A DNA stretch of 64,000 nucleotides, taken from contig JALHPF010000004.1 of the NCBI GenBank assembly GCA_022842595.1, positions 62,001 through 126,000 on the forward strand, written 5' to 3'. Each line of letters begins with the position of its first letter. The stretch's first letter is position 1. Under the pieces are notes generated by a model. The model was not told where the DNA came from. It was given only the letters and a program-made list of their open reading frames with translations, and made no database searches. The translations under genes were made by a program, and so were the position numbers. This DNA is from Rubrivivax sp. (GTDB lineage Bacteria; Pseudomonadota; Gammaproteobacteria; Burkholderiales; Burkholderiaceae_C). Shown here piece by piece: positions 1 to 64,000 of this stretch.

Positions 1-82
1 CCGGGTGGTGGCTGCCGCAGCCTGAAGCCGGAAGCTGCCGGCTGGTGCTCAAGCTCGGTCAGATGCTGCCGAAAACAGCGCC

Positions 83-1114
83 ATGAGATCGTGGCATCTG
101 TCGTGGAAACATCTGTGGGCCGAAGACTCGCTGGCAGCCTTCCGCGACCGCATTGCCCAGCATCTGTGTGTGTTTTCGGCTGTCTTGCTGCTGCCGTTCA
201 CCATCAACCACCTGCTCATGGGCCGGCACATGCTGGGCACCATCATCCTGCTGGCGCAGGGCGTGCTGTTCGTCAACGGCTACAGCCTGCGCCACGGCCG
301 CGCCACACCGGTGCCGATGTGGATCATGGTGCTGGCTTTCTGTTCTGCCGTCGTTGCGTCGGTGCTGGGGCAGGGGCTCGACACCGTCGTCTGGGCCTTC
401 CCGGCGCTGTTCATCGGCTACTTCCTGCTGCCGCGGCGGCAGGCGCAGTTGGTCAGCCTGCTGCTGGTGGTGGCGGTGCCGGTGGCGGTGTTCTCGGTGG
501 CGGGCACCGCCTCCGCGGTGCGTGCCCTGGCGGCGCTGGTGCTGACGCTGGCGATGATCAATGTCGTGCTCAGCGTCATCGGTGAACTGCAGGTGGCGCT
601 GGTGCAGCAGGCCATCACCGACCCGCTCACCGGCGCCTGGAACCGCCGGCACTTCGACGAACTGCTGGTGCAGATGCAGGCCCCGCCGGTTCCCGGCACG
701 AACGGCGCCAGCCGCCCGCCGAACGTGCTGCTGGCGCTGGACATCGACCATTTCAAGGCCGTCAACGACCGCCATGGCCATGCTGTCGGTGACGCCGTGC
801 TCAAGGCCCTGGTGCAGCTGGTGAACCAGCGCAAACGCGAAGGCGACCAGCTGTTCCGCACCGGCGGCGAGGAATTCGTGCTGCTGTTGCCACGCATCCG
901 GCTCGACGACGCGCGCCGCGTTGCCGAAGAACTGCGCCAGTTGGTCGAGAACACCGAGCTCGCGCCGGGCCTGCGTGTCACCGTCAGCATCGGTCTGAGC
1001 CCGCAGGTGCCGGGCCAGGTGGCCAGCCCCTGGCTGGCGGCAGCCGACGGCGCGCTTTACGAAGCCAAGCGCAGCGGCCGCAATCGGGTCGTCATGGCGC
1101 CCGTGGCGGCCTAG
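83..1114 (+). CDS. Membrane-bound diguanylate cyclase (GGDEF)
   Basis: Predicted to make cyclic di-GMP from two GTP at the inner membrane. Residues about 28-165 are a run of five or six hydrophobic segments without a recognisable extracellular sensor domain. A GGDEF domain fills the C-terminal half, with the active-site variant GGEEF at residues 261-265, which is normally catalytically competent. An RxxD motif at 252-255, five residues before GGEEF, matches the product-inhibition I-site. The start is the first ATG of the frame; no strong Shine-Dalgarno is visible. Its last 23 bases overlap tail-to-tail with the ROK kinase gene on the other strand. The input signal is unknown. It may feed the c-di-GMP riboswitch found near 22.1 kb, but that link is inference. 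Confidence 0.93.
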   Translation: MRSWHLSWKHLWAEDSLAAFRDRIAQHLCVFSAVLLLPFTINHLLMGRHMLGTIILLAQGVLFVNGYSLRHGRATPVPMWIMVLAFCSAVVASVLGQGLDTVVWAFPALFIGYFLLPRRQAQLVSLLLVVAVPVAVFSVAGTASAVRALAALVLTLAMINVVLSVIGELQVALVQQAITDPLTGAWNRRHFDELLVQMQAPPVPGTNGASRPPNVLLALDIDHFKAVNDRHGHAVGDAVLKALVQLVNQRKREGDQLFRTGGEEFVLLLPRIRLDDARRVAEELRQLVENTELAPGLRVTVSIGLSPQVPGQVASPWLAAADGALYEAKRSGRNRVVMAPVAA

Positions 1115-2057
1115 CCACCGCGGCCAGCGCCCGCCCGGCCCAGGCCGCGCCGCGCACGCCTGAATCGTCGCCGTGCAGCGCAGTGGCCAGACGGGTGCGC
1201 ACCGGCCCCGGGCTGCCTGCGGAAAACACCCACGCACCCCAGAGCATCGGCACCTTTTGCAGCAGATGCGGCAGCCGCGACAGCCCGCCACCGAGCACGA
1301 TGACGTCAGGGTCGAGCAGGTTGATCACGGCCGCCAGTGCCCGCGCCAGGCGTTGCGCATGGCGGTCGAGCGTGGCCTGGGCGGCGGCGTCGCCGGCTGC
1401 GGCCGCAGCCACCACCGCTTCGGCCGAGAGCGCCCGCGCGGTGCTGCGCCGGTGGTCGGCGGCCAGGCCGGTGCCCGAGACATAGGTCTCGATGCAGCCC
1501 GCGTGGCCGCAGTAGCAGGGCGGCAGTGGCTGGTCGGCGGCTTCCTGCCAGGGCAGCGGGTTGTGGCCCCATTCGCCGGCCAGGCCGTTCGGCCCGGTGA
1601 GCACGCGGCCCTGCACGGCAATGCCGGCACCGGCCCCCGTGCCCAGGATGGCGGCGAACACGACATCGGCACCGGCCCCGGCGCCGTCGGTGGCTTCCGA
1701 CCAGGCCAAGCAGTTGGCGTCGTTGGCCAGCGCCAGCGGTTGGCCCAGCAGGCGCTGCAGGTCGGCGCGCAGCGGCTGGCCGTTCAGGCAGGTGGAATTG
1801 CAGTTCTTCATCAGCCCGGCAGCGGTTTCGCTGCCCGGGCTGCCGACGCCGATGCTGGGCGCGGGCAGGCCCAGCGCCCGTGCCGCGGCCCGGCCCTGGT
1901 CGACCAGCGTGGCGACCGTGTGCAATGTGGCGATGTAGTCGCCGGCCGGTGTGGGCAGGCGAGCTTGCCAAAGCCGGGTGCCGTCGGCCGCCAGCAGCAC
2001 GGCCGATGTCTTGGTGCCGCCCAGGTCCACGCCCAGGGCGGGGTGGGTGGCAGGCAC
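1092..2057 (-). CDS. ROK-family sugar kinase, fructokinase (Mak)-like
   Basis: Cytoplasmic ATP-dependent sugar kinase of the ROK family, 321 residues. The N-terminal phosphate-binding motif DLGGTKT is at about residue 11. The zinc and substrate region reads EWGHNPLPW, followed by CYCGHAGCIET, a match to the CxCGxxGCxE zinc knuckle. EWGHNPLPW plus CYCG resembles E. coli fructokinase Mak more than NagK, so fructose or a related hexose is the best guess. I chose a GTG start at 2057 because it places the first strand directly before DLGGTKT and lies just after the aminopeptidase stop at 2063. The open frame continues upstream only as a shadow of that gene. Likely co-transcribed with and translationally coupled to the aminopeptidase. 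Confidence 0.88.
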   Translation of the reverse strand: MPATHPALGVDLGGTKTSAVLLAADGTRLWQARLPTPAGDYIATLHTVATLVDQGRAAARALGLPAPSIGVGSPGSETAAGLMKNCNSTCLNGQPLRADLQRLLGQPLALANDANCLAWSEATDGAGAGADVVFAAILGTGAGAGIAVQGRVLTGPNGLAGEWGHNPLPWQEAADQPLPPCYCGHAGCIETYVSGTGLAADHRRSTARALSAEAVVAAAAAGDAAAQATLDRHAQRLARALAAVINLLDPDVIVLGGGLSRLPHLLQKVPMLWGAWVFSAGSPGPVRTRLATALHGDDSGVRGAAWAGRALAAVARPPRAP

Positions 2058-2062
2058 CGGCG

Positions 2063-3940
2063 TCAGATCGGTTCGGTGCGCTTCAGCAGCCAGGCCAGCG
2101 CATCGCCCTGGTCCTGGTGCGTCAGGCGCGGCGCCAGGCGTTCGCGCACGGTGACGTGGTAGGCGTTGAGCCAGGCCACTTCGTCGGCGCGCATCAGGGC
2201 CATGTCGATGCAGCGGGTGTCGATCGGGCACAGGGTGAGCGTCTCGAATTCGAGGAACTCGCCGAAGCTGCCGTCGGTGGCGGCGGGCACGTTCATCACC
2301 AGGTTCTCGATGCGCACGCCCCACTGGCCGGGGCGGTAGACGCCGGGCTCGATGCTCGTGACCATGCCCGGCTCCATCGCCATGTTGGCGTCGGGGATGG
2401 CCTTGCTGATGCTCTGCGGGCCTTCGTGCACGTTCAGGAAGTAGCCCACGCCATGGCCGGTGCCGTGGCCGAATTCGATGCCTTCGGCCCACAGCGGCGC
2501 GCGCGCCAGGCTGTCGAGCATGGGGCTGGGGGTGCCGCGCGGAAAACGTGCTCGGCTGAGGTTCATCGTGCCCTTCAGCACCAGCGTGTAGTCGCGCTTC
2601 ATGGCGGGCGAGATGTTGCCGATGGGCCAGACGCGGGTGATGTCGGTGGTGCCGCCCAGGTACTGGCCGCCGCTGTCGATGAGCAGCAGGCTGCCTTCAC
2701 CCGGCGCGACGTCGATGACGGCATGCGATTCCGCCGAGGCACGGTAGTGCGGCATCGCGCCGTTGGCGGCAAAGCCGGCGATGACCGGGAAGCTCAGGCC
2801 GACGAAGCCTGCGCGGCGGGCGCGGGCGGCGCTCAGGTGTTCGTCGACCGTCACTTCGGTGAGGCGTTCGCCGCCGGCCAGCTGGCCGGCCGGTTGTTTC
2901 TCCAGCTGGCCGGCGGCCTGTTTCGCCAGCGCGGCTTCGAACCAGGCGTAGAACTCGCACATCGCGGCGCCGTCTTCGGCCATGGCTTCGCGGATGAAGG
3001 CGGCTTCTTCGGCTGTCTTGCGGCTCTTCAGCAGCGTGCTGGGGTTGATGGCCTCGACCACGGCACAGCCGGCGCCGACCTGCTGGCGGAAGGCCAGGGT
3101 CACGCGCTTGGGGTCCAGCAGCAGGGTTTGGCCCGCGCCCAGCGCTGCCAGCGCGGCGGCCGCGTCGCCATAGGGCGCCAGGGCCAGGCCATCGGCCTGC
3201 AGCTGCGTGGCCAGCGCCGGCGGCACCTTGCCGCTGCCCACGAAAAGAGTGGCACCGGTCAGCGTCACCAGCAGGTGCGCCAGGAAAACCGGGTTGTAGG
3301 AAACGTCGCTGCCGCGCAGATTGGTGATCCAGGCAATGTCGTCGACCGTGGAAACGAAGTGGTGGCTGGCGCCATGCCGTGCCATCGCCTCACGCACCGC
3401 GGCCAGCTTGGCGTTGCGCGGCAGCGGCGCGTGCGGCGCCCTGTGTTCGTAGATGGGCTCGGCCGGCAGGCCGGGGCGGTCGGGCCAGATCGCGTCGAGC
3501 AGGTCGATGTCGGTGCGCAGCAGCACGCCGGCGGCGTCGAGAGCCGCCTGCAGCTGCTGTGCCGCGCCAAGGCCCAGCACCTGGCCGTCCACTGCCACCG
3601 TGGCGCCCCGGGGTACCTGCCGCGCCAGCCAGTTCACGTGCTCGGTGGAAGCGCCTGTGGCGATCTTCACCAGGGCCACGCCCGTGCCGGCCAGTTCGGC
3701 CTCGGCCTGCACCCAGTAGCGGCTGTCGGCAAAGACCACGGCCTCGCCTGCGGTGACGACCAGGGTACCCATCGACCCGCTGAAACCCGACAGCCACTGC
3801 CGCCCTTGCCAGCGTTCGGGCAGGTATTCGCTGATGTGCGGGTCGCTGGATGGCACCAGCAGGGCGTGCACGCCGTGTTGGGCCAGCACATCGCGCAGCT
3901 GGGTGATGCGCAGGCGGATGGGCGAGGTGCGGGTGTCCAT
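2063..3940 (-). CDS. pepP: Xaa-Pro aminopeptidase (M24B)
   Basis: Metallopeptidase that removes an N-terminal residue preceding proline. At 625 residues it is the long three-domain form: two creatinase-like N-terminal domains (starting RLRITQLRDVLAQHGV) and a C-terminal pita-bread M24 domain. The metal ligands are visible as the Asp pair in LLIDSGGQYLGGTTDITR, the His in FGHGTGHGVGYFLNVHEGP, and the Glu residues in SIEPGVY and the later LEFETLTLCPID. No signal peptide, so cytoplasmic peptide turnover is expected. It precedes the ROK kinase by a few bases in the same direction. The divergent neighbour at 4048 leaves a 107-bp intergenic region for both promoters. The symbol is by family; this long type is also called AMPP-like. 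Confidence 0.93.
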   Translation of the reverse strand: MDTRTSPIRLRITQLRDVLAQHGVHALLVPSSDPHISEYLPERWQGRQWLSGFSGSMGTLVVTAGEAVVFADSRYWVQAEAELAGTGVALVKIATGASTEHVNWLARQVPRGATVAVDGQVLGLGAAQQLQAALDAAGVLLRTDIDLLDAIWPDRPGLPAEPIYEHRAPHAPLPRNAKLAAVREAMARHGASHHFVSTVDDIAWITNLRGSDVSYNPVFLAHLLVTLTGATLFVGSGKVPPALATQLQADGLALAPYGDAAAALAALGAGQTLLLDPKRVTLAFRQQVGAGCAVVEAINPSTLLKSRKTAEEAAFIREAMAEDGAAMCEFYAWFEAALAKQAAGQLEKQPAGQLAGGERLTEVTVDEHLSAARARRAGFVGLSFPVIAGFAANGAMPHYRASAESHAVIDVAPGEGSLLLIDSGGQYLGGTTDITRVWPIGNISPAMKRDYTLVLKGTMNLSRARFPRGTPSPMLDSLARAPLWAEGIEFGHGTGHGVGYFLNVHEGPQSISKAIPDANMAMEPGMVTSIEPGVYRPGQWGVRIENLVMNVPAATDGSFGEFLEFETLTLCPIDTRCIDMALMRADEVAWLNAYHVTVRERLAPRLTHQDQGDALAWLLKRTEPI

Positions 3941-4047
3941 GGGGCGCTCCGACGGTGCAGGGAAAACGTCGATTCTAGGTTCGGCCCCGTTGACGTGCCG
4001 GCTGCCGCGGGAGGACCATCACCGACCCTGCACGCACGGAGCCCACC

Positions 4048-4638
4048 ATGGCAGACCCCCAGGCCGCAGTACTGAACCAGCTGCGCAACATCCAGACGAA
4101 GACCGGCCAGACGCTGGCGCAGCTGCACGCCGCCCTGGCCGACACCGGTCTGGCCAAGGCCGGCGAGCGCCGCTCATGGCTGATGGAAAAGTTCGGCCTC
4201 GGCTATGGCGACGCCAACGCCGTGGCCCTGATGTTCGGCAAGCCGCTGCCGGCGCCGGATACCGCGCAACCGGCCGACCTGACGGCGGCGGTGCATGCCG
4301 GCGACCCGCTCGACGCGATCTACGCCGGCGCGAAAGCGCCATTGCGGCCCGTGCACCAGGCCGTGATCGCGCTCATCGGCGGCTTCGGCCCCTTCGAGCA
4401 GGCGCCCAAGAAAGCCTACGTGAGCCTTCGCCGCAAGAAGCAGTTCGCGACCGTCGGGCCGGCGACCCGGGATTGTCTGGAGATCGGCCTGAACCACAAG
4501 GCCCTGCCAGCCCACCCGAGGCTGAAGCTGCTGCCGCCCGGCGGCATGTGCAACGGCAGCGTCCGCATCGGCCGGATCGAGGAAGTCGACCCCGACCTGG
4601 CCACCTGGCTGCGCCTGGCCTACGACGCCGCCGGCTGA
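4048..4638 (+). CDS. DUF4287 and DUF5655 domain protein
   Basis: A 196-residue soluble protein of unknown biochemical function. The first about 70 residues match the DUF4287 helical type (QLRNIQTKTGQTLAQLHAAL, then RRSWLMEKFGLGYGDANAVA). The rest resembles DUF5655, a domain often joined to DNA-associated or restriction-related proteins, with the basic patch KKAYVSLRRKKQFATV near residues 131-145. No membrane segment or signal peptide. It starts with ATG about eight bases after a purine-rich stretch (GCACGGAGCCC). Its 3' end overlaps the TAXI gene on the opposite strand by 19 bases. The family is common as a single gene in soil and freshwater proteobacteria; no function should be inferred from context here. 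Confidence 0.85.
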   Translation: MADPQAAVLNQLRNIQTKTGQTLAQLHAALADTGLAKAGERRSWLMEKFGLGYGDANAVALMFGKPLPAPDTAQPADLTAAVHAGDPLDAIYAGAKAPLRPVHQAVIALIGGFGPFEQAPKKAYVSLRRKKQFATVGPATRDCLEIGLNHKALPAHPRLKLLPPGGMCNGSVRIGRIEEVDPDLATWLRLAYDAAG

Positions 4639-6017
4639 GCCCGCGCCTGCAGCCGCTTGCGCACCAGGTGGATGTGGCTGCGCAGGTCGTACAGCTCATT
4701 GGTGAACGACAGCGGCAGGCCGATGTGTTCGGTCTGCGCGTCCAGTGCATCGAGTTCGAGGTGCAGCGCCGCGATGTCCGCGCCGGGGCGCTCGAGCGCC
4801 TGTTCGATCGCACGCAGGTTGGCATACCAGCGGTACACACGCGAGCGCAGGCGCAGCGTCACCAGCGGCGGCAGCACGCGCGACAGCGGCAGCAGCGCGG
4901 CCAGCAGCGGCAGCACGACGATCCACATGCGGTCGACGAAGTTGGCCAGCCAGAACGGCAGGTAGCGCTGCAGCCAGGGCGGGCCGTGGCGGTAGAAGTG
5001 GTCGGCCTCGGCGGCCAGCGGCAGGCCGTCGCTGGCCGGCTGCGGGAATTCGCCGCGGTGGTTGAACCAGCCCGGGCCACCGTGCGCCTGCTGCGCCGCC
5101 TGCAGCAGCAGCTGGGCCAGCGCCGGGTGCAGGTCGCTGCGCACCGCCAGCAACGCCGTGCTGGCCACCAGATGCAGGTCGCGCGGTGGCTGTTCGCGCG
5201 CCAGGTCGACCATGCCGCGCGGCAGCACCAGCGCACGCAGGTGCGGGTGGCGGCGGGCAATGGCCTCGGCCTGGGCGAAATCGAAGAGCCGGATGCCGGG
5301 CGTCGACAGCAGGTACTGCACCAGCGGCGCTTCGGCCGACGAGACCAGGGCCAGGGCATCGACCCGCCCCTGGACGAGCTCGACGACGCCGTTGACGGCC
5401 GCGCGCTCGCCACGCCGCAGGTCCTCGGCTGGCAGCCCGTGCGCACGGGCCAGCAGCCGGAAGAGCGGGCCCGAGCCGCCGCCTTCCGGGCCGGTGTCGA
5501 TGCGCCAGCCGGCCAGTCCGGCCAGGTTGTCGGGCAGGCGGCCACCGGGCAGGGCCGCAACGCGGGCTTCGCGGACGAACAGCCACAGCGGTTCGACCGC
5601 CACGCTGCCCAGCGACTTCACTGCCGCGGCGGGGGCCTCGGCATCGTCGGGCCGGCCCTGCACGAAGGCGGCATGCACGCCCGAGGCCGGGTCGCGCAGC
5701 AGCGCCAGGTTGTCGGCCGAGCCTTCGGTGCTGCGCAGTTCGACGCTGAGGCCCTGGGCCTGCAGCAGCGGCAGATAGCGCTTGGCGAATTCCTCGTAGG
5801 CGCCCTGGGCCGGGCCGGTGGCGATGACGAGGTGGCGGTCCGGCGTGGGCTGCAGCACGCGCCAGGCCAGCCACAACGAGGCCGCGGCGGCCAAGAACAG
5901 CAGCAGCACCGCCCAGGGCCCGGCGGCGGCCAGCGCCGCCGAAAAGCGGGCACGCAGCGGCAATTTCAGACGCCGTGGCGAGTGGCGGGCAGGGGCAGGG
6001 TCGACCATGCCAGCCAC
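4620..6017 (-). CDS. Membrane-anchored TAXI-family solute-binding protein
   Basis: Related to the TAXI periplasmic binding subunits of TRAP transporters. Residues about 33-55 are a single membrane anchor (WAVLLLFLAAAASLWLAW) rather than a cleaved signal. The binding domain follows from ATGPAQGAYEEFAKRYLPLL to about residue 350. A second hydrophobic segment near 360-385 (MWIVVLPLLAALLPL) is followed by about 80 helical residues predicted to face the cytoplasm. No TRAP permease gene (DctQ/DctM) is present in the window. This long, two-anchor form recurs in Burkholderiales and may act as a sensor or scaffold rather than a free transport subunit; that role is inference. An alternative start is the ATG three codons downstream. 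The divergent aminotransferase begins at 6078. Confidence 0.85.
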   Translation of the reverse strand: MAGMVDPAPARHSPRRLKLPLRARFSAALAAAGPWAVLLLFLAAAASLWLAWRVLQPTPDRHLVIATGPAQGAYEEFAKRYLPLLQAQGLSVELRSTEGSADNLALLRDPASGVHAAFVQGRPDDAEAPAAAVKSLGSVAVEPLWLFVREARVAALPGGRLPDNLAGLAGWRIDTGPEGGGSGPLFRLLARAHGLPAEDLRRGERAAVNGVVELVQGRVDALALVSSAEAPLVQYLLSTPGIRLFDFAQAEAIARRHPHLRALVLPRGMVDLAREQPPRDLHLVASTALLAVRSDLHPALAQLLLQAAQQAHGGPGWFNHRGEFPQPASDGLPLAAEADHFYRHGPPWLQRYLPFWLANFVDRMWIVVLPLLAALLPLSRVLPPLVTLRLRSRVYRWYANLRAIEQALERPGADIAALHLELDALDAQTEHIGLPLSFTNELYDLRSHIHLVRKRLQARAQPAAS

Positions 6018-6077
6018 GATAGCGCAGGGCTGCTAAGCTCCCAGGGCCTTGCCCGATGACTTAACCCGGAGGCTTCC

Positions 6078-7205
6078 ATGCCCGGACTTCTGCCCCACGT
6101 CGACCCCGACGGCCTGCTCGAATACTCGGTGGTCTACACCGACCGTGCGCTGAACCACATGGCCCAGCGCTTCCATGGCGTGATGCAGGACGTGTCGCGC
6201 ACGCTCAAGCATGTCTATGCCGCCCGTTCGGCCATCGTCGTGCCGGGCAGCGGCACCTTCGGCATGGAATCGGTCGCCCGGCAGTTTGCCGGCGGCAAGA
6301 AGGTGCTGGTCGTGCGCAACGGCTGGTTCAGCTACCGCTGGAGCCAGATCTTCGAGATGGCCGGCGTCGCCAGCGAGGTCACGGTGCTGAAGGCGCGCAT
6401 GGTGGCCGCGGCGGCGAAGTCACCGTTTGCACCTGCGCCCATCGACGAGGTGGTGGCCGCCATCCGCGCCGGCAAGCCTGACGTGGTGTTCGCCCCGCAC
6501 GTGGAAACCTCGGCCGGCATGATGCTGCCCGACAGCTACCTGAGCGCCGTTGCCGCGGCCGTGCACGAGCACGGCGGCCTGTTCGTGCTGGACTGCGTGG
6601 CCAGCGGCGCGATCTGGGTGGACATGGCGGCCACGGGTGTCGACGTCATCGTCACCGCCCCGCAGAAAGGCTGGAGCAGCACGCCCTGCGCCGGCCTGGT
6701 GATGCTGAGCGAGCATGCCCGCGCCGTCATAGACGGCACCACCAGCAGCAGCTTCGCGCTCGACCTGAAGAAGTGGCTGGCCATCATGGAAAGCCACGAG
6801 AAGGGCACCACCGCCTACCACGCCACCCTGCCCACCGACGGCCTGGCGCAGCTGCGCGACGTGATGAAGGAAACCGAGGAATTCGGTTTCGCCAACGCCC
6901 GCGCCGCGCAGCAGCAGCTGGGTGACCGCATCCGTGCGCTGATGGCCGGCAAGGGCATCCGCAGCGTCGCCGCCCCTGGCTTCCAGGCCCCGGGCGTGGT
7001 CGTCAGCTACACCGACCATGCCGACTGGGCCAACACCCAGGCCTTCGCCAAGCAGGGCCTGCAGATCGCCGCCGGCGTGCCGCTGGCCTGCGACGAGCCG
7101 GCCGACTACCGCGCCTTCCGCGTCGGCCTGTTCGGGCTGGACAAGCTGAAGAATGTCGACCGCACGGTGGCCAGCTTCGAGCGTGCGCTGAACGCCCTGT
7201 TGTGA
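6078..7205 (+). CDS. Class V aminotransferase (alanine/serine-glyoxylate type)
   Basis: PLP-dependent aminotransferase of fold type I, 375 residues, the expected length for alanine-glyoxylate or serine-pyruvate aminotransferases. The N-terminal part has the family glycine turn VVPGSGTFGMESVARQ. The catalytic lysine is K197 in TAPQKGWSSTPCAG, and the phosphate-contact region LDCVASGAIW comes about 25 residues earlier. A good ribosome site, CCCGGAGGC, lies just before the ATG. The exact amino donor cannot be read from sequence. It is followed by the converging kynA gene with a 34-bp gap, so it is transcribed alone. Confidence 0.9.
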   Translation: MPGLLPHVDPDGLLEYSVVYTDRALNHMAQRFHGVMQDVSRTLKHVYAARSAIVVPGSGTFGMESVARQFAGGKKVLVVRNGWFSYRWSQIFEMAGVASEVTVLKARMVAAAAKSPFAPAPIDEVVAAIRAGKPDVVFAPHVETSAGMMLPDSYLSAVAAAVHEHGGLFVLDCVASGAIWVDMAATGVDVIVTAPQKGWSSTPCAGLVMLSEHARAVIDGTTSSSFALDLKKWLAIMESHEKGTTAYHATLPTDGLAQLRDVMKETEEFGFANARAAQQQLGDRIRALMAGKGIRSVAAPGFQAPGVVVSYTDHADWANTQAFAKQGLQIAAGVPLACDEPADYRAFRVGLFGLDKLKNVDRTVASFERALNALL

Positions 7206-7239
7206 CCGCTTCGGCTGATCGCGCCGGGCCTGAAGTACC

Positions 7240-8109
7240 TTACAGCTCGGTGCGCAGCCGCCAGATTTCCGGGAACAGCACGACGTCGAGCATCTTGCGC
7301 AGGTAGCTCACGCCGCCCGTGCCGCCGGTGCCGCGCTTGAAGCCGATGACCCGTTCCACCGTGGTCACGTGGCGGAAGCGCCAGAGCCGGAAGGCGTCTT
7401 CCAGGTCGGTGAGTTCCTCGCCCAGCTGGTACAGGTCCCAGTAGGTCTCGGGCGCGCGGTAGACCTGCAGCCAGGCCGCTTCGACGCCGTCGTCCAGCTG
7501 GTAGGGCTGCGTCCAGTCGCGCTGGGTGTGGCTGGCCGGCACCGGCAGACCGCGCCGGGCCAGCAGGCGCAGCGCCTCGTCGTAGAGCGATGGCGCGTTG
7601 AACGCCGCTTCCACATGCGCCAGCAGGTCGGGCCGGTGGGCATGCGGCTTGAGCATCAGCGCGTTCTTGTTGCCCAGGCGGAATTCGATGCAGCGGTACT
7701 GCCAGCTCTGGAAGCCGCTGCTGCTGGCCAGATAGGCACGCACGGCGCTGTATTCGGGCGGCGTCATCGTCGCCAGCACGTCCCAGGCATGGACCAGCTG
7801 TTCCATGATCTTCGATACGCGGGCAAGCATCTTGAAGGCCGGCTGCAGCCGGTCGTCGGCCACGGCCTGCATGGCGGCCTGCAGTTCGTGCAGCAGCAGC
7901 TTCATCCAGAGTTCGCTGGTCTGGTGCTGGACGATGAACAGCATCTCGTCGTGCGCCGGGCTCAGCGGTTTCTGCGCGTTCAGCACGGCGTCGAGCTGCA
8001 GGTAGTCGCCATAGCTCATCTCGGCGCTGAAGTCGAGGCGGGCGCCGTCAGGGTGTTCGGCGCCCTCGGCGTCGCTCTGTGCCTTGGGGTGGACGGGGCA
8101 GCCGCTCAT
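7240..8109 (-). CDS. kynA: Tryptophan 2,3-dioxygenase
   Basis: Heme dioxygenase that opens the indole ring of L-tryptophan to N-formylkynurenine, first step of the kynurenine pathway. The 289 residues match the bacterial enzyme. F58 and H62 in [12 protein letters not shown] are the substrate-side residues, and the heme-ligating histidine is H247 in [22 protein letters not shown] place the start at the ATG at 8109, two bases after the kynU stop, which removes an unrelated upstream extension of the open frame. Tight coupling to kynU indicates one transcript, kynB-kynU-kynA, with the three reactions running tryptophan to anthranilate plus alanine. Confidence 0.96.
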
Positions 8110-8111
8110 GA

Positions 8112-9359
8112 TCAGGTCACCGCCTGCTTCTGGTTGAATTCCGGGCGCTGCCATTCGCCGTTGGCCAGCACCTGGCGCAGGTGTTCGGCGGCGTCCCAGG
8201 CGTCGACGAAACGCACGTACAGCGGCGTGAAGCCGAAGCGCAGCACGTCGGGGGCACGGAAGTCGCCGATCACGCCGCGGGCGATCAGCGCCTGCATCAC
8301 CGGGTAGCCGATGTCGTCGTGGGCGAAACACACCTGGCTGCCGCGCTGTGCGTCGTCCTGCGGCGACACCAGGCGCAGCTGCGGGCAAGTGGTGGCCACC
8401 TGTGCCGCGAACATCCGCGTCAGCGCCAGCGACTTGGCGCGCAATGCCGCCATGCCGCCCAGCGGCTCGGCCGCCAGCACGGTGTCGACGCCACATTCCA
8501 GCGCCGCCATCGACAGCACCGGCGGCGTGCCGCACAGGTAGCGCGCAATGCCCTCGGCGGGCCGGTAGCCGGGCGTGAACTCGAATGGCGCGGCATGCCC
8601 CATCCAGCCGGCCAGGGGCTGCCAGAAGCGGCCGGCGTGGCCCGGGTGGGCCCAGACGAAGGCCGGTGCGCCCGGCCCGCCGTTCAGGTACTTGTAGCCG
8701 CAGCCCACCGCGAAGTCGGCGCCGTCACGGGTCAGATCCACGGGCACGGCGCCGGCGCTGTGGGCCAGGTCCCAGATCACCAGCGCGCCGGCCTCGTGCG
8801 CCGCCTTCGACAGCGCCGCCATGTCGTGCATGCGGCCGGTGCGGTAGTTCACATGCGTGAGCATCAGCACGGCCGCGCGTGCGTCCAGCAGGCCGGGCAG
8901 TTCGTCGGCTTCGGCCAGCACCAGCTCGAAACCCTGCCGGGCGGCCAGGGCCTGGGCGATGTACAGGTCGGTCGGGAAGTTGCTGCGTTCGCTGATGATC
9001 CGGGTGCGCCCCGGTGCGTCGGCACCCACCATGCTGAGCGCAGCGCTGAGCACCTTGAACAGGTTCACGCTGGTCGAGTCGGCGACCACCAGTTCATCCG
9101 CGCCCACACCCACCAGCCGCGCGATCTTGTTGCCCAGGCGCCGCGGCATGTCGATCCAGCCAGCGCTGTTCCAGCTGCGGATGAGGCCTTCGCCCCATTC
9201 CTGCGTCACCACCTGCTGCACGCGCGCGGCGGTGGCGCGCGGCAGCACGCCCAGCGAGTTGCCATCCAGGTAGATCAGGCCATCGGGAAGGCTGAACTGG
9301 CTGCGCAGGGCCGCCAGCGGGTCGGCTTGGTCAAGGGCAATGGCGTCGTCTCGGGTCAT
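8112..9359 (-). CDS. kynU: Kynureninase
   Basis: PLP enzyme that cleaves kynurenine to anthranilate and alanine. The protein has 415 residues, as usual. The N-terminal family signature is [15 protein letters not shown], and the PLP lysine is K223 in [16 protein letters not shown]. The helix [11 protein letters not shown] upstream carries the expected cofactor contacts. It lies between kynB and kynA on the same strand, but is separated from kynB by 448 bp occupied by a palindromic repeat locus. An ATG start is used. The repeat lies immediately upstream, so any RNA structure in it would sit in the kynU leader if the operon is read from kynB. Confidence 0.96.
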
Positions 9360-9441
9360 TGTGTTGGTTCCTCTTGGGGGGCTGCTCTCGGCCCGTTGCG
9401 GTCGTTCGCTCGGACCCTTCGGGACGCTGCTTTTGTCCCAT

Positions 9442-9571
9442 GGGCTGGGCGAGCCGGGTGGCCCCTTCCGCTCATGTCCCCCGCCTTCGGCCGCCCATGA
9501 GCCTTCGGCTCACGGGCGGCCGCAGTCTCCTCCTTTACTTCGCTCCAGGGTCCACCCGACTCACCCAGCCC
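9442..9571 (-). repeat. Hairpin repeat unit A
   Basis: Outer arms 9442-9461 and 9552-9571 pair over 20 bases with two mismatches. An inner hairpin (9490-9503 with 9507-9520) pairs over 14 bases with one mismatch. Between outer and inner stems are two boxes shared with units B and C. Read on the minus strand they are GCGAAGTAAAGGAGGAG (9527-9543) and GGGGGACATGAGCGGA (9467-9482). All three stem mismatches become G-U pairs if the minus strand is the RNA, which is the direction of kyn transcription. A further shared stretch, TGTCGGCGCGC, follows the right arm. Confidence 0.85.
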
Positions 9572-9615
9572 GCCAACGTGTCGGCGCGCCACGATGGAAT
9601 GCAAAACCCGTTGCC

Positions 9616-9745
9616 GGATCAGGTGGCTGGGGTGTGTTGCGTGGCGAAGTAAAGGAGGAGCCCACGGCCCATCAGGTGCCTCAGGCACCTGATGGGCCGT
9701 GGGCGGGGGACATGAGCGGAGCAACACACCCCAGCCGCCTGATCC
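9616..9745 (+). repeat. Hairpin repeat unit B (inverted relative to A)
   Basis: Outer arms 9616-9640 and 9721-9745 pair over 25 bases with one G-U type mismatch on the plus strand. The inner palindrome is perfect: 21 bases (9660-9680) pairing with 9684-9704 around a three-base loop. The boxes GCGAAGTAAAGGAGGAG (9644-9660) and GGGGGACATGAGCGGA (9705-9720) are identical to those of unit A, but the stems are entirely different in sequence. So pairing, not stem sequence, is conserved. Confidence 0.87.
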
Positions 9746-9807
9746 ACGGGATCCGGTGGCGAGCCAATCGAACGACAGCAACGGGCCGAAGGCGGTCATA
9801 GCGGCCC

Positions 9808-10467
9808 TCAAGCCTTGGGCAATTCGCGCAACACCGCCCGCACCGGCGACGCGTCGGCCGTCATCAGCTTCAGCGGCAAGGCAATCAGCTCGTAGTCGCC
9901 CTCGGGCACGTCGTCGAGCACCAGGTTTTCCAGCACGCGCAGGCCGTGCTGGCGGATCACCTGGTGGCTGTCCAGGGTCTTGCTGCTGGCCGGGTCGATG
10001 CTGGCGGTGTCGATGCCGATCAATTGCACACCCAGTTCGGCCAGCCGCGTCACCGTGGCGGGTGCGTAGGCAGGCAGGTCGGGGTCCCAGCGGTCGATGG
10101 GTGCGCGGCGGTACGTGCGCACCAGCACACGCGGCGGCAGTTCGCGCAACGCGTGCTCGATGTGTTCAAGCCGCACCAGCGGTCCGCAGTCGATGGCGTG
10201 GATGACGCGGCAGCGGCCGAGGTAAGGCGCCAGGTCCAGCGCGCCCACGGCCAGGCCGTCGGGGTCGTAGTGCAGCGGGGCGTCGGCATGCGCGCCGGTG
10301 TGCGGGCTGAGCGTCAGCGTGCTGACGTTCACCGGGCAGCCCGGGCCGATGCGGGCGGGCCAGGCCATCTCGAACGCGGCGTCGCCCGGGAACACCGGCG
10401 TTCCTGCCTGCACCGGGGGCGAGATGTCCCACAGGCGAAGCGGTGGCGAATTCATGTGGGAAATCAT
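9808..10467 (-). CDS. kynB: Kynurenine formamidase
   Basis: Hydrolyses N-formylkynurenine to kynurenine and formate, second step of tryptophan breakdown. It is a 219-residue member of the metal-dependent cyclase/KynB family. The metal-binding signature is H56-T-G-A-H60-A-D-A-P-L-H66, matching HxGxHxDxPxH. The motif [14 protein letters not shown] follows near the middle, and the C-terminus [20 protein letters not shown] is typical. The annotated start is the first ATG; the ATG four codons downstream ([14 protein letters not shown]) is equally possible. It is the promoter-proximal gene of kynB-kynU-kynA, although the repeat locus follows it and could attenuate or divide the transcript. Confidence 0.94.
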
Positions 10468-10522
10468 AGTCCTCGCGCCAACGGGTAGCGCCAGGCGCCA
10501 CCAGCCGCTGGCCCAGGCGATG

Positions 10523-10828
10523 TCAGCGCCGCCGCATGCGTGTGCTCTTGCGCGTGCGCACGAAGAAGTCGTCGGGTTTGCTCTTCACCCAGGCCAGGAA
10601 GGCCTGCAGTTCGGGGTGGGCCAGCAGCGCGTCGACGGTGTTGTAGTGGCGGGCCAGCTCGGTTTCGCTCAGCAGGGCGTGGATCTGCCGGTGGCAGACA
10701 CGGTGCAGGAACTCCGTCTGCCGGCCGCCCTTGCTCTTCGGCACGAGGTGGTGGGCGTCGCGCTGTGCCGGCGGGATGGCGCGTTCGCACAGCGGGCAGA
10801 TCACCGGTGCCGGGGCGATGCGGTTCAA
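10523..10828 (-). CDS. HNH-domain protein
   Basis: Small 101-residue protein built around one HNH nuclease fold. It has a Cys pair in CPLCER, the core [12 protein letters not shown], and the second half [12 protein letters not shown], giving the His-Asn/His-His metal site with a structural zinc. Such stand-alone HNH proteins are widespread; substrate and purpose are unknown. Its ATG overlaps the stop of the 67-residue gene upstream (10825) by four bases, a coupled arrangement. It carries no secretion signal. A contribution to defence or DNA repair is possible, but nothing around it supports a particular role. Confidence 0.88.
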
Positions 10829-11028
10829 GGCAGGGTTTCGGGCTCGTCAGCGCCGGGTGCCCGGGCATGGGCCAGGGTGTTGCGGATGAACTGCTTCTCG
10901 ACGTGGCGGTTGCGCCGATTCTTCTTGGCCGAAGCGCGCTGGCCGCGACGCTTGTCGACCACCAGCTCGCTCAGACGGCTGAGGTCCTCCAGGCCCTGGA
11001 TCGCGTTCGGTGAGTCGCGGCGCGGCAT
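10825..11028 (-). CDS. Small basic hypothetical protein coupled to HNH gene
   Basis: A 67-residue basic protein (core VVDKRRGQRASAKKNRRNRHVEKQFIRNTLAH) with no recognised domain. The central stretch is rich in Lys, Arg and Asn, which suggests nucleic-acid binding. It is translationally coupled to the HNH gene through a four-base overlap, and it begins nine bases after the lipoprotein hydrolase gene stop. The base composition and third-codon GC fit a real gene. I cannot name a function; a partner role for the HNH protein is inference from the overlap. Confidence 0.65.
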   Translation of the reverse strand: MPRRDSPNAIQGLEDLSRLSELVVDKRRGQRASAKKNRRNRHVEKQFIRNTLAHARAPGADEPETLP

Positions 11029-11037
11029 CGCGCAGGC

Positions 11038-11919
11038 TCAGGGTGCCAGGCCGAACAGTTCGACCAGCGCCTGCCGGTAGAGCGGCTGACCGACGGCGTT
11101 GGTGTTGTGGTGCGAGCCACCTGCCACGAGCACGAAGCGCTTGGGCTCGGCGGCGCGGTCGAACAACTGGCGGCCCAGCGCGGGCTGGATCAGGCTGTCG
11201 CTGTCGCCATGCACCACCAGCACCGGTGAGCCGACGCGGGCGATGCGCGAGCCAGCGTCGAGCTTCTGGGTGATGAGTGGCGCCACCGGCAGCCAGCCCC
11301 ATTTGAAGGTGGAGACGACGTCGGGAATCGACGGGAAGCTGCCTTCGACGATGAGGCCGGCTTCGTCGCCGACCTCGGCGGCGAGGTTCACCGCGATGGC
11401 GCCGCCCAGCGAGTGGCCGAACACGAAGCGCCGCGCTTGCCGGTGGCGCGTGGCCAGCCAGTCCCAGGCGGCGCGGGCGTCTTCGTAGGCCAGTTCTTCG
11501 GAGGGCAGGCCCGGGCTGCTGCGGCCGAAGCCGCGGTAGTCCACGCCCAGCACGGCGAAGCCCAGTTCATGCATGCGGCGCATGCGCGGCGCACTGCCGC
11601 GCACGTCGAAGCGGGCACCGTGCAGGTAGAGCAGCACCGGGGCGTCGGCGCGGTCCTGCGGCAGCCACAGGGCATGCAGGCGCACCGCGGCGTCGGCCGA
11701 CTGCGGCTGGAAGTCGATCCAGACGTCCTGCATGCCCTCGGCGGCGGCCAGGCCGCCGCGCCAGGTGCGGTCGCCGGGCTGGAAGATCCATTCGCGCTGC
11801 TGGCGGTCCAGTGCGGCGCAGCCGGCCAGGCTGGCCAGTCCGGCGCCAGCCAAGGTGGCGGCCAGGAGCAGGCGTCGCCAGCGCGGGCGAGGGGCAGTCG
11901 GTTCAGGCATGGGCCGCAT
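11038..11919 (-). CDS. Alpha/beta-hydrolase lipoprotein
   Basis: Predicted outer- or inner-membrane lipoprotein. The N-terminus is basic (RPRWRRLL), then hydrophobic, ending in the lipobox LAGC near residue 33. The rest is an alpha/beta-hydrolase fold of the BEM46/YfhR type: oxyanion region LYLHGARFDVRGSAPR, nucleophile elbow FGHSLGGAIAV, acid in HGDSDSLIQP, and catalytic His in GGSHHNTNAV. The substrate is unknown, probably a small ester or lipid. The start could be the first ATG or the one three codons on. It is followed closely by the small basic gene and the HNH gene on the same strand, but no functional link is evident. Confidence 0.9.
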   Translation of the reverse strand: MRPMPEPTAPRPRWRRLLLAATLAGAGLASLAGCAALDRQQREWIFQPGDRTWRGGLAAAEGMQDVWIDFQPQSADAAVRLHALWLPQDRADAPVLLYLHGARFDVRGSAPRMRRMHELGFAVLGVDYRGFGRSSPGLPSEELAYEDARAAWDWLATRHRQARRFVFGHSLGGAIAVNLAAEVGDEAGLIVEGSFPSIPDVVSTFKWGWLPVAPLITQKLDAGSRIARVGSPVLVVHGDSDSLIQPALGRQLFDRAAEPKRFVLVAGGSHHNTNAVGQPLYRQALVELFGLAP

Positions 11920-12028
11920 GCTCGCACGACCCGGGCAAACCCTGCACCGTCAGGGTTGGCGAGGGCGGCCGTCGGTGACATGCTCCACGCCATGGCCGCG
12001 TTCATGCGGCGGTCTTGGAGATCCAGGC

Positions 12029-12460
12029 ATGAAACCCGTTTCCGAGCTTCTGGCGCAGCAGGCGAATGGCACGCTGTGGCACATGCATCCGCAGGACACC
12101 GTGTTCGACGCCTTGCGGCTGCTGGCCGAATACGAGGCCGGTGCCTTGATGGTCATGGAAGGCGGCCGTCTCGTGGGCGTACTGAGCGAACGCGACTACA
12201 CGCGCAAGGTGGCCTTGCAGGGCCGCAATTCGCGCACCACCACGGTCGCCGAGATCATGAGCCGCAATGTCTTCACCGTGAGCCCCCGCGCCGACATCCG
12301 CGAGTGCATCGCGCTGATGAAGGAACGCAAGGTGCGCCACCTGCCGGTCGTCGACGGTGGCACGGTGATGGGCATGATCGCCGTGCGTGACCTGCTCGAC
12401 CACCTGATCGCCGAGCAGGACACCACGATCGGCCAGCTCGAGAGCTACATCAACACCTGA
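12029..12460 (+). CDS. CBS-domain pair protein
   Basis: A 143-residue stand-alone CBS pair (Bateman module) that probably binds an adenine nucleotide and regulates another protein. The first CBS covers about residues 10-65 (GTLWHMHPQDTVFDALRLLAEYEAGALMV) and the second about 75-135 (VAEIMSRNVFTVSPRADIRECIALMKERKVRHLPVV). The frame is open upstream, but the ATG at 12029 is the natural start because it begins the family's MKPVSELL. There is no attached catalytic domain or membrane part. It is divergent from the lipoprotein hydrolase and convergent with coaX. Confidence 0.92.
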   Translation: MKPVSELLAQQANGTLWHMHPQDTVFDALRLLAEYEAGALMVMEGGRLVGVLSERDYTRKVALQGRNSRTTTVAEIMSRNVFTVSPRADIRECIALMKERKVRHLPVVDGGTVMGMIAVRDLLDHLIAEQDTTIGQLESYINT

Positions 12461-12469
12461 GGCCAGGTT

Positions 12470-13246
12470 TCAGGATGCGCGGCTTGCGCGCATCAGCAGC
12501 AGGCCTTCGAAGATGAGTGTGTCCACGGTCTCGAAGGGCAGGTCGGTGATCGTCTGCAGCTTGGCCGCAGCCCCGCCCGTCATCAGCAGCACCGGCGCGG
12601 TGCCGGTGCGTTGCAGCAGGCGGCGGTATTGCCTTTCGATGGCGCCAGCCATGGCATTGGCGCCGCCGCTCATCAGGGCGTCGCTGGTGTTGGTGGGGAA
12701 GTCGACGACCTCGCCGGTCGGCACACGCAGGCCGCTGGTGCCGATTTCCAGCGCCTTCTGCATCAGCCCGAAGCCGGGCAGGATCAACCCGCCCAGGAAG
12801 CGGCCGCTGCCGTCGAGCGCGTCGACCGTGACCGCAGTGCCCACCATCACCACCAGCGCCGGCGGCGGTGTGCCACCCGGCGGTGTCGCCGCCAGCACGC
12901 GCGAACGGGCACCGGCCAGCGCCACCCAGCGGTCGGCACCCAGCCGGCCAGGGTGGTCGTAGCCGTTGATCAGGCCCGAGTCCTGGGCCGTGGGCACCAC
13001 CCAGTTCGGCGCAATGTCCCACAGCTCCAGCTGCTCTTCCACGCGCCTTCGCACCGCTTCACCCGCCACTGCGCAGCCCAGCATGCTGTCCGGCGGACTC
13101 AGGGTTTTCCACTGGGTTTCGGCCAGCTCGTCGATGGTCTCCAGGAACACCCCGCCTTGCTGCAGCAGGACGGCACCCGGCCGTGGGGCGCTGTACAGCG
13201 CCCACTTCAGCCGGGTGTTGCCGATGTCGATAGCCAGGAAGCTCAT
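12470..13246 (-). CDS. coaX: Type III pantothenate kinase
   Basis: Phosphorylates pantothenate, the first committed step of coenzyme A synthesis, with the ASKHA fold of the CoaX family. The ATP-binding motif is [16 protein letters not shown] at the N-terminus. The pantothenate-binding segment [17 protein letters not shown] and the catalytic region [13 protein letters not shown] follow. There are 258 residues from the ATG at 13246; the longer open frame upstream lacks a ribosome site and overlaps the mutase promoter. birA, often adjacent in Burkholderiales, is not next to it. It is divergent from icmF, a CoA-ester enzyme. Confidence 0.95.
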
Positions 13247-13332
13247 GGTCGGCGCGGATGGTAAACGCCAATGACCAACATTGACCGAGGCCGGTGGCAT
13301 CATCTCCGGCTGCATTCACCGAGTCCGCCGCC

Positions 13333-16300
13333 ATGACCGACCTGTCAGCTGAATTCAAGGCCCTGGCCAACTACAAGCCCGTGCACAAGGTGCGCTTCGT
13401 CACCGCCGCCAGCTTGTTCGATGGCCACGATGCGGCCATCAACATCATGCGTCGCATCCTGCAGGGCATGGGTGCCGAAGTCATCCACCTCGGCCACAAC
13501 CGCAGCGTCGAGGAAGTCGTCACCGCGGCCGTGCAGGAAGACGTGCAAGGCATCGCCATCAGCAGCTACCAGGGCGGGCATGTCGAGTACTTCAAGTACA
13601 TGGTCGACCTGCTGCGCCAGCGCGGCGGCCAGCACATCCAGGTGTTCGGCGGCGGCGGCGGCGTCATCGTGCCGGCCGAGATCCGCGAGCTGCAGGGCTA
13701 CGGCGTGGCCCGCATCTACAGCCCCGAGGACGGCCAGCGCATGGGCCTGCAAGGGATGATCGGCGAGATGGTGATGCGCTGCGACGTCGACCTGACGTCG
13801 CATGCCCCTGCCGATGCCACGGCGCTGCAGGGCCACACCGACAGCGCCTGGCGGGCGCTGGCGCAGGCCATCACCTCGCTCGAAAACGGCCAGGCCAGCG
13901 CGGCGCTGAAGGCGGGCATCGCCGCCGCCGCGCAGGCAGCGAAGACGCCGGTACTCGGCATCACCGGCACCGGCGGCGCAGGCAAGAGCAGCCTCACCGA
14001 CGAGCTGATCCGCCGCATCCGGCTGGACCAGGGCGACACCTTGCGCATCGCCGTCATCAGCATCGACCCCTCGCGCCGCAAGAGCGGCGGGGCGCTGCTC
14101 GGTGACCGCATCCGCATGAACGCCATCGGCCCCTGGCATGCATCGGGAAGCGACGCCGGGTCGTCGGGCGGGCAGCGCGTATTCATGCGATCGCTCGCCA
14201 CCCGCGACTTCGGCAGCGAAATCAGCCAGGCCCTGCCCGACGTGCTGGCCGCGTGCAAGGCCGCGGGCTTCGACCTGATCGTGGTGGAGACCAGCGGCAT
14301 CGGCCAGGGCGACGCTGCCATCGTGCCGCTGGTCGACGTGCCGATGTACGTGATGACGCCCGAGTTCGGCGCCGCCAGCCAGCTCGAGAAGATCGACATG
14401 CTCGACTTCGCCGAGTTCGTGGCCATCAACAAGTTCGACAGGAAGGGCGCGCCCGATGCGCTGCGCGACGTCGCCAAGCAGGTGCAGCGCAACAAGGAAG
14501 CCTGGGGCCGCAAGACCGAGGAGATGCCGGTCTTCGGCACGATGGCCAGCCGCTTCAACGACGACGGCGTCACCGCGCTCTACCAGGCCCTGCTGCCGCG
14601 GCTGCAGGCGCTGGGCCTGCCGGCGCAGCCGAGCCGGCTGCCGCTGGCCGCCACGCGCCACAGCACGCACCAGGTGGCCATCGTGCCGGGTGCGCGCGTG
14701 CGTTATCTGGCCGACATCGCCGACACCGTGCGCAGCTACAAGCGACGTGCCATCGAGCAGGCGCGCCTGGCGCGTGAAGTGCAGCAGCTGTTTGCCGCCG
14801 CGGCCATGCTGCGCGTGGACAAGCCCACGCGCGCGCCGGCCGCCGAGGCCTGCATCGACCTGGCGCAGAAGCGCGAGGCGCTGCTGGACCCGGCTGCACG
14901 CAGGCTGCTCGCGCAGTGGCCGGCCATGCAGCAGGCCTATGCCGGCGACGAATACGTGGTGAAGATCCGCGACAAGGAAGTGCGCACCCAGCTCACCCAC
15001 ACCACGTTGTCGGGCAACAAGATCCGCAAGGTGGCGCTGCCGAAATACGAGGACGACGGCGAAGTCCTGAAATGGCTGATGCTCGACAACGTGCCCGGCA
15101 GCTTCCCGTACACCGCCGGCGTCTTCGCGTTCAAGCGCGAGAACGAGGACCCCACGCGCATGTTTGCTGGCGAAGGGGATGCGTTCAGAACCAACCGGCG
15201 CTTCAAGCTGCTGAGCGAAGGCCTGCCGGCCAAACGCCTGAGCACGGCCTTCGACAGCGTCACGCTCTACGGCAACGACCCCGACCCGCGGCCCGACATC
15301 TACGGCAAGGTGGGCAACAGCGGTGTCAGCATCGCCACGCTGGACGACATGAAGGTCTTGTACGGCGGCTTCGACCTCACCCACCCGGCAACTTCCGTGA
15401 GCATGACGATCAACGGCCCGGCGCCCACGATCCTGGCGATGTTCATGAACACCGCCATCGACCAGAACCTGGCGAAGTTCGTCGCCGACAACGGCCGCGA
15501 GCCCACCGACGACGAAGCCCAGAAGATCCGCGCCTGGACGCTGGCCAACGTGCGTGGCACGGTGCAGGCCGACATCCTGAAGGAAGACCAGGGCCAGAAC
15601 ACCTGCATCTTCAGCACCGAGTTCAGCCTGAAGGTGATGGGCGACATCGCGCAGTGGTTCGTGCAGCACGACGTGCGCAACTTCTACAGCGTGAGCATCA
15701 GCGGCTATCACATCGCCGAGGCCGGGGCCAACCCGATCAGCCAGCTGGCCTTCACGCTGAGCAATGGCTTCACCTTCGTCGAGGCGTATCTGGCGCGGGG
15801 CATGCACATCGACGACTTCGCGCCGAACCTGAGCTTCTTCTTCAGCAACGGCATGGACCCCGAATACACCGTGCTGGGCCGCGTGGCGCGCCGCATCTGG
15901 GCGGTGGCGATGCGCGAACGCTACGGCGCCAGCGACCGCAGCCAGAAGCTGAAGTACCACGTGCAGACCAGCGGCCGCAGCCTGCACGCGCAGGAGATCC
16001 AGTTCAACGACATCCGCACCACGCTGCAGGCGCTGATTGCGGTCTACGACAACTGCAACAGCCTGCACACCAACGCCTTCGACGAGGCCATCACCACGCC
16101 CACCGAAGACAGCGTGCGCCGCGCGATGGCCATCCAGATGATCATCAACCGCGAATGGGGCCTGGCGAAGAACGAGAACCCGAACCAGGGCGCCTTCGTC
16201 ATCGACGAGCTGACCGAACTGGTGGAAGAAGCGGTGCTGGCCGAATTCGAGAAGATCGCCGAACGCGGCGGTGTGCTGGGTGCGATGGAAACCGGCTACC

Positions 16301-16653
16301 AGCGCGGCAAGATCCAGGAAGAGAGCATGCACTACGAGATGCTCAAGCACACCGGCGAGTACCCGATCATCGGCGTCAACACCTTCCGCAACCCGCAGGG
16401 CGACATGGTGGCCGAAACCATCGAGCTCGCGCGCAGCACCGAAGAAGAAAAACAGGGTCAGCTCAGGCGCCTGCATGATTTCCAGGCCCGCCATGCGGGG
16501 CAGGCCCCGGCCATGCTGCGTCGCCTGCAGCAGGCCGTCATCGACAACGCCAATGTCTTCGCGGTGCTGATGGATGCGGTGCGCTGCTGCAGCCTGGGGC
16601 AGATCACGAACGCCCTGTTCGAGGTGGGCGGGCAGTACCGGCGCAGCATGTAG
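13333..16653 (+). CDS. icmF: Fused isobutyryl-CoA mutase (IcmF)
   Basis: Adenosylcobalamin-dependent carbon-skeleton mutase fused to its own G-protein chaperone, 1106 residues. Order: B12-binding domain with the cobalt-ligating H32 in DGHDAAI and [12 protein letters not shown]; MeaI-type GTPase with P-loop GTGGAGKSS near residue 212; linker; then the large mutase barrel from about residue 560 ([28 protein letters not shown]). That fused order and the FPYTAGVF segment are characteristic of IcmF and not of methylmalonyl-CoA mutase. It interconverts isobutyryl- and n-butyryl-CoA; some relatives also use isovaleryl/pivalyl-CoA. The ATG at 13333 is preferred over an in-frame extension 13 codons upstream. 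Transcribed alone. Confidence 0.95.
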
Positions 16654-16680
16654 GCGTCTGCCGAGCCGCCGGGTCGCTGG

Positions 16681-16708
16681 TTGCCGTTTGCCGTTTGCCG
16701 TTTGCCGG
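16681..16708. repeat. Short tandem 7-bp repeat (TTGCCGT)x4
   Basis: Four head-to-tail copies of TTGCCGT (the last ends in G) lie in the 82-bp gap between icmF and the convergent secreted-protein gene. It is non-coding and could vary in copy number by slippage. No regulatory role is evident between two convergent 3' ends. Confidence 0.8.
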
Positions 16709-16735
16709 TGCCGGGCGGCAGCCGGCCCTGCCGAT

Positions 16736-17347
16736 TCAGGGTGAAGAGTTCAGCCGTCCGTCGACCAGCGACACCCACAAGCTGCGGCCGCCGGCCGCGA
16801 TGCGTGCCGACTGCCCGTCGGCCGACAGGGCCGGCGCGGACGACAGCCAGGTGCCGCTGCGGGCCTCGCGGCTGACCACTTCGGCCGGCACGCCCAGGGC
16901 TGCCAGCACGGCGTCGTGCGGATGGGTCGCGACGACGCGGTTGTTGACGTCCAGCAGCTGCAGCGCCCAGCGCGAGGTGACGTTGATCCATTCGTCGACC
17001 AGCAGCACCTGGCCGCGGTCGGAAACCAGGGCCGCGCGCGGGCCGAACTGCTGCGCCAGCACTCGCGACCAGAGCACATGGCGCGAACCCGACCGGATGT
17101 CCAGCAGTTCTGCGGTGGGGTAGGCGGTCTTCCAGGCGTCGGCCGTCGCCACCACCAGCAGGTAGTGCCGGCCTGGTGCCTGGAATTCGCGGCGCTCGGG
17201 CGGCAGGTCGATTCGGTCGGAAGCTTCGATGGGCGGCCTCTGGGGTAGGGCACTGGCCGCAGCGCCCGTGACCACCGCCAACGAGGGCAGCCACAGGCTG
17301 GCCAGCCAACAACGCCGCCGCGAGCCAAGCGTGCCTGGCGGCTTCAC
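16736..17347 (-). CDS. Hypothetical secreted protein
   Basis: About 203 residues, with an N-terminal signal sequence (basic RRR followed by CWLASLWLPSLAVVTGAAASA). The mature part looks all-beta (HYLLVVATADAWKTAYPTAELLDIRSG, WALQLLDVNNRVVATHPHD, LSADGQSARIAAGGRSLWVSLVDG), reminiscent of a short propeller or WD-like repeat domain, but I do not recognise a family. The start is inferred as the GTG at 17347, because it begins directly before the signal peptide; there is no in-frame ATG nearby. It follows the PEP-CTERM metalloprotease by 31 bases on the same strand and may be co-transcribed with it. Confidence 0.65.
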   Translation of the reverse strand: MKPPGTLGSRRRCWLASLWLPSLAVVTGAAASALPQRPPIEASDRIDLPPERREFQAPGRHYLLVVATADAWKTAYPTAELLDIRSGSRHVLWSRVLAQQFGPRAALVSDRGQVLLVDEWINVTSRWALQLLDVNNRVVATHPHDAVLAALGVPAEVVSREARSGTWLSSAPALSADGQSARIAAGGRSLWVSLVDGRLNSSP

Positions 17348-17378
17348 ATCAGAGCCGCGGCGTGGCTGGATGGGTGGC

Positions 17379-18128
17379 TCAAGCGTGCCGGCGCCGCACC
17401 GCCGCACCCACGAGCAGGCCACCCATGGCCATCAGCGCCCAGGTGCCGGGTTCGGGGATGGGGGTGAGCAGGCTGCTGGCGCGGGCCGTGGCGATGTGTG
17501 CGTCGGACAGCAGGCTGCGGCAGCTGCCGGGTGTCGGGTCCGGGCAGATCTGCGCCAGGCTGCTGGGAATGTTGCGGATGCCGCCGCTGGCCATGAGGAA
17601 GTTGGCATTGCCGTTGTCGTGGCCGCCCGAAGCACCCGGGCCGAAGTACAGGCCGAGGTTGTGGCCGAGTTCATGGGCGATGGTGTCGAGTCGGCCGATG
17701 CCGCCGTTGAAGGAGGTGACCGCACTCATGTTGATCGCCAGGCCGCCGGCGTTGCCGTAGGCGAAACCGTACAGGCCCGCGGACGACAGCGAATTCGTCA
17801 GGAACATGGTGGTACCCGTGCCTCCCAGCGGGGCGGTGAAGGCGCCCAGGCTCCCCTGGCCGTTGAGCAGCGACGTGTTGTTCAGGTTCGGGCCCTGCAC
17901 GAACAGCAGGTCGATGCCGGCCTGGGCCCAGATCTTGTCGCCTTCGGCCGCGAAGAACAGGTTACCCAGCGGGCCTTGCGACGCGCAGTTGAGACCGGCG
18001 TTGTCGCACACGGTGCGAACCGTGACGACCAGTTGTCGGTCGATTTCCAGGGCCGCAACCGGCGCGGTCCCCATGAAGAGTGCCAGGAACGACAGCAAAA
18101 CGGCGAAACGGGTGCGCAACGGATTCAT
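17379..18128 (-). CDS. PEP-CTERM metalloprotease (HExxH)
   Basis: Secreted zinc peptidase with a PEP-CTERM sorting tail, 249 residues. The signal peptide covers residues 1-26 (LLSFLALFMGTAPVAALE). The zinc motif HELGH is at 152-156, followed by NLG and a downstream GGHDN that may supply the third ligand, in the manner of metzincin-like enzymes. The C-terminus has PEPGTWALMAMGGLLVG and an RRRH basic cluster, the signal recognised by exosortase and retained at the cell surface or in exopolysaccharide. I start at the ATG at 18128 because it begins the signal peptide; the longer frame upstream is unlikely. Exosortase itself is not in the window. Confidence 0.87.
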   Translation of the reverse strand: MNPLRTRFAVLLSFLALFMGTAPVAALEIDRQLVVTVRTVCDNAGLNCASQGPLGNLFFAAEGDKIWAQAGIDLLFVQGPNLNNTSLLNGQGSLGAFTAPLGGTGTTMFLTNSLSSAGLYGFAYGNAGGLAINMSAVTSFNGGIGRLDTIAHELGHNLGLYFGPGASGGHDNGNANFLMASGGIRNIPSSLAQICPDPTPGSCRSLLSDAHIATARASSLLTPIPEPGTWALMAMGGLLVGAAVRRRHA

Positions 18129-18484
18129 CGGGTTTTCCAGGGAGCGGATTGGAAACACGGCAGCCAGCCGCAGAGGCAGCCCCTTCCTGCAGGCGTGGGC
18201 AGCGCAGGGGCTGTTCGGCATCGCACCCATGGCTCATTCGTCGGGTGCGCCAAGCGCGCAGTCGGGGCCTCCTGCGCCACTTGTGCACCGATCATTCAGC
18301 AAGTCGCCGGCCCTGGGTAGTCTGAAAGGTGGTTCGCCCCCTCGAATCGGGTGTCGGGTGTCGGCTTCGGGCGAACGCAGAACCAGGTACCCGGGCGCGG
18401 AGATTTGAGTAGCGCCTGCGCTGTCGCCCGTGTCGATGCGGATCTAGATTTCCAGCCATCCGAACGCTCGACAGGGAATTGCCC
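18129..18484. other. Divergent intergenic region between PEP-CTERM genes
   Basis: A 356-bp region separating two divergently transcribed PEP-CTERM genes, so it must hold both promoters. I see a short tandem GGGTGTC (about 18349-18361) and nothing that matches a clear sigma70 or sigma54 promoter. No gene, terminator or large palindrome is recognisable. Confidence 0.6.
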
Positions 18485-19360
18485 ATGAACACGACCCCCC
18501 ACCGCCTGCGCACCCGGGTTGCGGGCATGGCCATGGCGGCCTGGGCCGTTTCGCCGCTGCCCGCGCTGGCGCTGGACCCGAGTGTCCAGACCGGACTGGA
18601 AGTGACCGGCACGGTCGATCTCGACAGCTTCGGCCCGTTGCCGCCGCTGTCCGCACAGCAGCAGAGCGTGGTAACCCTGCCACTGCCGGTGTCGCAGCTG
18701 CTCATTGCCGATTCGTCGCCGGGGGTGTTCAGCTATTCGTCGTCGGCCGACATCGGCCTGCTGCAACTGAAGGTGTTCGGCAGCCTCAGCAACAGCGCGG
18801 CCAGCCCGCTGGGCAATGGCGAGACAGCGGTCATGCAGGTGCGCTCGGAAGTGCGCGACGTGCTGACGCTGAGTGCCGCCACCGCCGACCCGTACATCGT
18901 CAGCTTCGAACTCGATGTCGATGGCGCCGTCACTGGCAGCGGCCAGGCCCTGGCCAATGCCTTCCTGGACTTCGGCGTGCTCGGCGGCGCCCATGGCACC
19001 GACAGCGGGGCCTATTCCTTCGGCTTGATCAACGACACCCTGATCGTGTCTCGCCAGGTCAGCGGCATGACGGTCGACGTCGACTTCACGGCCTGGCTGA
19101 ATTTCAGCGTGACCCGGGTCAACGCCGGCAGCACCGTCACCGGGGCGCTGGACAACACCGCCACGATGCGCCTCGTCCTGCCCGCGGGCGTGACGCTGAG
19201 CAATTCTGCGTCGGGGACCTTCGGCGTGCCGATCCCGGCGATTCCCGAGCCCGCCACCTGGGCCTTGTGGCTGGCCGGCCTGGCCATGATGGGCTGGCTG
19301 GGTCAGCGGCGCGGCGCCGGCCCCGAGCGTTCGGCGGCAGCCGCCGCTGCTGCTGCTTGA
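18485..19360 (+). CDS. PEP-CTERM sorting-domain protein
   Basis: Secreted surface or matrix protein of 291 residues. The signal peptide is at about residues 1-30 ([15 protein letters not shown]). The middle is a beta-rich, low-complexity domain without recognised motif. The sorting tail [21 protein letters not shown] followed by QRR is near the end, but it is extended by GAGPERS and an eight-alanine run that overlaps the LuxR gene on the other strand. Most PEP-CTERM proteins stop just after the basic cluster, so this extension is unusual. The ATG at 18485 is preferred over the in-frame TTG two codons upstream. Exported by Sec and presumably cleaved by exosortase. Confidence 0.85.
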
Positions 19361-21972
19361 GCCCGGCTGTTGACCCCCAGCTTGCCCAGCAGCGAAGCCA
19401 CATGGTTCTCGACCGTGCGTTCGCTGCGGAAGAGGCGCGCAGCGATCTGCGGGTTGCTCATGCCCTGGGCGACAAGGGCCAGAACCTCGCGCTCGCGCGG
19501 TGTCAGCCCCAGCGGGTCGGCGCGGGTGCGCGGCATCGGCCCGCGCGCGATGTTGCGCAGGCCGCGTTCGTGCAGCCGGCGCCGCGCCACGCGCGCTGCT
19601 GCTGCCGCCCCCAGCCCGTCGAGCAGGGCCAGGGCCGAGCGCAGCGCGTCTTCGTCGCCCTGCATCAGGGCCAGTGCCTGCTCGTACGGGCAGCCGCGCT
19701 CTGCCCAGGCCTGCGCGGCCAGCAGCGGCTGGCCCTGCAGTTCCAGCCGGCAGGGTTCGGCAGCCGAGGCCAGCACGCTCTGCAGTTGCGGCACAGCCTG
19801 GCCACTGCGCTGAAGCCAGCAGGCCAGATTGCCGATGCGCCAGCCTTCGCCGGCGCGCAGCGCGGCCGGCAGCGCGTCGTTGGCAATGCGCCCGGCGCTG
19901 GCCATGTCGCCGCGCAGCCAGGCCGCTTCGGCCCGGTGCACGATCTGCGGTGAATACCAGGAATCGACGCTCAGGGCCTGGCTGCCACTGATCAGGCCGG
20001 TCCAGTAGGCGTCGCAGTCGGCGTCACCGACACGCAAGCCGATCAAGGCGCGCAGGTGGGCGCTGCGTTCTGCGTCGACCGGGGCCAGCGGGCTGTGCCT
20101 GCCCAGCGCTTCGAGCCTCTCGCGTGCCTGGGCATACCGGCCCTGTTCGATGCAGCCATAGGCCGCGCGGATGTTGAGCATCGCCGCATAGAGGTCGATG
20201 TCCTGCGCCTCGCAATACGCCAGGCCTTCGGCGCAGGCCTGGTCGAGCAAGGCATGGCGGCGCTGGATCAACGCCAGCGAGGCCAGGTTCACGTAGGCGC
20301 GAAGCACATGTTCCTGCAGGTTCGCCTGGCGGGCCAGCGCCAGGCTGCGCGCCAGCTGTTCCCAGGCCTGGGCATCGTCGGCATGACGCAGCAGCGAGCA
20401 GGCGTGGGTGTTCAAGGTGTAGGCCAGGCCCTCGGCGTCACCCAGGGCCTCGAAAGCCGGCAGCGCGGCGCGGGCCCACGACAGCGCGTGCTCGGTGCTG
20501 TCGTCGAACATGCACAGTTGCGCCATCGTCGCCTGGGCCATGGCCAGCTCACGTGTGGCGCCGGGCCAGCCGGTCAGCCGTTCGATGGCCTGCAGGGCAA
20601 ACGGCTTGCCTGCTTCGGGCTGGCCGCGCATCCAGTGCAGGCGCGCAATCTGCCGCAGTTGCACGCCCACCGTGATGGTGTCACCGATGCGTTGCAGGCA
20701 GGCCAGGGCCTGCTCGCGTGAACGCAGCGCCTCGTCCAGCCGGTTCAGCAGCACGCACTGCCTGGCGTGGGCATCGCGCAGGCTGGCGCGCTCTGCATCG
20801 GGCATCGCGGCTTCCTGCTGCAGCGCCAGCGCCAGCAGGGATTCGGCCTCGCGCCAGGCGCGCCCGGCTTCGGCCCGCGCAGCGGCCCGTGGTGCGAGCT
20901 GCCGCACAGCGCCCAGCAGGCCACCGGCGGCGGCGTGGTGCACCAGGGTGGCCGGCGCGGCCCCGCGCTGCGACAGCACGTCGTAGAGCGCCGCATGCAG
21001 CGACTGGGCGCGGCGCGGGGGCATCGCCTGCGCGATCGCCTGGCGGGCGATGTCGTGGCGGAAGCGCAGCAGCCCGTTCTCGATCTGCACCAGGCCCGAG
21101 GCGCAGGCGGCGTCGACGGCCTCGGCCGACTCGTCGAGCAAGGCGTCGACGACGGCTGGCTCCAGCCCGGCCGGTGCCAGGCTGGCCAGGTCCAGGGCAT
21201 CCCGTGCCGGTTCGCCCAGGCGCCGGCTGCGCGCGAGCACCGCGTCGCGCACGGCGTTCGGCACCGCATCGCGGCGGGCCGACGGACCCTGGGCCAGCAC
21301 TTCGGCGATGAAGAACGGGTTGCCGTGCGTGGCCCGGAACAGCGCCGCGCCATCGACACCGGCTTCGCCACACCACTGCATCACGGCGGCGGCCGACAGC
21401 GGCGCCAGTTCGAACTGCAGGCACCGTTCCGTGGATGCCAGGGCAGCGGCCAGCGCTGTCAGGGCCGGGTGGGCGTCGGCGCTGCCGTCGTCACGCCAGC
21501 TCAACACCAGCATGGCCCGGTGCGGGCCGACGCGACGCCCGACGTAGCGCAGCAACTCGAGGGTGGCGCTGTCGGCCCACTGGGCATCGTCGAGCACCAG
21601 CACCAGGGGCTTGCCAGCCTGGGTGTGCGACTGCAGCACCGCCATCACCGCGGCCATCAATTCCTTGCCGGCCTGGCCACCGTGCAGCAGGTGGGCCAGC
21701 GGCGCCGGCCAGGCCGGCGACCAGTCGAGCAGGGGCGCCAGCGGTGGCGGGGCCAGGAAAGGCTCGCAGGTGCCCCACAGCCAGGTGGCAGCGCCTTCGT
21801 CGGCAGCCTGCATGGCGCGCAGCAGGCTCGTCTTGCCCATGCCCGCCTCCCCGCGCAGCAGCACGCAGCAGCCGGCGTTGCTGGCCGTGCGCAGCTGCGA
21901 AAGGCGCTGCAGCAGCGGTTCGAGCAGGGCCTGGCGTTCGAGCAGGTTCGGTGCGGGGTGGGTGGGCTTCAT
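19303..21972 (-). CDS. Large LuxR-family regulator with ATPase domain
   Basis: 889-residue LAL/MalT-like transcription factor. The N-terminal AAA/NACHT-type ATPase has Walker [10 protein letters not shown] near residue 45 and Walker [13 protein letters not shown] near 125. A long helical TPR-like middle region, probably for ligand or protein binding, is followed by a C-terminal LuxR helix-turn-helix ([26 protein letters not shown] ... VNSRAQ) at about residues 815-875. Binding of an inducer plus ATP typically drives oligomerisation and promoter activation. The last 58 bases overlap the convergent PEP-CTERM gene. The region has a c-di-GMP-controlled protease on the other side, but the regulon is unknown. 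Confidence 0.92.
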
Positions 21973-22088
21973 GGCCGTGCGGCGGGGCCGGCAGGGCGCC
22001 GTGTTTTCGTGATTTTCTAGATGTTCGACCCGTGCGGCAGCCCTGTCTTCGCGCGCAGGACGGAGCCCGGACTTAAACTCTGTGTCCA

Positions 22089-22125
22089 GGTGTTACATGA
22101 CGGCCATTGGCCGGCTTGTGACACC
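22089..22125. promoter_or_regulatory. Imperfect palindrome before the riboswitch
   Basis: GGTGTTAC (22089-22096) is mirrored by GTGACACC (22118-22125) with an inner GGCC-ATT-GGCC. The 37-bp element lies directly upstream of the c-di-GMP riboswitch. It could be an operator for a dimeric regulator or the 5' hairpin of the leader; sequence alone cannot decide. Confidence 0.45.
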
Positions 22126-22137
22126 GACGGTTCTTAC

Positions 22138-22218
22138 CGAGGGCAAACCTGTCGAAAGACAGGGACGCAAAGCCTCCGGCCTAAAGCACGCCAGTGCCAA
22201 GGTAGCGGGGTTGCCAGC
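22138..22218 (+). promoter_or_regulatory. Cyclic di-GMP-I riboswitch (GEMM-I)
   Basis: The core AGGGCAAACC, a GAAA-capped hairpin (CCTGTC-GAAA-GACAGG), GGGACGCAAAGCCTCCGGCC, and finally GGTAGCGGGGTTGCC reproduce the GEMM-I aptamer in order and spacing. The closing P1 stem is GGCAA with TTGCC. The sequence AGGGCAAACC equals the Vc2-type c-di-GMP binder rather than the cGAMP variants, as far as I recall them. Downstream, CCGGGC-GAT-GCCCGG and a C5/G5 hairpin lie before the ATG and probably form the expression platform. It controls the subtilase at 22318. No U-tract is visible, so translation control is more likely than termination. Confidence 0.92.
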
Positions 22219-22317
22219 CAAGCCGGGCGATGCCCGGTGCGCGTACCCCCCCTGGGGGCACGGGTCGGCTGTCTGTCGTGGCCCTCGCCCTTTGTCGATC
22301 AAAAGCGCGTGGATGCC

Positions 22318-24471
22318 ATGACCCCTCGATTCCCCATCTCCCCTTCCCGTTGCGCGCCAGCACCGACTGCATTGGCGCTTGCCTCCCTGATGTTGCTGGC
22401 CGCCTGCGGCGGCGGCGCCGACGAGGCGGCATTGACATCAGCCGAGGAGACGGCGGCGCCGTCTGCCGGGGTCGAGGACCGGCGCTTCACGCTCTGGGCG
22501 GCCGATGGCCAGGCCGCCCTGCTGGCCGAGCAGCAGGACCTGGACCCGGGTGCCGACGGCAGCGCCGTGCGCCTGATCGTGCGGCTGAACCCGGCCGCGG
22601 TGCTGGGCAGCGGCCGCCAGGCGATGCTGGGAACGGCTGGCAACGGCGAAAGCGGCGACGCCGCGGCGCTGCGCGCCAGCCAGCTGGCTGCCAAGGTCAA
22701 TGCCGTGGCCATGGCAGCGCAGGGTGTGCTGGCGGCTTCGGTGCTGCAGATGGCGCCGGGTGCCGTGGTTCGGCAGCAGTTCTCGCATGCCGTGGAAGGC
22801 TTCGTCCTGAGCGTGCCCTGGGCCCAGGCCGAAGCGGTGGCCGCCGAGCTCGCGCGCAATCCGGCAGTCGACGTCGTCGAGCCCGACCGCCGCGTTTCGA
22901 TAGGCCAGACCACGCCCGTCGTGCGCGCCCTCGATGCCCGCGCCTGGGGTGTCGACCGCATCGACCAGCGCAGCCGCGTGCTCGACGGCAGCTTCCGCCA
23001 GGCACGCACCGGCAGTGGCGTCAGCGTCTACGTGCTCGACACCGGCGTCAGCCCGCACAGCGAATTCGGCAGCCGCCTGGCCGCGGGGTATTCGGCCATC
23101 AACGACGGCCGCGGCACGCGCGACTGCCATGGCCATGGCACCCATGTGGCCGGCACGGCCGCTGGCGCGACGATGGGAGTGGCCCCTGCCGCCCGCGTGG
23201 TGCCGGTAAGGGTGTTGGACTGCACCGGCAGCAGCTCGGGCAGTTCGGTGCTGAACGGGCTGGACTGGGTGGCGGCCCATGGCTCGCGGCCGGGTGTCGT
23301 CAACCTCAGCCTGGGTGGCGGCGCCTCTTCGACGCTCGACGCGGCGACGCAGCGGCTGGTGACGGCGGGCTTCAGCGTGGTGGCCGCCGCGGGCAACAGC
23401 AACCTCGACGCCTGCACGCAGTCGCCGGCGCGCGCCGCCGGGCTGGTCACAGTGGCAGCCAGCGACAAGGCCGACGCCAAGGCCAGCTTTTCGAACTGGG
23501 GCAGTTGCGTCGCCTTGTGGGCACCGGGTACCGCCATCACGTCGGCCGGCCATGCCTCGGCCAGTGCGGTCGTGACGATGAACGGCACGTCGATGGCCGC
23601 GCCACACGCCGCCGGCGCAGCGGCGCTGCTGCTGCAGAGCCAGCCGACGATGGCGCCGGCCCAGGTGCGCCAGCAGTTGCTGGCCCAGGCCAGCGCCAAT
23701 GCCGTCGGCGGCACGCCTGGCAGCATGACGCGCAGCCTGCTTTTTGCTGGCGAGGAAGGCGGTGTCGCTCCCACCCCCACATCCACCCCGACCTCGCCGT
23801 CCGACGTCGCCACCGTGTCCGTGCGCAGCATCACGCTGACCACCCGGGTGCCGTCGGTCGGCTCGTGGGCGGCCAGCGCCGACGTGCTGGTGGTCGACGA
23901 CAGCGGCAGGCCGGCTGCTGGTGCCCAGGTGACGGGCCGCTACTCGAATTCCAGCAAAGACATCACCTGCACCACGGCCGCCAGCGGCCAGTGCGCGCTG
24001 GTCAGTGCGGTGGCCCCCTGGGCAACGCTACCCGTGCTGGGTGTGGCCGTCACGGGCGTCAAGGGCCCGAAGCTGGCCTACACCGGCGGCGTGCGCCAGG
24101 CGCAGGTGGGCCGGCCGGCGCCACCGCAGGCCAGCGTGGCCCTGTTGACCGGCACGATGGTGCGGGCCCAACCCACCGCCGTGGACTGGACGCCGCAGTT
24201 TTCGGTGACGCTGAAAGACGAACGCGGCGCGCTGGTCGTCAATGCCACGGTGCAGGCCGCCATGCAGGCACATGCCGGCGCCAGTGTCGCCGCCACCAGG
24301 ACGCTGAGTTGCCGCACCGGCGCCACTGGCGAATGCAAGCTGAACTGGAGCGGCGCAAAGCTGAATGCCAGCCACACCGGTGCGGCGATGCAGGTGCTGG
24401 ACGTGCAACGCGACTTCCTCGTCTACAAGGCCGGCGCCACGACCGGCGCCAGTGTTGGCCGCATTCGGTAA
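22318..24471 (+). CDS. Subtilisin-like serine protease lipoprotein (S8)
   Basis: 717-residue secreted protease. The N-terminus is a lipoprotein signal with lipobox LAAC at C30, then GGG, so surface-anchored or periplasmic. An I9-like propeptide (FSHAVEGFVLSVPWAQAEAVAAELARNPAVDVVEPD) precedes the peptidase domain. The catalytic triad is D241 in VLDTGVSPHSEFG, H273 in GHGTHVAG and S425 in NGTSMAAPHAAG. Residues after about 480 form one or two Ig/fibronectin-like beta domains that may bind substrate or cell wall. The leader carries a c-di-GMP riboswitch, so the enzyme is likely produced or withheld as cells switch between sessile and motile states. Confidence 0.93.
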   Translation: MTPRFPISPSRCAPAPTALALASLMLLAACGGGADEAALTSAEETAAPSAGVEDRRFTLWAADGQAALLAEQQDLDPGADGSAVRLIVRLNPAAVLGSGRQAMLGTAGNGESGDAAALRASQLAAKVNAVAMAAQGVLAASVLQMAPGAVVRQQFSHAVEGFVLSVPWAQAEAVAAELARNPAVDVVEPDRRVSIGQTTPVVRALDARAWGVDRIDQRSRVLDGSFRQARTGSGVSVYVLDTGVSPHSEFGSRLAAGYSAINDGRGTRDCHGHGTHVAGTAAGATMGVAPAARVVPVRVLDCTGSSSGSSVLNGLDWVAAHGSRPGVVNLSLGGGASSTLDAATQRLVTAGFSVVAAAGNSNLDACTQSPARAAGLVTVAASDKADAKASFSNWGSCVALWAPGTAITSAGHASASAVVTMNGTSMAAPHAAGAAALLLQSQPTMAPAQVRQQLLAQASANAVGGTPGSMTRSLLFAGEEGGVAPTPTSTPTSPSDVATVSVRSITLTTRVPSVGSWAASADVLVVDDSGRPAAGAQVTGRYSNSSKDITCTTAASGQCALVSAVAPWATLPVLGVAVTGVKGPKLAYTGGVRQAQVGRPAPPQASVALLTGTMVRAQPTAVDWTPQFSVTLKDERGALVVNATVQAAMQAHAGASVAATRTLSCRTGATGECKLNWSGAKLNASHTGAAMQVLDVQRDFLVYKAGATTGASVGRIR

Positions 24472-24578
24472 CAACGGCATCACTCCATCACGACTTTGGG
24501 TGGGGGGTTGCGGCTGGCCTGTTGCCGACAATGCACTCAGCAGCGATTCGACTGCAGCAGCGGTGAGCGAGACAAGGC

Positions 24579-25091
24579 ATGGCAGGGAACTTCAGGGCAT
24601 GGCGCAGTGGACCGTCGTGGTGCCTGGTCATCGGGCTGACGTGTACAGCCGCTGAACTGCGGGCGCAGCCCGCGCCCGTGCTGGCCGGGGCCTGGGATGT
24701 CCAGACCCTGGTCACCTTCGACCGCCTGCCCACGGCCGCAGCCACCGTCACGCCGGCCGTCGGCATCGCGCGGCCCGCGCCGCAGTCGCGCAAGTACCGC
24801 ATCTGCATCGGCCCCGAGCGCGCGCGCAGCCCGATGCTGCCGCAACGCTTGCCGCCCGCGGCCGAACTGGTGTTCGACGGCCAGTCCTACACCGGCAGCT
24901 TCGACGACACCGGCGCAGCGCGGCCGCAGGTCGACATCACCTACCGCCGCCTGTCGGCCACGGCCTTCGAAGGTTCACAAGACGCCATGGGTGAAGGCGT
25001 TGTCGCCCGAACGCAGTATTTCGCCCAGTACGGCGGTCCGAACTGCGGCGCCACGCGGCCGGGCTGGCCTGCCGACACCGGCGAGCCTTGA
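24579..25091 (+). CDS. Hypothetical secreted protein, DUF3617-like
   Basis: 170 residues with an N-terminal signal (SWCLVIGLTCTAAELRAQP). The mature domain reads LAGAWDVQTLVTFDRLP, then KYRICIGPERARSPMLPQRLP and a Cys near residue 159. The order of an opening PGLWE-like beta strand followed by a Cys-containing CIGPE segment resembles the DUF3617 family of small periplasmic proteins, but the match is weak by eye. It sits between the subtilase and mutL in the same direction, with about 100 bp before and 73 bp after. No specific function can be claimed. Confidence 0.6.
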   Translation: MAGNFRAWRSGPSWCLVIGLTCTAAELRAQPAPVLAGAWDVQTLVTFDRLPTAAATVTPAVGIARPAPQSRKYRICIGPERARSPMLPQRLPPAAELVFDGQSYTGSFDDTGAARPQVDITYRRLSATAFEGSQDAMGEGVVARTQYFAQYGGPNCGATRPGWPADTGEP

Positions 25092-25164
25092 AGCGCTGAG
25101 CGACCGAGCCGCCGAGCGCCGGCGGCCGCCTCTCGGGCGGCTGGCGGCTTCTACAATCGCGGGC

Positions 25165-27057
25165 ATGACATCGGAGACGCTGGCGCCTGCCGTTCCGCCC
25201 ACGTCACCGCCCGGCGCCGCGGCCGGTGCGCAGCGCCGCATCCGCGAGCTGCCCGACGAGCTGATCAGCCAGATCGCAGCCGGCGAAGTCGTCGACCGGC
25301 CCGCCGCCGCGGTGCGTGAACTCGTCGACAACGCGCTCGACGCCGGCGCCACACAGGTCACGGTGCGCCTGCTGGCCGGCGGCGTGCGCAGCATCGTCGT
25401 CGAAGACGACGGCAGCGGCATTGCCATCGACGACCTGCCGCTGGCGGTGAAGCGCCATGCCACCAGCAAGATCGGCAGCTTGGCCGACCTGGAGTCGGTG
25501 GCGACGATGGGTTTCCGTGGCGAGGCGCTGGCCGCCATCGGCGCGGTGTCGGAACTGGCCATCACCAGCCGCACCGCGGCGGCCGCGCATGGCTGGAAGC
25601 TGCATGCGCGCAGCGGCGAGATCAGTGCCGCGGCGCGTGCCACCGGCACCACGGTCGACGTGCAGGAGCTGTTCTTCAGCACCCCGGCCCGGCGCAAGTT
25701 CCTGAAGACCGACGCCACCGAACTCGCGCACTGCCTGGAAGCCGTGCGCCGCCACGCGCTGGCCCGGCCGGAAGTGGGCTTTGCGGTGTGGCACGAAGGC
25801 CGGCTGGTGGCGCAGTGGCGGCCGCAGCCCGCCGCGCTGCGCCGCGCCGAAGTGCTGGGCGCCGACTTCACCGCCGCCAGCCGCGACGTGCTGGCCGAAC
25901 GCGGCCCGCTGCATGTGGAAGGCCGTGTCGGCCAGCCCGAGGCGGCGCGCGCGCGCGCCGACCTGCAGTACATCTTCGTCAACGGCCGCCACGTGCGCGA
26001 CCGGCTGCTGTCGCACGCCGTGCGCTCGGCCTTCGAAGACCAGCTGCACGGCAGCCGCCAGCCGGCCTATGCGCTGTTCCTCAACATCGCGCCGGAATTG
26101 GTGGACGTGAACGTGCACCCGGCGAAGATCGAGGTGCGTTTCCGCGATGGTCGCGCGGTGCACCAGGCGCTGCGGCATGCGGTGGAAGATGCACTGGCGC
26201 TGACACGTGCAGCAGCCCCCGCTGCAGCGCTGCCCGAACCCGCGCTCGTGCCAACGGCCCCGCCACCGGCGGCCTGGCAAACCGCGCTGGCGCTGCCCGA
26301 GGCAGCGCCGCTGCAGGTGCAGGAACCGGCGCCACGCTGGCTGGCCGAAGGGCCCTGGCGCACGCCGCAGGGCAGTGGCGGGCTGGCGGCCTGGGCCGGC
26401 CTGCGTGAAGCGCCGGCAGCAGCGGCCACGCCCATGGCGGCGGCGGCTGCGCCTGCCACGGCCTGGCCCCTGGGCCGCGCCATCGCCCAGATCGGCGGCG
26501 TTTACGTGCTGGCCGAAAACGGCCAGGGCCTGGTCGTGGTGGACATGCACGCGGCGCACGAGCGCATCGTCTACGAACGGCTCAAGCGTGCCGCCAGCAG
26601 CACCGACGCACTGCCCGCGCAGCCGCTGCTGCTGCCGGTGAGCTTCGCCGCCACCGCCACCGAAGTGGCCACCGCCGAAGCCGAAGCCGCGACGCTGCAG
26701 ACCCTGGGCCTGGACATCACGCCGCTCTCGGCACAGACGCTGGCGGTGCGCAGCCGCCCCGCGGCCTTGCCGGATGCCGACGTCGCCGAGCTCGCTCGTG
26801 CGGTGCTGGCCGAGCTGGCCGCTGCCGATTCCGGCGGCGCCAGCCGCGCCGTGCAACGGGCCCGCGACGACATCCTGGCCAGCATGGCCTGCCACGGGGC
26901 GGTGCGGGCCAACCGCCGGCTCACCATCGAAGAGATGAATGCGCTGCTGCGCGAAATGGAAGCCACCGAGCGCGCCGACACCTGCAACCATGGCCGCCCC
27001 ACCTGGCGCCAGGTGACGATGAAGGAACTGGACGCGCTGTTCCTGCGCGGGCGCTGA
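25165..27057 (+). CDS. mutL: DNA mismatch repair protein MutL
   Basis: Coordinates mismatch repair downstream of MutS. The N-terminal GHKL ATPase shows QIAAGEVVDRPAAAVRELVDNALDAGA, DDGSGI and MGFRGEALAAIGAVS. A Pro/Ala-rich linker (about 345-430) joins it to the dimerisation domain. That C-terminal domain contains DMHAAHERIVYE, which fits the DxHA(X)2E(X)4E metal motif of nicking MutL proteins, with Met in place of Gln. So this MutL probably has endonuclease activity, as in Neisseria and unlike E. coli. 630 residues from the ATG at 25165; earlier in-frame codons overlap the preceding gene and are not needed. Confidence 0.96.
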   Translation: MTSETLAPAVPPTSPPGAAAGAQRRIRELPDELISQIAAGEVVDRPAAAVRELVDNALDAGATQVTVRLLAGGVRSIVVEDDGSGIAIDDLPLAVKRHATSKIGSLADLESVATMGFRGEALAAIGAVSELAITSRTAAAAHGWKLHARSGEISAAARATGTTVDVQELFFSTPARRKFLKTDATELAHCLEAVRRHALARPEVGFAVWHEGRLVAQWRPQPAALRRAEVLGADFTAASRDVLAERGPLHVEGRVGQPEAARARADLQYIFVNGRHVRDRLLSHAVRSAFEDQLHGSRQPAYALFLNIAPELVDVNVHPAKIEVRFRDGRAVHQALRHAVEDALALTRAAAPAAALPEPALVPTAPPPAAWQTALALPEAAPLQVQEPAPRWLAEGPWRTPQGSGGLAAWAGLREAPAAAATPMAAAAAPATAWPLGRAIAQIGGVYVLAENGQGLVVVDMHAAHERIVYERLKRAASSTDALPAQPLLLPVSFAATATEVATAEAEAATLQTLGLDITPLSAQTLAVRSRPAALPDADVAELARAVLAELAAADSGGASRAVQRARDDILASMACHGAVRANRRLTIEEMNALLREMEATERADTCNHGRPTWRQVTMKELDALFLRGR

Positions 27058-27075
27058 AGCGCCTGTTCCTGCCTC

Positions 27076-28206
27076 TCAGGCCAGCCAGCGTGCCAGCTGC
27101 TGCGCCACCGGCCGGCTGTCCAGCAGGTCCAGGTGGCTGGTGCCGGGCACCAGCAGGCAGCGTTCCGGCGCGAAGCCCAGGTCGTGCGCCGGGTCGCGGT
27201 GCTGGCCCAGCGCGCTGCGCACCGGTACCAGGCCGTCGCCCAGCAGCCGGGCGGGCAGATGCTGCTTCAGATCGGGGCTGCTGCGGCCCAGGCTGGCGGC
27301 CACGGCATGGCAGCGCACGCCCCCGGGCAAGGGCAGGTCCAGGCCGTGGCGCAGGTCGGTGATGCCGGCGCTGCGCAGCTGCCCCAGCCGCGCAAACGGC
27401 GCGCTGTAGCGCGACAGCAGCGGCGTGGCTTGCAGCAAACGGTCGACGCCATGGCCAGCCCGTTCGAGCGGTGCGCCCCAGTGCGGGCTGCCCAGGCAGA
27501 CGAGGTCGGTGACCTGCGCGCCCCAGGCCAGGCCGTCGTGCCGGGCGCTGTGGATGGCGCTGCGTGCCACCAGCCCGCCCATGCTGTGGCCCAGCAGCGC
27601 CAGGCGTTCAATCGGCTGCGGCCAGGTTCGCGCCAGGTCGTCCAGCTGCGTGGCCAGCAGCCGGCCGTTTTCAAGGATCGGCAAGCCGCTGTTGTAGCGC
27701 AGGTAGACAGGCGTCCAGCCGGCCTGCTGCGCCAGCCAGGCGCCATGGTCGTGGCCGTTGCGTTGCCATTGGCCGTCGTGCATGCACAGGCCGTGCAGCA
27801 ACACCAGTACGCGGCTGCCCGGCGTGCCGGCCGGGCGCAGCGCCATCGGCGTGGCCAAAGGGTTGGCGGTGGCGGCCAGATGGTCGCCGAGCACGCCGTT
27901 CAATGCCGCGACGACGGCTTCGCGCTCGGGGCTGGGCAGTGTCGGTGCCGTGCCGGCCACCACCGGCGCCAGCCAGCCCAGCAGCTTGTCGACGCTGCCG
28001 CCGACACCGCGCGTGACGCCGCGCACCGCCTGATAGACGAAGCCAGTGATGCCGCGGGTGCGTTCGGGAATGGCCCCCGGTGCGGGCAGCGAGACGATGC
28101 GTGCATGCACGGCTTCCACCAGGTCCACCAGCCCGGCCGTGCCTTCGCTGGCCAGGCGTGCGGCCGCGCGCAGGTCGGCGGCGTGCCAGTGGCGTCGGGT
28201 CGTCAT
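27076..28206 (-). CDS. Alpha/beta-hydrolase (PGAP1-like)
   Basis: 376-residue cytoplasmic hydrolase. The first about 120 residues are helical and family-specific. The alpha/beta core starts with VLVLLHGLCMHDGQW (oxyanion turn) and has the nucleophile elbow LLGHSMGGLVARSA, then an acid region and a C-terminal HLDLL that probably gives the catalytic His. Lipase or esterase type; substrate unknown. It follows acnA on the same strand by 19 bases and is likely co-transcribed, although no metabolic link with aconitase is apparent. It converges on mutL. Confidence 0.85.
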   Translation of the reverse strand: MTTRRHWHAADLRAAARLASEGTAGLVDLVEAVHARIVSLPAPGAIPERTRGITGFVYQAVRGVTRGVGGSVDKLLGWLAPVVAGTAPTLPSPEREAVVAALNGVLGDHLAATANPLATPMALRPAGTPGSRVLVLLHGLCMHDGQWQRNGHDHGAWLAQQAGWTPVYLRYNSGLPILENGRLLATQLDDLARTWPQPIERLALLGHSMGGLVARSAIHSARHDGLAWGAQVTDLVCLGSPHWGAPLERAGHGVDRLLQATPLLSRYSAPFARLGQLRSAGITDLRHGLDLPLPGGVRCHAVAASLGRSSPDLKQHLPARLLGDGLVPVRSALGQHRDPAHDLGFAPERCLLVPGTSHLDLLDSRPVAQQLARWLA

Positions 28207-28225
28207 GCCCGTGGCCGACGACGTG

Positions 28226-30952
<2,727 letters not shown>

Positions 30953-30983
30953 GTCGGAACTCCAGGCAGGGGGCTGAAGTTCA

Positions 30984-32288
30984 TTATGGAGCTGGGTTTT
31001 TCCCTGGACCTGACACGGTGGTCTGCAGGCCTTGCAGGGCGCGGTCGAAGCGCGAGAGGCTGGCCCGTTCCAGGTACAGGCAGGGTGTGCCGGTGCGCTG
31101 GCAATGCTGCTTGATGCGGTGGTAGGCGGCGTGGTTGATGCAGCCGGCCTGGCAGATCACGAGGTCGGCGCGCGCCAGCCGGCCTTCCAGCCCATGGGCG
31201 TTGTCGTGGATGCCGCCGTCGTGGTGTTCGAAGCGGCCGCCCAGGGTCTCGATGCGGCTGCGGTAGCGCGACACGGCATGCTGGATGCCGCCGACACAGA
31301 GCACGCGGCGGCCCTGCACCGGGGAAGGCGCGGCGGTGGTGCGGGCCGCGGCCTGGGGCTCGGGCCCGGACGCCTTGGAAGCCGGGGGTTCGGCATTGCC
31401 AGACGCCGCGGCCACGGCGGAGCGGGCTTCGGCGCGTGGCCGTGGCGCGTGCATCGAGACCCAGGTCGGCGCAGTGGGTGTGGCCGCCGGTTGGCATCGG
31501 CGAGCCTCGCCCACCCAGGTGGCAGCTTGCTGCCGCACCTGCGCCAGCGCCCGGGAATGCTCGGCCTGCTGTTGCTGCAGACGTTCCTGCAGCCTGCCGA
31601 GTTCGGCCTGGAGATCGCTGACGCGCTGTGCGGCTGCCAGATCTTCCGCAGCCTGGCCCTTGCGAGCTTGCGCAAAGACCCAGGTTCGCGCCTCGGCCAG
31701 TGCCCGCACTTCTTGGGCGGCGCCCAGCGGATGGGTCAGCAGGGCCCACAGCATGGCAGGGATGTCTTCGTGCGGGCGCGCCGCTTCGTGCACGGTGGCC
31801 AGCCAGATCTGGCGCAGGACTTCGGCGTCGCGCAGCGGCGCCAGGCGCCGGACCGCCACGCTGTGGCGGGTTTCCAGCCGGCGCTGCAGGGCCTCGGTCA
31901 GTCCGTTGCGTTTGCCCATGTCGTGCAGGGCGCTGTACAGCAGGTCGGCTTCGGAGCCGAGCAGCTGCACGGGCTGGCCACGCAGGCGGGCCAGCGCTTT
32001 CTCGATCTCTGAGCGCAGCGTCGCTGGTTTGAAGCTCAGCGCCAGCAACAGGTCCTGGGCATGGGCCGGCAGCTCGTGCAGCTTGCGCCGGCGCGCCGGG
32101 CCTGCCGCTGTTGCCGCTGGCCCGGGGGTGGCCACACTGGCCGCGGCCCCGGCGGTGTCCGGCAGTTGCTGGCAGCGCGCCTGCGCCGCGGCGAGATGGC
32201 GGGCCAGGATCGCGTTTTCGCAGATCAGCGCGGCCATGCAGGCGGCGGGGGTGGCGGGTTCCGGAGTCGTCAGGCTGGGCGAGTGCAC
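30984..32288 (-). CDS. DUF2325 domain protein
   Basis: 434 residues. The N-terminal part is helical with a coiled-coil stretch ([29 protein letters not shown] at about 220-255). The C-terminal about 95 residues are the DUF2325 domain ([33 protein letters not shown] ... [27 protein letters not shown]). The start is the GTG at 32288; an ATG 17 codons downstream is an alternative. It follows hemP and bfd on the same strand with 117 bp of spacing. DUF2325 genes recur beside heme/iron genes in this group, so a role linked to iron or heme is plausible, but only by context. Confidence 0.82.
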
Positions 32289-32405
32289 GGCGTGGGCCTC
32301 GTGGTGGGGGCACGGGCTGGCGGCAGGCTGGCGGTGCGGGTGCAGGACTTCAGGCGCTGAAGGGGCGCGGGCGACGGGGCGCGCGCCGAGCAGTGCCTGG
32401 GCGGT

Positions 32406-32627
32406 TCATTTGGTCAGGATCAGCTTGCCCAAGGCCGTCAGTCGCAGGCGGTAGACGGAGCCGCCATGTTCGATCTCGACCTCCTGGGCCTGGCCGAAGA
32501 GCTCGCGGCTGCGCCAGCGCCGTTGCGCGACGGCCGGCTGCGTGGGCGGGCCAGGCCAGAGGTCTGGCGAATCGGCGGTCGTTGCGGGCTGGTCCGGGGG
32601 GCAGGGCAGGGCGCGCGCCATCGGCAT
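32406..32627 (-). CDS. hemP: Hemin uptake protein HemP
   Basis: 73-residue member of the HemP family, recognised by the C-terminal WRSRELFGQAQEVEIEHGGSVYRLRLTALGKLILTK stretch, which ends with the hallmark LILTK. The first 35 residues are variable and proline-rich. Members are required for, or regulate, heme uptake gene expression in Burkholderia-type bacteria. The gene starts three bases after the bfd stop, so bfd and hemP form one transcript. The Fur box upstream of bfd predicts iron-repressed expression of both. The start could be the first or the third codon (both ATG). Confidence 0.88.
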   Translation of the reverse strand: MPMARALPCPPDQPATTADSPDLWPGPPTQPAVAQRRWRSRELFGQAQEVEIEHGGSVYRLRLTALGKLILTK

Positions 32628-32630
32628 CGC

Positions 32631-32861
32631 TCAGGCTCCGGCGAGCTGAAGGGCCTGGGCGCCGGCGTGCGGACTGCGTGGGCAGCCGCCGGCACCGGCC
32701 CGGGCCTGGGCGTGGAAGCTCTGGTGCGCACAGTCGTGGCAGGCGCCGCAGGCCGTGGCCACGCGGGTTTCGTCCTGCAGTTCGTCGAAGCTGGCGCAGC
32801 CCTCGCGCACGGCGCGGGTGATGTCGCGGTCGGAGATGCGGTGGCAGATGCAAATGATCAT
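32631..32861 (-). CDS. bfd: Bacterioferritin-associated ferredoxin
   Basis: 76-residue 2Fe-2S protein that reduces bacterioferritin to release stored iron. The N-terminus MIICICHRISDRDITRAV has the first Cys pair (CxC) and CGACHDC has the second (CxxC), giving four cluster ligands. The tail after about residue 50 is longer and more Ala/Gly-rich than in short Bfd proteins. The ATG at 32861 is directly followed upstream by a Fur-type palindrome (32872-32892), so induction under iron starvation is expected. It is adjacent to hemP, and to bfr upstream in the same direction. Confidence 0.93.
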   Translation of the reverse strand: MIICICHRISDRDITRAVREGCASFDELQDETRVATACGACHDCAHQSFHAQARAGAGGCPRSPHAGAQALQLAGA

Positions 32862-32871
32862 GCAGCTACTG

Positions 32872-32892
32872 TAATGCGAATGGTTCGCATTA
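32872..32892. promoter_or_regulatory. Fur box upstream of bfd-hemP
   Basis: Perfect palindrome TAATGCGAA-N3-TTCGCATTA eleven bases upstream of the bfd start. It matches the AATGCGAAT-type Fur boxes of beta- and gammaproteobacteria. Its place overlapping the likely promoter or leader indicates repression by Fur when iron is plentiful. Confidence 0.85.
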
Positions 32893-32955
32893 GCAAGTGC
32901 ATCGATGGGCCCTGCCACCAGCGCACCCACGCGCCTGGCGACGGGCCCTGGCCGG

Positions 32956-33438
32956 TCAGCTGCCCGAGACGCTGCCCATCTGCGACTGCAGGTAGTTCTG
33001 TTCGCCGACCTTGCCCACCAGGTCGAGCTGGGTTTCGAGGAAGTCGATGTGCTCTTCGGTGTCTTCCAGGATGTGCTGCAGCAGGTCGCGGCTGACGTAG
33101 TCGCGCGCGGTCTCGCACGCGGCGATGCCGTCCTTGAGGGTGGCCTGGGCACTGGTTTCGGACTTCAGGTCGCAGCCGAGGCATTCGACCAAGTTCTCGC
33201 CGATCATCAGCTTGCCCAGGTCCTGCAGGTTGGGCAGCGCGTCGAGCGTGAACAGCCGCTCCATCAGCGCGTCGGCGTGTTTCATCTCGCCGATCGACTC
33301 GTCGTATTCCTTACCCGCCATCCTGTCGAAGCCCCAGTGCTTGAACATGCGGTAGTGCACGAAGTACTGGTTGATGGCGGTCAGCTCGTTCTTCAGCTGG
33401 GCTTGCAGGAAGTGGATGACTTGCGGGTCGCCTTGCAT
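32956..33438 (-). CDS. bfr: Bacterioferritin
   Basis: 160-residue iron-storage protein of the 24-mer bacterioferritin family. The N-terminus MQGDPQVIHFLQAQLKNELTAINQYFVHYRMFKHWGF carries the first ferroxidase Glu and the Tyr/His framework. KEYDESIGEMKHADALMERLF contains the ExxH di-iron motif and the heme-binding Met is in that helix (M-K-H). The second ExxH lies in EDTEEHIDFLETQL. It is read in the same direction as bfd but with a 94-bp gap containing the Fur box, so the two are separately or differentially controlled. Confidence 0.96.
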   Translation of the reverse strand: MQGDPQVIHFLQAQLKNELTAINQYFVHYRMFKHWGFDRMAGKEYDESIGEMKHADALMERLFTLDALPNLQDLGKLMIGENLVECLGCDLKSETSAQATLKDGIAACETARDYVSRDLLQHILEDTEEHIDFLETQLDLVGKVGEQNYLQSQMGSVSGS

Positions 33439-33528
33439 GGGGTGTCCTTCGAGCTGTTGAAAGTAGTTCGGCCCGCAGTCTAGCCATGGGGCCAGACGGC
33501 GGGCCGAAGCTTCGGCGCGAGGGGCTGC

Positions 33529-36123
33529 TTAAGCCGTCGTCACTTCCTTAGCCACGTCCGCGTACTCCTCGATCTGGTCGAAGTTCATGTAGCGGTAGAC
33601 CTTCGCCCCGTCGGCGTTGATCACGCCCATGTCGGCGTGGTATTCGACCACCGTCGGCAGCCGGCCCAGCTTCGACGCAATCGCCGCCAGCTCGGCCGAG
33701 GCCAGGAACACATTGGTGTTCTTGCCCAGGCGGTTCGGGAAGTTGCGCGTGCTGGTGCTGACGACCGTGGCGCCTTCGCGCACCTGGGCCTGGTTGCCCA
33801 TGCACAGGCTGCAGCCTGGCATCTCGGTGCGCGCGCCGGCGCTGCCGAAGTTGGCGTAGTGGCCTTCCTTCGTGAGCTCGGCCGCGTCCATCTTGGTCGG
33901 CGGGGCCACCCACAGCTTCACCGGGATGTCGCGCTTGCCTTCCAGCAGCTTGCTGGCGGCGCGGAAGTGGCCGATGTTGGTCATGCAGCTGCCGATGAAG
34001 GCCTCGTCGATCTTCGTGCCGGCCACTTCACTCAGGAACTTGGCGTCGTCCGGGTCGTTCGGGCAGCAGAGGATGGGTTCCTTGATGTCGGCCAGGTCGA
34101 TCTCGATGACATGGGCGTATTCGGCGTCGGCATCGGGCTGCAGCAGGGTGGGGGCGGCGAGCCATTCCTGCATTTTCGCGATGCGGCGTTCGATGCTGCG
34201 CCTGTCCTGGTAGCCCTGGGCGATCATGTTCTTCAGCAGCACGATGTTGCTGTTGAGGTATTCGATGATCGGTTCCTTGTTCAGGCGGATGGTGCAGCCG
34301 GCGGCGCTGCGTTCGGCACTGGCGTCGCTCAGCTCGAAGGCTTGCTCGACCTTCAGGTTCGGCAGGCCTTCGATCTCGAGGATGCGGCCGCTGAAGGCAT
34401 TGACCTTGCCGCTCTTGGCCACCGTCAGCAGACCCTGCTTGATGGCATAGAGCGGAATGGCATGCACCAGATCGCGCAGCGTCACGCCGGGCTGCATCTC
34501 GCCCTTGAAGCGCACCAGCACGCTCTCGGGCATGTCCAGCGGCATCACGCCGGTGGCCGCGCCGAAGGCCACCAGGCCGGAACCGGCCGGGAAGCTGATG
34601 CCGATGGGGAAGCGGGTGTGGCTGTCGCCGCCGGTGCCCACGGTGTCGGGCAGCAGCATGCGGTTCAGCCAGCTGTGGATGATGCCGTCGCCCGGCTTCA
34701 GGCTGATGCCGCCGCGGTTGCTGATGAAGGCCGGCAGCTCGCGGTGGGTCTTCACGTCCACCGGCTTCGGGTAGGCCGCGGTGTGGCAGAAGCTCTGCAT
34801 CACCAGGTCGGCGCTGAAGCCCAGGCAGGCCAGGTCCTTCAGTTCGTCGCGGGTCATCGGGCCGGTGGTGTCCTGGCTGCCGACGCTGGTCATGCGCGGC
34901 TCGCAGTAGGTGCCCGGGCGCATGCCCTGGCCTTCTGGCAGCCCGCAGGCACGGCCCACCATCTTCTGCGCCAGCGTGTAGCCGGCCTGGGTCGCCACGG
35001 GTGACGTGGGCAGGCGGAACAGCGTGCTGGTGGGCAGGCCCAGGAATTCGCGCGCCTTGGCGGTGAGGCTGCGGCCGATGATCAGGTTGATGCGGCCGCC
35101 GGCGCGCACCTCGTCGAAGAGCACGTCGCTGCGCAGCTTGAATTCGGTGACGAGCTGACCGTTCTTCAGGATCTTGCCGGCATAGGGCTGGATGTCGATG
35201 ACGTCGCCCATCTCCAGCGCCGTCACGTCCACCTCGATCGGCAGCGCACCGCTGTCTTCCTGGGTGTTGAAGAAGATCGGGGCGATCTTGCCGCCCAGCG
35301 TGACGCCGCCAAACCGCTTGTTCGGCACGAAGGGAATGTCCTGCCCGGTGGCCCAGATGACGCTGTTGGTCGCGCTCTTGCGGCTGGAACCGGTGCCCAC
35401 CACGTCGCCCACGTAGGCCACGAGGTGACCGTTCTTCTTCAGGTCGTCGATGAACTGCATCGGGCCGCGCTTGCCGTCTTCCTCGGGCTTGAAGGCGGCG
35501 CCGGCGCGCGTGTTCTTCAGCATCGCCAGGTAGTGCAGGGGGATGTCCGGACGGCTCCAGGCATCGGGCGCGGGGCTCAGGTCGTCGGTGTTGGTTTCAC
35601 CGGGCACCTTGAAGACGGTGACGGTGATGGTCTGCGGCACTTCGGGGCGGGTGGTGAACCACTCGCCTTCGGCCCAGCTCTTCATCACGCCCTGGGCGTG
35701 GGCATTGCCTGCCTTGGCCTTGGTGGCGACGTCGTTGAAGAAGTCGAACATCAGCAGCGTCTTCTTCAGCGCCTCGGCCGCGACACCGGCCACGGCCGCG
35801 TCGTCCAGCAGTTCGATCAGCGGGTGCACGTTGTAGCCGCCCACCATCGTGCCCAGCAGTTCGGTGGCCTTGGCCTTGTCGATCAGCGCGACGCTGATGT
35901 CGCCATGCGCCACCGCGGCCAGGAAGCTGGCCTTGACCTTGGCGGCGTCGTCCACGCCCGGAGGCACGCGGTGGGTCAGCAGGTCCAGAAGGAAGGCTTC
36001 TTCGCCGGCAGGGGGGGCCTTGATGAGTTCGACCAGCGCGGCGACCTGCTTGGCGTCCAGAGGCAGCGGCGGAATGCCGAGCGCGGCGCGTTCGGCGGTG
36101 TGTTGGCGGTAGGCTTGCAGCAT
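33529..36123 (-). CDS. acnB: Aconitate hydratase B
   Basis: Main TCA-cycle aconitase, also able to isomerise 2-methylisocitrate. 864 residues, standard for AcnB, with the HEAT-like N-terminal domain ([30 protein letters not shown]), then the swivel domain placed before the catalytic domains as is characteristic of AcnB. Cluster cysteines appear in [13 protein letters not shown] and [26 protein letters not shown] is the swivel active-site loop. The ATG at 36123 follows a GGAGCACC ribosome site. It is preceded by a toxin-antitoxin pair and followed by bfr. Confidence 0.97.
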
Positions 36124-36171
36124 GGGGTGCTCCTGGTGGGTCGGGCGTGTGTGGCGTGGAAGTGTGTGGGC

Positions 36172-36591
36172 CTAGGCTTGCGGAAGAATGACCTTCAGGC
36201 CCTTGAAGTAGTCGCGGAAGAAGCCCGCGTCGCGGGTGATCAGGCCCTGGCACTGCAGCAGGGCGTGGGCGCCGATCAGGAAGTCGGGCACGCTGCGCTG
36301 GCCGGGGCGGGTTTCGGCACCGCTGCGCAGGCGTTCCTTGTAGCGGCGCTGCATCTCGCCGGCGCGCAGCGCCGAACGCATCTCCATCGGCAGGAAGGCG
36401 ATGCCGATGCTTTCCAGCGTCTCGACGATGACGTCGCTGTGGCCCAGGCCGGCGACGATCTCGCCGACCACGACCTCGCAGACGACCACCGGGCCGACAC
36501 TGATGGCGCGGCGCAGCGCCTCTTCGGCGGCATCGGCGGCCGAGCCATTGCCGATGTAGTCCACCAGCACCGAAGTGTCGACGGCGATCAC
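36172..36591 (-). CDS. PIN-domain ribonuclease toxin (VapC-like)
   Basis: 139-residue PIN-domain protein, probably an endoribonuclease toxin. Conserved acidic residues are D5 in IAVDTSVLVDYIG, the Glu in CEVVVGEIVAGL, D103 in SVPDFLIGAHAL, and an Asp in LITRDAGFFRDYF, the usual PIN quartet. The ATG overlaps the antitoxin stop by four bases, the classic antitoxin-first arrangement. The VapC type is by fold; the RNA target cannot be read from sequence. The gene is intact. Confidence 0.92.
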   Translation of the reverse strand: MIAVDTSVLVDYIGNGSAADAAEEALRRAISVGPVVVCEVVVGEIVAGLGHSDVIVETLESIGIAFLPMEMRSALRAGEMQRRYKERLRSGAETRPGQRSVPDFLIGAHALLQCQGLITRDAGFFRDYFKGLKVILPQA

Positions 36592-36848
36592 GCCGCGTCG
36601 TCCGGCGCCGGGTAGGGGTCGCCAGGTGCGCGACCACGCAGCTCGCGCATGATGTCGTCGGTGGTGACGCCGGGCGGCAGCTTCAGGCGGCCGCGCAACC
36701 GCGACAGTGCGTCGTCCACGTCCTTGCGCAGCACGATGCGCCCACCGTCGAGCTCGACCTTCAGCTTCGTGCCTTTGGTCAGCCCGAGCGCATCACGCAC
36801 GGCCTTGGGCAGGGTGATCTGCCCGCGTTCGGCAACAGTGGCTTCCAT
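36588..36848 (-). CDS. AbrB/MazE-type antitoxin
   Basis: 86-residue antitoxin with an N-terminal swapped-hairpin AbrB DNA-binding domain (VAERGQITLPKAVRDALGLTKGTKLKVELDGGRIVL) and a C-terminal tail that should bind and inhibit the PIN toxin. It is encoded first, with a four-base overlap to the toxin gene. The palindrome at 36880-36900, just upstream, is a good candidate for its autoregulatory operator. Such systems are often chromosomal and exchanged between strains; base composition here matches the neighbours. Confidence 0.92.
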   Translation of the reverse strand: MEATVAERGQITLPKAVRDALGLTKGTKLKVELDGGRIVLRKDVDDALSRLRGRLKLPPGVTTDDIMRELRGRAPGDPYPAPDDAA

Positions 36849-36879
36849 GGCGGTGCTCCTCGGGATTCAGACGGAATAA

Positions 36880-36900
36880 GTATGTATCCCGTGTGCATAC
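36880..36900. promoter_or_regulatory. Candidate operator of the toxin-antitoxin operon
   Basis: Inverted repeat GTATGTAT-N5-GTGCATAC (six of eight positions symmetric) 31 bases upstream of the antitoxin ATG, in an AT-richer patch than its surroundings. AbrB-type antitoxins bind such repeats to repress their own operon. Confidence 0.6.
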
Positions 36901-36955
36901 CGCGATGATAGCGCCGCCCTTTCTCCGGGGCAACCCTGAGTGATTGCGCCCGGGT

Positions 36956-39142
36956 TCAGAAACCCCCGGTGATGCGCAGCGCCAGCAGCACGCTGCGGGG
37001 GGCGCCGGGCTCGAAGAAGCGGCTGTTGGCGTCGTTGACGATGACGCTGCCGGCGTGTTCGCGGTCGAAGACGTTGTCCACGCGCAGCAGCCAGGTCATC
37101 GTCGCGCCGCCGCTGCCCAGCGGATAGCTCTTGCTCCAGCGCAGCGCGCCCAGGGCATAGCCGGCCGCGAAGTCGGTGTTGCGGTCGTTCACGGCCACGC
37201 GGCCGGTGGCGCGCATTTCCGCACCCCATTCGCCCCAGGTCTTGTCGGCCCAGACGAGCTCGCCCCAGGCGTTGCCGCGCGGTGCACCGGCGATGCGGCC
37301 ACCGGGTGGCACGGCCAGCGTCGGCGCGTTGCAGGGCACGCCGGCGCAGACCAGGAAGCTGTCTTCGTACTTGGCTTCCAGCACGCCCAGCGAGACCTGC
37401 GCACGCAGCGGCCCGGCGGGTTTCCAGCCCGCGCCCACTTCCAAGCCGCGGCGCAGCGTGCTGCCCACGTTCTGGAAGGCCGAGCGCCCGCCGGCATTGG
37501 TGGCCACGGCGATCTCGTTGTCGGTATTCACCTGGAACAGCGTGGCTTCCAGGTTCAGGCTGCCCGCGCGCCATTTCATGCCCAGTTCACCCTGGCGGCT
37601 GGTCTGTGCCTGCAGGCCGGTGTTGAAGCCGCCGGTGCCGTCGGCGCGGTAGGCCAGTTCGCCCAGCGTCGGCGACTCGAAGCCGCGCGCCAGGCTGGCG
37701 TACAGCTGCAGCCCGGGCGCGGCTTGCCAGCGCAGGCCCAGCACCGGGTTGGTGTAGCTGAACTCCAGGTCGCCGGAATCGTTGCCGTTGGACAGGTAGT
37801 TGTCCGCGGCCGACAGCTTCACGCGGCCGCTGCGCACACCGAGCGTCGCGCTCACGGCGGGGTTGAAGGCCACCTCGCCCTGGGCGTAGACATCGCGTGT
37901 CTCGGCACGGTTGGTCTCGTCGCGGCGCAAGCGGCCTGTCACGCCCAGCACCGGGTTGGCGACCGTGCCGGTGTAGTTCTCGAAGCCCTTGCGGGCGTCG
38001 CGCTGGCGTTCCAGCGTGGCGCCGGTGACGAGGTCGACGCCGACCCCACCTGCCAGGGGCCAGGCCCAGCGCAGGCGCGCGTCGGTACCGCTGTAGCGCC
38101 GGTCGAAGGCGATGACGCCACCGCCGTGGCGTGCCGCCGCCTGTGTCGCGGCCGGAATCGCCAGCCACTGCGCAACGCTGCGGTCGCCGCTGTACACGGC
38201 CAGGGTGCTGTCGCGCAGCGCGCCGATGTCGAAGCGGTGCTGCCAGCTGGCGCCCAGCTGGGTCTGGCGAGTCGTCTTGCGGGTGTCGAACTGCGTCGCG
38301 ACGTCGGCCGTCTGCTCCGGGCCCAATTCGAACTGGGCACGCGACAAGCCCAGCGGGTCGTCGGCCGGCTGGTCCAGGTGGTTCAGCACGACGGTGACGT
38401 TGTCGCGTTCGCCACGCCAGCCCAGGCGGGCCTGGGCCGTGGTCTTTTCTGCTTCGCTCTGCGGCCGGAAACCGTCGATCTGCATCTTCGAGGTGCTCAC
38501 ACGCAGGTCGAAGCCACCCCCCAGCGGTGCCCCTACCGCGGCGCGAACCTGGCGCAGGCCGAAGCTGCCGACGTCGAGCGCGGCGTCCCACTGCGGTTTT
38601 GTCGGTGCGGCGCTGAAGATGGCGATCACGCCGCCAGAACTGTTGCCGTACAGCACTGAAAACGGCCCGCGCAGCACTTCCACGCGCTGCGCTCCAGCGA
38701 TGTCGAAGTGAGAGACCTGGCCCTGGCCATCGGGACCGCTGGCGGGAATGCCGTCGGCGTACAGCCGCAGGCCGCGCACGCCGAAGCCGGCACGGGCGCC
38801 GAAGCCGCGGGCGCTGACCTGCAAGTCCTGCGCATAGTTGCCGCGGTTGTTGACCACCAGCCCCGGCACCTGCACCAGTGCTTCGCTCAGGTTGATCATC
38901 GGCCCGGCCGACTGCAGCGCTTCAGCGCCGATCACGCTGATGGCATACGGAGCCTCGGCCGCCAACCGCTGCACGGGGCTGCCGGTGATGACGACGCTGC
39001 CGGCAGAAGCCGCTGGCGATGGTGCCGTCTGGGCCCACGAAGTGCCGGGCAGGGTGGCCAGCAGGGTGGCGGCAGCCAGCGGCGCGAGACGGAAGCTGGC
39101 AAAGAGGTTCGGGTTCGGGTTCGGGTTCGGGTTCGGGTTCAT
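36956..39142 (-). CDS. TonB-dependent outer-membrane receptor
   Basis: 728-residue 22-strand barrel receptor. The signal peptide follows an odd N-terminus of five Asn-Pro pairs, then FRLAPLAAATLLATLPGTSWA. The plug domain spans about residues 50-170 (SVVITGSPVQRLAAEAPYAISVIGAEAL ... VLRGPFSVLYGNSSGG). The barrel ends in ALRITGGF with the terminal aromatic. The overall form resembles siderophore or metal-complex receptors (GARAGFGVRGLRLYADGIP), but substrate is not readable. The Asn-Pro run comes from a GGGTTC hexanucleotide repeat (minus-strand coding). No Fur box or riboswitch is visible in the 87 bp upstream. Confidence 0.92.
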   Translation of the reverse strand: MNPNPNPNPNPNLFASFRLAPLAAATLLATLPGTSWAQTAPSPAASAGSVVITGSPVQRLAAEAPYAISVIGAEALQSAGPMINLSEALVQVPGLVVNNRGNYAQDLQVSARGFGARAGFGVRGLRLYADGIPASGPDGQGQVSHFDIAGAQRVEVLRGPFSVLYGNSSGGVIAIFSAAPTKPQWDAALDVGSFGLRQVRAAVGAPLGGGFDLRVSTSKMQIDGFRPQSEAEKTTAQARLGWRGERDNVTVVLNHLDQPADDPLGLSRAQFELGPEQTADVATQFDTRKTTRQTQLGASWQHRFDIGALRDSTLAVYSGDRSVAQWLAIPAATQAAARHGGGVIAFDRRYSGTDARLRWAWPLAGGVGVDLVTGATLERQRDARKGFENYTGTVANPVLGVTGRLRRDETNRAETRDVYAQGEVAFNPAVSATLGVRSGRVKLSAADNYLSNGNDSGDLEFSYTNPVLGLRWQAAPGLQLYASLARGFESPTLGELAYRADGTGGFNTGLQAQTSRQGELGMKWRAGSLNLEATLFQVNTDNEIAVATNAGGRSAFQNVGSTLRRGLEVGAGWKPAGPLRAQVSLGVLEAKYEDSFLVCAGVPCNAPTLAVPPGGRIAGAPRGNAWGELVWADKTWGEWGAEMRATGRVAVNDRNTDFAAGYALGALRWSKSYPLGSGGATMTWLLRVDNVFDREHAGSVIVNDANSRFFEPGAPRSVLLALRITGGF
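39110..39141. repeat. In-frame hexanucleotide repeat GGGTTC
   Basis: Five perfect GGGTTC units and a partial one lie over the first codons of the TonB receptor, encoding repeated Asn-Pro. Slippage would change length by whole Asn-Pro pairs and not shift the frame, so length polymorphism is expected rather than on/off switching. Confidence 0.75.
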
Positions 39143-39229
39143 CCCCGAGATTGCACCGTCTCGGCTCTGCCTGGCTAAGCGCGGGAAACCACTAGGCCGA
39201 TTCCAGATTTCCTTGACCGGGCGGCCGCA

Positions 39230-40021
39230 TCACGCAGGCTCCGGCCGCCAGTCACGCATCGTCAGCACCAGCTCGCGCAGCAGCGGGCTCACCTGGGCGG
39301 CCAGGCCGTCGTTCCAGCGCGGCGGCGTTTCTTCCATGTAGCTGCGCCAGCACATTTCCAGCTGCACCGCGTGCCGGCCCTCGGCCGGGCGGCCGTTCTC
39401 GCGCGTGATGTGGCCGCCCTTGAAGCGGCCGTCGACGACATGGCTGTAGGTGGTTTGCGCGGCGAGGACGCCAGACAGTGCGGAGCGCAGGCCGGGCGCA
39501 CAGCTGGCGCCGCCCACCGTGCCCAGGTTCATGTGCGGCAACCGGCCCTCGAACAGCCAGGGCACTTCGCTCTTGATGCTGTGGGCGTCGAACAGCACCA
39601 CGTGGCCATGGGCGGCGTGCAGCCGCGCCAGTTCGCCGGCCAGCGCCTCGTGGTAGGGGCGCCAGTAGAGTTTCACCCGCTCGGCCACTTCGTCGGCGCC
39701 AGGGGCCCGGCCATCGCGGTACAGCGGCTCGCCGGTGAAGAACCGCGTCGGGCAGAGTTCGGTGTTGTTCTGGCCGGGATACATCGGCGTGTTTTCGCTG
39801 GGCCGGTTCAGGTCGATCAGGTAGCGGCTGTAGCGCGGCACCAGCAGGCTGGCGCCCAGCCCGGTGGCGAAGGCATACAGCCGGTCGAGGAACCAGTCGG
39901 TGTCCTCGACGGCCTGTGCGCGGGGCATCAGCCTGTCGGCCAGCGCGGGCGGCAGTTCGGTGCCGCAGTGCGGCACGCTCACCAGCAGCGGTGCGCTGCC
40001 GCAAATCAGTTGGTAGGTCAT
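39230..40021 (-). CDS. hutG: N-formylglutamate deformylase
   Basis: Hydrolyses N-formyl-L-glutamate to glutamate and formate, last step of the longer histidine-degradation route. 263 residues; family signatures are PLLVSVPHCGTELPP near the N-terminus, DTDWFLDRLYAF, and LFDAHSIKSEVPWLFEGRLPHMNLGT with the metal-binding Asp-x-His. HAVQLEMCWRSYMEE near the C-terminus is also typical. The ATG at 40021 starts the conserved core; a much longer open frame continuing upstream is a shadow of the histidine-kinase gene. No other hut genes are within the window. Confidence 0.92.
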   Translation of the reverse strand: MTYQLICGSAPLLVSVPHCGTELPPALADRLMPRAQAVEDTDWFLDRLYAFATGLGASLLVPRYSRYLIDLNRPSENTPMYPGQNNTELCPTRFFTGEPLYRDGRAPGADEVAERVKLYWRPYHEALAGELARLHAAHGHVVLFDAHSIKSEVPWLFEGRLPHMNLGTVGGASCAPGLRSALSGVLAAQTTYSHVVDGRFKGGHITRENGRPAEGRHAVQLEMCWRSYMEETPPRWNDGLAAQVSPLLRELVLTMRDWRPEPA

Positions 40022-40189
40022 CGACTCAAGTGATGAGGTGTCTCGAACGTCGCGCCTGTTGGCGGTGCCTGCAATCGGCCGGTTTCCTCTATTCTCGTCC
40101 GGCATTGGCGCCGGGCCGTTCCGTCCGCGCTGAACCAGGCTTCCGGATGTCACCCACGGAAGTGTTGCCTTGAGGGTTCCTGCCGTTTC

Positions 40190-43932
<3,743 letters not shown>

Positions 43933-44012
43933 AGTTGGCGCCTGGTGGGGCGCGCAGTGCTGGCTGCTATCGGCAGGTTGCGGACGTTCGCTGCCTGCTT
44001 GCTTGGCCCCTT

Positions 44013-44123
44013 GGGCTGGGCGAGCCGGGTGGCCCCTTCCGCTCATGTCCCCCGCCGCCGGCCCTGGCGGGCCGGCGGCTCCTCCTTTACTTCGCTCCAG
44101 GGGCCACCCGACTCACCCAGCCC
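44013..44123 (-). repeat. Hairpin repeat unit C
   Basis: Outer arms 44013-44036 and 44100-44123 pair over 24 bases with two mismatches; both become G-U pairs on the minus strand. The inner hairpin is perfect (44054-44064 with 44069-44079). Read on the minus strand, GCGAAGTAAAGGAGGA (44080-44095) and GGGGGACATGAGCGGA (44038-44053) match the boxes of units A and B. The inner stem differs in sequence from A and B. Its outer arm matches that of unit A almost exactly. The same TGTCGGCGCGC stretch follows the right arm (44132-44142). Confidence 0.88.
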
Positions 44124-44166
44124 AGACGACATGTCGGCGCGCGACGGGGGAGAGAAGACACGGTGG

Positions 44167-44409
44167 TTGCAAAGGTGGGCTGGGGCTGGCTGTGGCGCGC
44201 ATGGGAGGCGCCGAGGAGCGCAGGGCCCGCGGCCCCCGCGCGCAGCGCGGTTCAACCTCTGACTCATCGCGGGTGATTGAGCGCAATGAGCGCAGCGAAT
44301 GAAGCGAGTTCCGCGATGGGGCCGCGGGACCGAGCACCGCAGGGAAGCCTGAGCGCAGCGAAGGCCGCCGAGGATAAGCGCCACAGCCAGCCCCAGCCCG
44401 CCTTTGCAA
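44167..44409 (+). repeat. Hairpin repeat unit D (divergent member)
   Basis: Arms 44167-44198 and 44378-44409 pair over 32 bases with one G-U type mismatch on the plus strand. Two inner stems follow: 44223-44236 with 44318-44331, and 44265-44272 with 44311-44318. Four GAGCGCA copies (44216, 44279, 44288, 44351) lie in the internal parts. It lacks the two boxes shared by A, B and C apart from GAGGAG, so it is a relative in architecture more than in sequence. Confidence 0.75.
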
Positions 44410-44605
44410 AGGGGCCAAGCAGGCAAGAAGCGAACGTCCGCAACCTGCCGTAAACGGACAGCATCGTCGTCGCCCCGCACGCCGGTTCTAGGGGGTCGTT
44501 CATCCATCATTCTCGCGACGCCGGCGCGGTCGGCATGGGCTGCAATCGAGGTGTCAACGTTCCCTGGCTGAAAGCCGGTTTCGGGCGCGGGCATCAGGAG
44601 GTTGC

Positions 44606-44740
44606 ATGGCCAAGATCTGTTCCGATCCTTCCGAGCACCGGAACCACGCGCGCTACGAGCGCCGGGTGGCCTGGTTCACCGCGTTGTGGGCGGCAGTGGC
44701 CCTCGTTTCGGCGGCGGCCGAGCTGTTGCGCTGGGTCTGA
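44606..44740 (+). CDS. 44-residue small membrane protein
   Basis: A short reading frame with a strong ribosome site, AGGAGG, four bases before the ATG. It encodes MAKICSDPSEHRNHARYERR, then a single hydrophobic helix VAWFTALWAAVALVSAAAELLRWV, so a bitopic small membrane protein is likely. Function unknown; I recognise no family. It stands between the repeat locus and the convergent asparaginase gene. Evidence is the ribosome site, the amphipathic-to-hydrophobic layout, and a clean stop; no homology check was possible. Confidence 0.6.
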   Translation: MAKICSDPSEHRNHARYERRVAWFTALWAAVALVSAAAELLRWV

Positions 44741-44752
44741 ATCGAGCGCGGG

Positions 44753-45790
44753 TCAGGTGGCCGCGCGCAAGGGCGCCGTGGGCTGCAAGCAGCCGACCTC
44801 GATGCCGTTCCAGTTCTTCAGCACGACCCGGCTGAAGCCGGCGATGAATGCGGCGCCGTCGTCGTCCAGCGGCAGCAGGGTCTCGATCAAGGCTGCCATC
44901 ACCACTTCGCAGGCGCGCGCGGTGTTGCCGTCGTCCATCTTCACGGCCACGCCCAGGCCCAGTTCAGGCAGAGCGGCGCAGTAGACGCCCTCGGCGCCGA
45001 CCTTGCAGAACACGCGCTCGCCGAAGTGCGCCATCACGCGGCTGTCGAAGCGGCCAGTGCCGGCCACCATGTCGGGGGCGCGTGCCACGGCCTCGCGCAG
45101 GCGTCTGGCTGCGGCGGCCTGGCCTGGGCGCAGGCCGGTGCCCGTGCCGGTGCGGGCGAACGCGTGGGCCAGATGGCGAAGGGGCACGGCGTAGGTGGGG
45201 ATGCTGCAGCCGTCGGTGCCAACGGGCGTGTTCGCCAGGTTCCAGCCAGTGGTGGACTGCAGCGAAGCCGTCACCTCGCGCATCACCGGGTGCTCGGGTT
45301 TCACATAGCCCGACAGGAATGCGCGGCGGTCCCGGTCTTCGGCCATCAGGCAGCCCAGGCAGACGAAACCGGCATGCTTGCCCGAGCAGTTGTTGTGCAG
45401 GGCCGAGGGCGTTTCGCCGGCTGCGGCCATCGCCTTGATGGCGCCGTCGAAGTAAGGCCAGTGCGCGCCGCATTCCAGCGCGTGCACGTCGAGACCGGCC
45501 TTGGCCAGCATGCTGGCCGCCGTGCGCGCATGGCGTTCCTCGCCGCCGTGCGAAGCGCAGGCCAGCGCCAGTTCTCCGTCGGTCAGGCCGAAGCGTTCGG
45601 CGGCGCCGCTTTCCACCAGCGGCAACGCCTGCAGCAGCTTGACGGCACTGCGCGGGAAGATCGGGCGTTCGATGTCGCCCAGACGCGTGTGCAGCGCGCC
45701 ATCGGCGTCGACCACGGCCACGGCGCCGCGGTGCAGGCTTTCCACCGTGCTGCCGCGCAGCACTTCGACGAGGATCGGGTTGTTTGTCAT
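44753..45790 (-). CDS. L-asparaginase, Rhizobium-type (Asparaginase_II)
   Basis: 345-residue enzyme of the Rhizobium etli/thermolabile asparaginase II family, unrelated to the E. coli AnsA/AnsB fold. Signatures are RSAVKLLQALPLVESG, LACASHGGEERH, and HNNCSGKHAGFVCLG (Ser-x-x-Lys type active site), with a conserved GTDGCSIPTYAVPL. It releases aspartate and ammonia from asparagine. No signal peptide, so cytoplasmic. It is divergent from the DMT-transporter operon with only 43 bp between, so both promoters overlap. Conserved Cys in HNNCSGKH is a zinc/active-site feature of this family. Confidence 0.92.
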   Translation of the reverse strand: MTNNPILVEVLRGSTVESLHRGAVAVVDADGALHTRLGDIERPIFPRSAVKLLQALPLVESGAAERFGLTDGELALACASHGGEERHARTAASMLAKAGLDVHALECGAHWPYFDGAIKAMAAAGETPSALHNNCSGKHAGFVCLGCLMAEDRDRRAFLSGYVKPEHPVMREVTASLQSTTGWNLANTPVGTDGCSIPTYAVPLRHLAHAFARTGTGTGLRPGQAAAARRLREAVARAPDMVAGTGRFDSRVMAHFGERVFCKVGAEGVYCAALPELGLGVAVKMDDGNTARACEVVMAALIETLLPLDDDGAAFIAGFSRVVLKNWNGIEVGCLQPTAPLRAAT

Positions 45791-45833
45791 GCGCGCGACT
45801 TTAGCCTGGGCCTTTTCAGGGTGAAATCAGCCG

Positions 45834-46721
45834 ATGCCCTTGTCTGCGCTGGCGCTCGTCGTCGTTGCCGCCTTCCTGCACGCGCTGTGGAACATCGCAG
45901 CCAAGCACGCCGGCGGCAACCGCCACTTCGCCTTGTCCTCGGCGCTGATGGTCTGCGTGTTGTGGCTGCCCGCCGGCCTGTGGTTCGGTTGGGACGAAGT
46001 GCCCCGCTGGACGGCGCTTCAGTGGGCCCTGGTGGTGGCCAGCGCCTTCGTGCACCTGCTCTACTACCACGCGCTGCTGGCGGGCTACCGCGCCGCCGAC
46101 CTGACCGTGGTGTACCCGGTGGCGCGCGGCAGCGGGCCGCTGCTGTCGGCGCTGGGTGCGGTGCTGCTGCTCGGTGAACCCGGCGGCTGGGGTACCGCGC
46201 TGGGGGTGTTGATGGTCTGCAGCGGCGTGTTCTTCGTCGCTGGCGGGCCGGCGCTGTGGCGGCACAGCCATGACCCGGCGCAGCGCCTGCGCGTACTGGC
46301 CGGCCTGCGCTGGGGCCTGCTGACGGGCGCGCTGATTGCCTGCTATACCGTCATCGACGGTTATGCCATCAAGGTGGCGCTGATGGGCCCGGTGATCTTC
46401 GACTACGTGTGCAACCTGCTGCGCGTGCCGATGATGCTGCCGCTGCTGTGGCGCGACGTGCCCGGCTTTCGCGCCGCCTTCCACGCGCAGTGGCGCCATG
46501 CGCTGGTGGTGGCGGCCATCAGCCCGCTGGCCTACATCCTGGTGCTTTACGCGATCCAGCAGGCGCCGCTGTCGCACGTGGCGCCGGCGCGCGAGATGTC
46601 GATGCTGTTCGCGGCCGCACTGGGTGGCCGCCTGCTGGGCGAGGCCGACCGCGGCCTGCGCCTCGTCGGAGCAGCCTGCATTGCCACGGGGGTTGCGCTG
46701 CTGGCCACAATGGGCGGATGA
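45834..46721 (+). CDS. EamA-family DMT transporter
   Basis: 295-residue inner-membrane protein with about ten hydrophobic helices, the duplicated EamA layout (first half from VVVAAFLHALWNIAAKHAGG, second from LRWGLLTGALIACYTVIDGY). These drug/metabolite exporters carry amino acids, nucleotides or other metabolites, often out of the cell; the substrate here is unknown. It is the first of four overlapping genes: its TGA overlaps the DUF429 ATG by four bases. The ATG start with GCCG before it has only a modest ribosome site. Confidence 0.9.
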   Translation: MPLSALALVVVAAFLHALWNIAAKHAGGNRHFALSSALMVCVLWLPAGLWFGWDEVPRWTALQWALVVASAFVHLLYYHALLAGYRAADLTVVYPVARGSGPLLSALGAVLLLGEPGGWGTALGVLMVCSGVFFVAGGPALWRHSHDPAQRLRVLAGLRWGLLTGALIACYTVIDGYAIKVALMGPVIFDYVCNLLRVPMMLPLLWRDVPGFRAAFHAQWRHALVVAAISPLAYILVLYAIQQAPLSHVAPAREMSMLFAAALGGRLLGEADRGLRLVGAACIATGVALLATMGG

Positions 46722-47542
46722 CCGATTCCCATCCGACGACCCTGCTCGGCGTCGACTTCACCTGCGCGCCTTCGCGCAAGAAACCCATCACCGTGGCGCG
46801 TGGCCATCTGACCGGCGCGCTGCTGCGGCTGGAACGGCTCGACGCCCTGCCCACGCTGGCCGGCTTCGAAGCCCTGCTCGCCGAGCCCGGGCCGTGGCTC
46901 GGCGGGTTCGACTTTCCTTTCGGCCTGCCGCGTGAGTTTGTCGTGGCGCAGGCCCTGGGTGCCAGCGCGGGCGCGGTGGTGCAGGAACTGCTGCGCCGCT
47001 GCGCCACGCGCATGGACTTTCGCGCGCTTGTCGACGCCTGGGGCAACGGCCGGCCGGCAGGACAGCGCCTGATCCACCGCGCCACCGACGGCGCGATGCC
47101 CGGGATCAGCAGCACCAGTCCGTTGCAGACACGTTATGTGCCAGTGGGCTTCATGTACTACGAAGGCTTTTCGCGGCTGCTGCGCGCGGGTGTGCACGTG
47201 CCCGGCCTGCACGAGGGCGACACCAGCCGCACCGCACTGGAGGCCTACCCCGGCCTGCTCGCGCATGAACTGCTGGGCCGGCGTTCCTACAAGAACAGCC
47301 TCGAGCCCGACCGCCTGATCGCGCGCAAGGACATCGTCGACGCGCTGGAACAAGGCCGCACGCGGCTGGGCCTGCGCCTGAAGCTCAGCCATGCGCAGCG
47401 CGAGGCCCTGGTCGACGACGCCAGCGGCGACCGTCTGGACGCCGCCTTGTGCCTGGTGCAGGCGGCCTGGGCCAGCACGCAGCCGCGCCACGGGCTGCCG
47501 GCCGCGGTGGACGAAGTCGAAGGCTGGATCACGAGTGCCTGA
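46718..47542 (+). CDS. DUF429 (predicted RNase H-like nuclease)
   Basis: 274-residue soluble protein with the DUF429 signature: [21 protein letters not shown] at the N-terminus, in which the Asp begins an RNase H-like strand, then [26 protein letters not shown], and [14 protein letters not shown] near the C-terminus. Computational work on this family has suggested a nuclease; no activity is proven that I know of. Overlaps the transporter stop (ATGA) and the helicase start, so it is translationally coupled. The gene order DUF429-helicase-SNase is the notable point. Confidence 0.87.
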
Positions 47543-50051
47543 GCACCAGCGCATCTCGCCCGCTGCCTGGTTCGCCGGGCGCGGCTGGCAAGCCTTCGAA
47601 TTCCAGCGCGAATGCTGGGCGGCGATGCAGGCCGGCAAAAGCGGCCTGCTGCACGCCACCACCGGCAGCGGCAAGACCTTCGCGGTGTGGCTGGGTGCGC
47701 TGCTGCGGGCGCGGCCGGGCACGGGCCTGCAGGTGCTGTGGCTGACGCCGATGCGCGCCTTGGCGGCCGACACCACCAGGGCCTTGCTGCAGCCGCTGGA
47801 AATGCTGGCCCCGGGCTGGACCGTGGGCATGCGCACCGGCGACACGCCAAGCGCCGAACGCGCCCGCCAGGACCGGCGCTGGCCCACCGCGCTGGTGACC
47901 ACGCCCGAGTCGCTGAGCCTGATGCTGACGCGCGAAAACGCACCGCAGGAACTGGCCGGCGTGCACACCGTCATCGTCGACGAATGGCATGAATCGATCG
48001 GCAACAAGCGCGGCGTGCAGATCCAGCTGGCCATCGCCCGGCTCAGGCGCTTCAACCCGGATCTGGTGGTCTGGGGGCTGAGTGCGACGCTGGGCAACCT
48101 GCACGAGGCGATGCAGGTCCTGGTCGGCCCCGGGCCGGGCCTGCTGGTGCAGGGCCGGACACCCAAGAACCTGCTCATCGACACCCTGCTGCCTGCCGAC
48201 CCCGGCCGCTTCAGCTGGGGCGGCCACCTGGGGGCGCAGATGCAGCAGCCGGTGGTCGACGAGATCGAGCGCAGCTCGACGACCCTGGTCTTCACCAACA
48301 CGCGCAGCCAGGCAGAGATCTGGTATCAGCTGCTGCTGACGGCGCGGCCCGACTGGGCCGGCCTGGTGGCGCTGCACCACGGCAGCATCGAGAAGGCCAC
48401 GCGCGAATGGGTGGAGCTGGGGTTGAAGGAAGGGCGGCTGAAGGCGGTGGTGGCGACCTCGTCGCTGGACCTGGGCGTCGACTTCCTGCCGGTGGAACGG
48501 GTGCTGCAGATCGGCAGCGCCAAGGGCGTGGCGCGGCTGCTGCAGCGCGCCGGCCGCAGTGGCCATGCGCCCGGCCGCCCCAGCCGCGTGACCCTGGTTC
48601 CCACCAACACGCTGGAACTGGTGGAAGCCGCAGCCGCCCGCAGCGCCGCTCTGGCCGGGCAGGTGGAAGCGCGCGTGGCGCCGGACAAGCCGCTGGACGT
48701 GCTGGTGCAGCATCTGGTGACGGTGGCCCTCGGCGGCGGCTTCGAGGCCGACGCACTGTTCGACGAAGTGCGCCAGGCGCCGTCGTATGCAGCCCTTTCG
48801 CGCGAGGAATTCGACTGGGCGCTGGCCTTCGTCGAACGCGGCGGCGACAGCCTGCACGCCTACCCCGAATACCACCGCGTCAAGCTGGTCGACGGCGTCT
48901 GGCGCGTGCCCGACCGCGGCATCGCGCGCCGCCATCGCATGAGCGTGGGCACCATCGTCAGCGACGCGGCGATGCAGGTGAAGTGGTGGAGCCAGGCCGG
49001 CGGCGGTGGTGGTTCGCTGGGCACGATCGAGGAAGGTTTCATCGGCCGGCTGAAGGCCGGCGACTGCTTTGTCTTCGCCGGGCGGCTGCTCGAATTCGTG
49101 CGCACCCAGGACATGGTGGCCTATGTGAAGCGCGCCACCAAGGCCAAGGGCGTGGTGCCCAGCTGGGCCGGCAGCAAGATGCCGCTGTCCAGCGAGATGG
49201 CCGACGCCGTGCAGGTGCTGCTGGACGCCGCCGCGCAGGGCCGCTTCGACAGCCCCGAGATGATGGCGGCGCAGCCCATGCTGGCGGCGCAGGCGCGCTT
49301 GTCGCAGTTGCCGCGGCAGGGCCGGCTGCTGGTGGAGCGCTTCGAATCGCGCGAAGGCCATCACCTCTTCATCTACCCGTTTGCCGGGCGCAACGTGCAC
49401 ATCGGCCTGGCGCAACTGCTGGCCTGGCGGCTGGCGCAGAGCGAGCCGAACAGCTTCTCGCTCAGCGTCAACGACTACGGCCTGGAGATCCTGGCGGCCA
49501 AGCCGCCGGCGCTGAGCGCGGTGACGCAGGGCGCGCTGTTCCGCAGCAGTAGCCTGCTGGCCGATGTCATGGCCAGCATGAATTCCGGTGAACTGGCGCA
49601 GCGGCGCTTTCGCGAGATTGCGCGTGTCGCCGGGCTGGTGTTCAGCGGCTACCCGGGCGCGCCGAAAAGCCTGCGCCAGCTGCAGGCCAGTTCCAGCCTG
49701 TTCTTCGAGGTCTTCCGCAAGTACGACAGCGGCAACCGCCTGCTGGGCCAGGCCGAAAGCGAAGTGCTTTCACAGGAACTCGACCTGCAGCGCCTGGGCC
49801 AGACGCTGCAGAAGCTGGCCGCGTTGCCGCTGGACCTGGTGACCCTGGCCGCGCCCAGCCCCTTCAGCCTGCCGCTGATGGTGGAGCGGCTGCGCGAACA
49901 GCTGACGACCGAGAAGCTGAAAGACCGGCTCGACCGCCTGCTGGCCGATGCCGAAGCGGCGCTGGTCGCGCCGGCGGCCAAGCCGCGCCGCCGCCGGCCG
50001 CAGGCTTTGGCATCATCGGCAGCGCCCGCCACAGCCCCACGTTCGCCATGA
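47535..50051 (+). CDS. Lhr-type DEXH helicase (ligase-associated type)
   Basis: 838-residue superfamily 2 helicase. Q-like N-terminus ([17 protein letters not shown]), Walker A ATTGSGKT at about residues 43-50, DEWH box in [15 protein letters not shown], and motif [14 protein letters not shown]. The winged-helix and C-terminal core ([22 protein letters not shown] ... [18 protein letters not shown]) matches the 'ligase-associated DNA damage response' Lhr subgroup. Partners known elsewhere (ATP-dependent ligase, exonuclease, metallophosphoesterase) are missing here. The GTG at 47535 overlaps the DUF429 stop by eight bases; earlier codons lie inside that gene. Probably a 3'-5' DNA/RNA helicase in DNA repair. 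Confidence 0.94.
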
Positions 50052-50554
50052 GCCTTCACCTGCCCGCCCTGTTGCTGTTCCTCTGCGTGCTGGGCGCGGC
50101 CATGCCGGCGCTGGCGCAGAAGGCCAAGGCCGTGCCTGCTTTCGAGGGCCGGGTCGTGCGTGTCGTCGACGGCGCGACGCTGGTGGTGCGGCTGGCCGAC
50201 AAGTCCGAACAGACCGTGCGCCTGCGCAACATCGACGCACCCGAAACCTGCCAGCCGGGCGGTGCCGAATCGACACGGTCGCTGGTGGACATGGCACTGG
50301 GCAAGAACGTGCAGGTCAGCGCCGCCGGCCGCGGGCCGGCCGGCCTGCTGGTGGCAGCCGTGGTGCTCGACGAGGCCGATCTGAGCCGGCGGCAGGTCGA
50401 GGAAGGCCATGCCTGGAGCCAACGTTTCCGCCACGACACCGGCCCGTTGGTGAAGGAAGAGCGCATGGCGCGTGCCCTGCGCCGCGGCTTCCACGCGGCC
50501 GGCCAGACCGAGCTACCGGCCGATTTCAGGCGGCGCCACGGTCCCTGTCCCTGA
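50048..50554 (+). CDS. SNase-fold (thermonuclease-like) exported protein
   Basis: 168 residues with a Sec signal ([20 protein letters not shown]) and a staphylococcal-nuclease OB fold. [16 protein letters not shown] gives the metal Asp, and [16 protein letters not shown] gives the Arg, Asp and Glu of the active site. The second catalytic Arg (R87 of S. aureus nuclease, in YGRGLAY) is not seen: the aligned stretch reads GPAGLLVA. It may be catalytically weakened or use a substitute. Coupled to the helicase by a four-base overlap even though it is predicted to be exported, which is puzzling. Confidence 0.85.
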
Positions 50555-50558
50555 ACGC

Positions 50559-51365
50559 CTAAGTGGCTCGCGCGGCGCGCGCGGCAACCAGGAAGTCGTC
50601 GAGCATCGCCCGGTCGTCGAAGTTGTCGGGGCTGCCTGGCAGGTGGAATTCCGGGTGCCATTGCACGGCCGCCACGTAGCCCGGGCCCTGGTCGGGGCGG
50701 CGGCGGATGGCTTCGACCATGCCGTCGTCGGGGCAGCGGGCCTCGACGTCGAAGCCCGGCGCCAGGTCCTTGATGCCCTGGTGGTGGATGCTGTTGGTGG
50801 TGGCGCGGCTCACGCCTGGGTACAGCTGCGCCAGCCGCGTACCGGGGACGATCTCGATGTCGTGGTAGTGGTGTTCGTAGCGCCCGGCCTCGCGGTGCGG
50901 AAGGGCCTGCGGCTGCTGCGTGGGGATGTCCTGGAACAGCGTGCCACCGAACATCACGTTGAGCAGCTGCAAGCCGCGGCAGACGCCGAACACCGGCTTG
51001 CCGGCGTCGATGAAGGCCTGCACCAGTTCCATCTCGTAGCGGTCGCGCACCGGGTCGCCCGCCCAGTCGGGGTGTTCGGGCGTTTCGCCGTAGTGTTCGG
51101 GCGCAACGTCGTTGCCGCCCTGCAGCACCAGGCCGTCGAGCCTGGCGGTGTAGTCGTGCAGCTTCAGGTCGCTGCGCAGCACCAGGCTGTCGCGGGTGAC
51201 GGCCGGCACCATCACCGCCATGGCCTGGCCCGAGAGCACCCAATGCGCCACCGACTGTTCCAGGTAGTGCAGTGTTTTCGTGTAGACGCCGCCCAGCGTC
51301 ATGCCGGGGGCGTCGGGGTGGTGGATGCGGGCGGAAATGCCGATCAGCAGGGGTCTGTGGTCCAT
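50559..51365 (-). CDS. Class I glutamine amidotransferase-like hydrolase (PuuD type)
   Basis: 268-residue gamma-glutamyl-gamma-aminobutyrate-hydrolase-like protein, peptidase C26. The catalytic Cys is in FGVCRGLQLLNV, and the His/Glu pair is in VQWHPEFH. The N-terminal IGISARIHHPDAPG and LVLQGGNDVAP are standard. Such enzymes release GABA in putrescine degradation or cleave other gamma-glutamyl compounds; no puu genes are nearby. It starts at the ATG at 51365, 20 bases after the arginase stop; the open frame upstream runs into the arginase gene. Its neighbour being arginase suggests a link with arginine-derived nitrogen metabolism, by context only. Confidence 0.9.
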   Translation of the reverse strand: MDHRPLLIGISARIHHPDAPGMTLGGVYTKTLHYLEQSVAHWVLSGQAMAVMVPAVTRDSLVLRSDLKLHDYTARLDGLVLQGGNDVAPEHYGETPEHPDWAGDPVRDRYEMELVQAFIDAGKPVFGVCRGLQLLNVMFGGTLFQDIPTQQPQALPHREAGRYEHHYHDIEIVPGTRLAQLYPGVSRATTNSIHHQGIKDLAPGFDVEARCPDDGMVEAIRRRPDQGPGYVAAVQWHPEFHLPGSPDNFDDRAMLDDFLVAARAARAT

Positions 51366-51385
51366 GGGCGCGGGCGCGAAACTTC

Positions 51386-52306
51386 CTAGCGACGGTCGCG
51401 CATCAGCGTGCTCTTCCCGAACAGGCTCTCGATCAGGTCCACCGCCAGCATGGCCGTCTTGTTGCGCACGTCCAGCGCCGGGTTCAGTTCCATCACGTCC
51501 AGGCTGGCCAGAAAGCCGGTGTCGGCGATCATTTCCATGCACAGCTGTGCTTCGCGGTAGGTGGGGCCGCCGGGAACGGTGGTGCCCACGCCGGGGGCGA
51601 TTTCGGCGTCGAGGAAGTCGACGTCGAAGCTGACATGCAGGTGGGTGTTCTCGTCCAGCGTGGCCAGCGCCAGTTCCATGGTGTGGCGCATGCCCATCTC
51701 GTCGATGTAGCGCATGTCGAAGACTTCCAGGCCGGCCTCATGCACGAAGCGCTTCTCGCCGGGGTCGACGCTGCGGATGCCGATCTGGCGCACCCATTTC
51801 GGGTTGATGGCTGGCACCTGGCCGCCAATCTCGATGAGTTCACGTGGCCCATGCCCGCACAGGCAGGCCACCGGCATGCCATGGATATTGCCGCTGGGCG
51901 TGAGCACCTGGGTGTTGAAGTCGGCATGCGCGTCCAGCCACAGGATGCGCAGCTTTTTGCCCGCAGCGCGGCAATGGCGGGCCACCGCGCTGATGCTGCC
52001 GATGCCCAGGCAGTGGTCGCCGCCCAGCAGGATCGGCAACCGGCCCTGCTGCAGCTCGGCAAACATCGCTTCGTGCACGGCCTGGTTCCAGGCCACCACT
52101 TCGGCCAGGTGGCGGTAGCCATCGGTGGGCGGCAGCCAGGGGTTGGCCGGGCCGCTGAGGTTGCCTCGGTCCAGCACCCGAAGGCCGTGGCTTTCCAGCG
52201 TGCTCTGCAGGTTGGCCACGCGCAGCGCCTCGGGCCCCATGCTGGCGCCACGCGCGCCGGCGCCGATGTCGGTGGGCGCGCCGATCAGGCTGATCTCTCG
52301 TTTCAT
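51386..52306 (-). CDS. rocF: Arginase
   Basis: Hydrolyses arginine to ornithine and urea with a binuclear manganese centre. 306 residues, usual length. Metal motifs are GGDHCLGIGS, LDAHADFNT and SFDVDFLD. It keeps ASMGPEALRVANL at the N-terminus and NPALDVRNKTAMLAVDLIESLFGK at the C-terminus. The gene is followed closely by the GATase-like hydrolase on the same strand and preceded by the LOG gene (15-bp gap). These three may be one transcript. Opposes the biosynthetic argG 8 kb away, so regulation by arginine is expected but no operator is visible. Confidence 0.95.
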   Translation of the reverse strand: MKREISLIGAPTDIGAGARGASMGPEALRVANLQSTLESHGLRVLDRGNLSGPANPWLPPTDGYRHLAEVVAWNQAVHEAMFAELQQGRLPILLGGDHCLGIGSISAVARHCRAAGKKLRILWLDAHADFNTQVLTPSGNIHGMPVACLCGHGPRELIEIGGQVPAINPKWVRQIGIRSVDPGEKRFVHEAGLEVFDMRYIDEMGMRHTMELALATLDENTHLHVSFDVDFLDAEIAPGVGTTVPGGPTYREAQLCMEMIADTGFLASLDVMELNPALDVRNKTAMLAVDLIESLFGKSTLMRDRR

Positions 52307-52321
52307 GGCGTCAAGGCTTTC

Positions 52322-53191
52322 TCAGGCGGCGGGCTGCAGTTCGCTGCCATAGGCTTCGGCCAGCACGTCCCAGGCTTCCTGCGCGGTCTCGACGAAGTGG
52401 AACAGGGCCAGATCGCCGGGGCTGATCATCCCGGTGTCCACGAGGTGCTGGAAGTTGATGAGCTTTTCCCAGAACGCACGGCCGAACAGCAGGATCGGTC
52501 GCTTGCGGCTCTTGCCGGTCTGCACCAGGGTCATGGTCTCGAACAGTTCGTCCAGCGTGCCGAAGCCGCCCGGGAAGCACACCAGCGCGATGCTGCGCAT
52601 CAGGAAGTGCATCTTGCGCAGCGCGAAGTAGTGGAACTGGAAGCAGAGCTCGGGCGTGATGTACGGATTGGGCGCCTGTTCGTGTGGCAGCACGATGTTC
52701 AGCCCGATGCTGCGGCCGCCCACCTCGAAGCTGCCGCGGTTGCCGGCTTCCATGATGCCGGGGCCGCCGCCGGTGACGACGTAGATGGGCGTCTTGAGGT
52801 GGCGCGAATGTTCCGCCACCAGACGCGAGAACAGGCGTGCCTCTTCGTAGTACCGGCTCATCGCCAAGGCCATCTCGGCGCGTGCACGCTCTGCCGGTGC
52901 GGCGGCCTGCAGCTCGGACCGGGCGACGTCGAGCGGCAGCACCCGCGCGCTGCCGAAGATGACGATGGTCGACTGGATGCCCAGTTCGCTCTGGATGAGT
53001 TCGGGCTTCAGCAGCTCGAGCTGCATGCGTACCGGGCGCAGTTCATCGCGCAGCAGGAAGTCGTTGTCGGCAAAAGCCAGGCGGTAGGAACTTTCGGGCC
53101 CGGCGTAGCGTGAAGGGTCGGTGAGGCGGGCCTCTTCTTCGGCCGTGGGGAAATTGCGGGCGGTCAGCGGCGCGGGGGTGGTGTCGGTCAT
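52322..53191 (-). CDS. LOG-family protein (TIGR00730-like)
   Basis: 289-residue member of the LOG family, whose known members are cytokinin riboside 5'-monophosphate phosphoribohydrolases or nucleotide 5'-monophosphate nucleosidases. Signatures are TIVIFGSARVLP, VTGGGPGIMEAGNRGS and the diagnostic PGGFGTLDELFE. It has an N-terminal helical extension of about 75 residues, placing it among the longer type II proteins. The active-site Arg and Glu are present in the expected motifs. Cytoplasmic. It is followed by arginase with a small gap. A cytokinin role is not implied in a free-living bacterium. Confidence 0.92.
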   Translation of the reverse strand: MTDTTPAPLTARNFPTAEEEARLTDPSRYAGPESSYRLAFADNDFLLRDELRPVRMQLELLKPELIQSELGIQSTIVIFGSARVLPLDVARSELQAAAPAERARAEMALAMSRYYEEARLFSRLVAEHSRHLKTPIYVVTGGGPGIMEAGNRGSFEVGGRSIGLNIVLPHEQAPNPYITPELCFQFHYFALRKMHFLMRSIALVCFPGGFGTLDELFETMTLVQTGKSRKRPILLFGRAFWEKLINFQHLVDTGMISPGDLALFHFVETAQEAWDVLAEAYGSELQPAA

Positions 53192-53212
53192 GGCGGGAAG
53201 CTTAATGCCCTT

Positions 53213-53992
53213 TCAGCCGTGGCCGGGGTGGGCCCCCGGGGTGGCCCGACTGCCGCAGACGCTGCATCCCGGCTGGCGCGCCACCTGGATCCGGTCGAAC
53301 GCCAGCGTGCGCGCGTCCAGCATCAGCAGTTGCCCGGCGAGCGAGGTGCCCGCGCCCACCAGCAGCTTGAGGGCCTCGGCCGCCTGCAGGCTGCCGACGA
53401 CGCCGACCAGGGGCGCCAACACGCCCATCGTGGCGCAGGCTTCGTCGGTGTGGGCTGATTCCGGGGGGAACAGGCAGGCGTAGCAAGGGGTGCCAGGAAG
53501 AGCCGGGTCGACCACCGACATCTGCGCGTCCCAGCCGATGGCTGCGCCCCAGACCAGGGGCTTGCCATGGCGCACGCAGGCGGCATTGACGGCGTGGCGG
53601 GTGGCGAAGTTGTCGCTGCAGTCCAGCACCACATGGGCTTGCGGCACCAGTTCGTCGAGCAAGGCGGCGTCGGCGCGGCGGACCCAGGCCGTCACCTGCA
53701 CGTCGGGGTTGATGGCGGCGATGCTGGCGCGCGCCGAGCCGGCCTTGGGCTGGCCCAGGCGCGACAGGTTGTGGGCGATCTGGCGCTGCAGGTTGCCGAG
53801 GTCGACGTTGTCGTGGTCGACCACCGTGATCCGGCCCACGCCGGCGCTGCCCAGGTACAGTGCCACGGGCGAGCCCAGGCCACCAGCGCCGATCACGAGC
53901 GCGTGGGCGGCCAGCAGGGCGCGCTGGCCTTCGACGCCCAGGCCGTCCAGCAAGAGGTGGCGCGCATAGCGCAGCAGTTGGTCGTCGGTCAT
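53213..53992 (-). CDS. MoeB/ThiF-family adenylyltransferase
   Basis: 259-residue E1-like protein that adenylates the C-terminus of a small ubiquitin-like sulfur carrier (MoaD or ThiS). Rossmann motif VIGAGGLGSPVALYLGSAGVG, then VVDHDNVDLGNLQRQ, and the zinc Cys pairs in CYACLF and CSVCG. There is no rhodanese domain. ATG at 53992 is preferred to one 13 codons upstream because it begins the conserved TDDQLLRYARHLLLDGLG. It lies after ctpA in the same direction, a neighbour pair common in betaproteobacteria. MoeB and ThiF cannot be separated by sequence alone; no moa or thi genes are in the window. Confidence 0.9.
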   Translation of the reverse strand: MTDDQLLRYARHLLLDGLGVEGQRALLAAHALVIGAGGLGSPVALYLGSAGVGRITVVDHDNVDLGNLQRQIAHNLSRLGQPKAGSARASIAAINPDVQVTAWVRRADAALLDELVPQAHVVLDCSDNFATRHAVNAACVRHGKPLVWGAAIGWDAQMSVVDPALPGTPCYACLFPPESAHTDEACATMGVLAPLVGVVGSLQAAEALKLLVGAGTSLAGQLLMLDARTLAFDRIQVARQPGCSVCGSRATPGAHPGHG

Positions 53993-54105
53993 GGTGGTGG
54001 GGGGTCGTGTGGCGTGGGGCTGGCTGTTCACACAAACGACGAACCCGCCGTGCAGGCGGGTTCGTGGGCTGGAACGGCGGCTTTCCGACCGGCTTTCTGA
54101 ACCGC

Positions 54106-55554
54106 TTACTTGGCGGCCGGGGCCTCGGCCTTGCGTTCGCTGGCGGTCTTGCTCACGGCCACCGGCTGGCCACGCAGCTGGTTCAGCGCCTGCATCAGCG
54201 GGAAATCTTCGACGGTGCCGAATTCGGGCAGCGGCTTCGGTGGTTCCTTGCTCTTGGCCATCTGTTCCTCGAGCTTGGTGCGGGCTTCCTCGCGCGCCTT
54301 CTCGCGGGCCTTTTCCTCGGGCGTGTCCTTCTTCTTCTCGTCGGCACCCTGCAGGTGCTTTTCAAGGTCGGCCTCGCGCATGCGCAAGGCGGCGAAGACG
54401 TTGCCGTCGGCGGTTTCGTCGAGCCAGACATCAGGCACGATGCCGGTGGCCTGGATGCTGCGGCCGTTGGGCGTGTAGTAGCGGGCGGTGGTGATCTTCA
54501 GCGCGGTTTCAGCCGACAGCGGGCGCACGGTCTGCACCGAGCCCTTGCCGAAGGTCTGCGCGCCCATCACGACGGCGCGCTTGTGGTCCTGCAGCGCACC
54601 GGCGACGATTTCGCTGGCCGAGGCCGAGCCTTCGTTGACCAGCACCACCAGCGGCACCTTCTTCAAGGCAGCGGGCAGGCTGCGCAGCGGGTCGCCGCCG
54701 CGGCGGGCATAAAACTCGGGGCTGGCACGGTAGGTGGCGCGCGAATCAGGGACCTGGCCGTTGGTCGACACGACGACCACGTCGGCGGGCAGGAAGGCGG
54801 CAGACACGGCCACCGCGCCGTCGAGCAGGCCGCCCGGGTCGTTGCGCAGGTCGAGCACCAGGCCCTTCATGTTCGGGTCCTGCTTGTACAGGTCTTCGGC
54901 CTTCTTCACGAAGTCGGCGACCGTGCTTTCCTGGAACAGGCTGATGCGGATCCAGCCATAGCCCGGCTCGATCATCTTGGCGCGCACGCTCTGCATGCGG
55001 ATCTCTTCGCGCACGATGGTCACCGGGAAGCTGCGGCTTTCGGCCTTGCGGAACACGGTGAGCTGCACCTTCGTGGCCGGCTCGCCGCGCATGCGCTTGA
55101 CGGCCTGGTCGACGCTGAGGCCCTTCACGGCCGTGTCGTCGATGCGCGTGATGAGGTCGCCCGACTTCAGCCCGGCGCGGAAGGCCGGCGAGCCTTCGAT
55201 CGGCGAAACGACCTTGACGAGGCCGTCTTCCATGCTCATCTCGATGCCGATACCGACGAACTTGCCGGTGGTGCCTTCGCGGAATTCCTTGAAGCTCTTC
55301 TTGTCGAAGTACTGGGAATGGGGGTCGAGGCCGGACACCATGCCGCTGATGGCGTCGGAAATGAGCTTCTTCTCGTCGACCGCTTCAACGTATTCGCTCT
55401 TGACCATGCCGAAGACGGCGGCCAGCTGCTGCAGTTCTTCCAGCGGCAGCGGTGCCAGCGAGCTGCGCGCGACCGCGGTGAGCTGCATCGTCGTCAGAGC
55501 CCCGGCAACGGCGCCGGCCATCAACAAACCAGCCACCTTGAATTTGCCACTCAT
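54106..55554 (-). CDS. ctpA: Carboxyl-terminal processing protease (S41)
   Basis: Periplasmic tail-specific protease, 482 residues. The signal/anchor is at about residues 5-28 (VAGLLMAGAVAGALTTM). The PDZ domain spans about 85-165 (GIGIEMSMEDGLVKVVSPIEGSPAFRAGLKSGD). The catalytic Ser is in NEGSASASEIVAGAL and the general-base Lys in QTFGKGSVQ, the usual Ser-Lys dyad. A charged, Lys/Glu-rich helix (KKKDTPEEKAREKAREEARTKLEEQ) near the C-terminus precedes a tail extension. The ATG at 55554 starts the signal sequence; codons upstream are not supported. It degrades or trims periplasmic and cell-wall enzymes. Confidence 0.95.
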   Translation of the reverse strand: MSGKFKVAGLLMAGAVAGALTTMQLTAVARSSLAPLPLEELQQLAAVFGMVKSEYVEAVDEKKLISDAISGMVSGLDPHSQYFDKKSFKEFREGTTGKFVGIGIEMSMEDGLVKVVSPIEGSPAFRAGLKSGDLITRIDDTAVKGLSVDQAVKRMRGEPATKVQLTVFRKAESRSFPVTIVREEIRMQSVRAKMIEPGYGWIRISLFQESTVADFVKKAEDLYKQDPNMKGLVLDLRNDPGGLLDGAVAVSAAFLPADVVVVSTNGQVPDSRATYRASPEFYARRGGDPLRSLPAALKKVPLVVLVNEGSASASEIVAGALQDHKRAVVMGAQTFGKGSVQTVRPLSAETALKITTARYYTPNGRSIQATGIVPDVWLDETADGNVFAALRMREADLEKHLQGADEKKKDTPEEKAREKAREEARTKLEEQMAKSKEPPKPLPEFGTVEDFPLMQALNQLRGQPVAVSKTASERKAEAPAAK

Positions 55555-55683
55555 GTCGGACTTGCCTTTCTCAGCAACAACACCGGCCCGGCCGGTATTC
55601 AACCCCAGTTCCAGTATAGGACTGGCACCGGGCTTGGTGCTGGCGGGTGCTGGAAAGTTGCACCCGTCTTCAGGTGTTTACGT

Positions 55684-56781
55684 TCACGCCGCTGCGCGCA
55701 GCCGGGGGAATGTCACGACGTGGTCGACCTCGGCGCGGATGCCGATCCATTCGCCCACGTGGTGGTCGTGGTGCGAGGGCACGTGGGCCATCACCCGTTC
55801 GCCGGTCTGCAGCCGCAGGGTCAGCAGGAATTCCGAGCCGCGGAAGGCCTTGCGTTCGATCAGCGCGCGGATGGGGCTGGCGTCGTCGTGGACGATGTCG
55901 TCGGCGCGCAGCAGCACATCGCAGTCGCCCAGCGGCAGGTTGCCGGGCAGGGGTGCGCCAGGGGCGCCGGCGACGTCGTGGATCTCGCCCAGCGGCGTCT
56001 GCACGCAGGCGCCATGGGCGCAGGTGACGATCTGCGCGGGGGCAAACACACCATGGCCGATGAACTCGGCCACGAAGCGCGACACTGGCCGGTGGTACAG
56101 CGTGTAGGCATCGTCCCACTGTTCGAGCAGGCCGTGGTTCATGACGCCGATGGTGTCGCCCACGGCGAAGGCCTCGAACTGGTCATGCGTGACCAGCAGC
56201 GCGGTGGTGCCGCTTTCCTTCAGGATCGCGCGGATCTCCTGGGCCAGGCGCTCGCGCAGGTCGACGTCCAGGCTCGAGAAAGGCTCGTCCAGCAGAAGCA
56301 GGCGTGGTTTCGGCGCCAGCGCGCGGGCCAGGGCAACCCGCTGCTGCTGTCCGCCCGACAACTGGTGCGGTGCACGTTTGGCGGCATGCGCCAGGCCCAC
56401 CAGGTCCAGCACCTGCTGCACCCGCTTTTCGCGCTCGGCGCGGGGCAGGGCGTTGAGGCCGAAGCCGATGTTGTCGGCCACGCTCAGGTGCGGGAAGAGC
56501 GCGTAGTCCTGGAAGACCATGCCGATGCGTCGCGCTTCGGGGGCGAGGTGGATGCCCGCAGCGGCGTCGGACAGCACCTGCCCTTCGATCAGCACGCGCC
56601 CGCCGCTGCAGCTTTCCAGCCCGGCCACCGCGCGCAGCAGGCTCGTCTTGCCGCAGCCCGACGGCCCGATCAGCACGCCGATCTGGCCGGCTGCCAGGCC
56701 CAGGCTGACACCGCCCACGGCGGCACGCCCGGTGGTTGAACGGGCGTAGCGAACGGACACGTCTTGAAGGTCCAGGAACAT
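55684..56781 (-). CDS. fbpC: Iron(III) ABC transporter ATP-binding protein
   Basis: 365-residue ATPase. Walker A GPSGCGKTS at about residue 38, signature LSGGQQQR, Walker B LLLLDEPFSSLD, and switch His in LLVTHDQFEAF. The C-terminal TOBE-type regulatory domain starts near residue 245. The order and length are like FbpC, AfuC and related ferric uptake ATPases. The divergent permease starts 102 bp away and the Fur box at 56807-56825 lies between them. No periplasmic FbpA gene is adjacent. The substrate assignment rests on family, Fur box and pairing with the two-domain permease. Confidence 0.88.
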   Translation of the reverse strand: MFLDLQDVSVRYARSTTGRAAVGGVSLGLAAGQIGVLIGPSGCGKTSLLRAVAGLESCSGGRVLIEGQVLSDAAAGIHLAPEARRIGMVFQDYALFPHLSVADNIGFGLNALPRAEREKRVQQVLDLVGLAHAAKRAPHQLSGGQQQRVALARALAPKPRLLLLDEPFSSLDVDLRERLAQEIRAILKESGTTALLVTHDQFEAFAVGDTIGVMNHGLLEQWDDAYTLYHRPVSRFVAEFIGHGVFAPAQIVTCAHGACVQTPLGEIHDVAGAPGAPLPGNLPLGDCDVLLRADDIVHDDASPIRALIERKAFRGSEFLLTLRLQTGERVMAHVPSHHDHHVGEWIGIRAEVDHVVTFPRLRAAA

Positions 56782-56806
56782 CCCTGAATCATAATTGACG
56801 GAGCTG

Positions 56807-56825
56807 AATGCGGATTGTTCGCATT
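56807..56825. promoter_or_regulatory. Fur box between fbpC and the permease gene
   Basis: AATGCGGATTGTTCGCATT is palindromic at its flanks (AATGCG and CGCATT) and close to the bfd box. It lies in the divergent intergenic region, so one site could repress both transporter genes. The ATG of the longest permease frame falls inside it, which argues for a later start. Confidence 0.8.
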
Positions 56826-56882
56826 TCTAGAGTCTGCCGGCCTGTCCCCGCCGGCGCCTGTCTTCTTCCCCTTTTCCGATCC

Positions 56883-58490
56883 GTGCGCCTGCTGCTGACC
56901 CTGCTGTGCCTGCTGCTGGCCTTGCCCGTCCTGGGTGTCCTGGGTGCCTGGCTGGCACTCGATGAAGCGGCGTGGGCCCTGCTGCAACACCAATGGGCGA
57001 CGGTCCTGCCCGAGTACGCCTGGCAGAGCCTGCTGCTGGCCGCGGGTGTCGGCCTGGGTGTCATGGTGCTCGGTTCGGCGCTGGCCGCGGCAGTGACGCT
57101 GTTCGAGTTTCCGGGCCGGCGTGTCTTCGAATGGGCCTTGCTGCTGCCGCTGGCGATGCCGGCCTATGTGCTGGCCTATGCCTGGACCGACGCGCTTCAA
57201 TACAGCGGACCGTTGCAGACCGGCCTGCGCGCTTCCTTCGGCTGGCGGGGTGCACTCTGGCCCGACGTGCGCAGCGCCTGGGGGGCGGTCATCCTGTTCG
57301 TGCTGTGCCTGTACCCGTATGTCTACCTGCTGGTGCGCACGGCGCTGGCCGAACGTGCGGTGCAGATGATGGAAGCCGCCCGCCTGCTGGGCGCGCCGCT
57401 GCGCCGGCGCATCCTGGCGGTGGCCCTGCCGATGGCGCGCCCGGCCATTGCCGCGGGCACCGCGCTGGCGCTGATGGAAACGCTGGCCGACTACGGTGTC
57501 GGCGCCTATTTCGGGCTGGCCACCTTTTCCACCGGCATCTACAAGGCCTGGCTGGTGATGAACGACCGCATCGCCGCGGCGCAGCTGGCGTCGATGCTGC
57601 TGGTGGTGGTGGCGCTGCTGCTGACCGCCGAACGCGCAGCCCAGCGCAAGCTGCGTTTTGCCAGCAGCCGCAGCGGCAACCGCCAGGGCAGCGAAGCGCA
57701 GCCGGCGCTGCTGCAGGGCCGCGCGGCCTGGCTGGCCGTGGGGCTGTGTGCGCTGCCGGTGCTGCTGGGCTTCGTGCTGCCGGTGCTCTGGCTCGGCCGC
57801 ATGCTGTGGCAGGAAGCCACCGGGTCCGACTTCGGCCTGCCGCTGGGCCGCTTCCTGGAATGGGGCTGGGCCAGCCTGCGCCTGGCCGGCATCGCTGCGC
57901 TGGCCGCCACGGCACTGGCGCTGGCGCTGGGCTTTGCGCTGCGCGGCCGCGCCGGGCCGGTGCTGCAGCCGGCGGCGCGGGTGCTGTCGCTGGGTTATGC
58001 GGTGCCGGGCGCGGTCATTGCCGTGGGCATCCTGCTGCCGGTGGGCTGGCTGCAGGCTCAGTTTCCGCAGGCCGGGGTGGCCGCGCTCGTCACCGGCACG
58101 GTGTTCGGGCTGGTCTATGCCTACCTGGTGCGTTTCTCGGCGGTGGCGCTGCAGTCGGTGGAAGCCGGCTATGCGCGGGTGCCGGTGTCGATCGACGAGA
58201 CGGCGCGCATGCTCGGCAGCCGGCCAGGCCGGGTGTTCCTGCGTCTGCACCTGCCGCTGCTGCAGCGCTCGGCATTGGCAGCGGCGCTGCTGGTCTTCGT
58301 CGACGTCATGAAGGAGTTGCCAGCCACGCTGGTGCTGCGCCCCTTCGGCAGCGACACCTTGGCCGTGGTGGCCTACAACTTCGCGCGTGACGAACGCCTG
58401 GCCGAGGCGGCGCTGCCGTCGCTGGCGATCGTCGCCGTCGGCCTGATCCCGGTGGTGATGCTCAGCCGCGCCCTGCGGGCTTCGAGCTGA
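56883..58490 (+). CDS. fbpB: Iron(III) ABC transporter permease
   Basis: Inner-membrane permease of about 535 residues with about 12 hydrophobic helices in two halves, each carrying an EAA-type loop (EAARLLGAPLRRRILAVALPMARP and DETARMLGSRPGRVFLRLHLPLL). This two-in-one form is typical of FbpB/AfuB. The N-terminus is uncertain: the longest frame begins at an ATG at 56808 inside the Fur box; I prefer the GTG at 56883 that begins directly before the first membrane segment (RLLLTLLCLLLALPV), though no clear ribosome site marks it. Functions with FbpC across the divergent promoter. Confidence 0.85.
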   Translation: MRLLLTLLCLLLALPVLGVLGAWLALDEAAWALLQHQWATVLPEYAWQSLLLAAGVGLGVMVLGSALAAAVTLFEFPGRRVFEWALLLPLAMPAYVLAYAWTDALQYSGPLQTGLRASFGWRGALWPDVRSAWGAVILFVLCLYPYVYLLVRTALAERAVQMMEAARLLGAPLRRRILAVALPMARPAIAAGTALALMETLADYGVGAYFGLATFSTGIYKAWLVMNDRIAAAQLASMLLVVVALLLTAERAAQRKLRFASSRSGNRQGSEAQPALLQGRAAWLAVGLCALPVLLGFVLPVLWLGRMLWQEATGSDFGLPLGRFLEWGWASLRLAGIAALAATALALALGFALRGRAGPVLQPAARVLSLGYAVPGAVIAVGILLPVGWLQAQFPQAGVAALVTGTVFGLVYAYLVRFSAVALQSVEAGYARVPVSIDETARMLGSRPGRVFLRLHLPLLQRSALAAALLVFVDVMKELPATLVLRPFGSDTLAVVAYNFARDERLAEAALPSLAIVAVGLIPVVMLSRALRASS

Positions 58491-58564
58491 GGCTTCAAGT
58501 CTGCGCGCCCAAGGTCGACAAACAGGGTGTAGCGGCGGGGTTCGCCGCCGTTCAAGAGCACGCC

Positions 58565-58951
58565 ATGTCCGACCCGATGCCCGACTCGCCGCTGCCGTCC
58601 ACCGGCTCTTCCCCGCTGCTGCCCGCGCGGCTTGCGTCGCGTGAGCCCGACGATGCACTGACCGCATCGACCCGGCTCTGGTTGCGTCGCCTGCCCAGCG
58701 GTCGCCGACCGCTGCGCCTGTGCGAGCAGTTTCCGCGCGTGGCCAACCGTTTGGCCTTCTGCTGGGTCGACCCGGCGATCCGTGAGCAGACTCTGGAAGA
58801 CCTGCTCGAAGACCGCCGCGGTGGCCGCCAGGGCTTCCCGGCGAGCGTGGTGCGCGAGCTTCAGCGGCTGCGCGAGTTTGGCGGCCTGCGCCTGGATGAA
58901 ACGGGCGGGCCACCCTGGTGGCGGGCCATGGTGAAGGCCGTGCGCAACTGA
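58565..58951 (+). CDS. Conserved hypothetical protein
   Basis: 128-residue soluble protein, seemingly a single small domain with a conserved core RPLRLCEQFPRVANRLAFCWVDPAIREQTLEDLLEDRRGGRQGFPASVVRELQRLREF. Short conserved proteins with this pattern occur as stand-alone genes in Burkholderiales; function unknown. It is the last gene before the tRNA-Arg on the opposite strand. The ATG at 58565 follows only a weak ribosome site. Composition fits its neighbours, and it has no membrane segment or signal. Confidence 0.75.
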   Translation: MSDPMPDSPLPSTGSSPLLPARLASREPDDALTASTRLWLRRLPSGRRPLRLCEQFPRVANRLAFCWVDPAIREQTLEDLLEDRRGGRQGFPASVVRELQRLREFGGLRLDETGGPPWWRAMVKAVRN

Positions 58952-58957
58952 CGCGCC

Positions 58958-59032
58958 TGGTCCCTCCGACAGGAATCGAACCTGTATCTGGCGCTTAGGA
59001 GGCGCCCGTTCTATCCATTGAACTACGGCGGG
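58958..59032 (-). tRNA. tRNA-Arg (anticodon CCT)
   Basis: Full cloverleaf on the minus strand with encoded CCA. The D arm is GTTC/GAAC, the anticodon stem GGCGC/GCGCC with loop CTCCTAA (anticodon CCT, reading AGG), and the T arm ACAGG-TTCGATT-CCTGT. The acceptor has six pairs plus one G-A mismatch at position 4-69. AGG is rare in this GC-rich genome. Its 5' end overlaps the last ten bases of tamB. Confidence 0.9.
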
Positions 59033-62000
59033 GTACGTACGGATTTTCTCACGGCAGGTGGCGCCGCTGCCGGGCCGGGCGTCTCGGCCGGCACTTCGCC
59101 GAAGCCAGGTGTCTCGCCCAGCCGCCAGATCCAGATGAGATCGAGCGAGTTCTCCAGCCCCGACTGCGCGCGCAGCGTGAAGCGCTGGGCAATGCGGTAG
59201 ATCAGCTGCCAGGTGCCGGTGGTGGCGTTGACGCCGCGTTCGTAGCCCAGGTACCAGCGCCGTGACAGTTGCTTGCCCAGTGTGATGACGGTCTCGCGGA
59301 CGTCGCCGCTGCTCTGCCGCAGCGAGAGTTCGTCGAGCCCCAGGTTGCGCAACAGGGTGTCGGTGGGCGCTTCGCCTTCGCCCGACAGCAGGGCCACGGC
59401 GGCTCGCTGCAGCAGGGCGGTGTCGGCGCGGCCCAGGCTGTCGGGTTCGCGGCCCAGCAGCAGCCAGGACAGCTTGTCGTTCTCGCTCAGCTCGGGTTCC
59501 GAAACGAGCCGGATGCGCATCGCTCCCAGCGGCCCGGTGATGGCTACGCCGACACGGATGTCCAGGTTCGGGCGAATGGCCAGCACGTCCAGCCGCGGCT
59601 TGTCCAGGTCGCCGCTGAAGGCGACGATGCCGCGCTCGATCGTCATCTTCTGGCCATAGCCGGTGAAGCTGCCGTCCTCCGTGTTGATGCTGCCGTTGGC
59701 AGCCAGCCGGCCGCCGGGGCTGGTGATCTTCAGCTGCCCGCGCAGGGCGGTGTCCAGGCCGCGGCCACGCAGGCGAAGCTGGCGTCCGAGGTCGAGGTCG
59801 AGGTTGACGACGACATTGCGGCGCGGCGTGGCGCCTTTGGCTTCCTGCACCTCGACTTCGGGTGCGCCCGGCCGGCGCACGTTGACGTCGTCGTCGAGCG
59901 AAGGTGCATCGCCGCGGCTGATGTCGAACAGGCCTTCGTCGACGACGATCTTGCCGTCCAGCCGCAGAGCGTCCTTGCCCAGATCGAGCTGGGCCTGGCC
60001 GCTGGCGATGAGCTGTCGGTCGACCCGGCCGAGCACGCGGAAACGCTCGGCCTGCAGCTTCAGCCGCGCCCTCGGCGTGGCGCCCAGCGTGGCATCGCCA
60101 GAGACCGTGAGCGTGCCTTCGCCGCCACGCAGCGCAAAACGTTCGATCACGGCGTTGTCGCCGGCCAGCCGGATGGTGACGTCGCCATCGCCGACGTTCA
60201 CGCCCTGCAGCAGATTGCGCAGCGCCAGCTTGCTGCCGGTGAGCTCGCCGGTGTATCGCGGCGCCCCGAAGCTGCCGTCGACCGTGACCACGCCCTGCAG
60301 GTTGCCCGAGATGCGCCAGCCCGCCGGCACCCAGGCGTTCCAGATGCCGATGTCGGCCACCCGCAGCTGCAGCCTGCCGGAAACGGGCGCGTCGGCGGCG
60401 GGCCAGCGTGCGCTGTCGGTGGTGCGGGCCTGCACCTGGCCGCGCAGTTCGCCCAGCAGTGCGCCGGCCATGTCGGCCTGGAAGGTCCAGTTGCCGTCGC
60501 GCGCGCGCAGGCCCAGGCGCAGTTCGCTCAGGCCCATGGCCTGGGCGCTGGGCGCCGCGCTGCCGCTGGCGGGCGCAATGCCTCCGGCGGCGAGATCGCC
60601 GGTGCTGCGTTCGACCAGGATGTCGGCCTCGAAACGTTCACCCGCCCGCACCTGGATGCGCGCGCCCAGCTGCAGGTCGCCGGTCCAGCCCAATTCAGGT
60701 TGCAGCCGGGCCAGCAGCGGGGCCACGGCGAAGGGGTCGACGGCAGCGCTCAGCTCGATGCGCACGGGCTGGGTCTGCAGGTCGATGAGCACGTCGTCCC
60801 AGCGCAGGCTGGCGGTGTCGGCCAGGCGGATGCGGCCGGCCGAGGCGCGCAGTGACACCAGGCTGCCTTCGGCGTTGAACTGCAGTTCGGCGTCCAGGTC
60901 GCGACCGTCGGCCCACGTCGGGCCGACCATCGCGGCGCTGGGTGTGGCCGCTGCGGCCAGTGGCGCCATCGGTCGGCCGTCCCAGCCACCGACGGCGATT
61001 CGGTCGATGTCGGCGCGCCAGCGGCCACCGCCGGCGACGCTGGGTGTCCAGGCGCCTTGGGCCTGCAGCAGCGCTCGGGTGCCACTGCGGCCCGTGCCGC
61101 CCGGCTTGGCGGCCGCCGCCGCGGAAGCTGCCGACGCAGCCGCGGCTGCTGCCGCCGGCGGCAGCGCCAGCCCCAGCACCGAAGCCGCTGCCGGCGGCGG
61201 CAGCAGCGGCAGCATGGCTTCGATGTCGATGCGGTGTTCGGCCAACTGGCCGCGAACGGTGCCGCGCAGCTGCTCGGCGCGTTGCGTGCCCAGCTGCAGC
61301 CCGGTGACGTCGAGCGTCAGTGCCAGGGGCTGGTTCGGGCCGGTGTCGAAACGCCAGTCGAACTGGCCACGCGCCAGCGCCAGCCTGCCGGCCTTCAGCT
61401 GCTGCACCTGGGCGCGACCCTCGCTGCGCAGCGAAGGCCAGCGGCCGGTGCCGTTGACCTGCAGCCGCGCACCGCCCTGGCTGGGCGCCCATTCCGCCAG
61501 GCCCGGAACCAGGCGCGCGAGCGGCGCCAGCGCGGCCAGCTGGTCGGCCTGCAGCTCGGCGCGCCACTGGTCGCTGGCACTCTCGCCGGCCGGGTTGCCG
61601 AGGCCTTCGGCCGTGAACACGGCGTCGGCGACCTGCAGCCGGACCTGCAGCGCGCCCATGCCGGTGACGGCTGCGGCACCGGCGCCGGGGGCGTAGCTGA
61701 GGGTGGCATCGGCCTGCACCGGCAGGCCCGCGAGCAGCGAGTCGGCGAGCTGCACGCGGCCGTTGCCGGCCAGCCGCTGGGCCAGTGCCAGCGGCGCCAG
61801 GCGCTCGGGAGCTGCCGGCAGCCGCACGTCCAGCTGCCATTGCCCCGACAGGCGATGCGGCCCGCGCCGCCAGGCCTCGGCCTCGGCGCCGCTGCCGCCG
61901 GGCAGCCAGGGCAGGGGGTCGAAGTTGCTCAGCGTGCCCGCGGTCACCAGCTGCCAGGGGCTGCCGGGATTGCGCCGCAGCAGGCGGGCGCTGCCCTCGG

Positions 62001-63477
62001 CGCGCGCATTGCCGGTCTGGGCCAGGGCCTGCCTAAGCTCCAGGCGGTTGGCGTCGGCCTCGGCGTCCAGTGTCAGGTTGACAGGCTGGGGTGCGGCGTC
62101 GAGCACACCTTCGAGCGTGCTGCGCAGTTGCGCGGTCCAGGCTGGGGCAAGGGTGGTGGCTGCGGGGTCGGGCGAAGGCAGGCCGGACAGGACCAGCGCC
62201 AGCGGGCCCGACAGCCGCATCGCCGCGGCGCGACCGTCCAGGCGCTGCGGCACCACGTCCACCAGCCGGGTGTCGAGCGTCAACTCGTGGCCCTGCCAGC
62301 GCGCCTGGCCGGTCCAGCGTCCGGCGGGCCGCAGGGCGTCGGCCAGGTCGAGCTGGAAGCGCGTGACGTCAAGCCGGTCCAGCTGGTCGATGCGCCCGGC
62401 CAGATCGAGCTCCAGCGCTGCCACCGGCAGTCGGCCTTCGTTCCAGCGGCCGGGCAGGGCATTGGTGACGCGCAACTGCGCGTTCACCGGTTCGTTCAGG
62501 GCCCGCGACTGCACCCGGGCGCTGGCGTCCAGGCGGGTTTCGGGAGCGCTGGCCTGCAGGGCGGAGAGGTCCAGCGCGCTGGTCTTGAAGTCGAGTTCGC
62601 CCACGGGCCAGGCCTGGAAGGGCAGCAGATCGCCGCGCAGGTCGAGCGTGGGCGCAGGCTTGCCGGTGCGCGGCACACCGCGCAGCGTGGCCTGCACGGT
62701 CAGCCGCTCAAGAGGGCCGCTGGCGCTGAGCGCGGCACCCCAGGCCGGGTTGTCGCCGCCGGCGGCCGGGTGCAGGGCCGCCTGGGCGGTGGTGGCAAAC
62801 GGCGGCGCATGCGCCACCTGCGCCGAGCCGGCCACCACCAGCCCCTGCCACTGGGCTTGCAGCGACTTCAGGCTGTGGCTGGCGCCGGGCCGGCTGTCGA
62901 GCACCACGCCCTGCAGCCGCAGCTGCGTGGCCGGCGACTGGGCGTCGACCTGCAGCGTGCCGATCTCGGCTTCGCCCAGGCTCAGCTGCAGCGGCAGGGC
63001 CAGGCTGGCCGGCGGCGTCAGGGGCTGGCCGCTGGACGGGCCATGCACGTAGGTGGCGCGGCGCACCGTCAGCCGGTCCATGTCGAGCGCAACCCAGGTG
63101 CCGGGTGCGGCGTCGGGCGGCCGGAAGCGCCAGCGCAGGCCTTCGGCGCTGACTTCGTCGAGCGTCAGTGACGCCTGCCCGCCCTTCCAGACGATGCGCA
63201 GCTGCTGCATGCGCAGCCGCCCGTCGGCGCCACCCAGCACGGAGCCCTGCACACCCGTGGCTTCCACCCCGGGCAGGCGGGCCAGCAGCCAGCGTGCGCC
63301 GGCTTCGGTGGCCAGCGTCCAGCGCACCGCGCCGAAGCTGCCCAGCACCAGGGCCACGAGCAGGCCCACCAAGCCGAGCAGCAACCACAGGCCGATGCGA
63401 CGCCGGCGCGGCGAAACGGCGGCCGCGCCGGCGTCGGCGTCGGCGTCAGAGGCGGTGGGGGGCAGGGGCTCGGCCAT
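59023..63477 (-). CDS. tamB: Translocation and assembly module protein TamB
   Basis: 1484-residue inner-membrane-anchored protein that works with TamA in outer-membrane protein or lipid transport. One membrane helix at about residues 28-50 (IGLWLLLGLVGLLVALVLGSF), then a very long beta-rich periplasmic part (AsmA/TamB-like groove repeats), and the C-terminal DUF490 (TamB) domain including GSFTGYGQKMTIERGIVAFSGDLDKP, LDIRVGVAITGPLGAMRIRLVSEPELS and the C-terminal strand. Its TAG stop consists of T8-A9-G10 of the downstream tRNA-Arg, so the CDS and tRNA overlap by ten bases. It starts two bases after tamA, so one operon. Confidence 0.93.
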   Translation of the reverse strand: MAEPLPPTASDADADAGAAAVSPRRRRIGLWLLLGLVGLLVALVLGSFGAVRWTLATEAGARWLLARLPGVEATGVQGSVLGGADGRLRMQQLRIVWKGGQASLTLDEVSAEGLRWRFRPPDAAPGTWVALDMDRLTVRRATYVHGPSSGQPLTPPASLALPLQLSLGEAEIGTLQVDAQSPATQLRLQGVVLDSRPGASHSLKSLQAQWQGLVVAGSAQVAHAPPFATTAQAALHPAAGGDNPAWGAALSASGPLERLTVQATLRGVPRTGKPAPTLDLRGDLLPFQAWPVGELDFKTSALDLSALQASAPETRLDASARVQSRALNEPVNAQLRVTNALPGRWNEGRLPVAALELDLAGRIDQLDRLDVTRFQLDLADALRPAGRWTGQARWQGHELTLDTRLVDVVPQRLDGRAAAMRLSGPLALVLSGLPSPDPAATTLAPAWTAQLRSTLEGVLDAAPQPVNLTLDAEADANRLELRQALAQTGNARAEGSARLLRRNPGSPWQLVTAGTLSNFDPLPWLPGGSGAEAEAWRRGPHRLSGQWQLDVRLPAAPERLAPLALAQRLAGNGRVQLADSLLAGLPVQADATLSYAPGAGAAAVTGMGALQVRLQVADAVFTAEGLGNPAGESASDQWRAELQADQLAALAPLARLVPGLAEWAPSQGGARLQVNGTGRWPSLRSEGRAQVQQLKAGRLALARGQFDWRFDTGPNQPLALTLDVTGLQLGTQRAEQLRGTVRGQLAEHRIDIEAMLPLLPPPAAASVLGLALPPAAAAAAASAASAAAAAKPGGTGRSGTRALLQAQGAWTPSVAGGGRWRADIDRIAVGGWDGRPMAPLAAAATPSAAMVGPTWADGRDLDAELQFNAEGSLVSLRASAGRIRLADTASLRWDDVLIDLQTQPVRIELSAAVDPFAVAPLLARLQPELGWTGDLQLGARIQVRAGERFEADILVERSTGDLAAGGIAPASGSAAPSAQAMGLSELRLGLRARDGNWTFQADMAGALLGELRGQVQARTTDSARWPAADAPVSGRLQLRVADIGIWNAWVPAGWRISGNLQGVVTVDGSFGAPRYTGELTGSKLALRNLLQGVNVGDGDVTIRLAGDNAVIERFALRGGEGTLTVSGDATLGATPRARLKLQAERFRVLGRVDRQLIASGQAQLDLGKDALRLDGKIVVDEGLFDISRGDAPSLDDDVNVRRPGAPEVEVQEAKGATPRRNVVVNLDLDLGRQLRLRGRGLDTALRGQLKITSPGGRLAANGSINTEDGSFTGYGQKMTIERGIVAFSGDLDKPRLDVLAIRPNLDIRVGVAITGPLGAMRIRLVSEPELSENDKLSWLLLGREPDSLGRADTALLQRAAVALLSGEGEAPTDTLLRNLGLDELSLRQSSGDVRETVITLGKQLSRRWYLGYERGVNATTGTWQLIYRIAQRFTLRAQSGLENSLDLIWIWRLGETPGFGEVPAETPGPAAAPPAVRKSVRTPP

Positions 63478-63479
63478 GC

Positions 63480-64000
63480 TCAGAACGCGATGCCCACGCT
63501 GAAGTGGAAGCGGCCTTCACGGGTTTCGCTGCCATAGGCCCAGTCCAGCCGCAGCGGGCCCACCGGACTGCGCCAGCGCACGCCCACCCCGGTGCCGTAG
63601 ACCGGCTTGAGGCTGCTGAAGCTGGTGGCGGCATTGCCCGCGTCGATGAACACCGCGCCCCAGAGCGATGGCAGCCGCGCGCTGATGGGCCTGGCCAGTT
63701 CGACGCTGGCGGTGGCCAGGCTGATGCCCCCGCCCACCGCACCGTCGACCTGGGGCCCGAGGCTGCGGAACGAGTAGCCGCGCACCGATTCGTCGCCACC
63801 GGCGCGGAAGAGCTTGGAGTCGGGCACGACCACGCCGCTGGGCAGGAAAACGCGCCCCAGTTCCAGCCGCGCCTGGCCATACCAGGTCTGCCCCAGCGGC
63901 AGGTAGCCGACCACGCGGCCGTAGGTGCGCGTGAAGAGCCCGCTCTTGGCGTCGCTGCCATGAGAACGGCCGACGCCGAGTTCGACCTTCAGCGTGGCTC
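63480..64000 (-). CDS. tamA: Translocation and assembly module protein TamA, C-terminal part
   Basis: The window ends inside this gene. The visible C-terminal 173 residues are the last barrel strands of an Omp85-superfamily protein: YGRVVGYLPLGQTWYGQARLELGRVF, the RGYSFRSLGP hallmark (lid-lock VRGY/F), and WGAVFIDAGNA, ending in FHFSVGIAF with the usual terminal Phe. The next gene in the transcript is tamB two bases downstream, the standard TamA-TamB order. The N-terminal POTRA domains must lie beyond position 64000. Confidence 0.88.
   Translation of the reverse strand, partial: ATLKVELGVGRSHGSDAKSGLFTRTYGRVVGYLPLGQTWYGQARLELGRVFLPSGVVVPDSKLFRAGGDESVRGYSFRSLGPQVDGAVGGGISLATASVELARPISARLPSLWGAVFIDAGNAATSFSSLKPVYGTGVGVRWRSPVGPLRLDWAYGSETREGRFHFSVGIAF

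Follow-up and report, generated by a model that had tools for sequence, protein, structure and literature searches.

A repeat family of nested hairpins with covarying, strand-asymmetric stems, found as an inverted pair in the kynB-kynU junction of Rubrivivax sp.

An inverted pair of nested hairpins lies between two genes of Rubrivivax sp. and consists of two units of a repeat that recurs throughout this genome and in other genera. The best explanation, to which we assign a probability of about 0.48, is a non-autonomous, REP/BIME-like mobile repeat, one folded single strand of which would be recognised by a putative enzyme acting in trans. The repeat is dispersed, has compensatory pairs, a strand asymmetry, a helix of fixed length and an inverted pairing of its units, and is present or absent at one and the same site depending on the genome, all of which was computed directly. 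Recognition of the folded single strand, most likely as single-stranded DNA (ssDNA), by a trans-acting enzyme or binding protein is suggested by analogy. The preliminary description had missed that two units of one family, read here as mobile, make up the locus as an inverted pair.

The element and its copies

The element sits in the intergenic gap between kynB and kynU, two tryptophan-breakdown genes, in the 64,000-nt stretch of DNA analysed (hereafter the window; Table 1). The locus, both boxes, the outer and inner double stem and the closing inverted repeat were all recovered as first described, and units A and B do have different yet paired stems, with outer arms 88% and 96% complementary, respectively. 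With up to three mismatches allowed, box 1 had four sites in the window (three exact and one unrelated site with three mismatches) against 0.28 expected, a number reached in 0 of 100 shuffles. Box 2 had three sites, all exact, against 1.17 expected, which alone is not significant (11 of 100 shuffles reached three). The units folded 6.5 to 14 standard deviations below dinucleotide shuffles, modelled either as RNA or as DNA. Chance is ruled out for box 1 and for the unit folds. A weak test for a sigma-70-like promoter or a terminator-like site at 9300-9880 found neither.

Table 1. Positions in the window of the element, its parts and the neighbouring genes
Feature	Position	Strand	Remarks
Whole element, units A and B as an inverted pair within closing inverted repeats	9388-9789	.	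16 partial matches in the host genome; not present at orthologous junctions in relatives
Left closing inverted repeat, CGGCCCGTTGCGGTCGTTCG-type end	9388-9413	.	88% complementary to 9764-9789
Right closing inverted repeat	9764-9789	.	pairs with 9388-9413
Unit A	9442-9571	-	outer arms 9547-9571/9442-9466; box 1 9527-9543; box 2 9467-9482; inner hairpin 9483-9527
Spacer between units A and B	9572-9615	.	44 nt
Unit B	9616-9745	+	outer arms 9616-9640/9721-9745; box 1 9644-9660; box 2 9705-9720; inner hairpin 9660-9704
Unit C, the window's third copy, its inner hairpin short	44014-44122	-	box 1 core 44079-44093; box 2 44038-44053
Kynureninase gene (kynU), downstream of the element	8112-9359	-	TIGR01814, above cut-off
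Arylformamidase gene (kynB), upstream of the element	9808-10467	-	TIGR03035, above cut-off

Further copies, the absence of which the preliminary description had named as refuting its view, were numerous in the host genome and, by the dozen, in some of its relatives. In the host Rubrivivax sp. genome (5.46 Mb, 75 contigs), 54 box 1 sites were found at no more than two mismatches (46 exact and 8 near; 7 for a reversed-pattern control), together with 50 box 2 sites (39 exact; 0 for the reversed-pattern control) and 51 covariance-model matches. The boxes and the inner part of unit C recurred identically at two further places in this genome.

A pattern scan of GTDB genomes detected at least 116 stretches with the repeat, the matches listed belonging to Hydrogenophaga, Rhodoferax, Rubrivivax, Variovorax, Aquabacterium and other Burkholderiales, as well as to Rhodocyclales and Sulfurisoma, Pseudoxanthomonas and one Lysobacterales genome. 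Of the genomes searched with the model, at least 37 of the 60 in the genus had matches (E <= 0.001), as had at least 13 of 300 in the order, 4 of 369 in the class and 11 of 398 in the phylum (E <= 1e-5 for the last three); these counts are lower bounds, as 66, 13, 10 and 10 candidates were scored per genome, respectively, and six genomes of the genus with 46-63 weaker matches were counted without one-by-one inspection. Outside the order, matches were confined to one family (f14), taken to be Xanthomonadaceae-like on the basis of the named matches. The occurrence of the repeat is patchy across distant families.

The preliminary description had recognised no named family in the motif, and this held: no Rfam covariance model reached its gathering score near the element, the best sub-threshold hits being microRNA models at a loose threshold. 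No match was obtained in IMG/VR with the exact pattern, or in plasmids and phages by BLAST. No description of these boxes or of the repeat was found in the open-access literature covered by the search (including PMC2817692 and PMC12306157), the motif strings matching only texts on primers that are unrelated by their titles.

Other structured sequences were observed in the window or beside the copies. A second nested-hairpin module, with boxes CGCATGGGAGGCGCCGAGGA and CCGAGGATAAGCGCC, occurs at 44197 and 44368 (+) of the window and in the left half of many host-genome copies; its boxes were found in 16 and 14 distinct contexts among the host loci and the window, and in 6 and 5 loci elsewhere. 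Inside or near copies at L012, L030, L062 and other host loci stands a perfect palindrome of 27 nt, CACAAACAGTCCA-N-TGGACTGTTTGTG (10 distinct contexts), which replaces the inner hairpin in some copies. The window also contains a c-di-GMP-I riboswitch (22132-22218, +; Rfam 85 bits) directly before a frame matching the subtilase family (Pfam PF00082).

Fold, covariation and strand asymmetry

Units from many genera are built alike: a 24-bp outer helix encloses a middle, which the boxes make up, and an inner hairpin that varies in length and sequence, giving two nested helices in about 104-131 nt. The sequence of the outer helix is nearly free and its pairing falls steeply at positions 24-26, while the middle is conserved and non-canonical. 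The molecule under selection would be the motif strand folded into the 24-bp helix, a short box helix of Watson-Crick and G.A pairs, a conserved asymmetric loop and the variable hairpin.

The stems covary, as the preliminary description had proposed from units A and B. Among 72 non-redundant aligned units, 95.3% of the cells were paired, compared to 58.3% after shuffling, a percentage that is raised because rows were admitted only with exact boxes and 15 or more of the 22 stem pairs. Both sides had changed in 808 cells (216 shuffled), and the covariation score reached 0.907, compared to 0.203 for shuffled rows and 0.106 to 0.142 with the partner slid. Change on both sides was seen at 31 of the 33 pairs, which is not discriminating alone since 28 of 500 shuffles reached it. 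Kinship among the sequences of the unit sets was lowered by identity cut-offs only.

The two boxes partly pair with each other, with compensatory changes, as determined in 157 distinct units from 114 loci collected with a looser pattern. This set required at least 19 of 24 pairs, had part of its loop letters fixed by the pattern (except 31, 34, 96 and 97), and left out the row L072+, whose G-C pair appeared spurious. Pair 27-100 was Watson-Crick in all 157 units (GC 147, CG 6, AT 3, TA 1), pair 28-99 was C-G in 132 and T-A in 9 with the 16 others unpaired, and pair 31-96 was A-T in 140, G-C in 16 and G-G in one, with no A-C or G-T. Pair 25-102 was formed in 107 of 157 units, including C-G (72), G-C (25) and T-A (7). 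Between the compensated pairs lie tandem G.A and A.G pairs, at 29-98 (140/157) and 30-97 (149/157). What is left unpaired in the core is an asymmetric loop, 5' GUNAAGG opposite 5' GGACA, the letters of which were partly set by the search pattern. Likenesses of this core to the hammerhead, K-turn, sarcin-ricin and UAA/GAN motifs were weighed and none is claimed.

In variant subfamilies observed at L236, L238 and L239, both boxes have an altered inner part (e.g. AAAGGATGCAT with AAAAGGACATG) and keep GCGAAGT.AAGG and GGACATGAGCG. In the main subfamily, the inner hairpin follows a GGAG, which variants such as L236 and L239 lack at this place.

The two strands of the stems are not equivalent. Read on the motif strand, stem mismatches in 93 non-redundant units (out of 161) were G.T or T.G in 179 cases and A.C or C.A in 19. 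The asymmetry announced for units A and B holds in this set, and the strong covariation with clearly unequal G.T and A.C frequencies is the opposite of what the preliminary description had named as refuting its view. Its statement that all four mismatches of these units are G-U was inexact: the four in the outer stems comprise three T.G and one A.G, and with the inner stems included there are seven non-Watson-Crick pairs, namely four G.T, three A.G or G.A and no A.C. The ratio of G.T to A.C was 64:10 in units sense to neighbouring genes, 38:3 in antisense units, 52:6 between convergent genes, 4:0 between divergent genes and 52:14 where the orientation was undetermined. The bias is thus independent of the neighbouring genes, and the folded motif strand is therefore selected other than through read-through transcription in a fixed direction. 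Selection on the motif strand, as claimed at first, stands; that the selected molecule is specifically RNA is possible. Single units had no link to GC skew (mean 0.0036, standard error 0.0039, n = 73), so no preference for a replication strand was seen.

Paired arrangement, gene context and persistence

The commonest form identified is an inverted pair of two nested hairpins that have a conserved middle in common and differ in their stems. Among the matches listed, 118 elements in GTDB loci comprised 25 with two exact-box units, in the order '-+' (23), '+-' (1) or '--' (1), and 93 with one, of which 38 had a box resembling a partner no more than 170 nt upstream, 42 had none and 13 lay too near an end; pairs or probable pairs thus made up 63 of the 105 assessable elements. 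The spacing between modelled ends was 38-62 nt in 45 of 59 distinct '-+' pairs. Left arms within these 59 pairs had a mean identity of 43% and a maximum of 75%, never reaching 80%, so that the boxes alone were common to both units. When stems were sorted into X and Y classes, 39 of the 59 pairs were hetero compared to 29.7 expected (319 of 20,000 shuffles were as high), a heterodimer pattern that is suggestive only. One '- ... +' layout with units 2.5 kb apart (G023) was considered as a transposon and set aside, no transposase-like ORF being recognised inside by eye.

Based on gene models seeded with the window's own genes, 78 elements among the matches listed were flanked by 50 tandem, 25 convergent and 3 divergent gene pairs, compared to 181, 53 and 46 for the remaining gaps of 80 nt or longer; the repeat avoids divergent pairs. 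A further 12 elements lay within called genes and 28 at edges. Single units in tandem contexts were sense in 21 cases and antisense in 16, and those without a detected partner were sense in 10 and antisense in 8.

The kyn junction itself is usually empty. Among relatives in the genus, 29 kynU-kynB loci were fetched and 27 were readable, of which 26 were short and without a unit. The remaining one (L191) carries an inverted pair with the X/Y stem order opposite to that of the host, and because of this order it is probably an independent insertion. In the nearest relative (L181), the junction retains a short remnant resembling both element ends. No target-site duplication could be assigned, empty junctions being available for comparison. 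In the host genome, the terminal repeat CGGCMSGTTGCGGWCGTTCG stood to the left of 20 and to the right of 22 of 23 units, at fixed distances; elsewhere, a similar end was found within 100 nt of 20 of 139 units, compared to 3 after shuffling.

At pccB-pccA, six loci share units, all sense, with arms changed in step. Thirty further pccB-pccA loci gave 29 resolved junctions, with a unit in one and none in 28, and a conserved regulatory site was rejected on this count; since it is absent from most other resolved junctions, the unit is not a general feature of pccB-pccA. In three junctions from other genera (L277, L285 and L301), a different G/C-rich repeat of the CCCCCCAGTCGC...CCCCCGAGGGGCGCC type was observed.

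Candidate explanations and comparison with known systems

The mobile-repeat reading is preferred because it fits the copy number, the pairs, the strand bias in both orientations, the tolerance behind genes and the empty kyn sites. Under such a mechanism, ssDNA exposed at replication would let the motif strand fold, a putative enzyme or protein would bind it, and the element would spread in the manner of REPs and BIMEs, copies surviving where harm is small, i.e. behind genes and between operon genes, as in kynB-kynU. What counts against it is that Y1_Tnp/RAYT profile and proximity searches found no enzyme to spread the repeat. Moreover, the terminal inverted repeats of the host, which are rare elsewhere, resemble those of a double-strand MITE, and persistence at orthologous places with stems changing in step would be better explained by a function for the host. 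The lack of an assignable target duplication and of a link between single units and GC skew also counts against it. As to DNA being the folded molecule, such loops, compensated and with tandem G.A pairs, are a hallmark of RNA as well.

A linkage of the repeat to RAYT genes was tested in five ways, with no association. The REP transposase domain Y1_Tnp was not detected in the host genome at E <= 0.001, and it occurred in 9 of 16 genomes with at least 10 model matches and in 13 of 23 with none, unrelated to copy number. Box pairs were found near none of 30 Y1_Tnp loci (controls: 1/30 and 1/29); this proximity was counted by boxes only, a strict stem rule missing units with an indel such as the known unit in L355. 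One host copy, at L030, lies about 100 nt before a diverged RAYT-like gene (L030 1675-2364; NF047646, E = 2.8e-4, below the cut-off). The gene is present in 58 of 60 genomes of the genus, with or without repeats, and box pairs were near it at 1 of 30 loci, the host copy alone, compared to 1 of 30 and 1 of 29 in controls. The diverged RAYT-like gene may be a domesticated transposase; in the host it precedes a gltB-like ORF, and the usual HUH motif is absent by eye.

These counts weigh directly on the idea of a true REP element mobilised by a RAYT (Y1 HUH) transposase, for which the inverted pairs, the single-strand asymmetry and the intergenic places would speak, as they resemble what is described for REPs, BIMEs and REPINs in PMC8266576 and PMC3116915, together with the position of the L030 copy. 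With no box pairs beside Y1_Tnp loci, a RAYT-like gene indifferent to the repeats, similar Y1_Tnp frequencies in repeat-rich and match-free genomes and no GTAG before the palindrome, this reading is strongly disfavoured. Movement of a classical double-strand MITE by a DDE transposase acting on the terminal inverted repeats, with the inner hairpins as passengers, is unlikely: it accounts for the regular CGGCMSGTTGCGGWCGTTCG ends of the host units and for the nearest relative's kyn site, which keeps only a short remnant of both ends, but in other genera most units lack the ends and yet retain the hairpin, and the strand asymmetry and box covariation are left unexplained. Very unlikely, too, is an absence of function in which arm complementarity is kept by template switching or arm-to-arm conversion. 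Such quasipalindrome correction produces compensated changes without selection, but it explains neither the 9-fold excess of G.T over A.C on the motif strand in both gene orientations, nor the conserved boxes and the fixed 24-bp length.

A structured RNA is a serious though less favoured alternative, in which the motif strand would be transcribed by read-through or from its own start, the hairpin bound or cut (as a 3'-end stabiliser, an RNase III site or a protein site), and the copies spread by an unrelated transposition. It would account for the tolerance of G.U and avoidance of A.C, the RNA-like non-canonical helix with its compensatory changes, the enrichment of copies behind genes and between convergent genes, and the inverted pair, which offers exactly one motif-sense unit per read-through transcript; the six pccB-pccA loci also keep the sense orientation, with stems covarying in place. 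It is opposed by the sense and antisense counts of single units in tandem contexts, partnerless ones included, which show no strand preference, by the equal G.T bias of antisense copies, by the weak promoter and terminator test, by the absence from Rfam and by the single unit among the 29 resolved pccB-pccA junctions of the 30 inspected. The RNA-like core and the persistence of some units in sense orientation keep the RNA reading in play. The more specific proposal of the preliminary description, a sequestered initiation site, found no support: the boxes partly pair with each other, single units are sense in 21 and antisense in 16 cases, the bias is equal in antisense copies, and 26 of 27 kyn junctions do without the element.

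The family may form a strand-specific class of structured nucleic acid of its own, being either a case of ssDNA transposition other than by Y1/RAYT, with heterodimeric inverted hairpins as the mobile unit, or a high-copy structured RNA. Small palindromic repeats are abundant in bacterial genomes, and it is seldom known what moves them and which molecule is recognised. For this family, the sequence itself discloses the strand, the length of the helix, the exact non-canonical core and how the pairs are arranged, which makes a probe for the partner protein feasible. If the family is indeed a class of its own, the enzyme or protein recognising the 24-bp helix with its G.A-paired core would itself be new. 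The outcome would be either a second route by which hairpin repeats spread, beside REP/RAYT, or a new structured RNA, in a repeat that sits within operons of ordinary metabolism.

Compared to the structured RNA families of Rfam, the repeat has covarying helices and a conserved non-canonical core in common with them, but reached no covariance model at gathering score. ERIC is an intergenic palindromic repeat with a unit of about 100-130 nt, the mobility mechanism of which is not established. The repeat resembles ERIC and MITEs in being intergenic, palindromic and of similar unit size, but appears to differ from ERIC in sequence, and differs in its variable helices around conserved boxes. Small mobile repeats of bacteria are reviewed in PMC2229807. 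As to the ends, host-genome copies of the present repeat carry terminal inverted repeats, which are rare in other genera.

The closest likeness is to REP, BIME and REPIN elements, which likewise are small palindromes between genes, present in tens to hundreds of copies and frequently arranged as inverted pairs around a spacer of set length. TnpA cuts single-stranded REP and not iREP, so that one folded strand is recognised (PMC8266576), and compensatory hairpin changes are reported for REPINs (PMC3116915). The action of TnpA_REP on one REP strand (PMC8266576) served as the model for the ssDNA recognition suggested here. Irregularities of the stem matter in both REPs and the present repeat. However, its unit of 104-131 nt exceeds the REP palindrome of 20-50 nt, and it differs in its two nested helices with nearly free sequence, its conserved middle and the lack of a linked RAYT, of GTAG and of any conserved tetranucleotide before the outer helix (information near 0 in single units). 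As in BIMEs and REPINs, two copies are inverted with a set spacer (23 of 25 exact-box doublets are '-+'), but the paired units have different stems and are not mutual inverted repeats forming one hairpin. The repeat works like REP, BIME and REPIN elements, yet it is a family apart from them.
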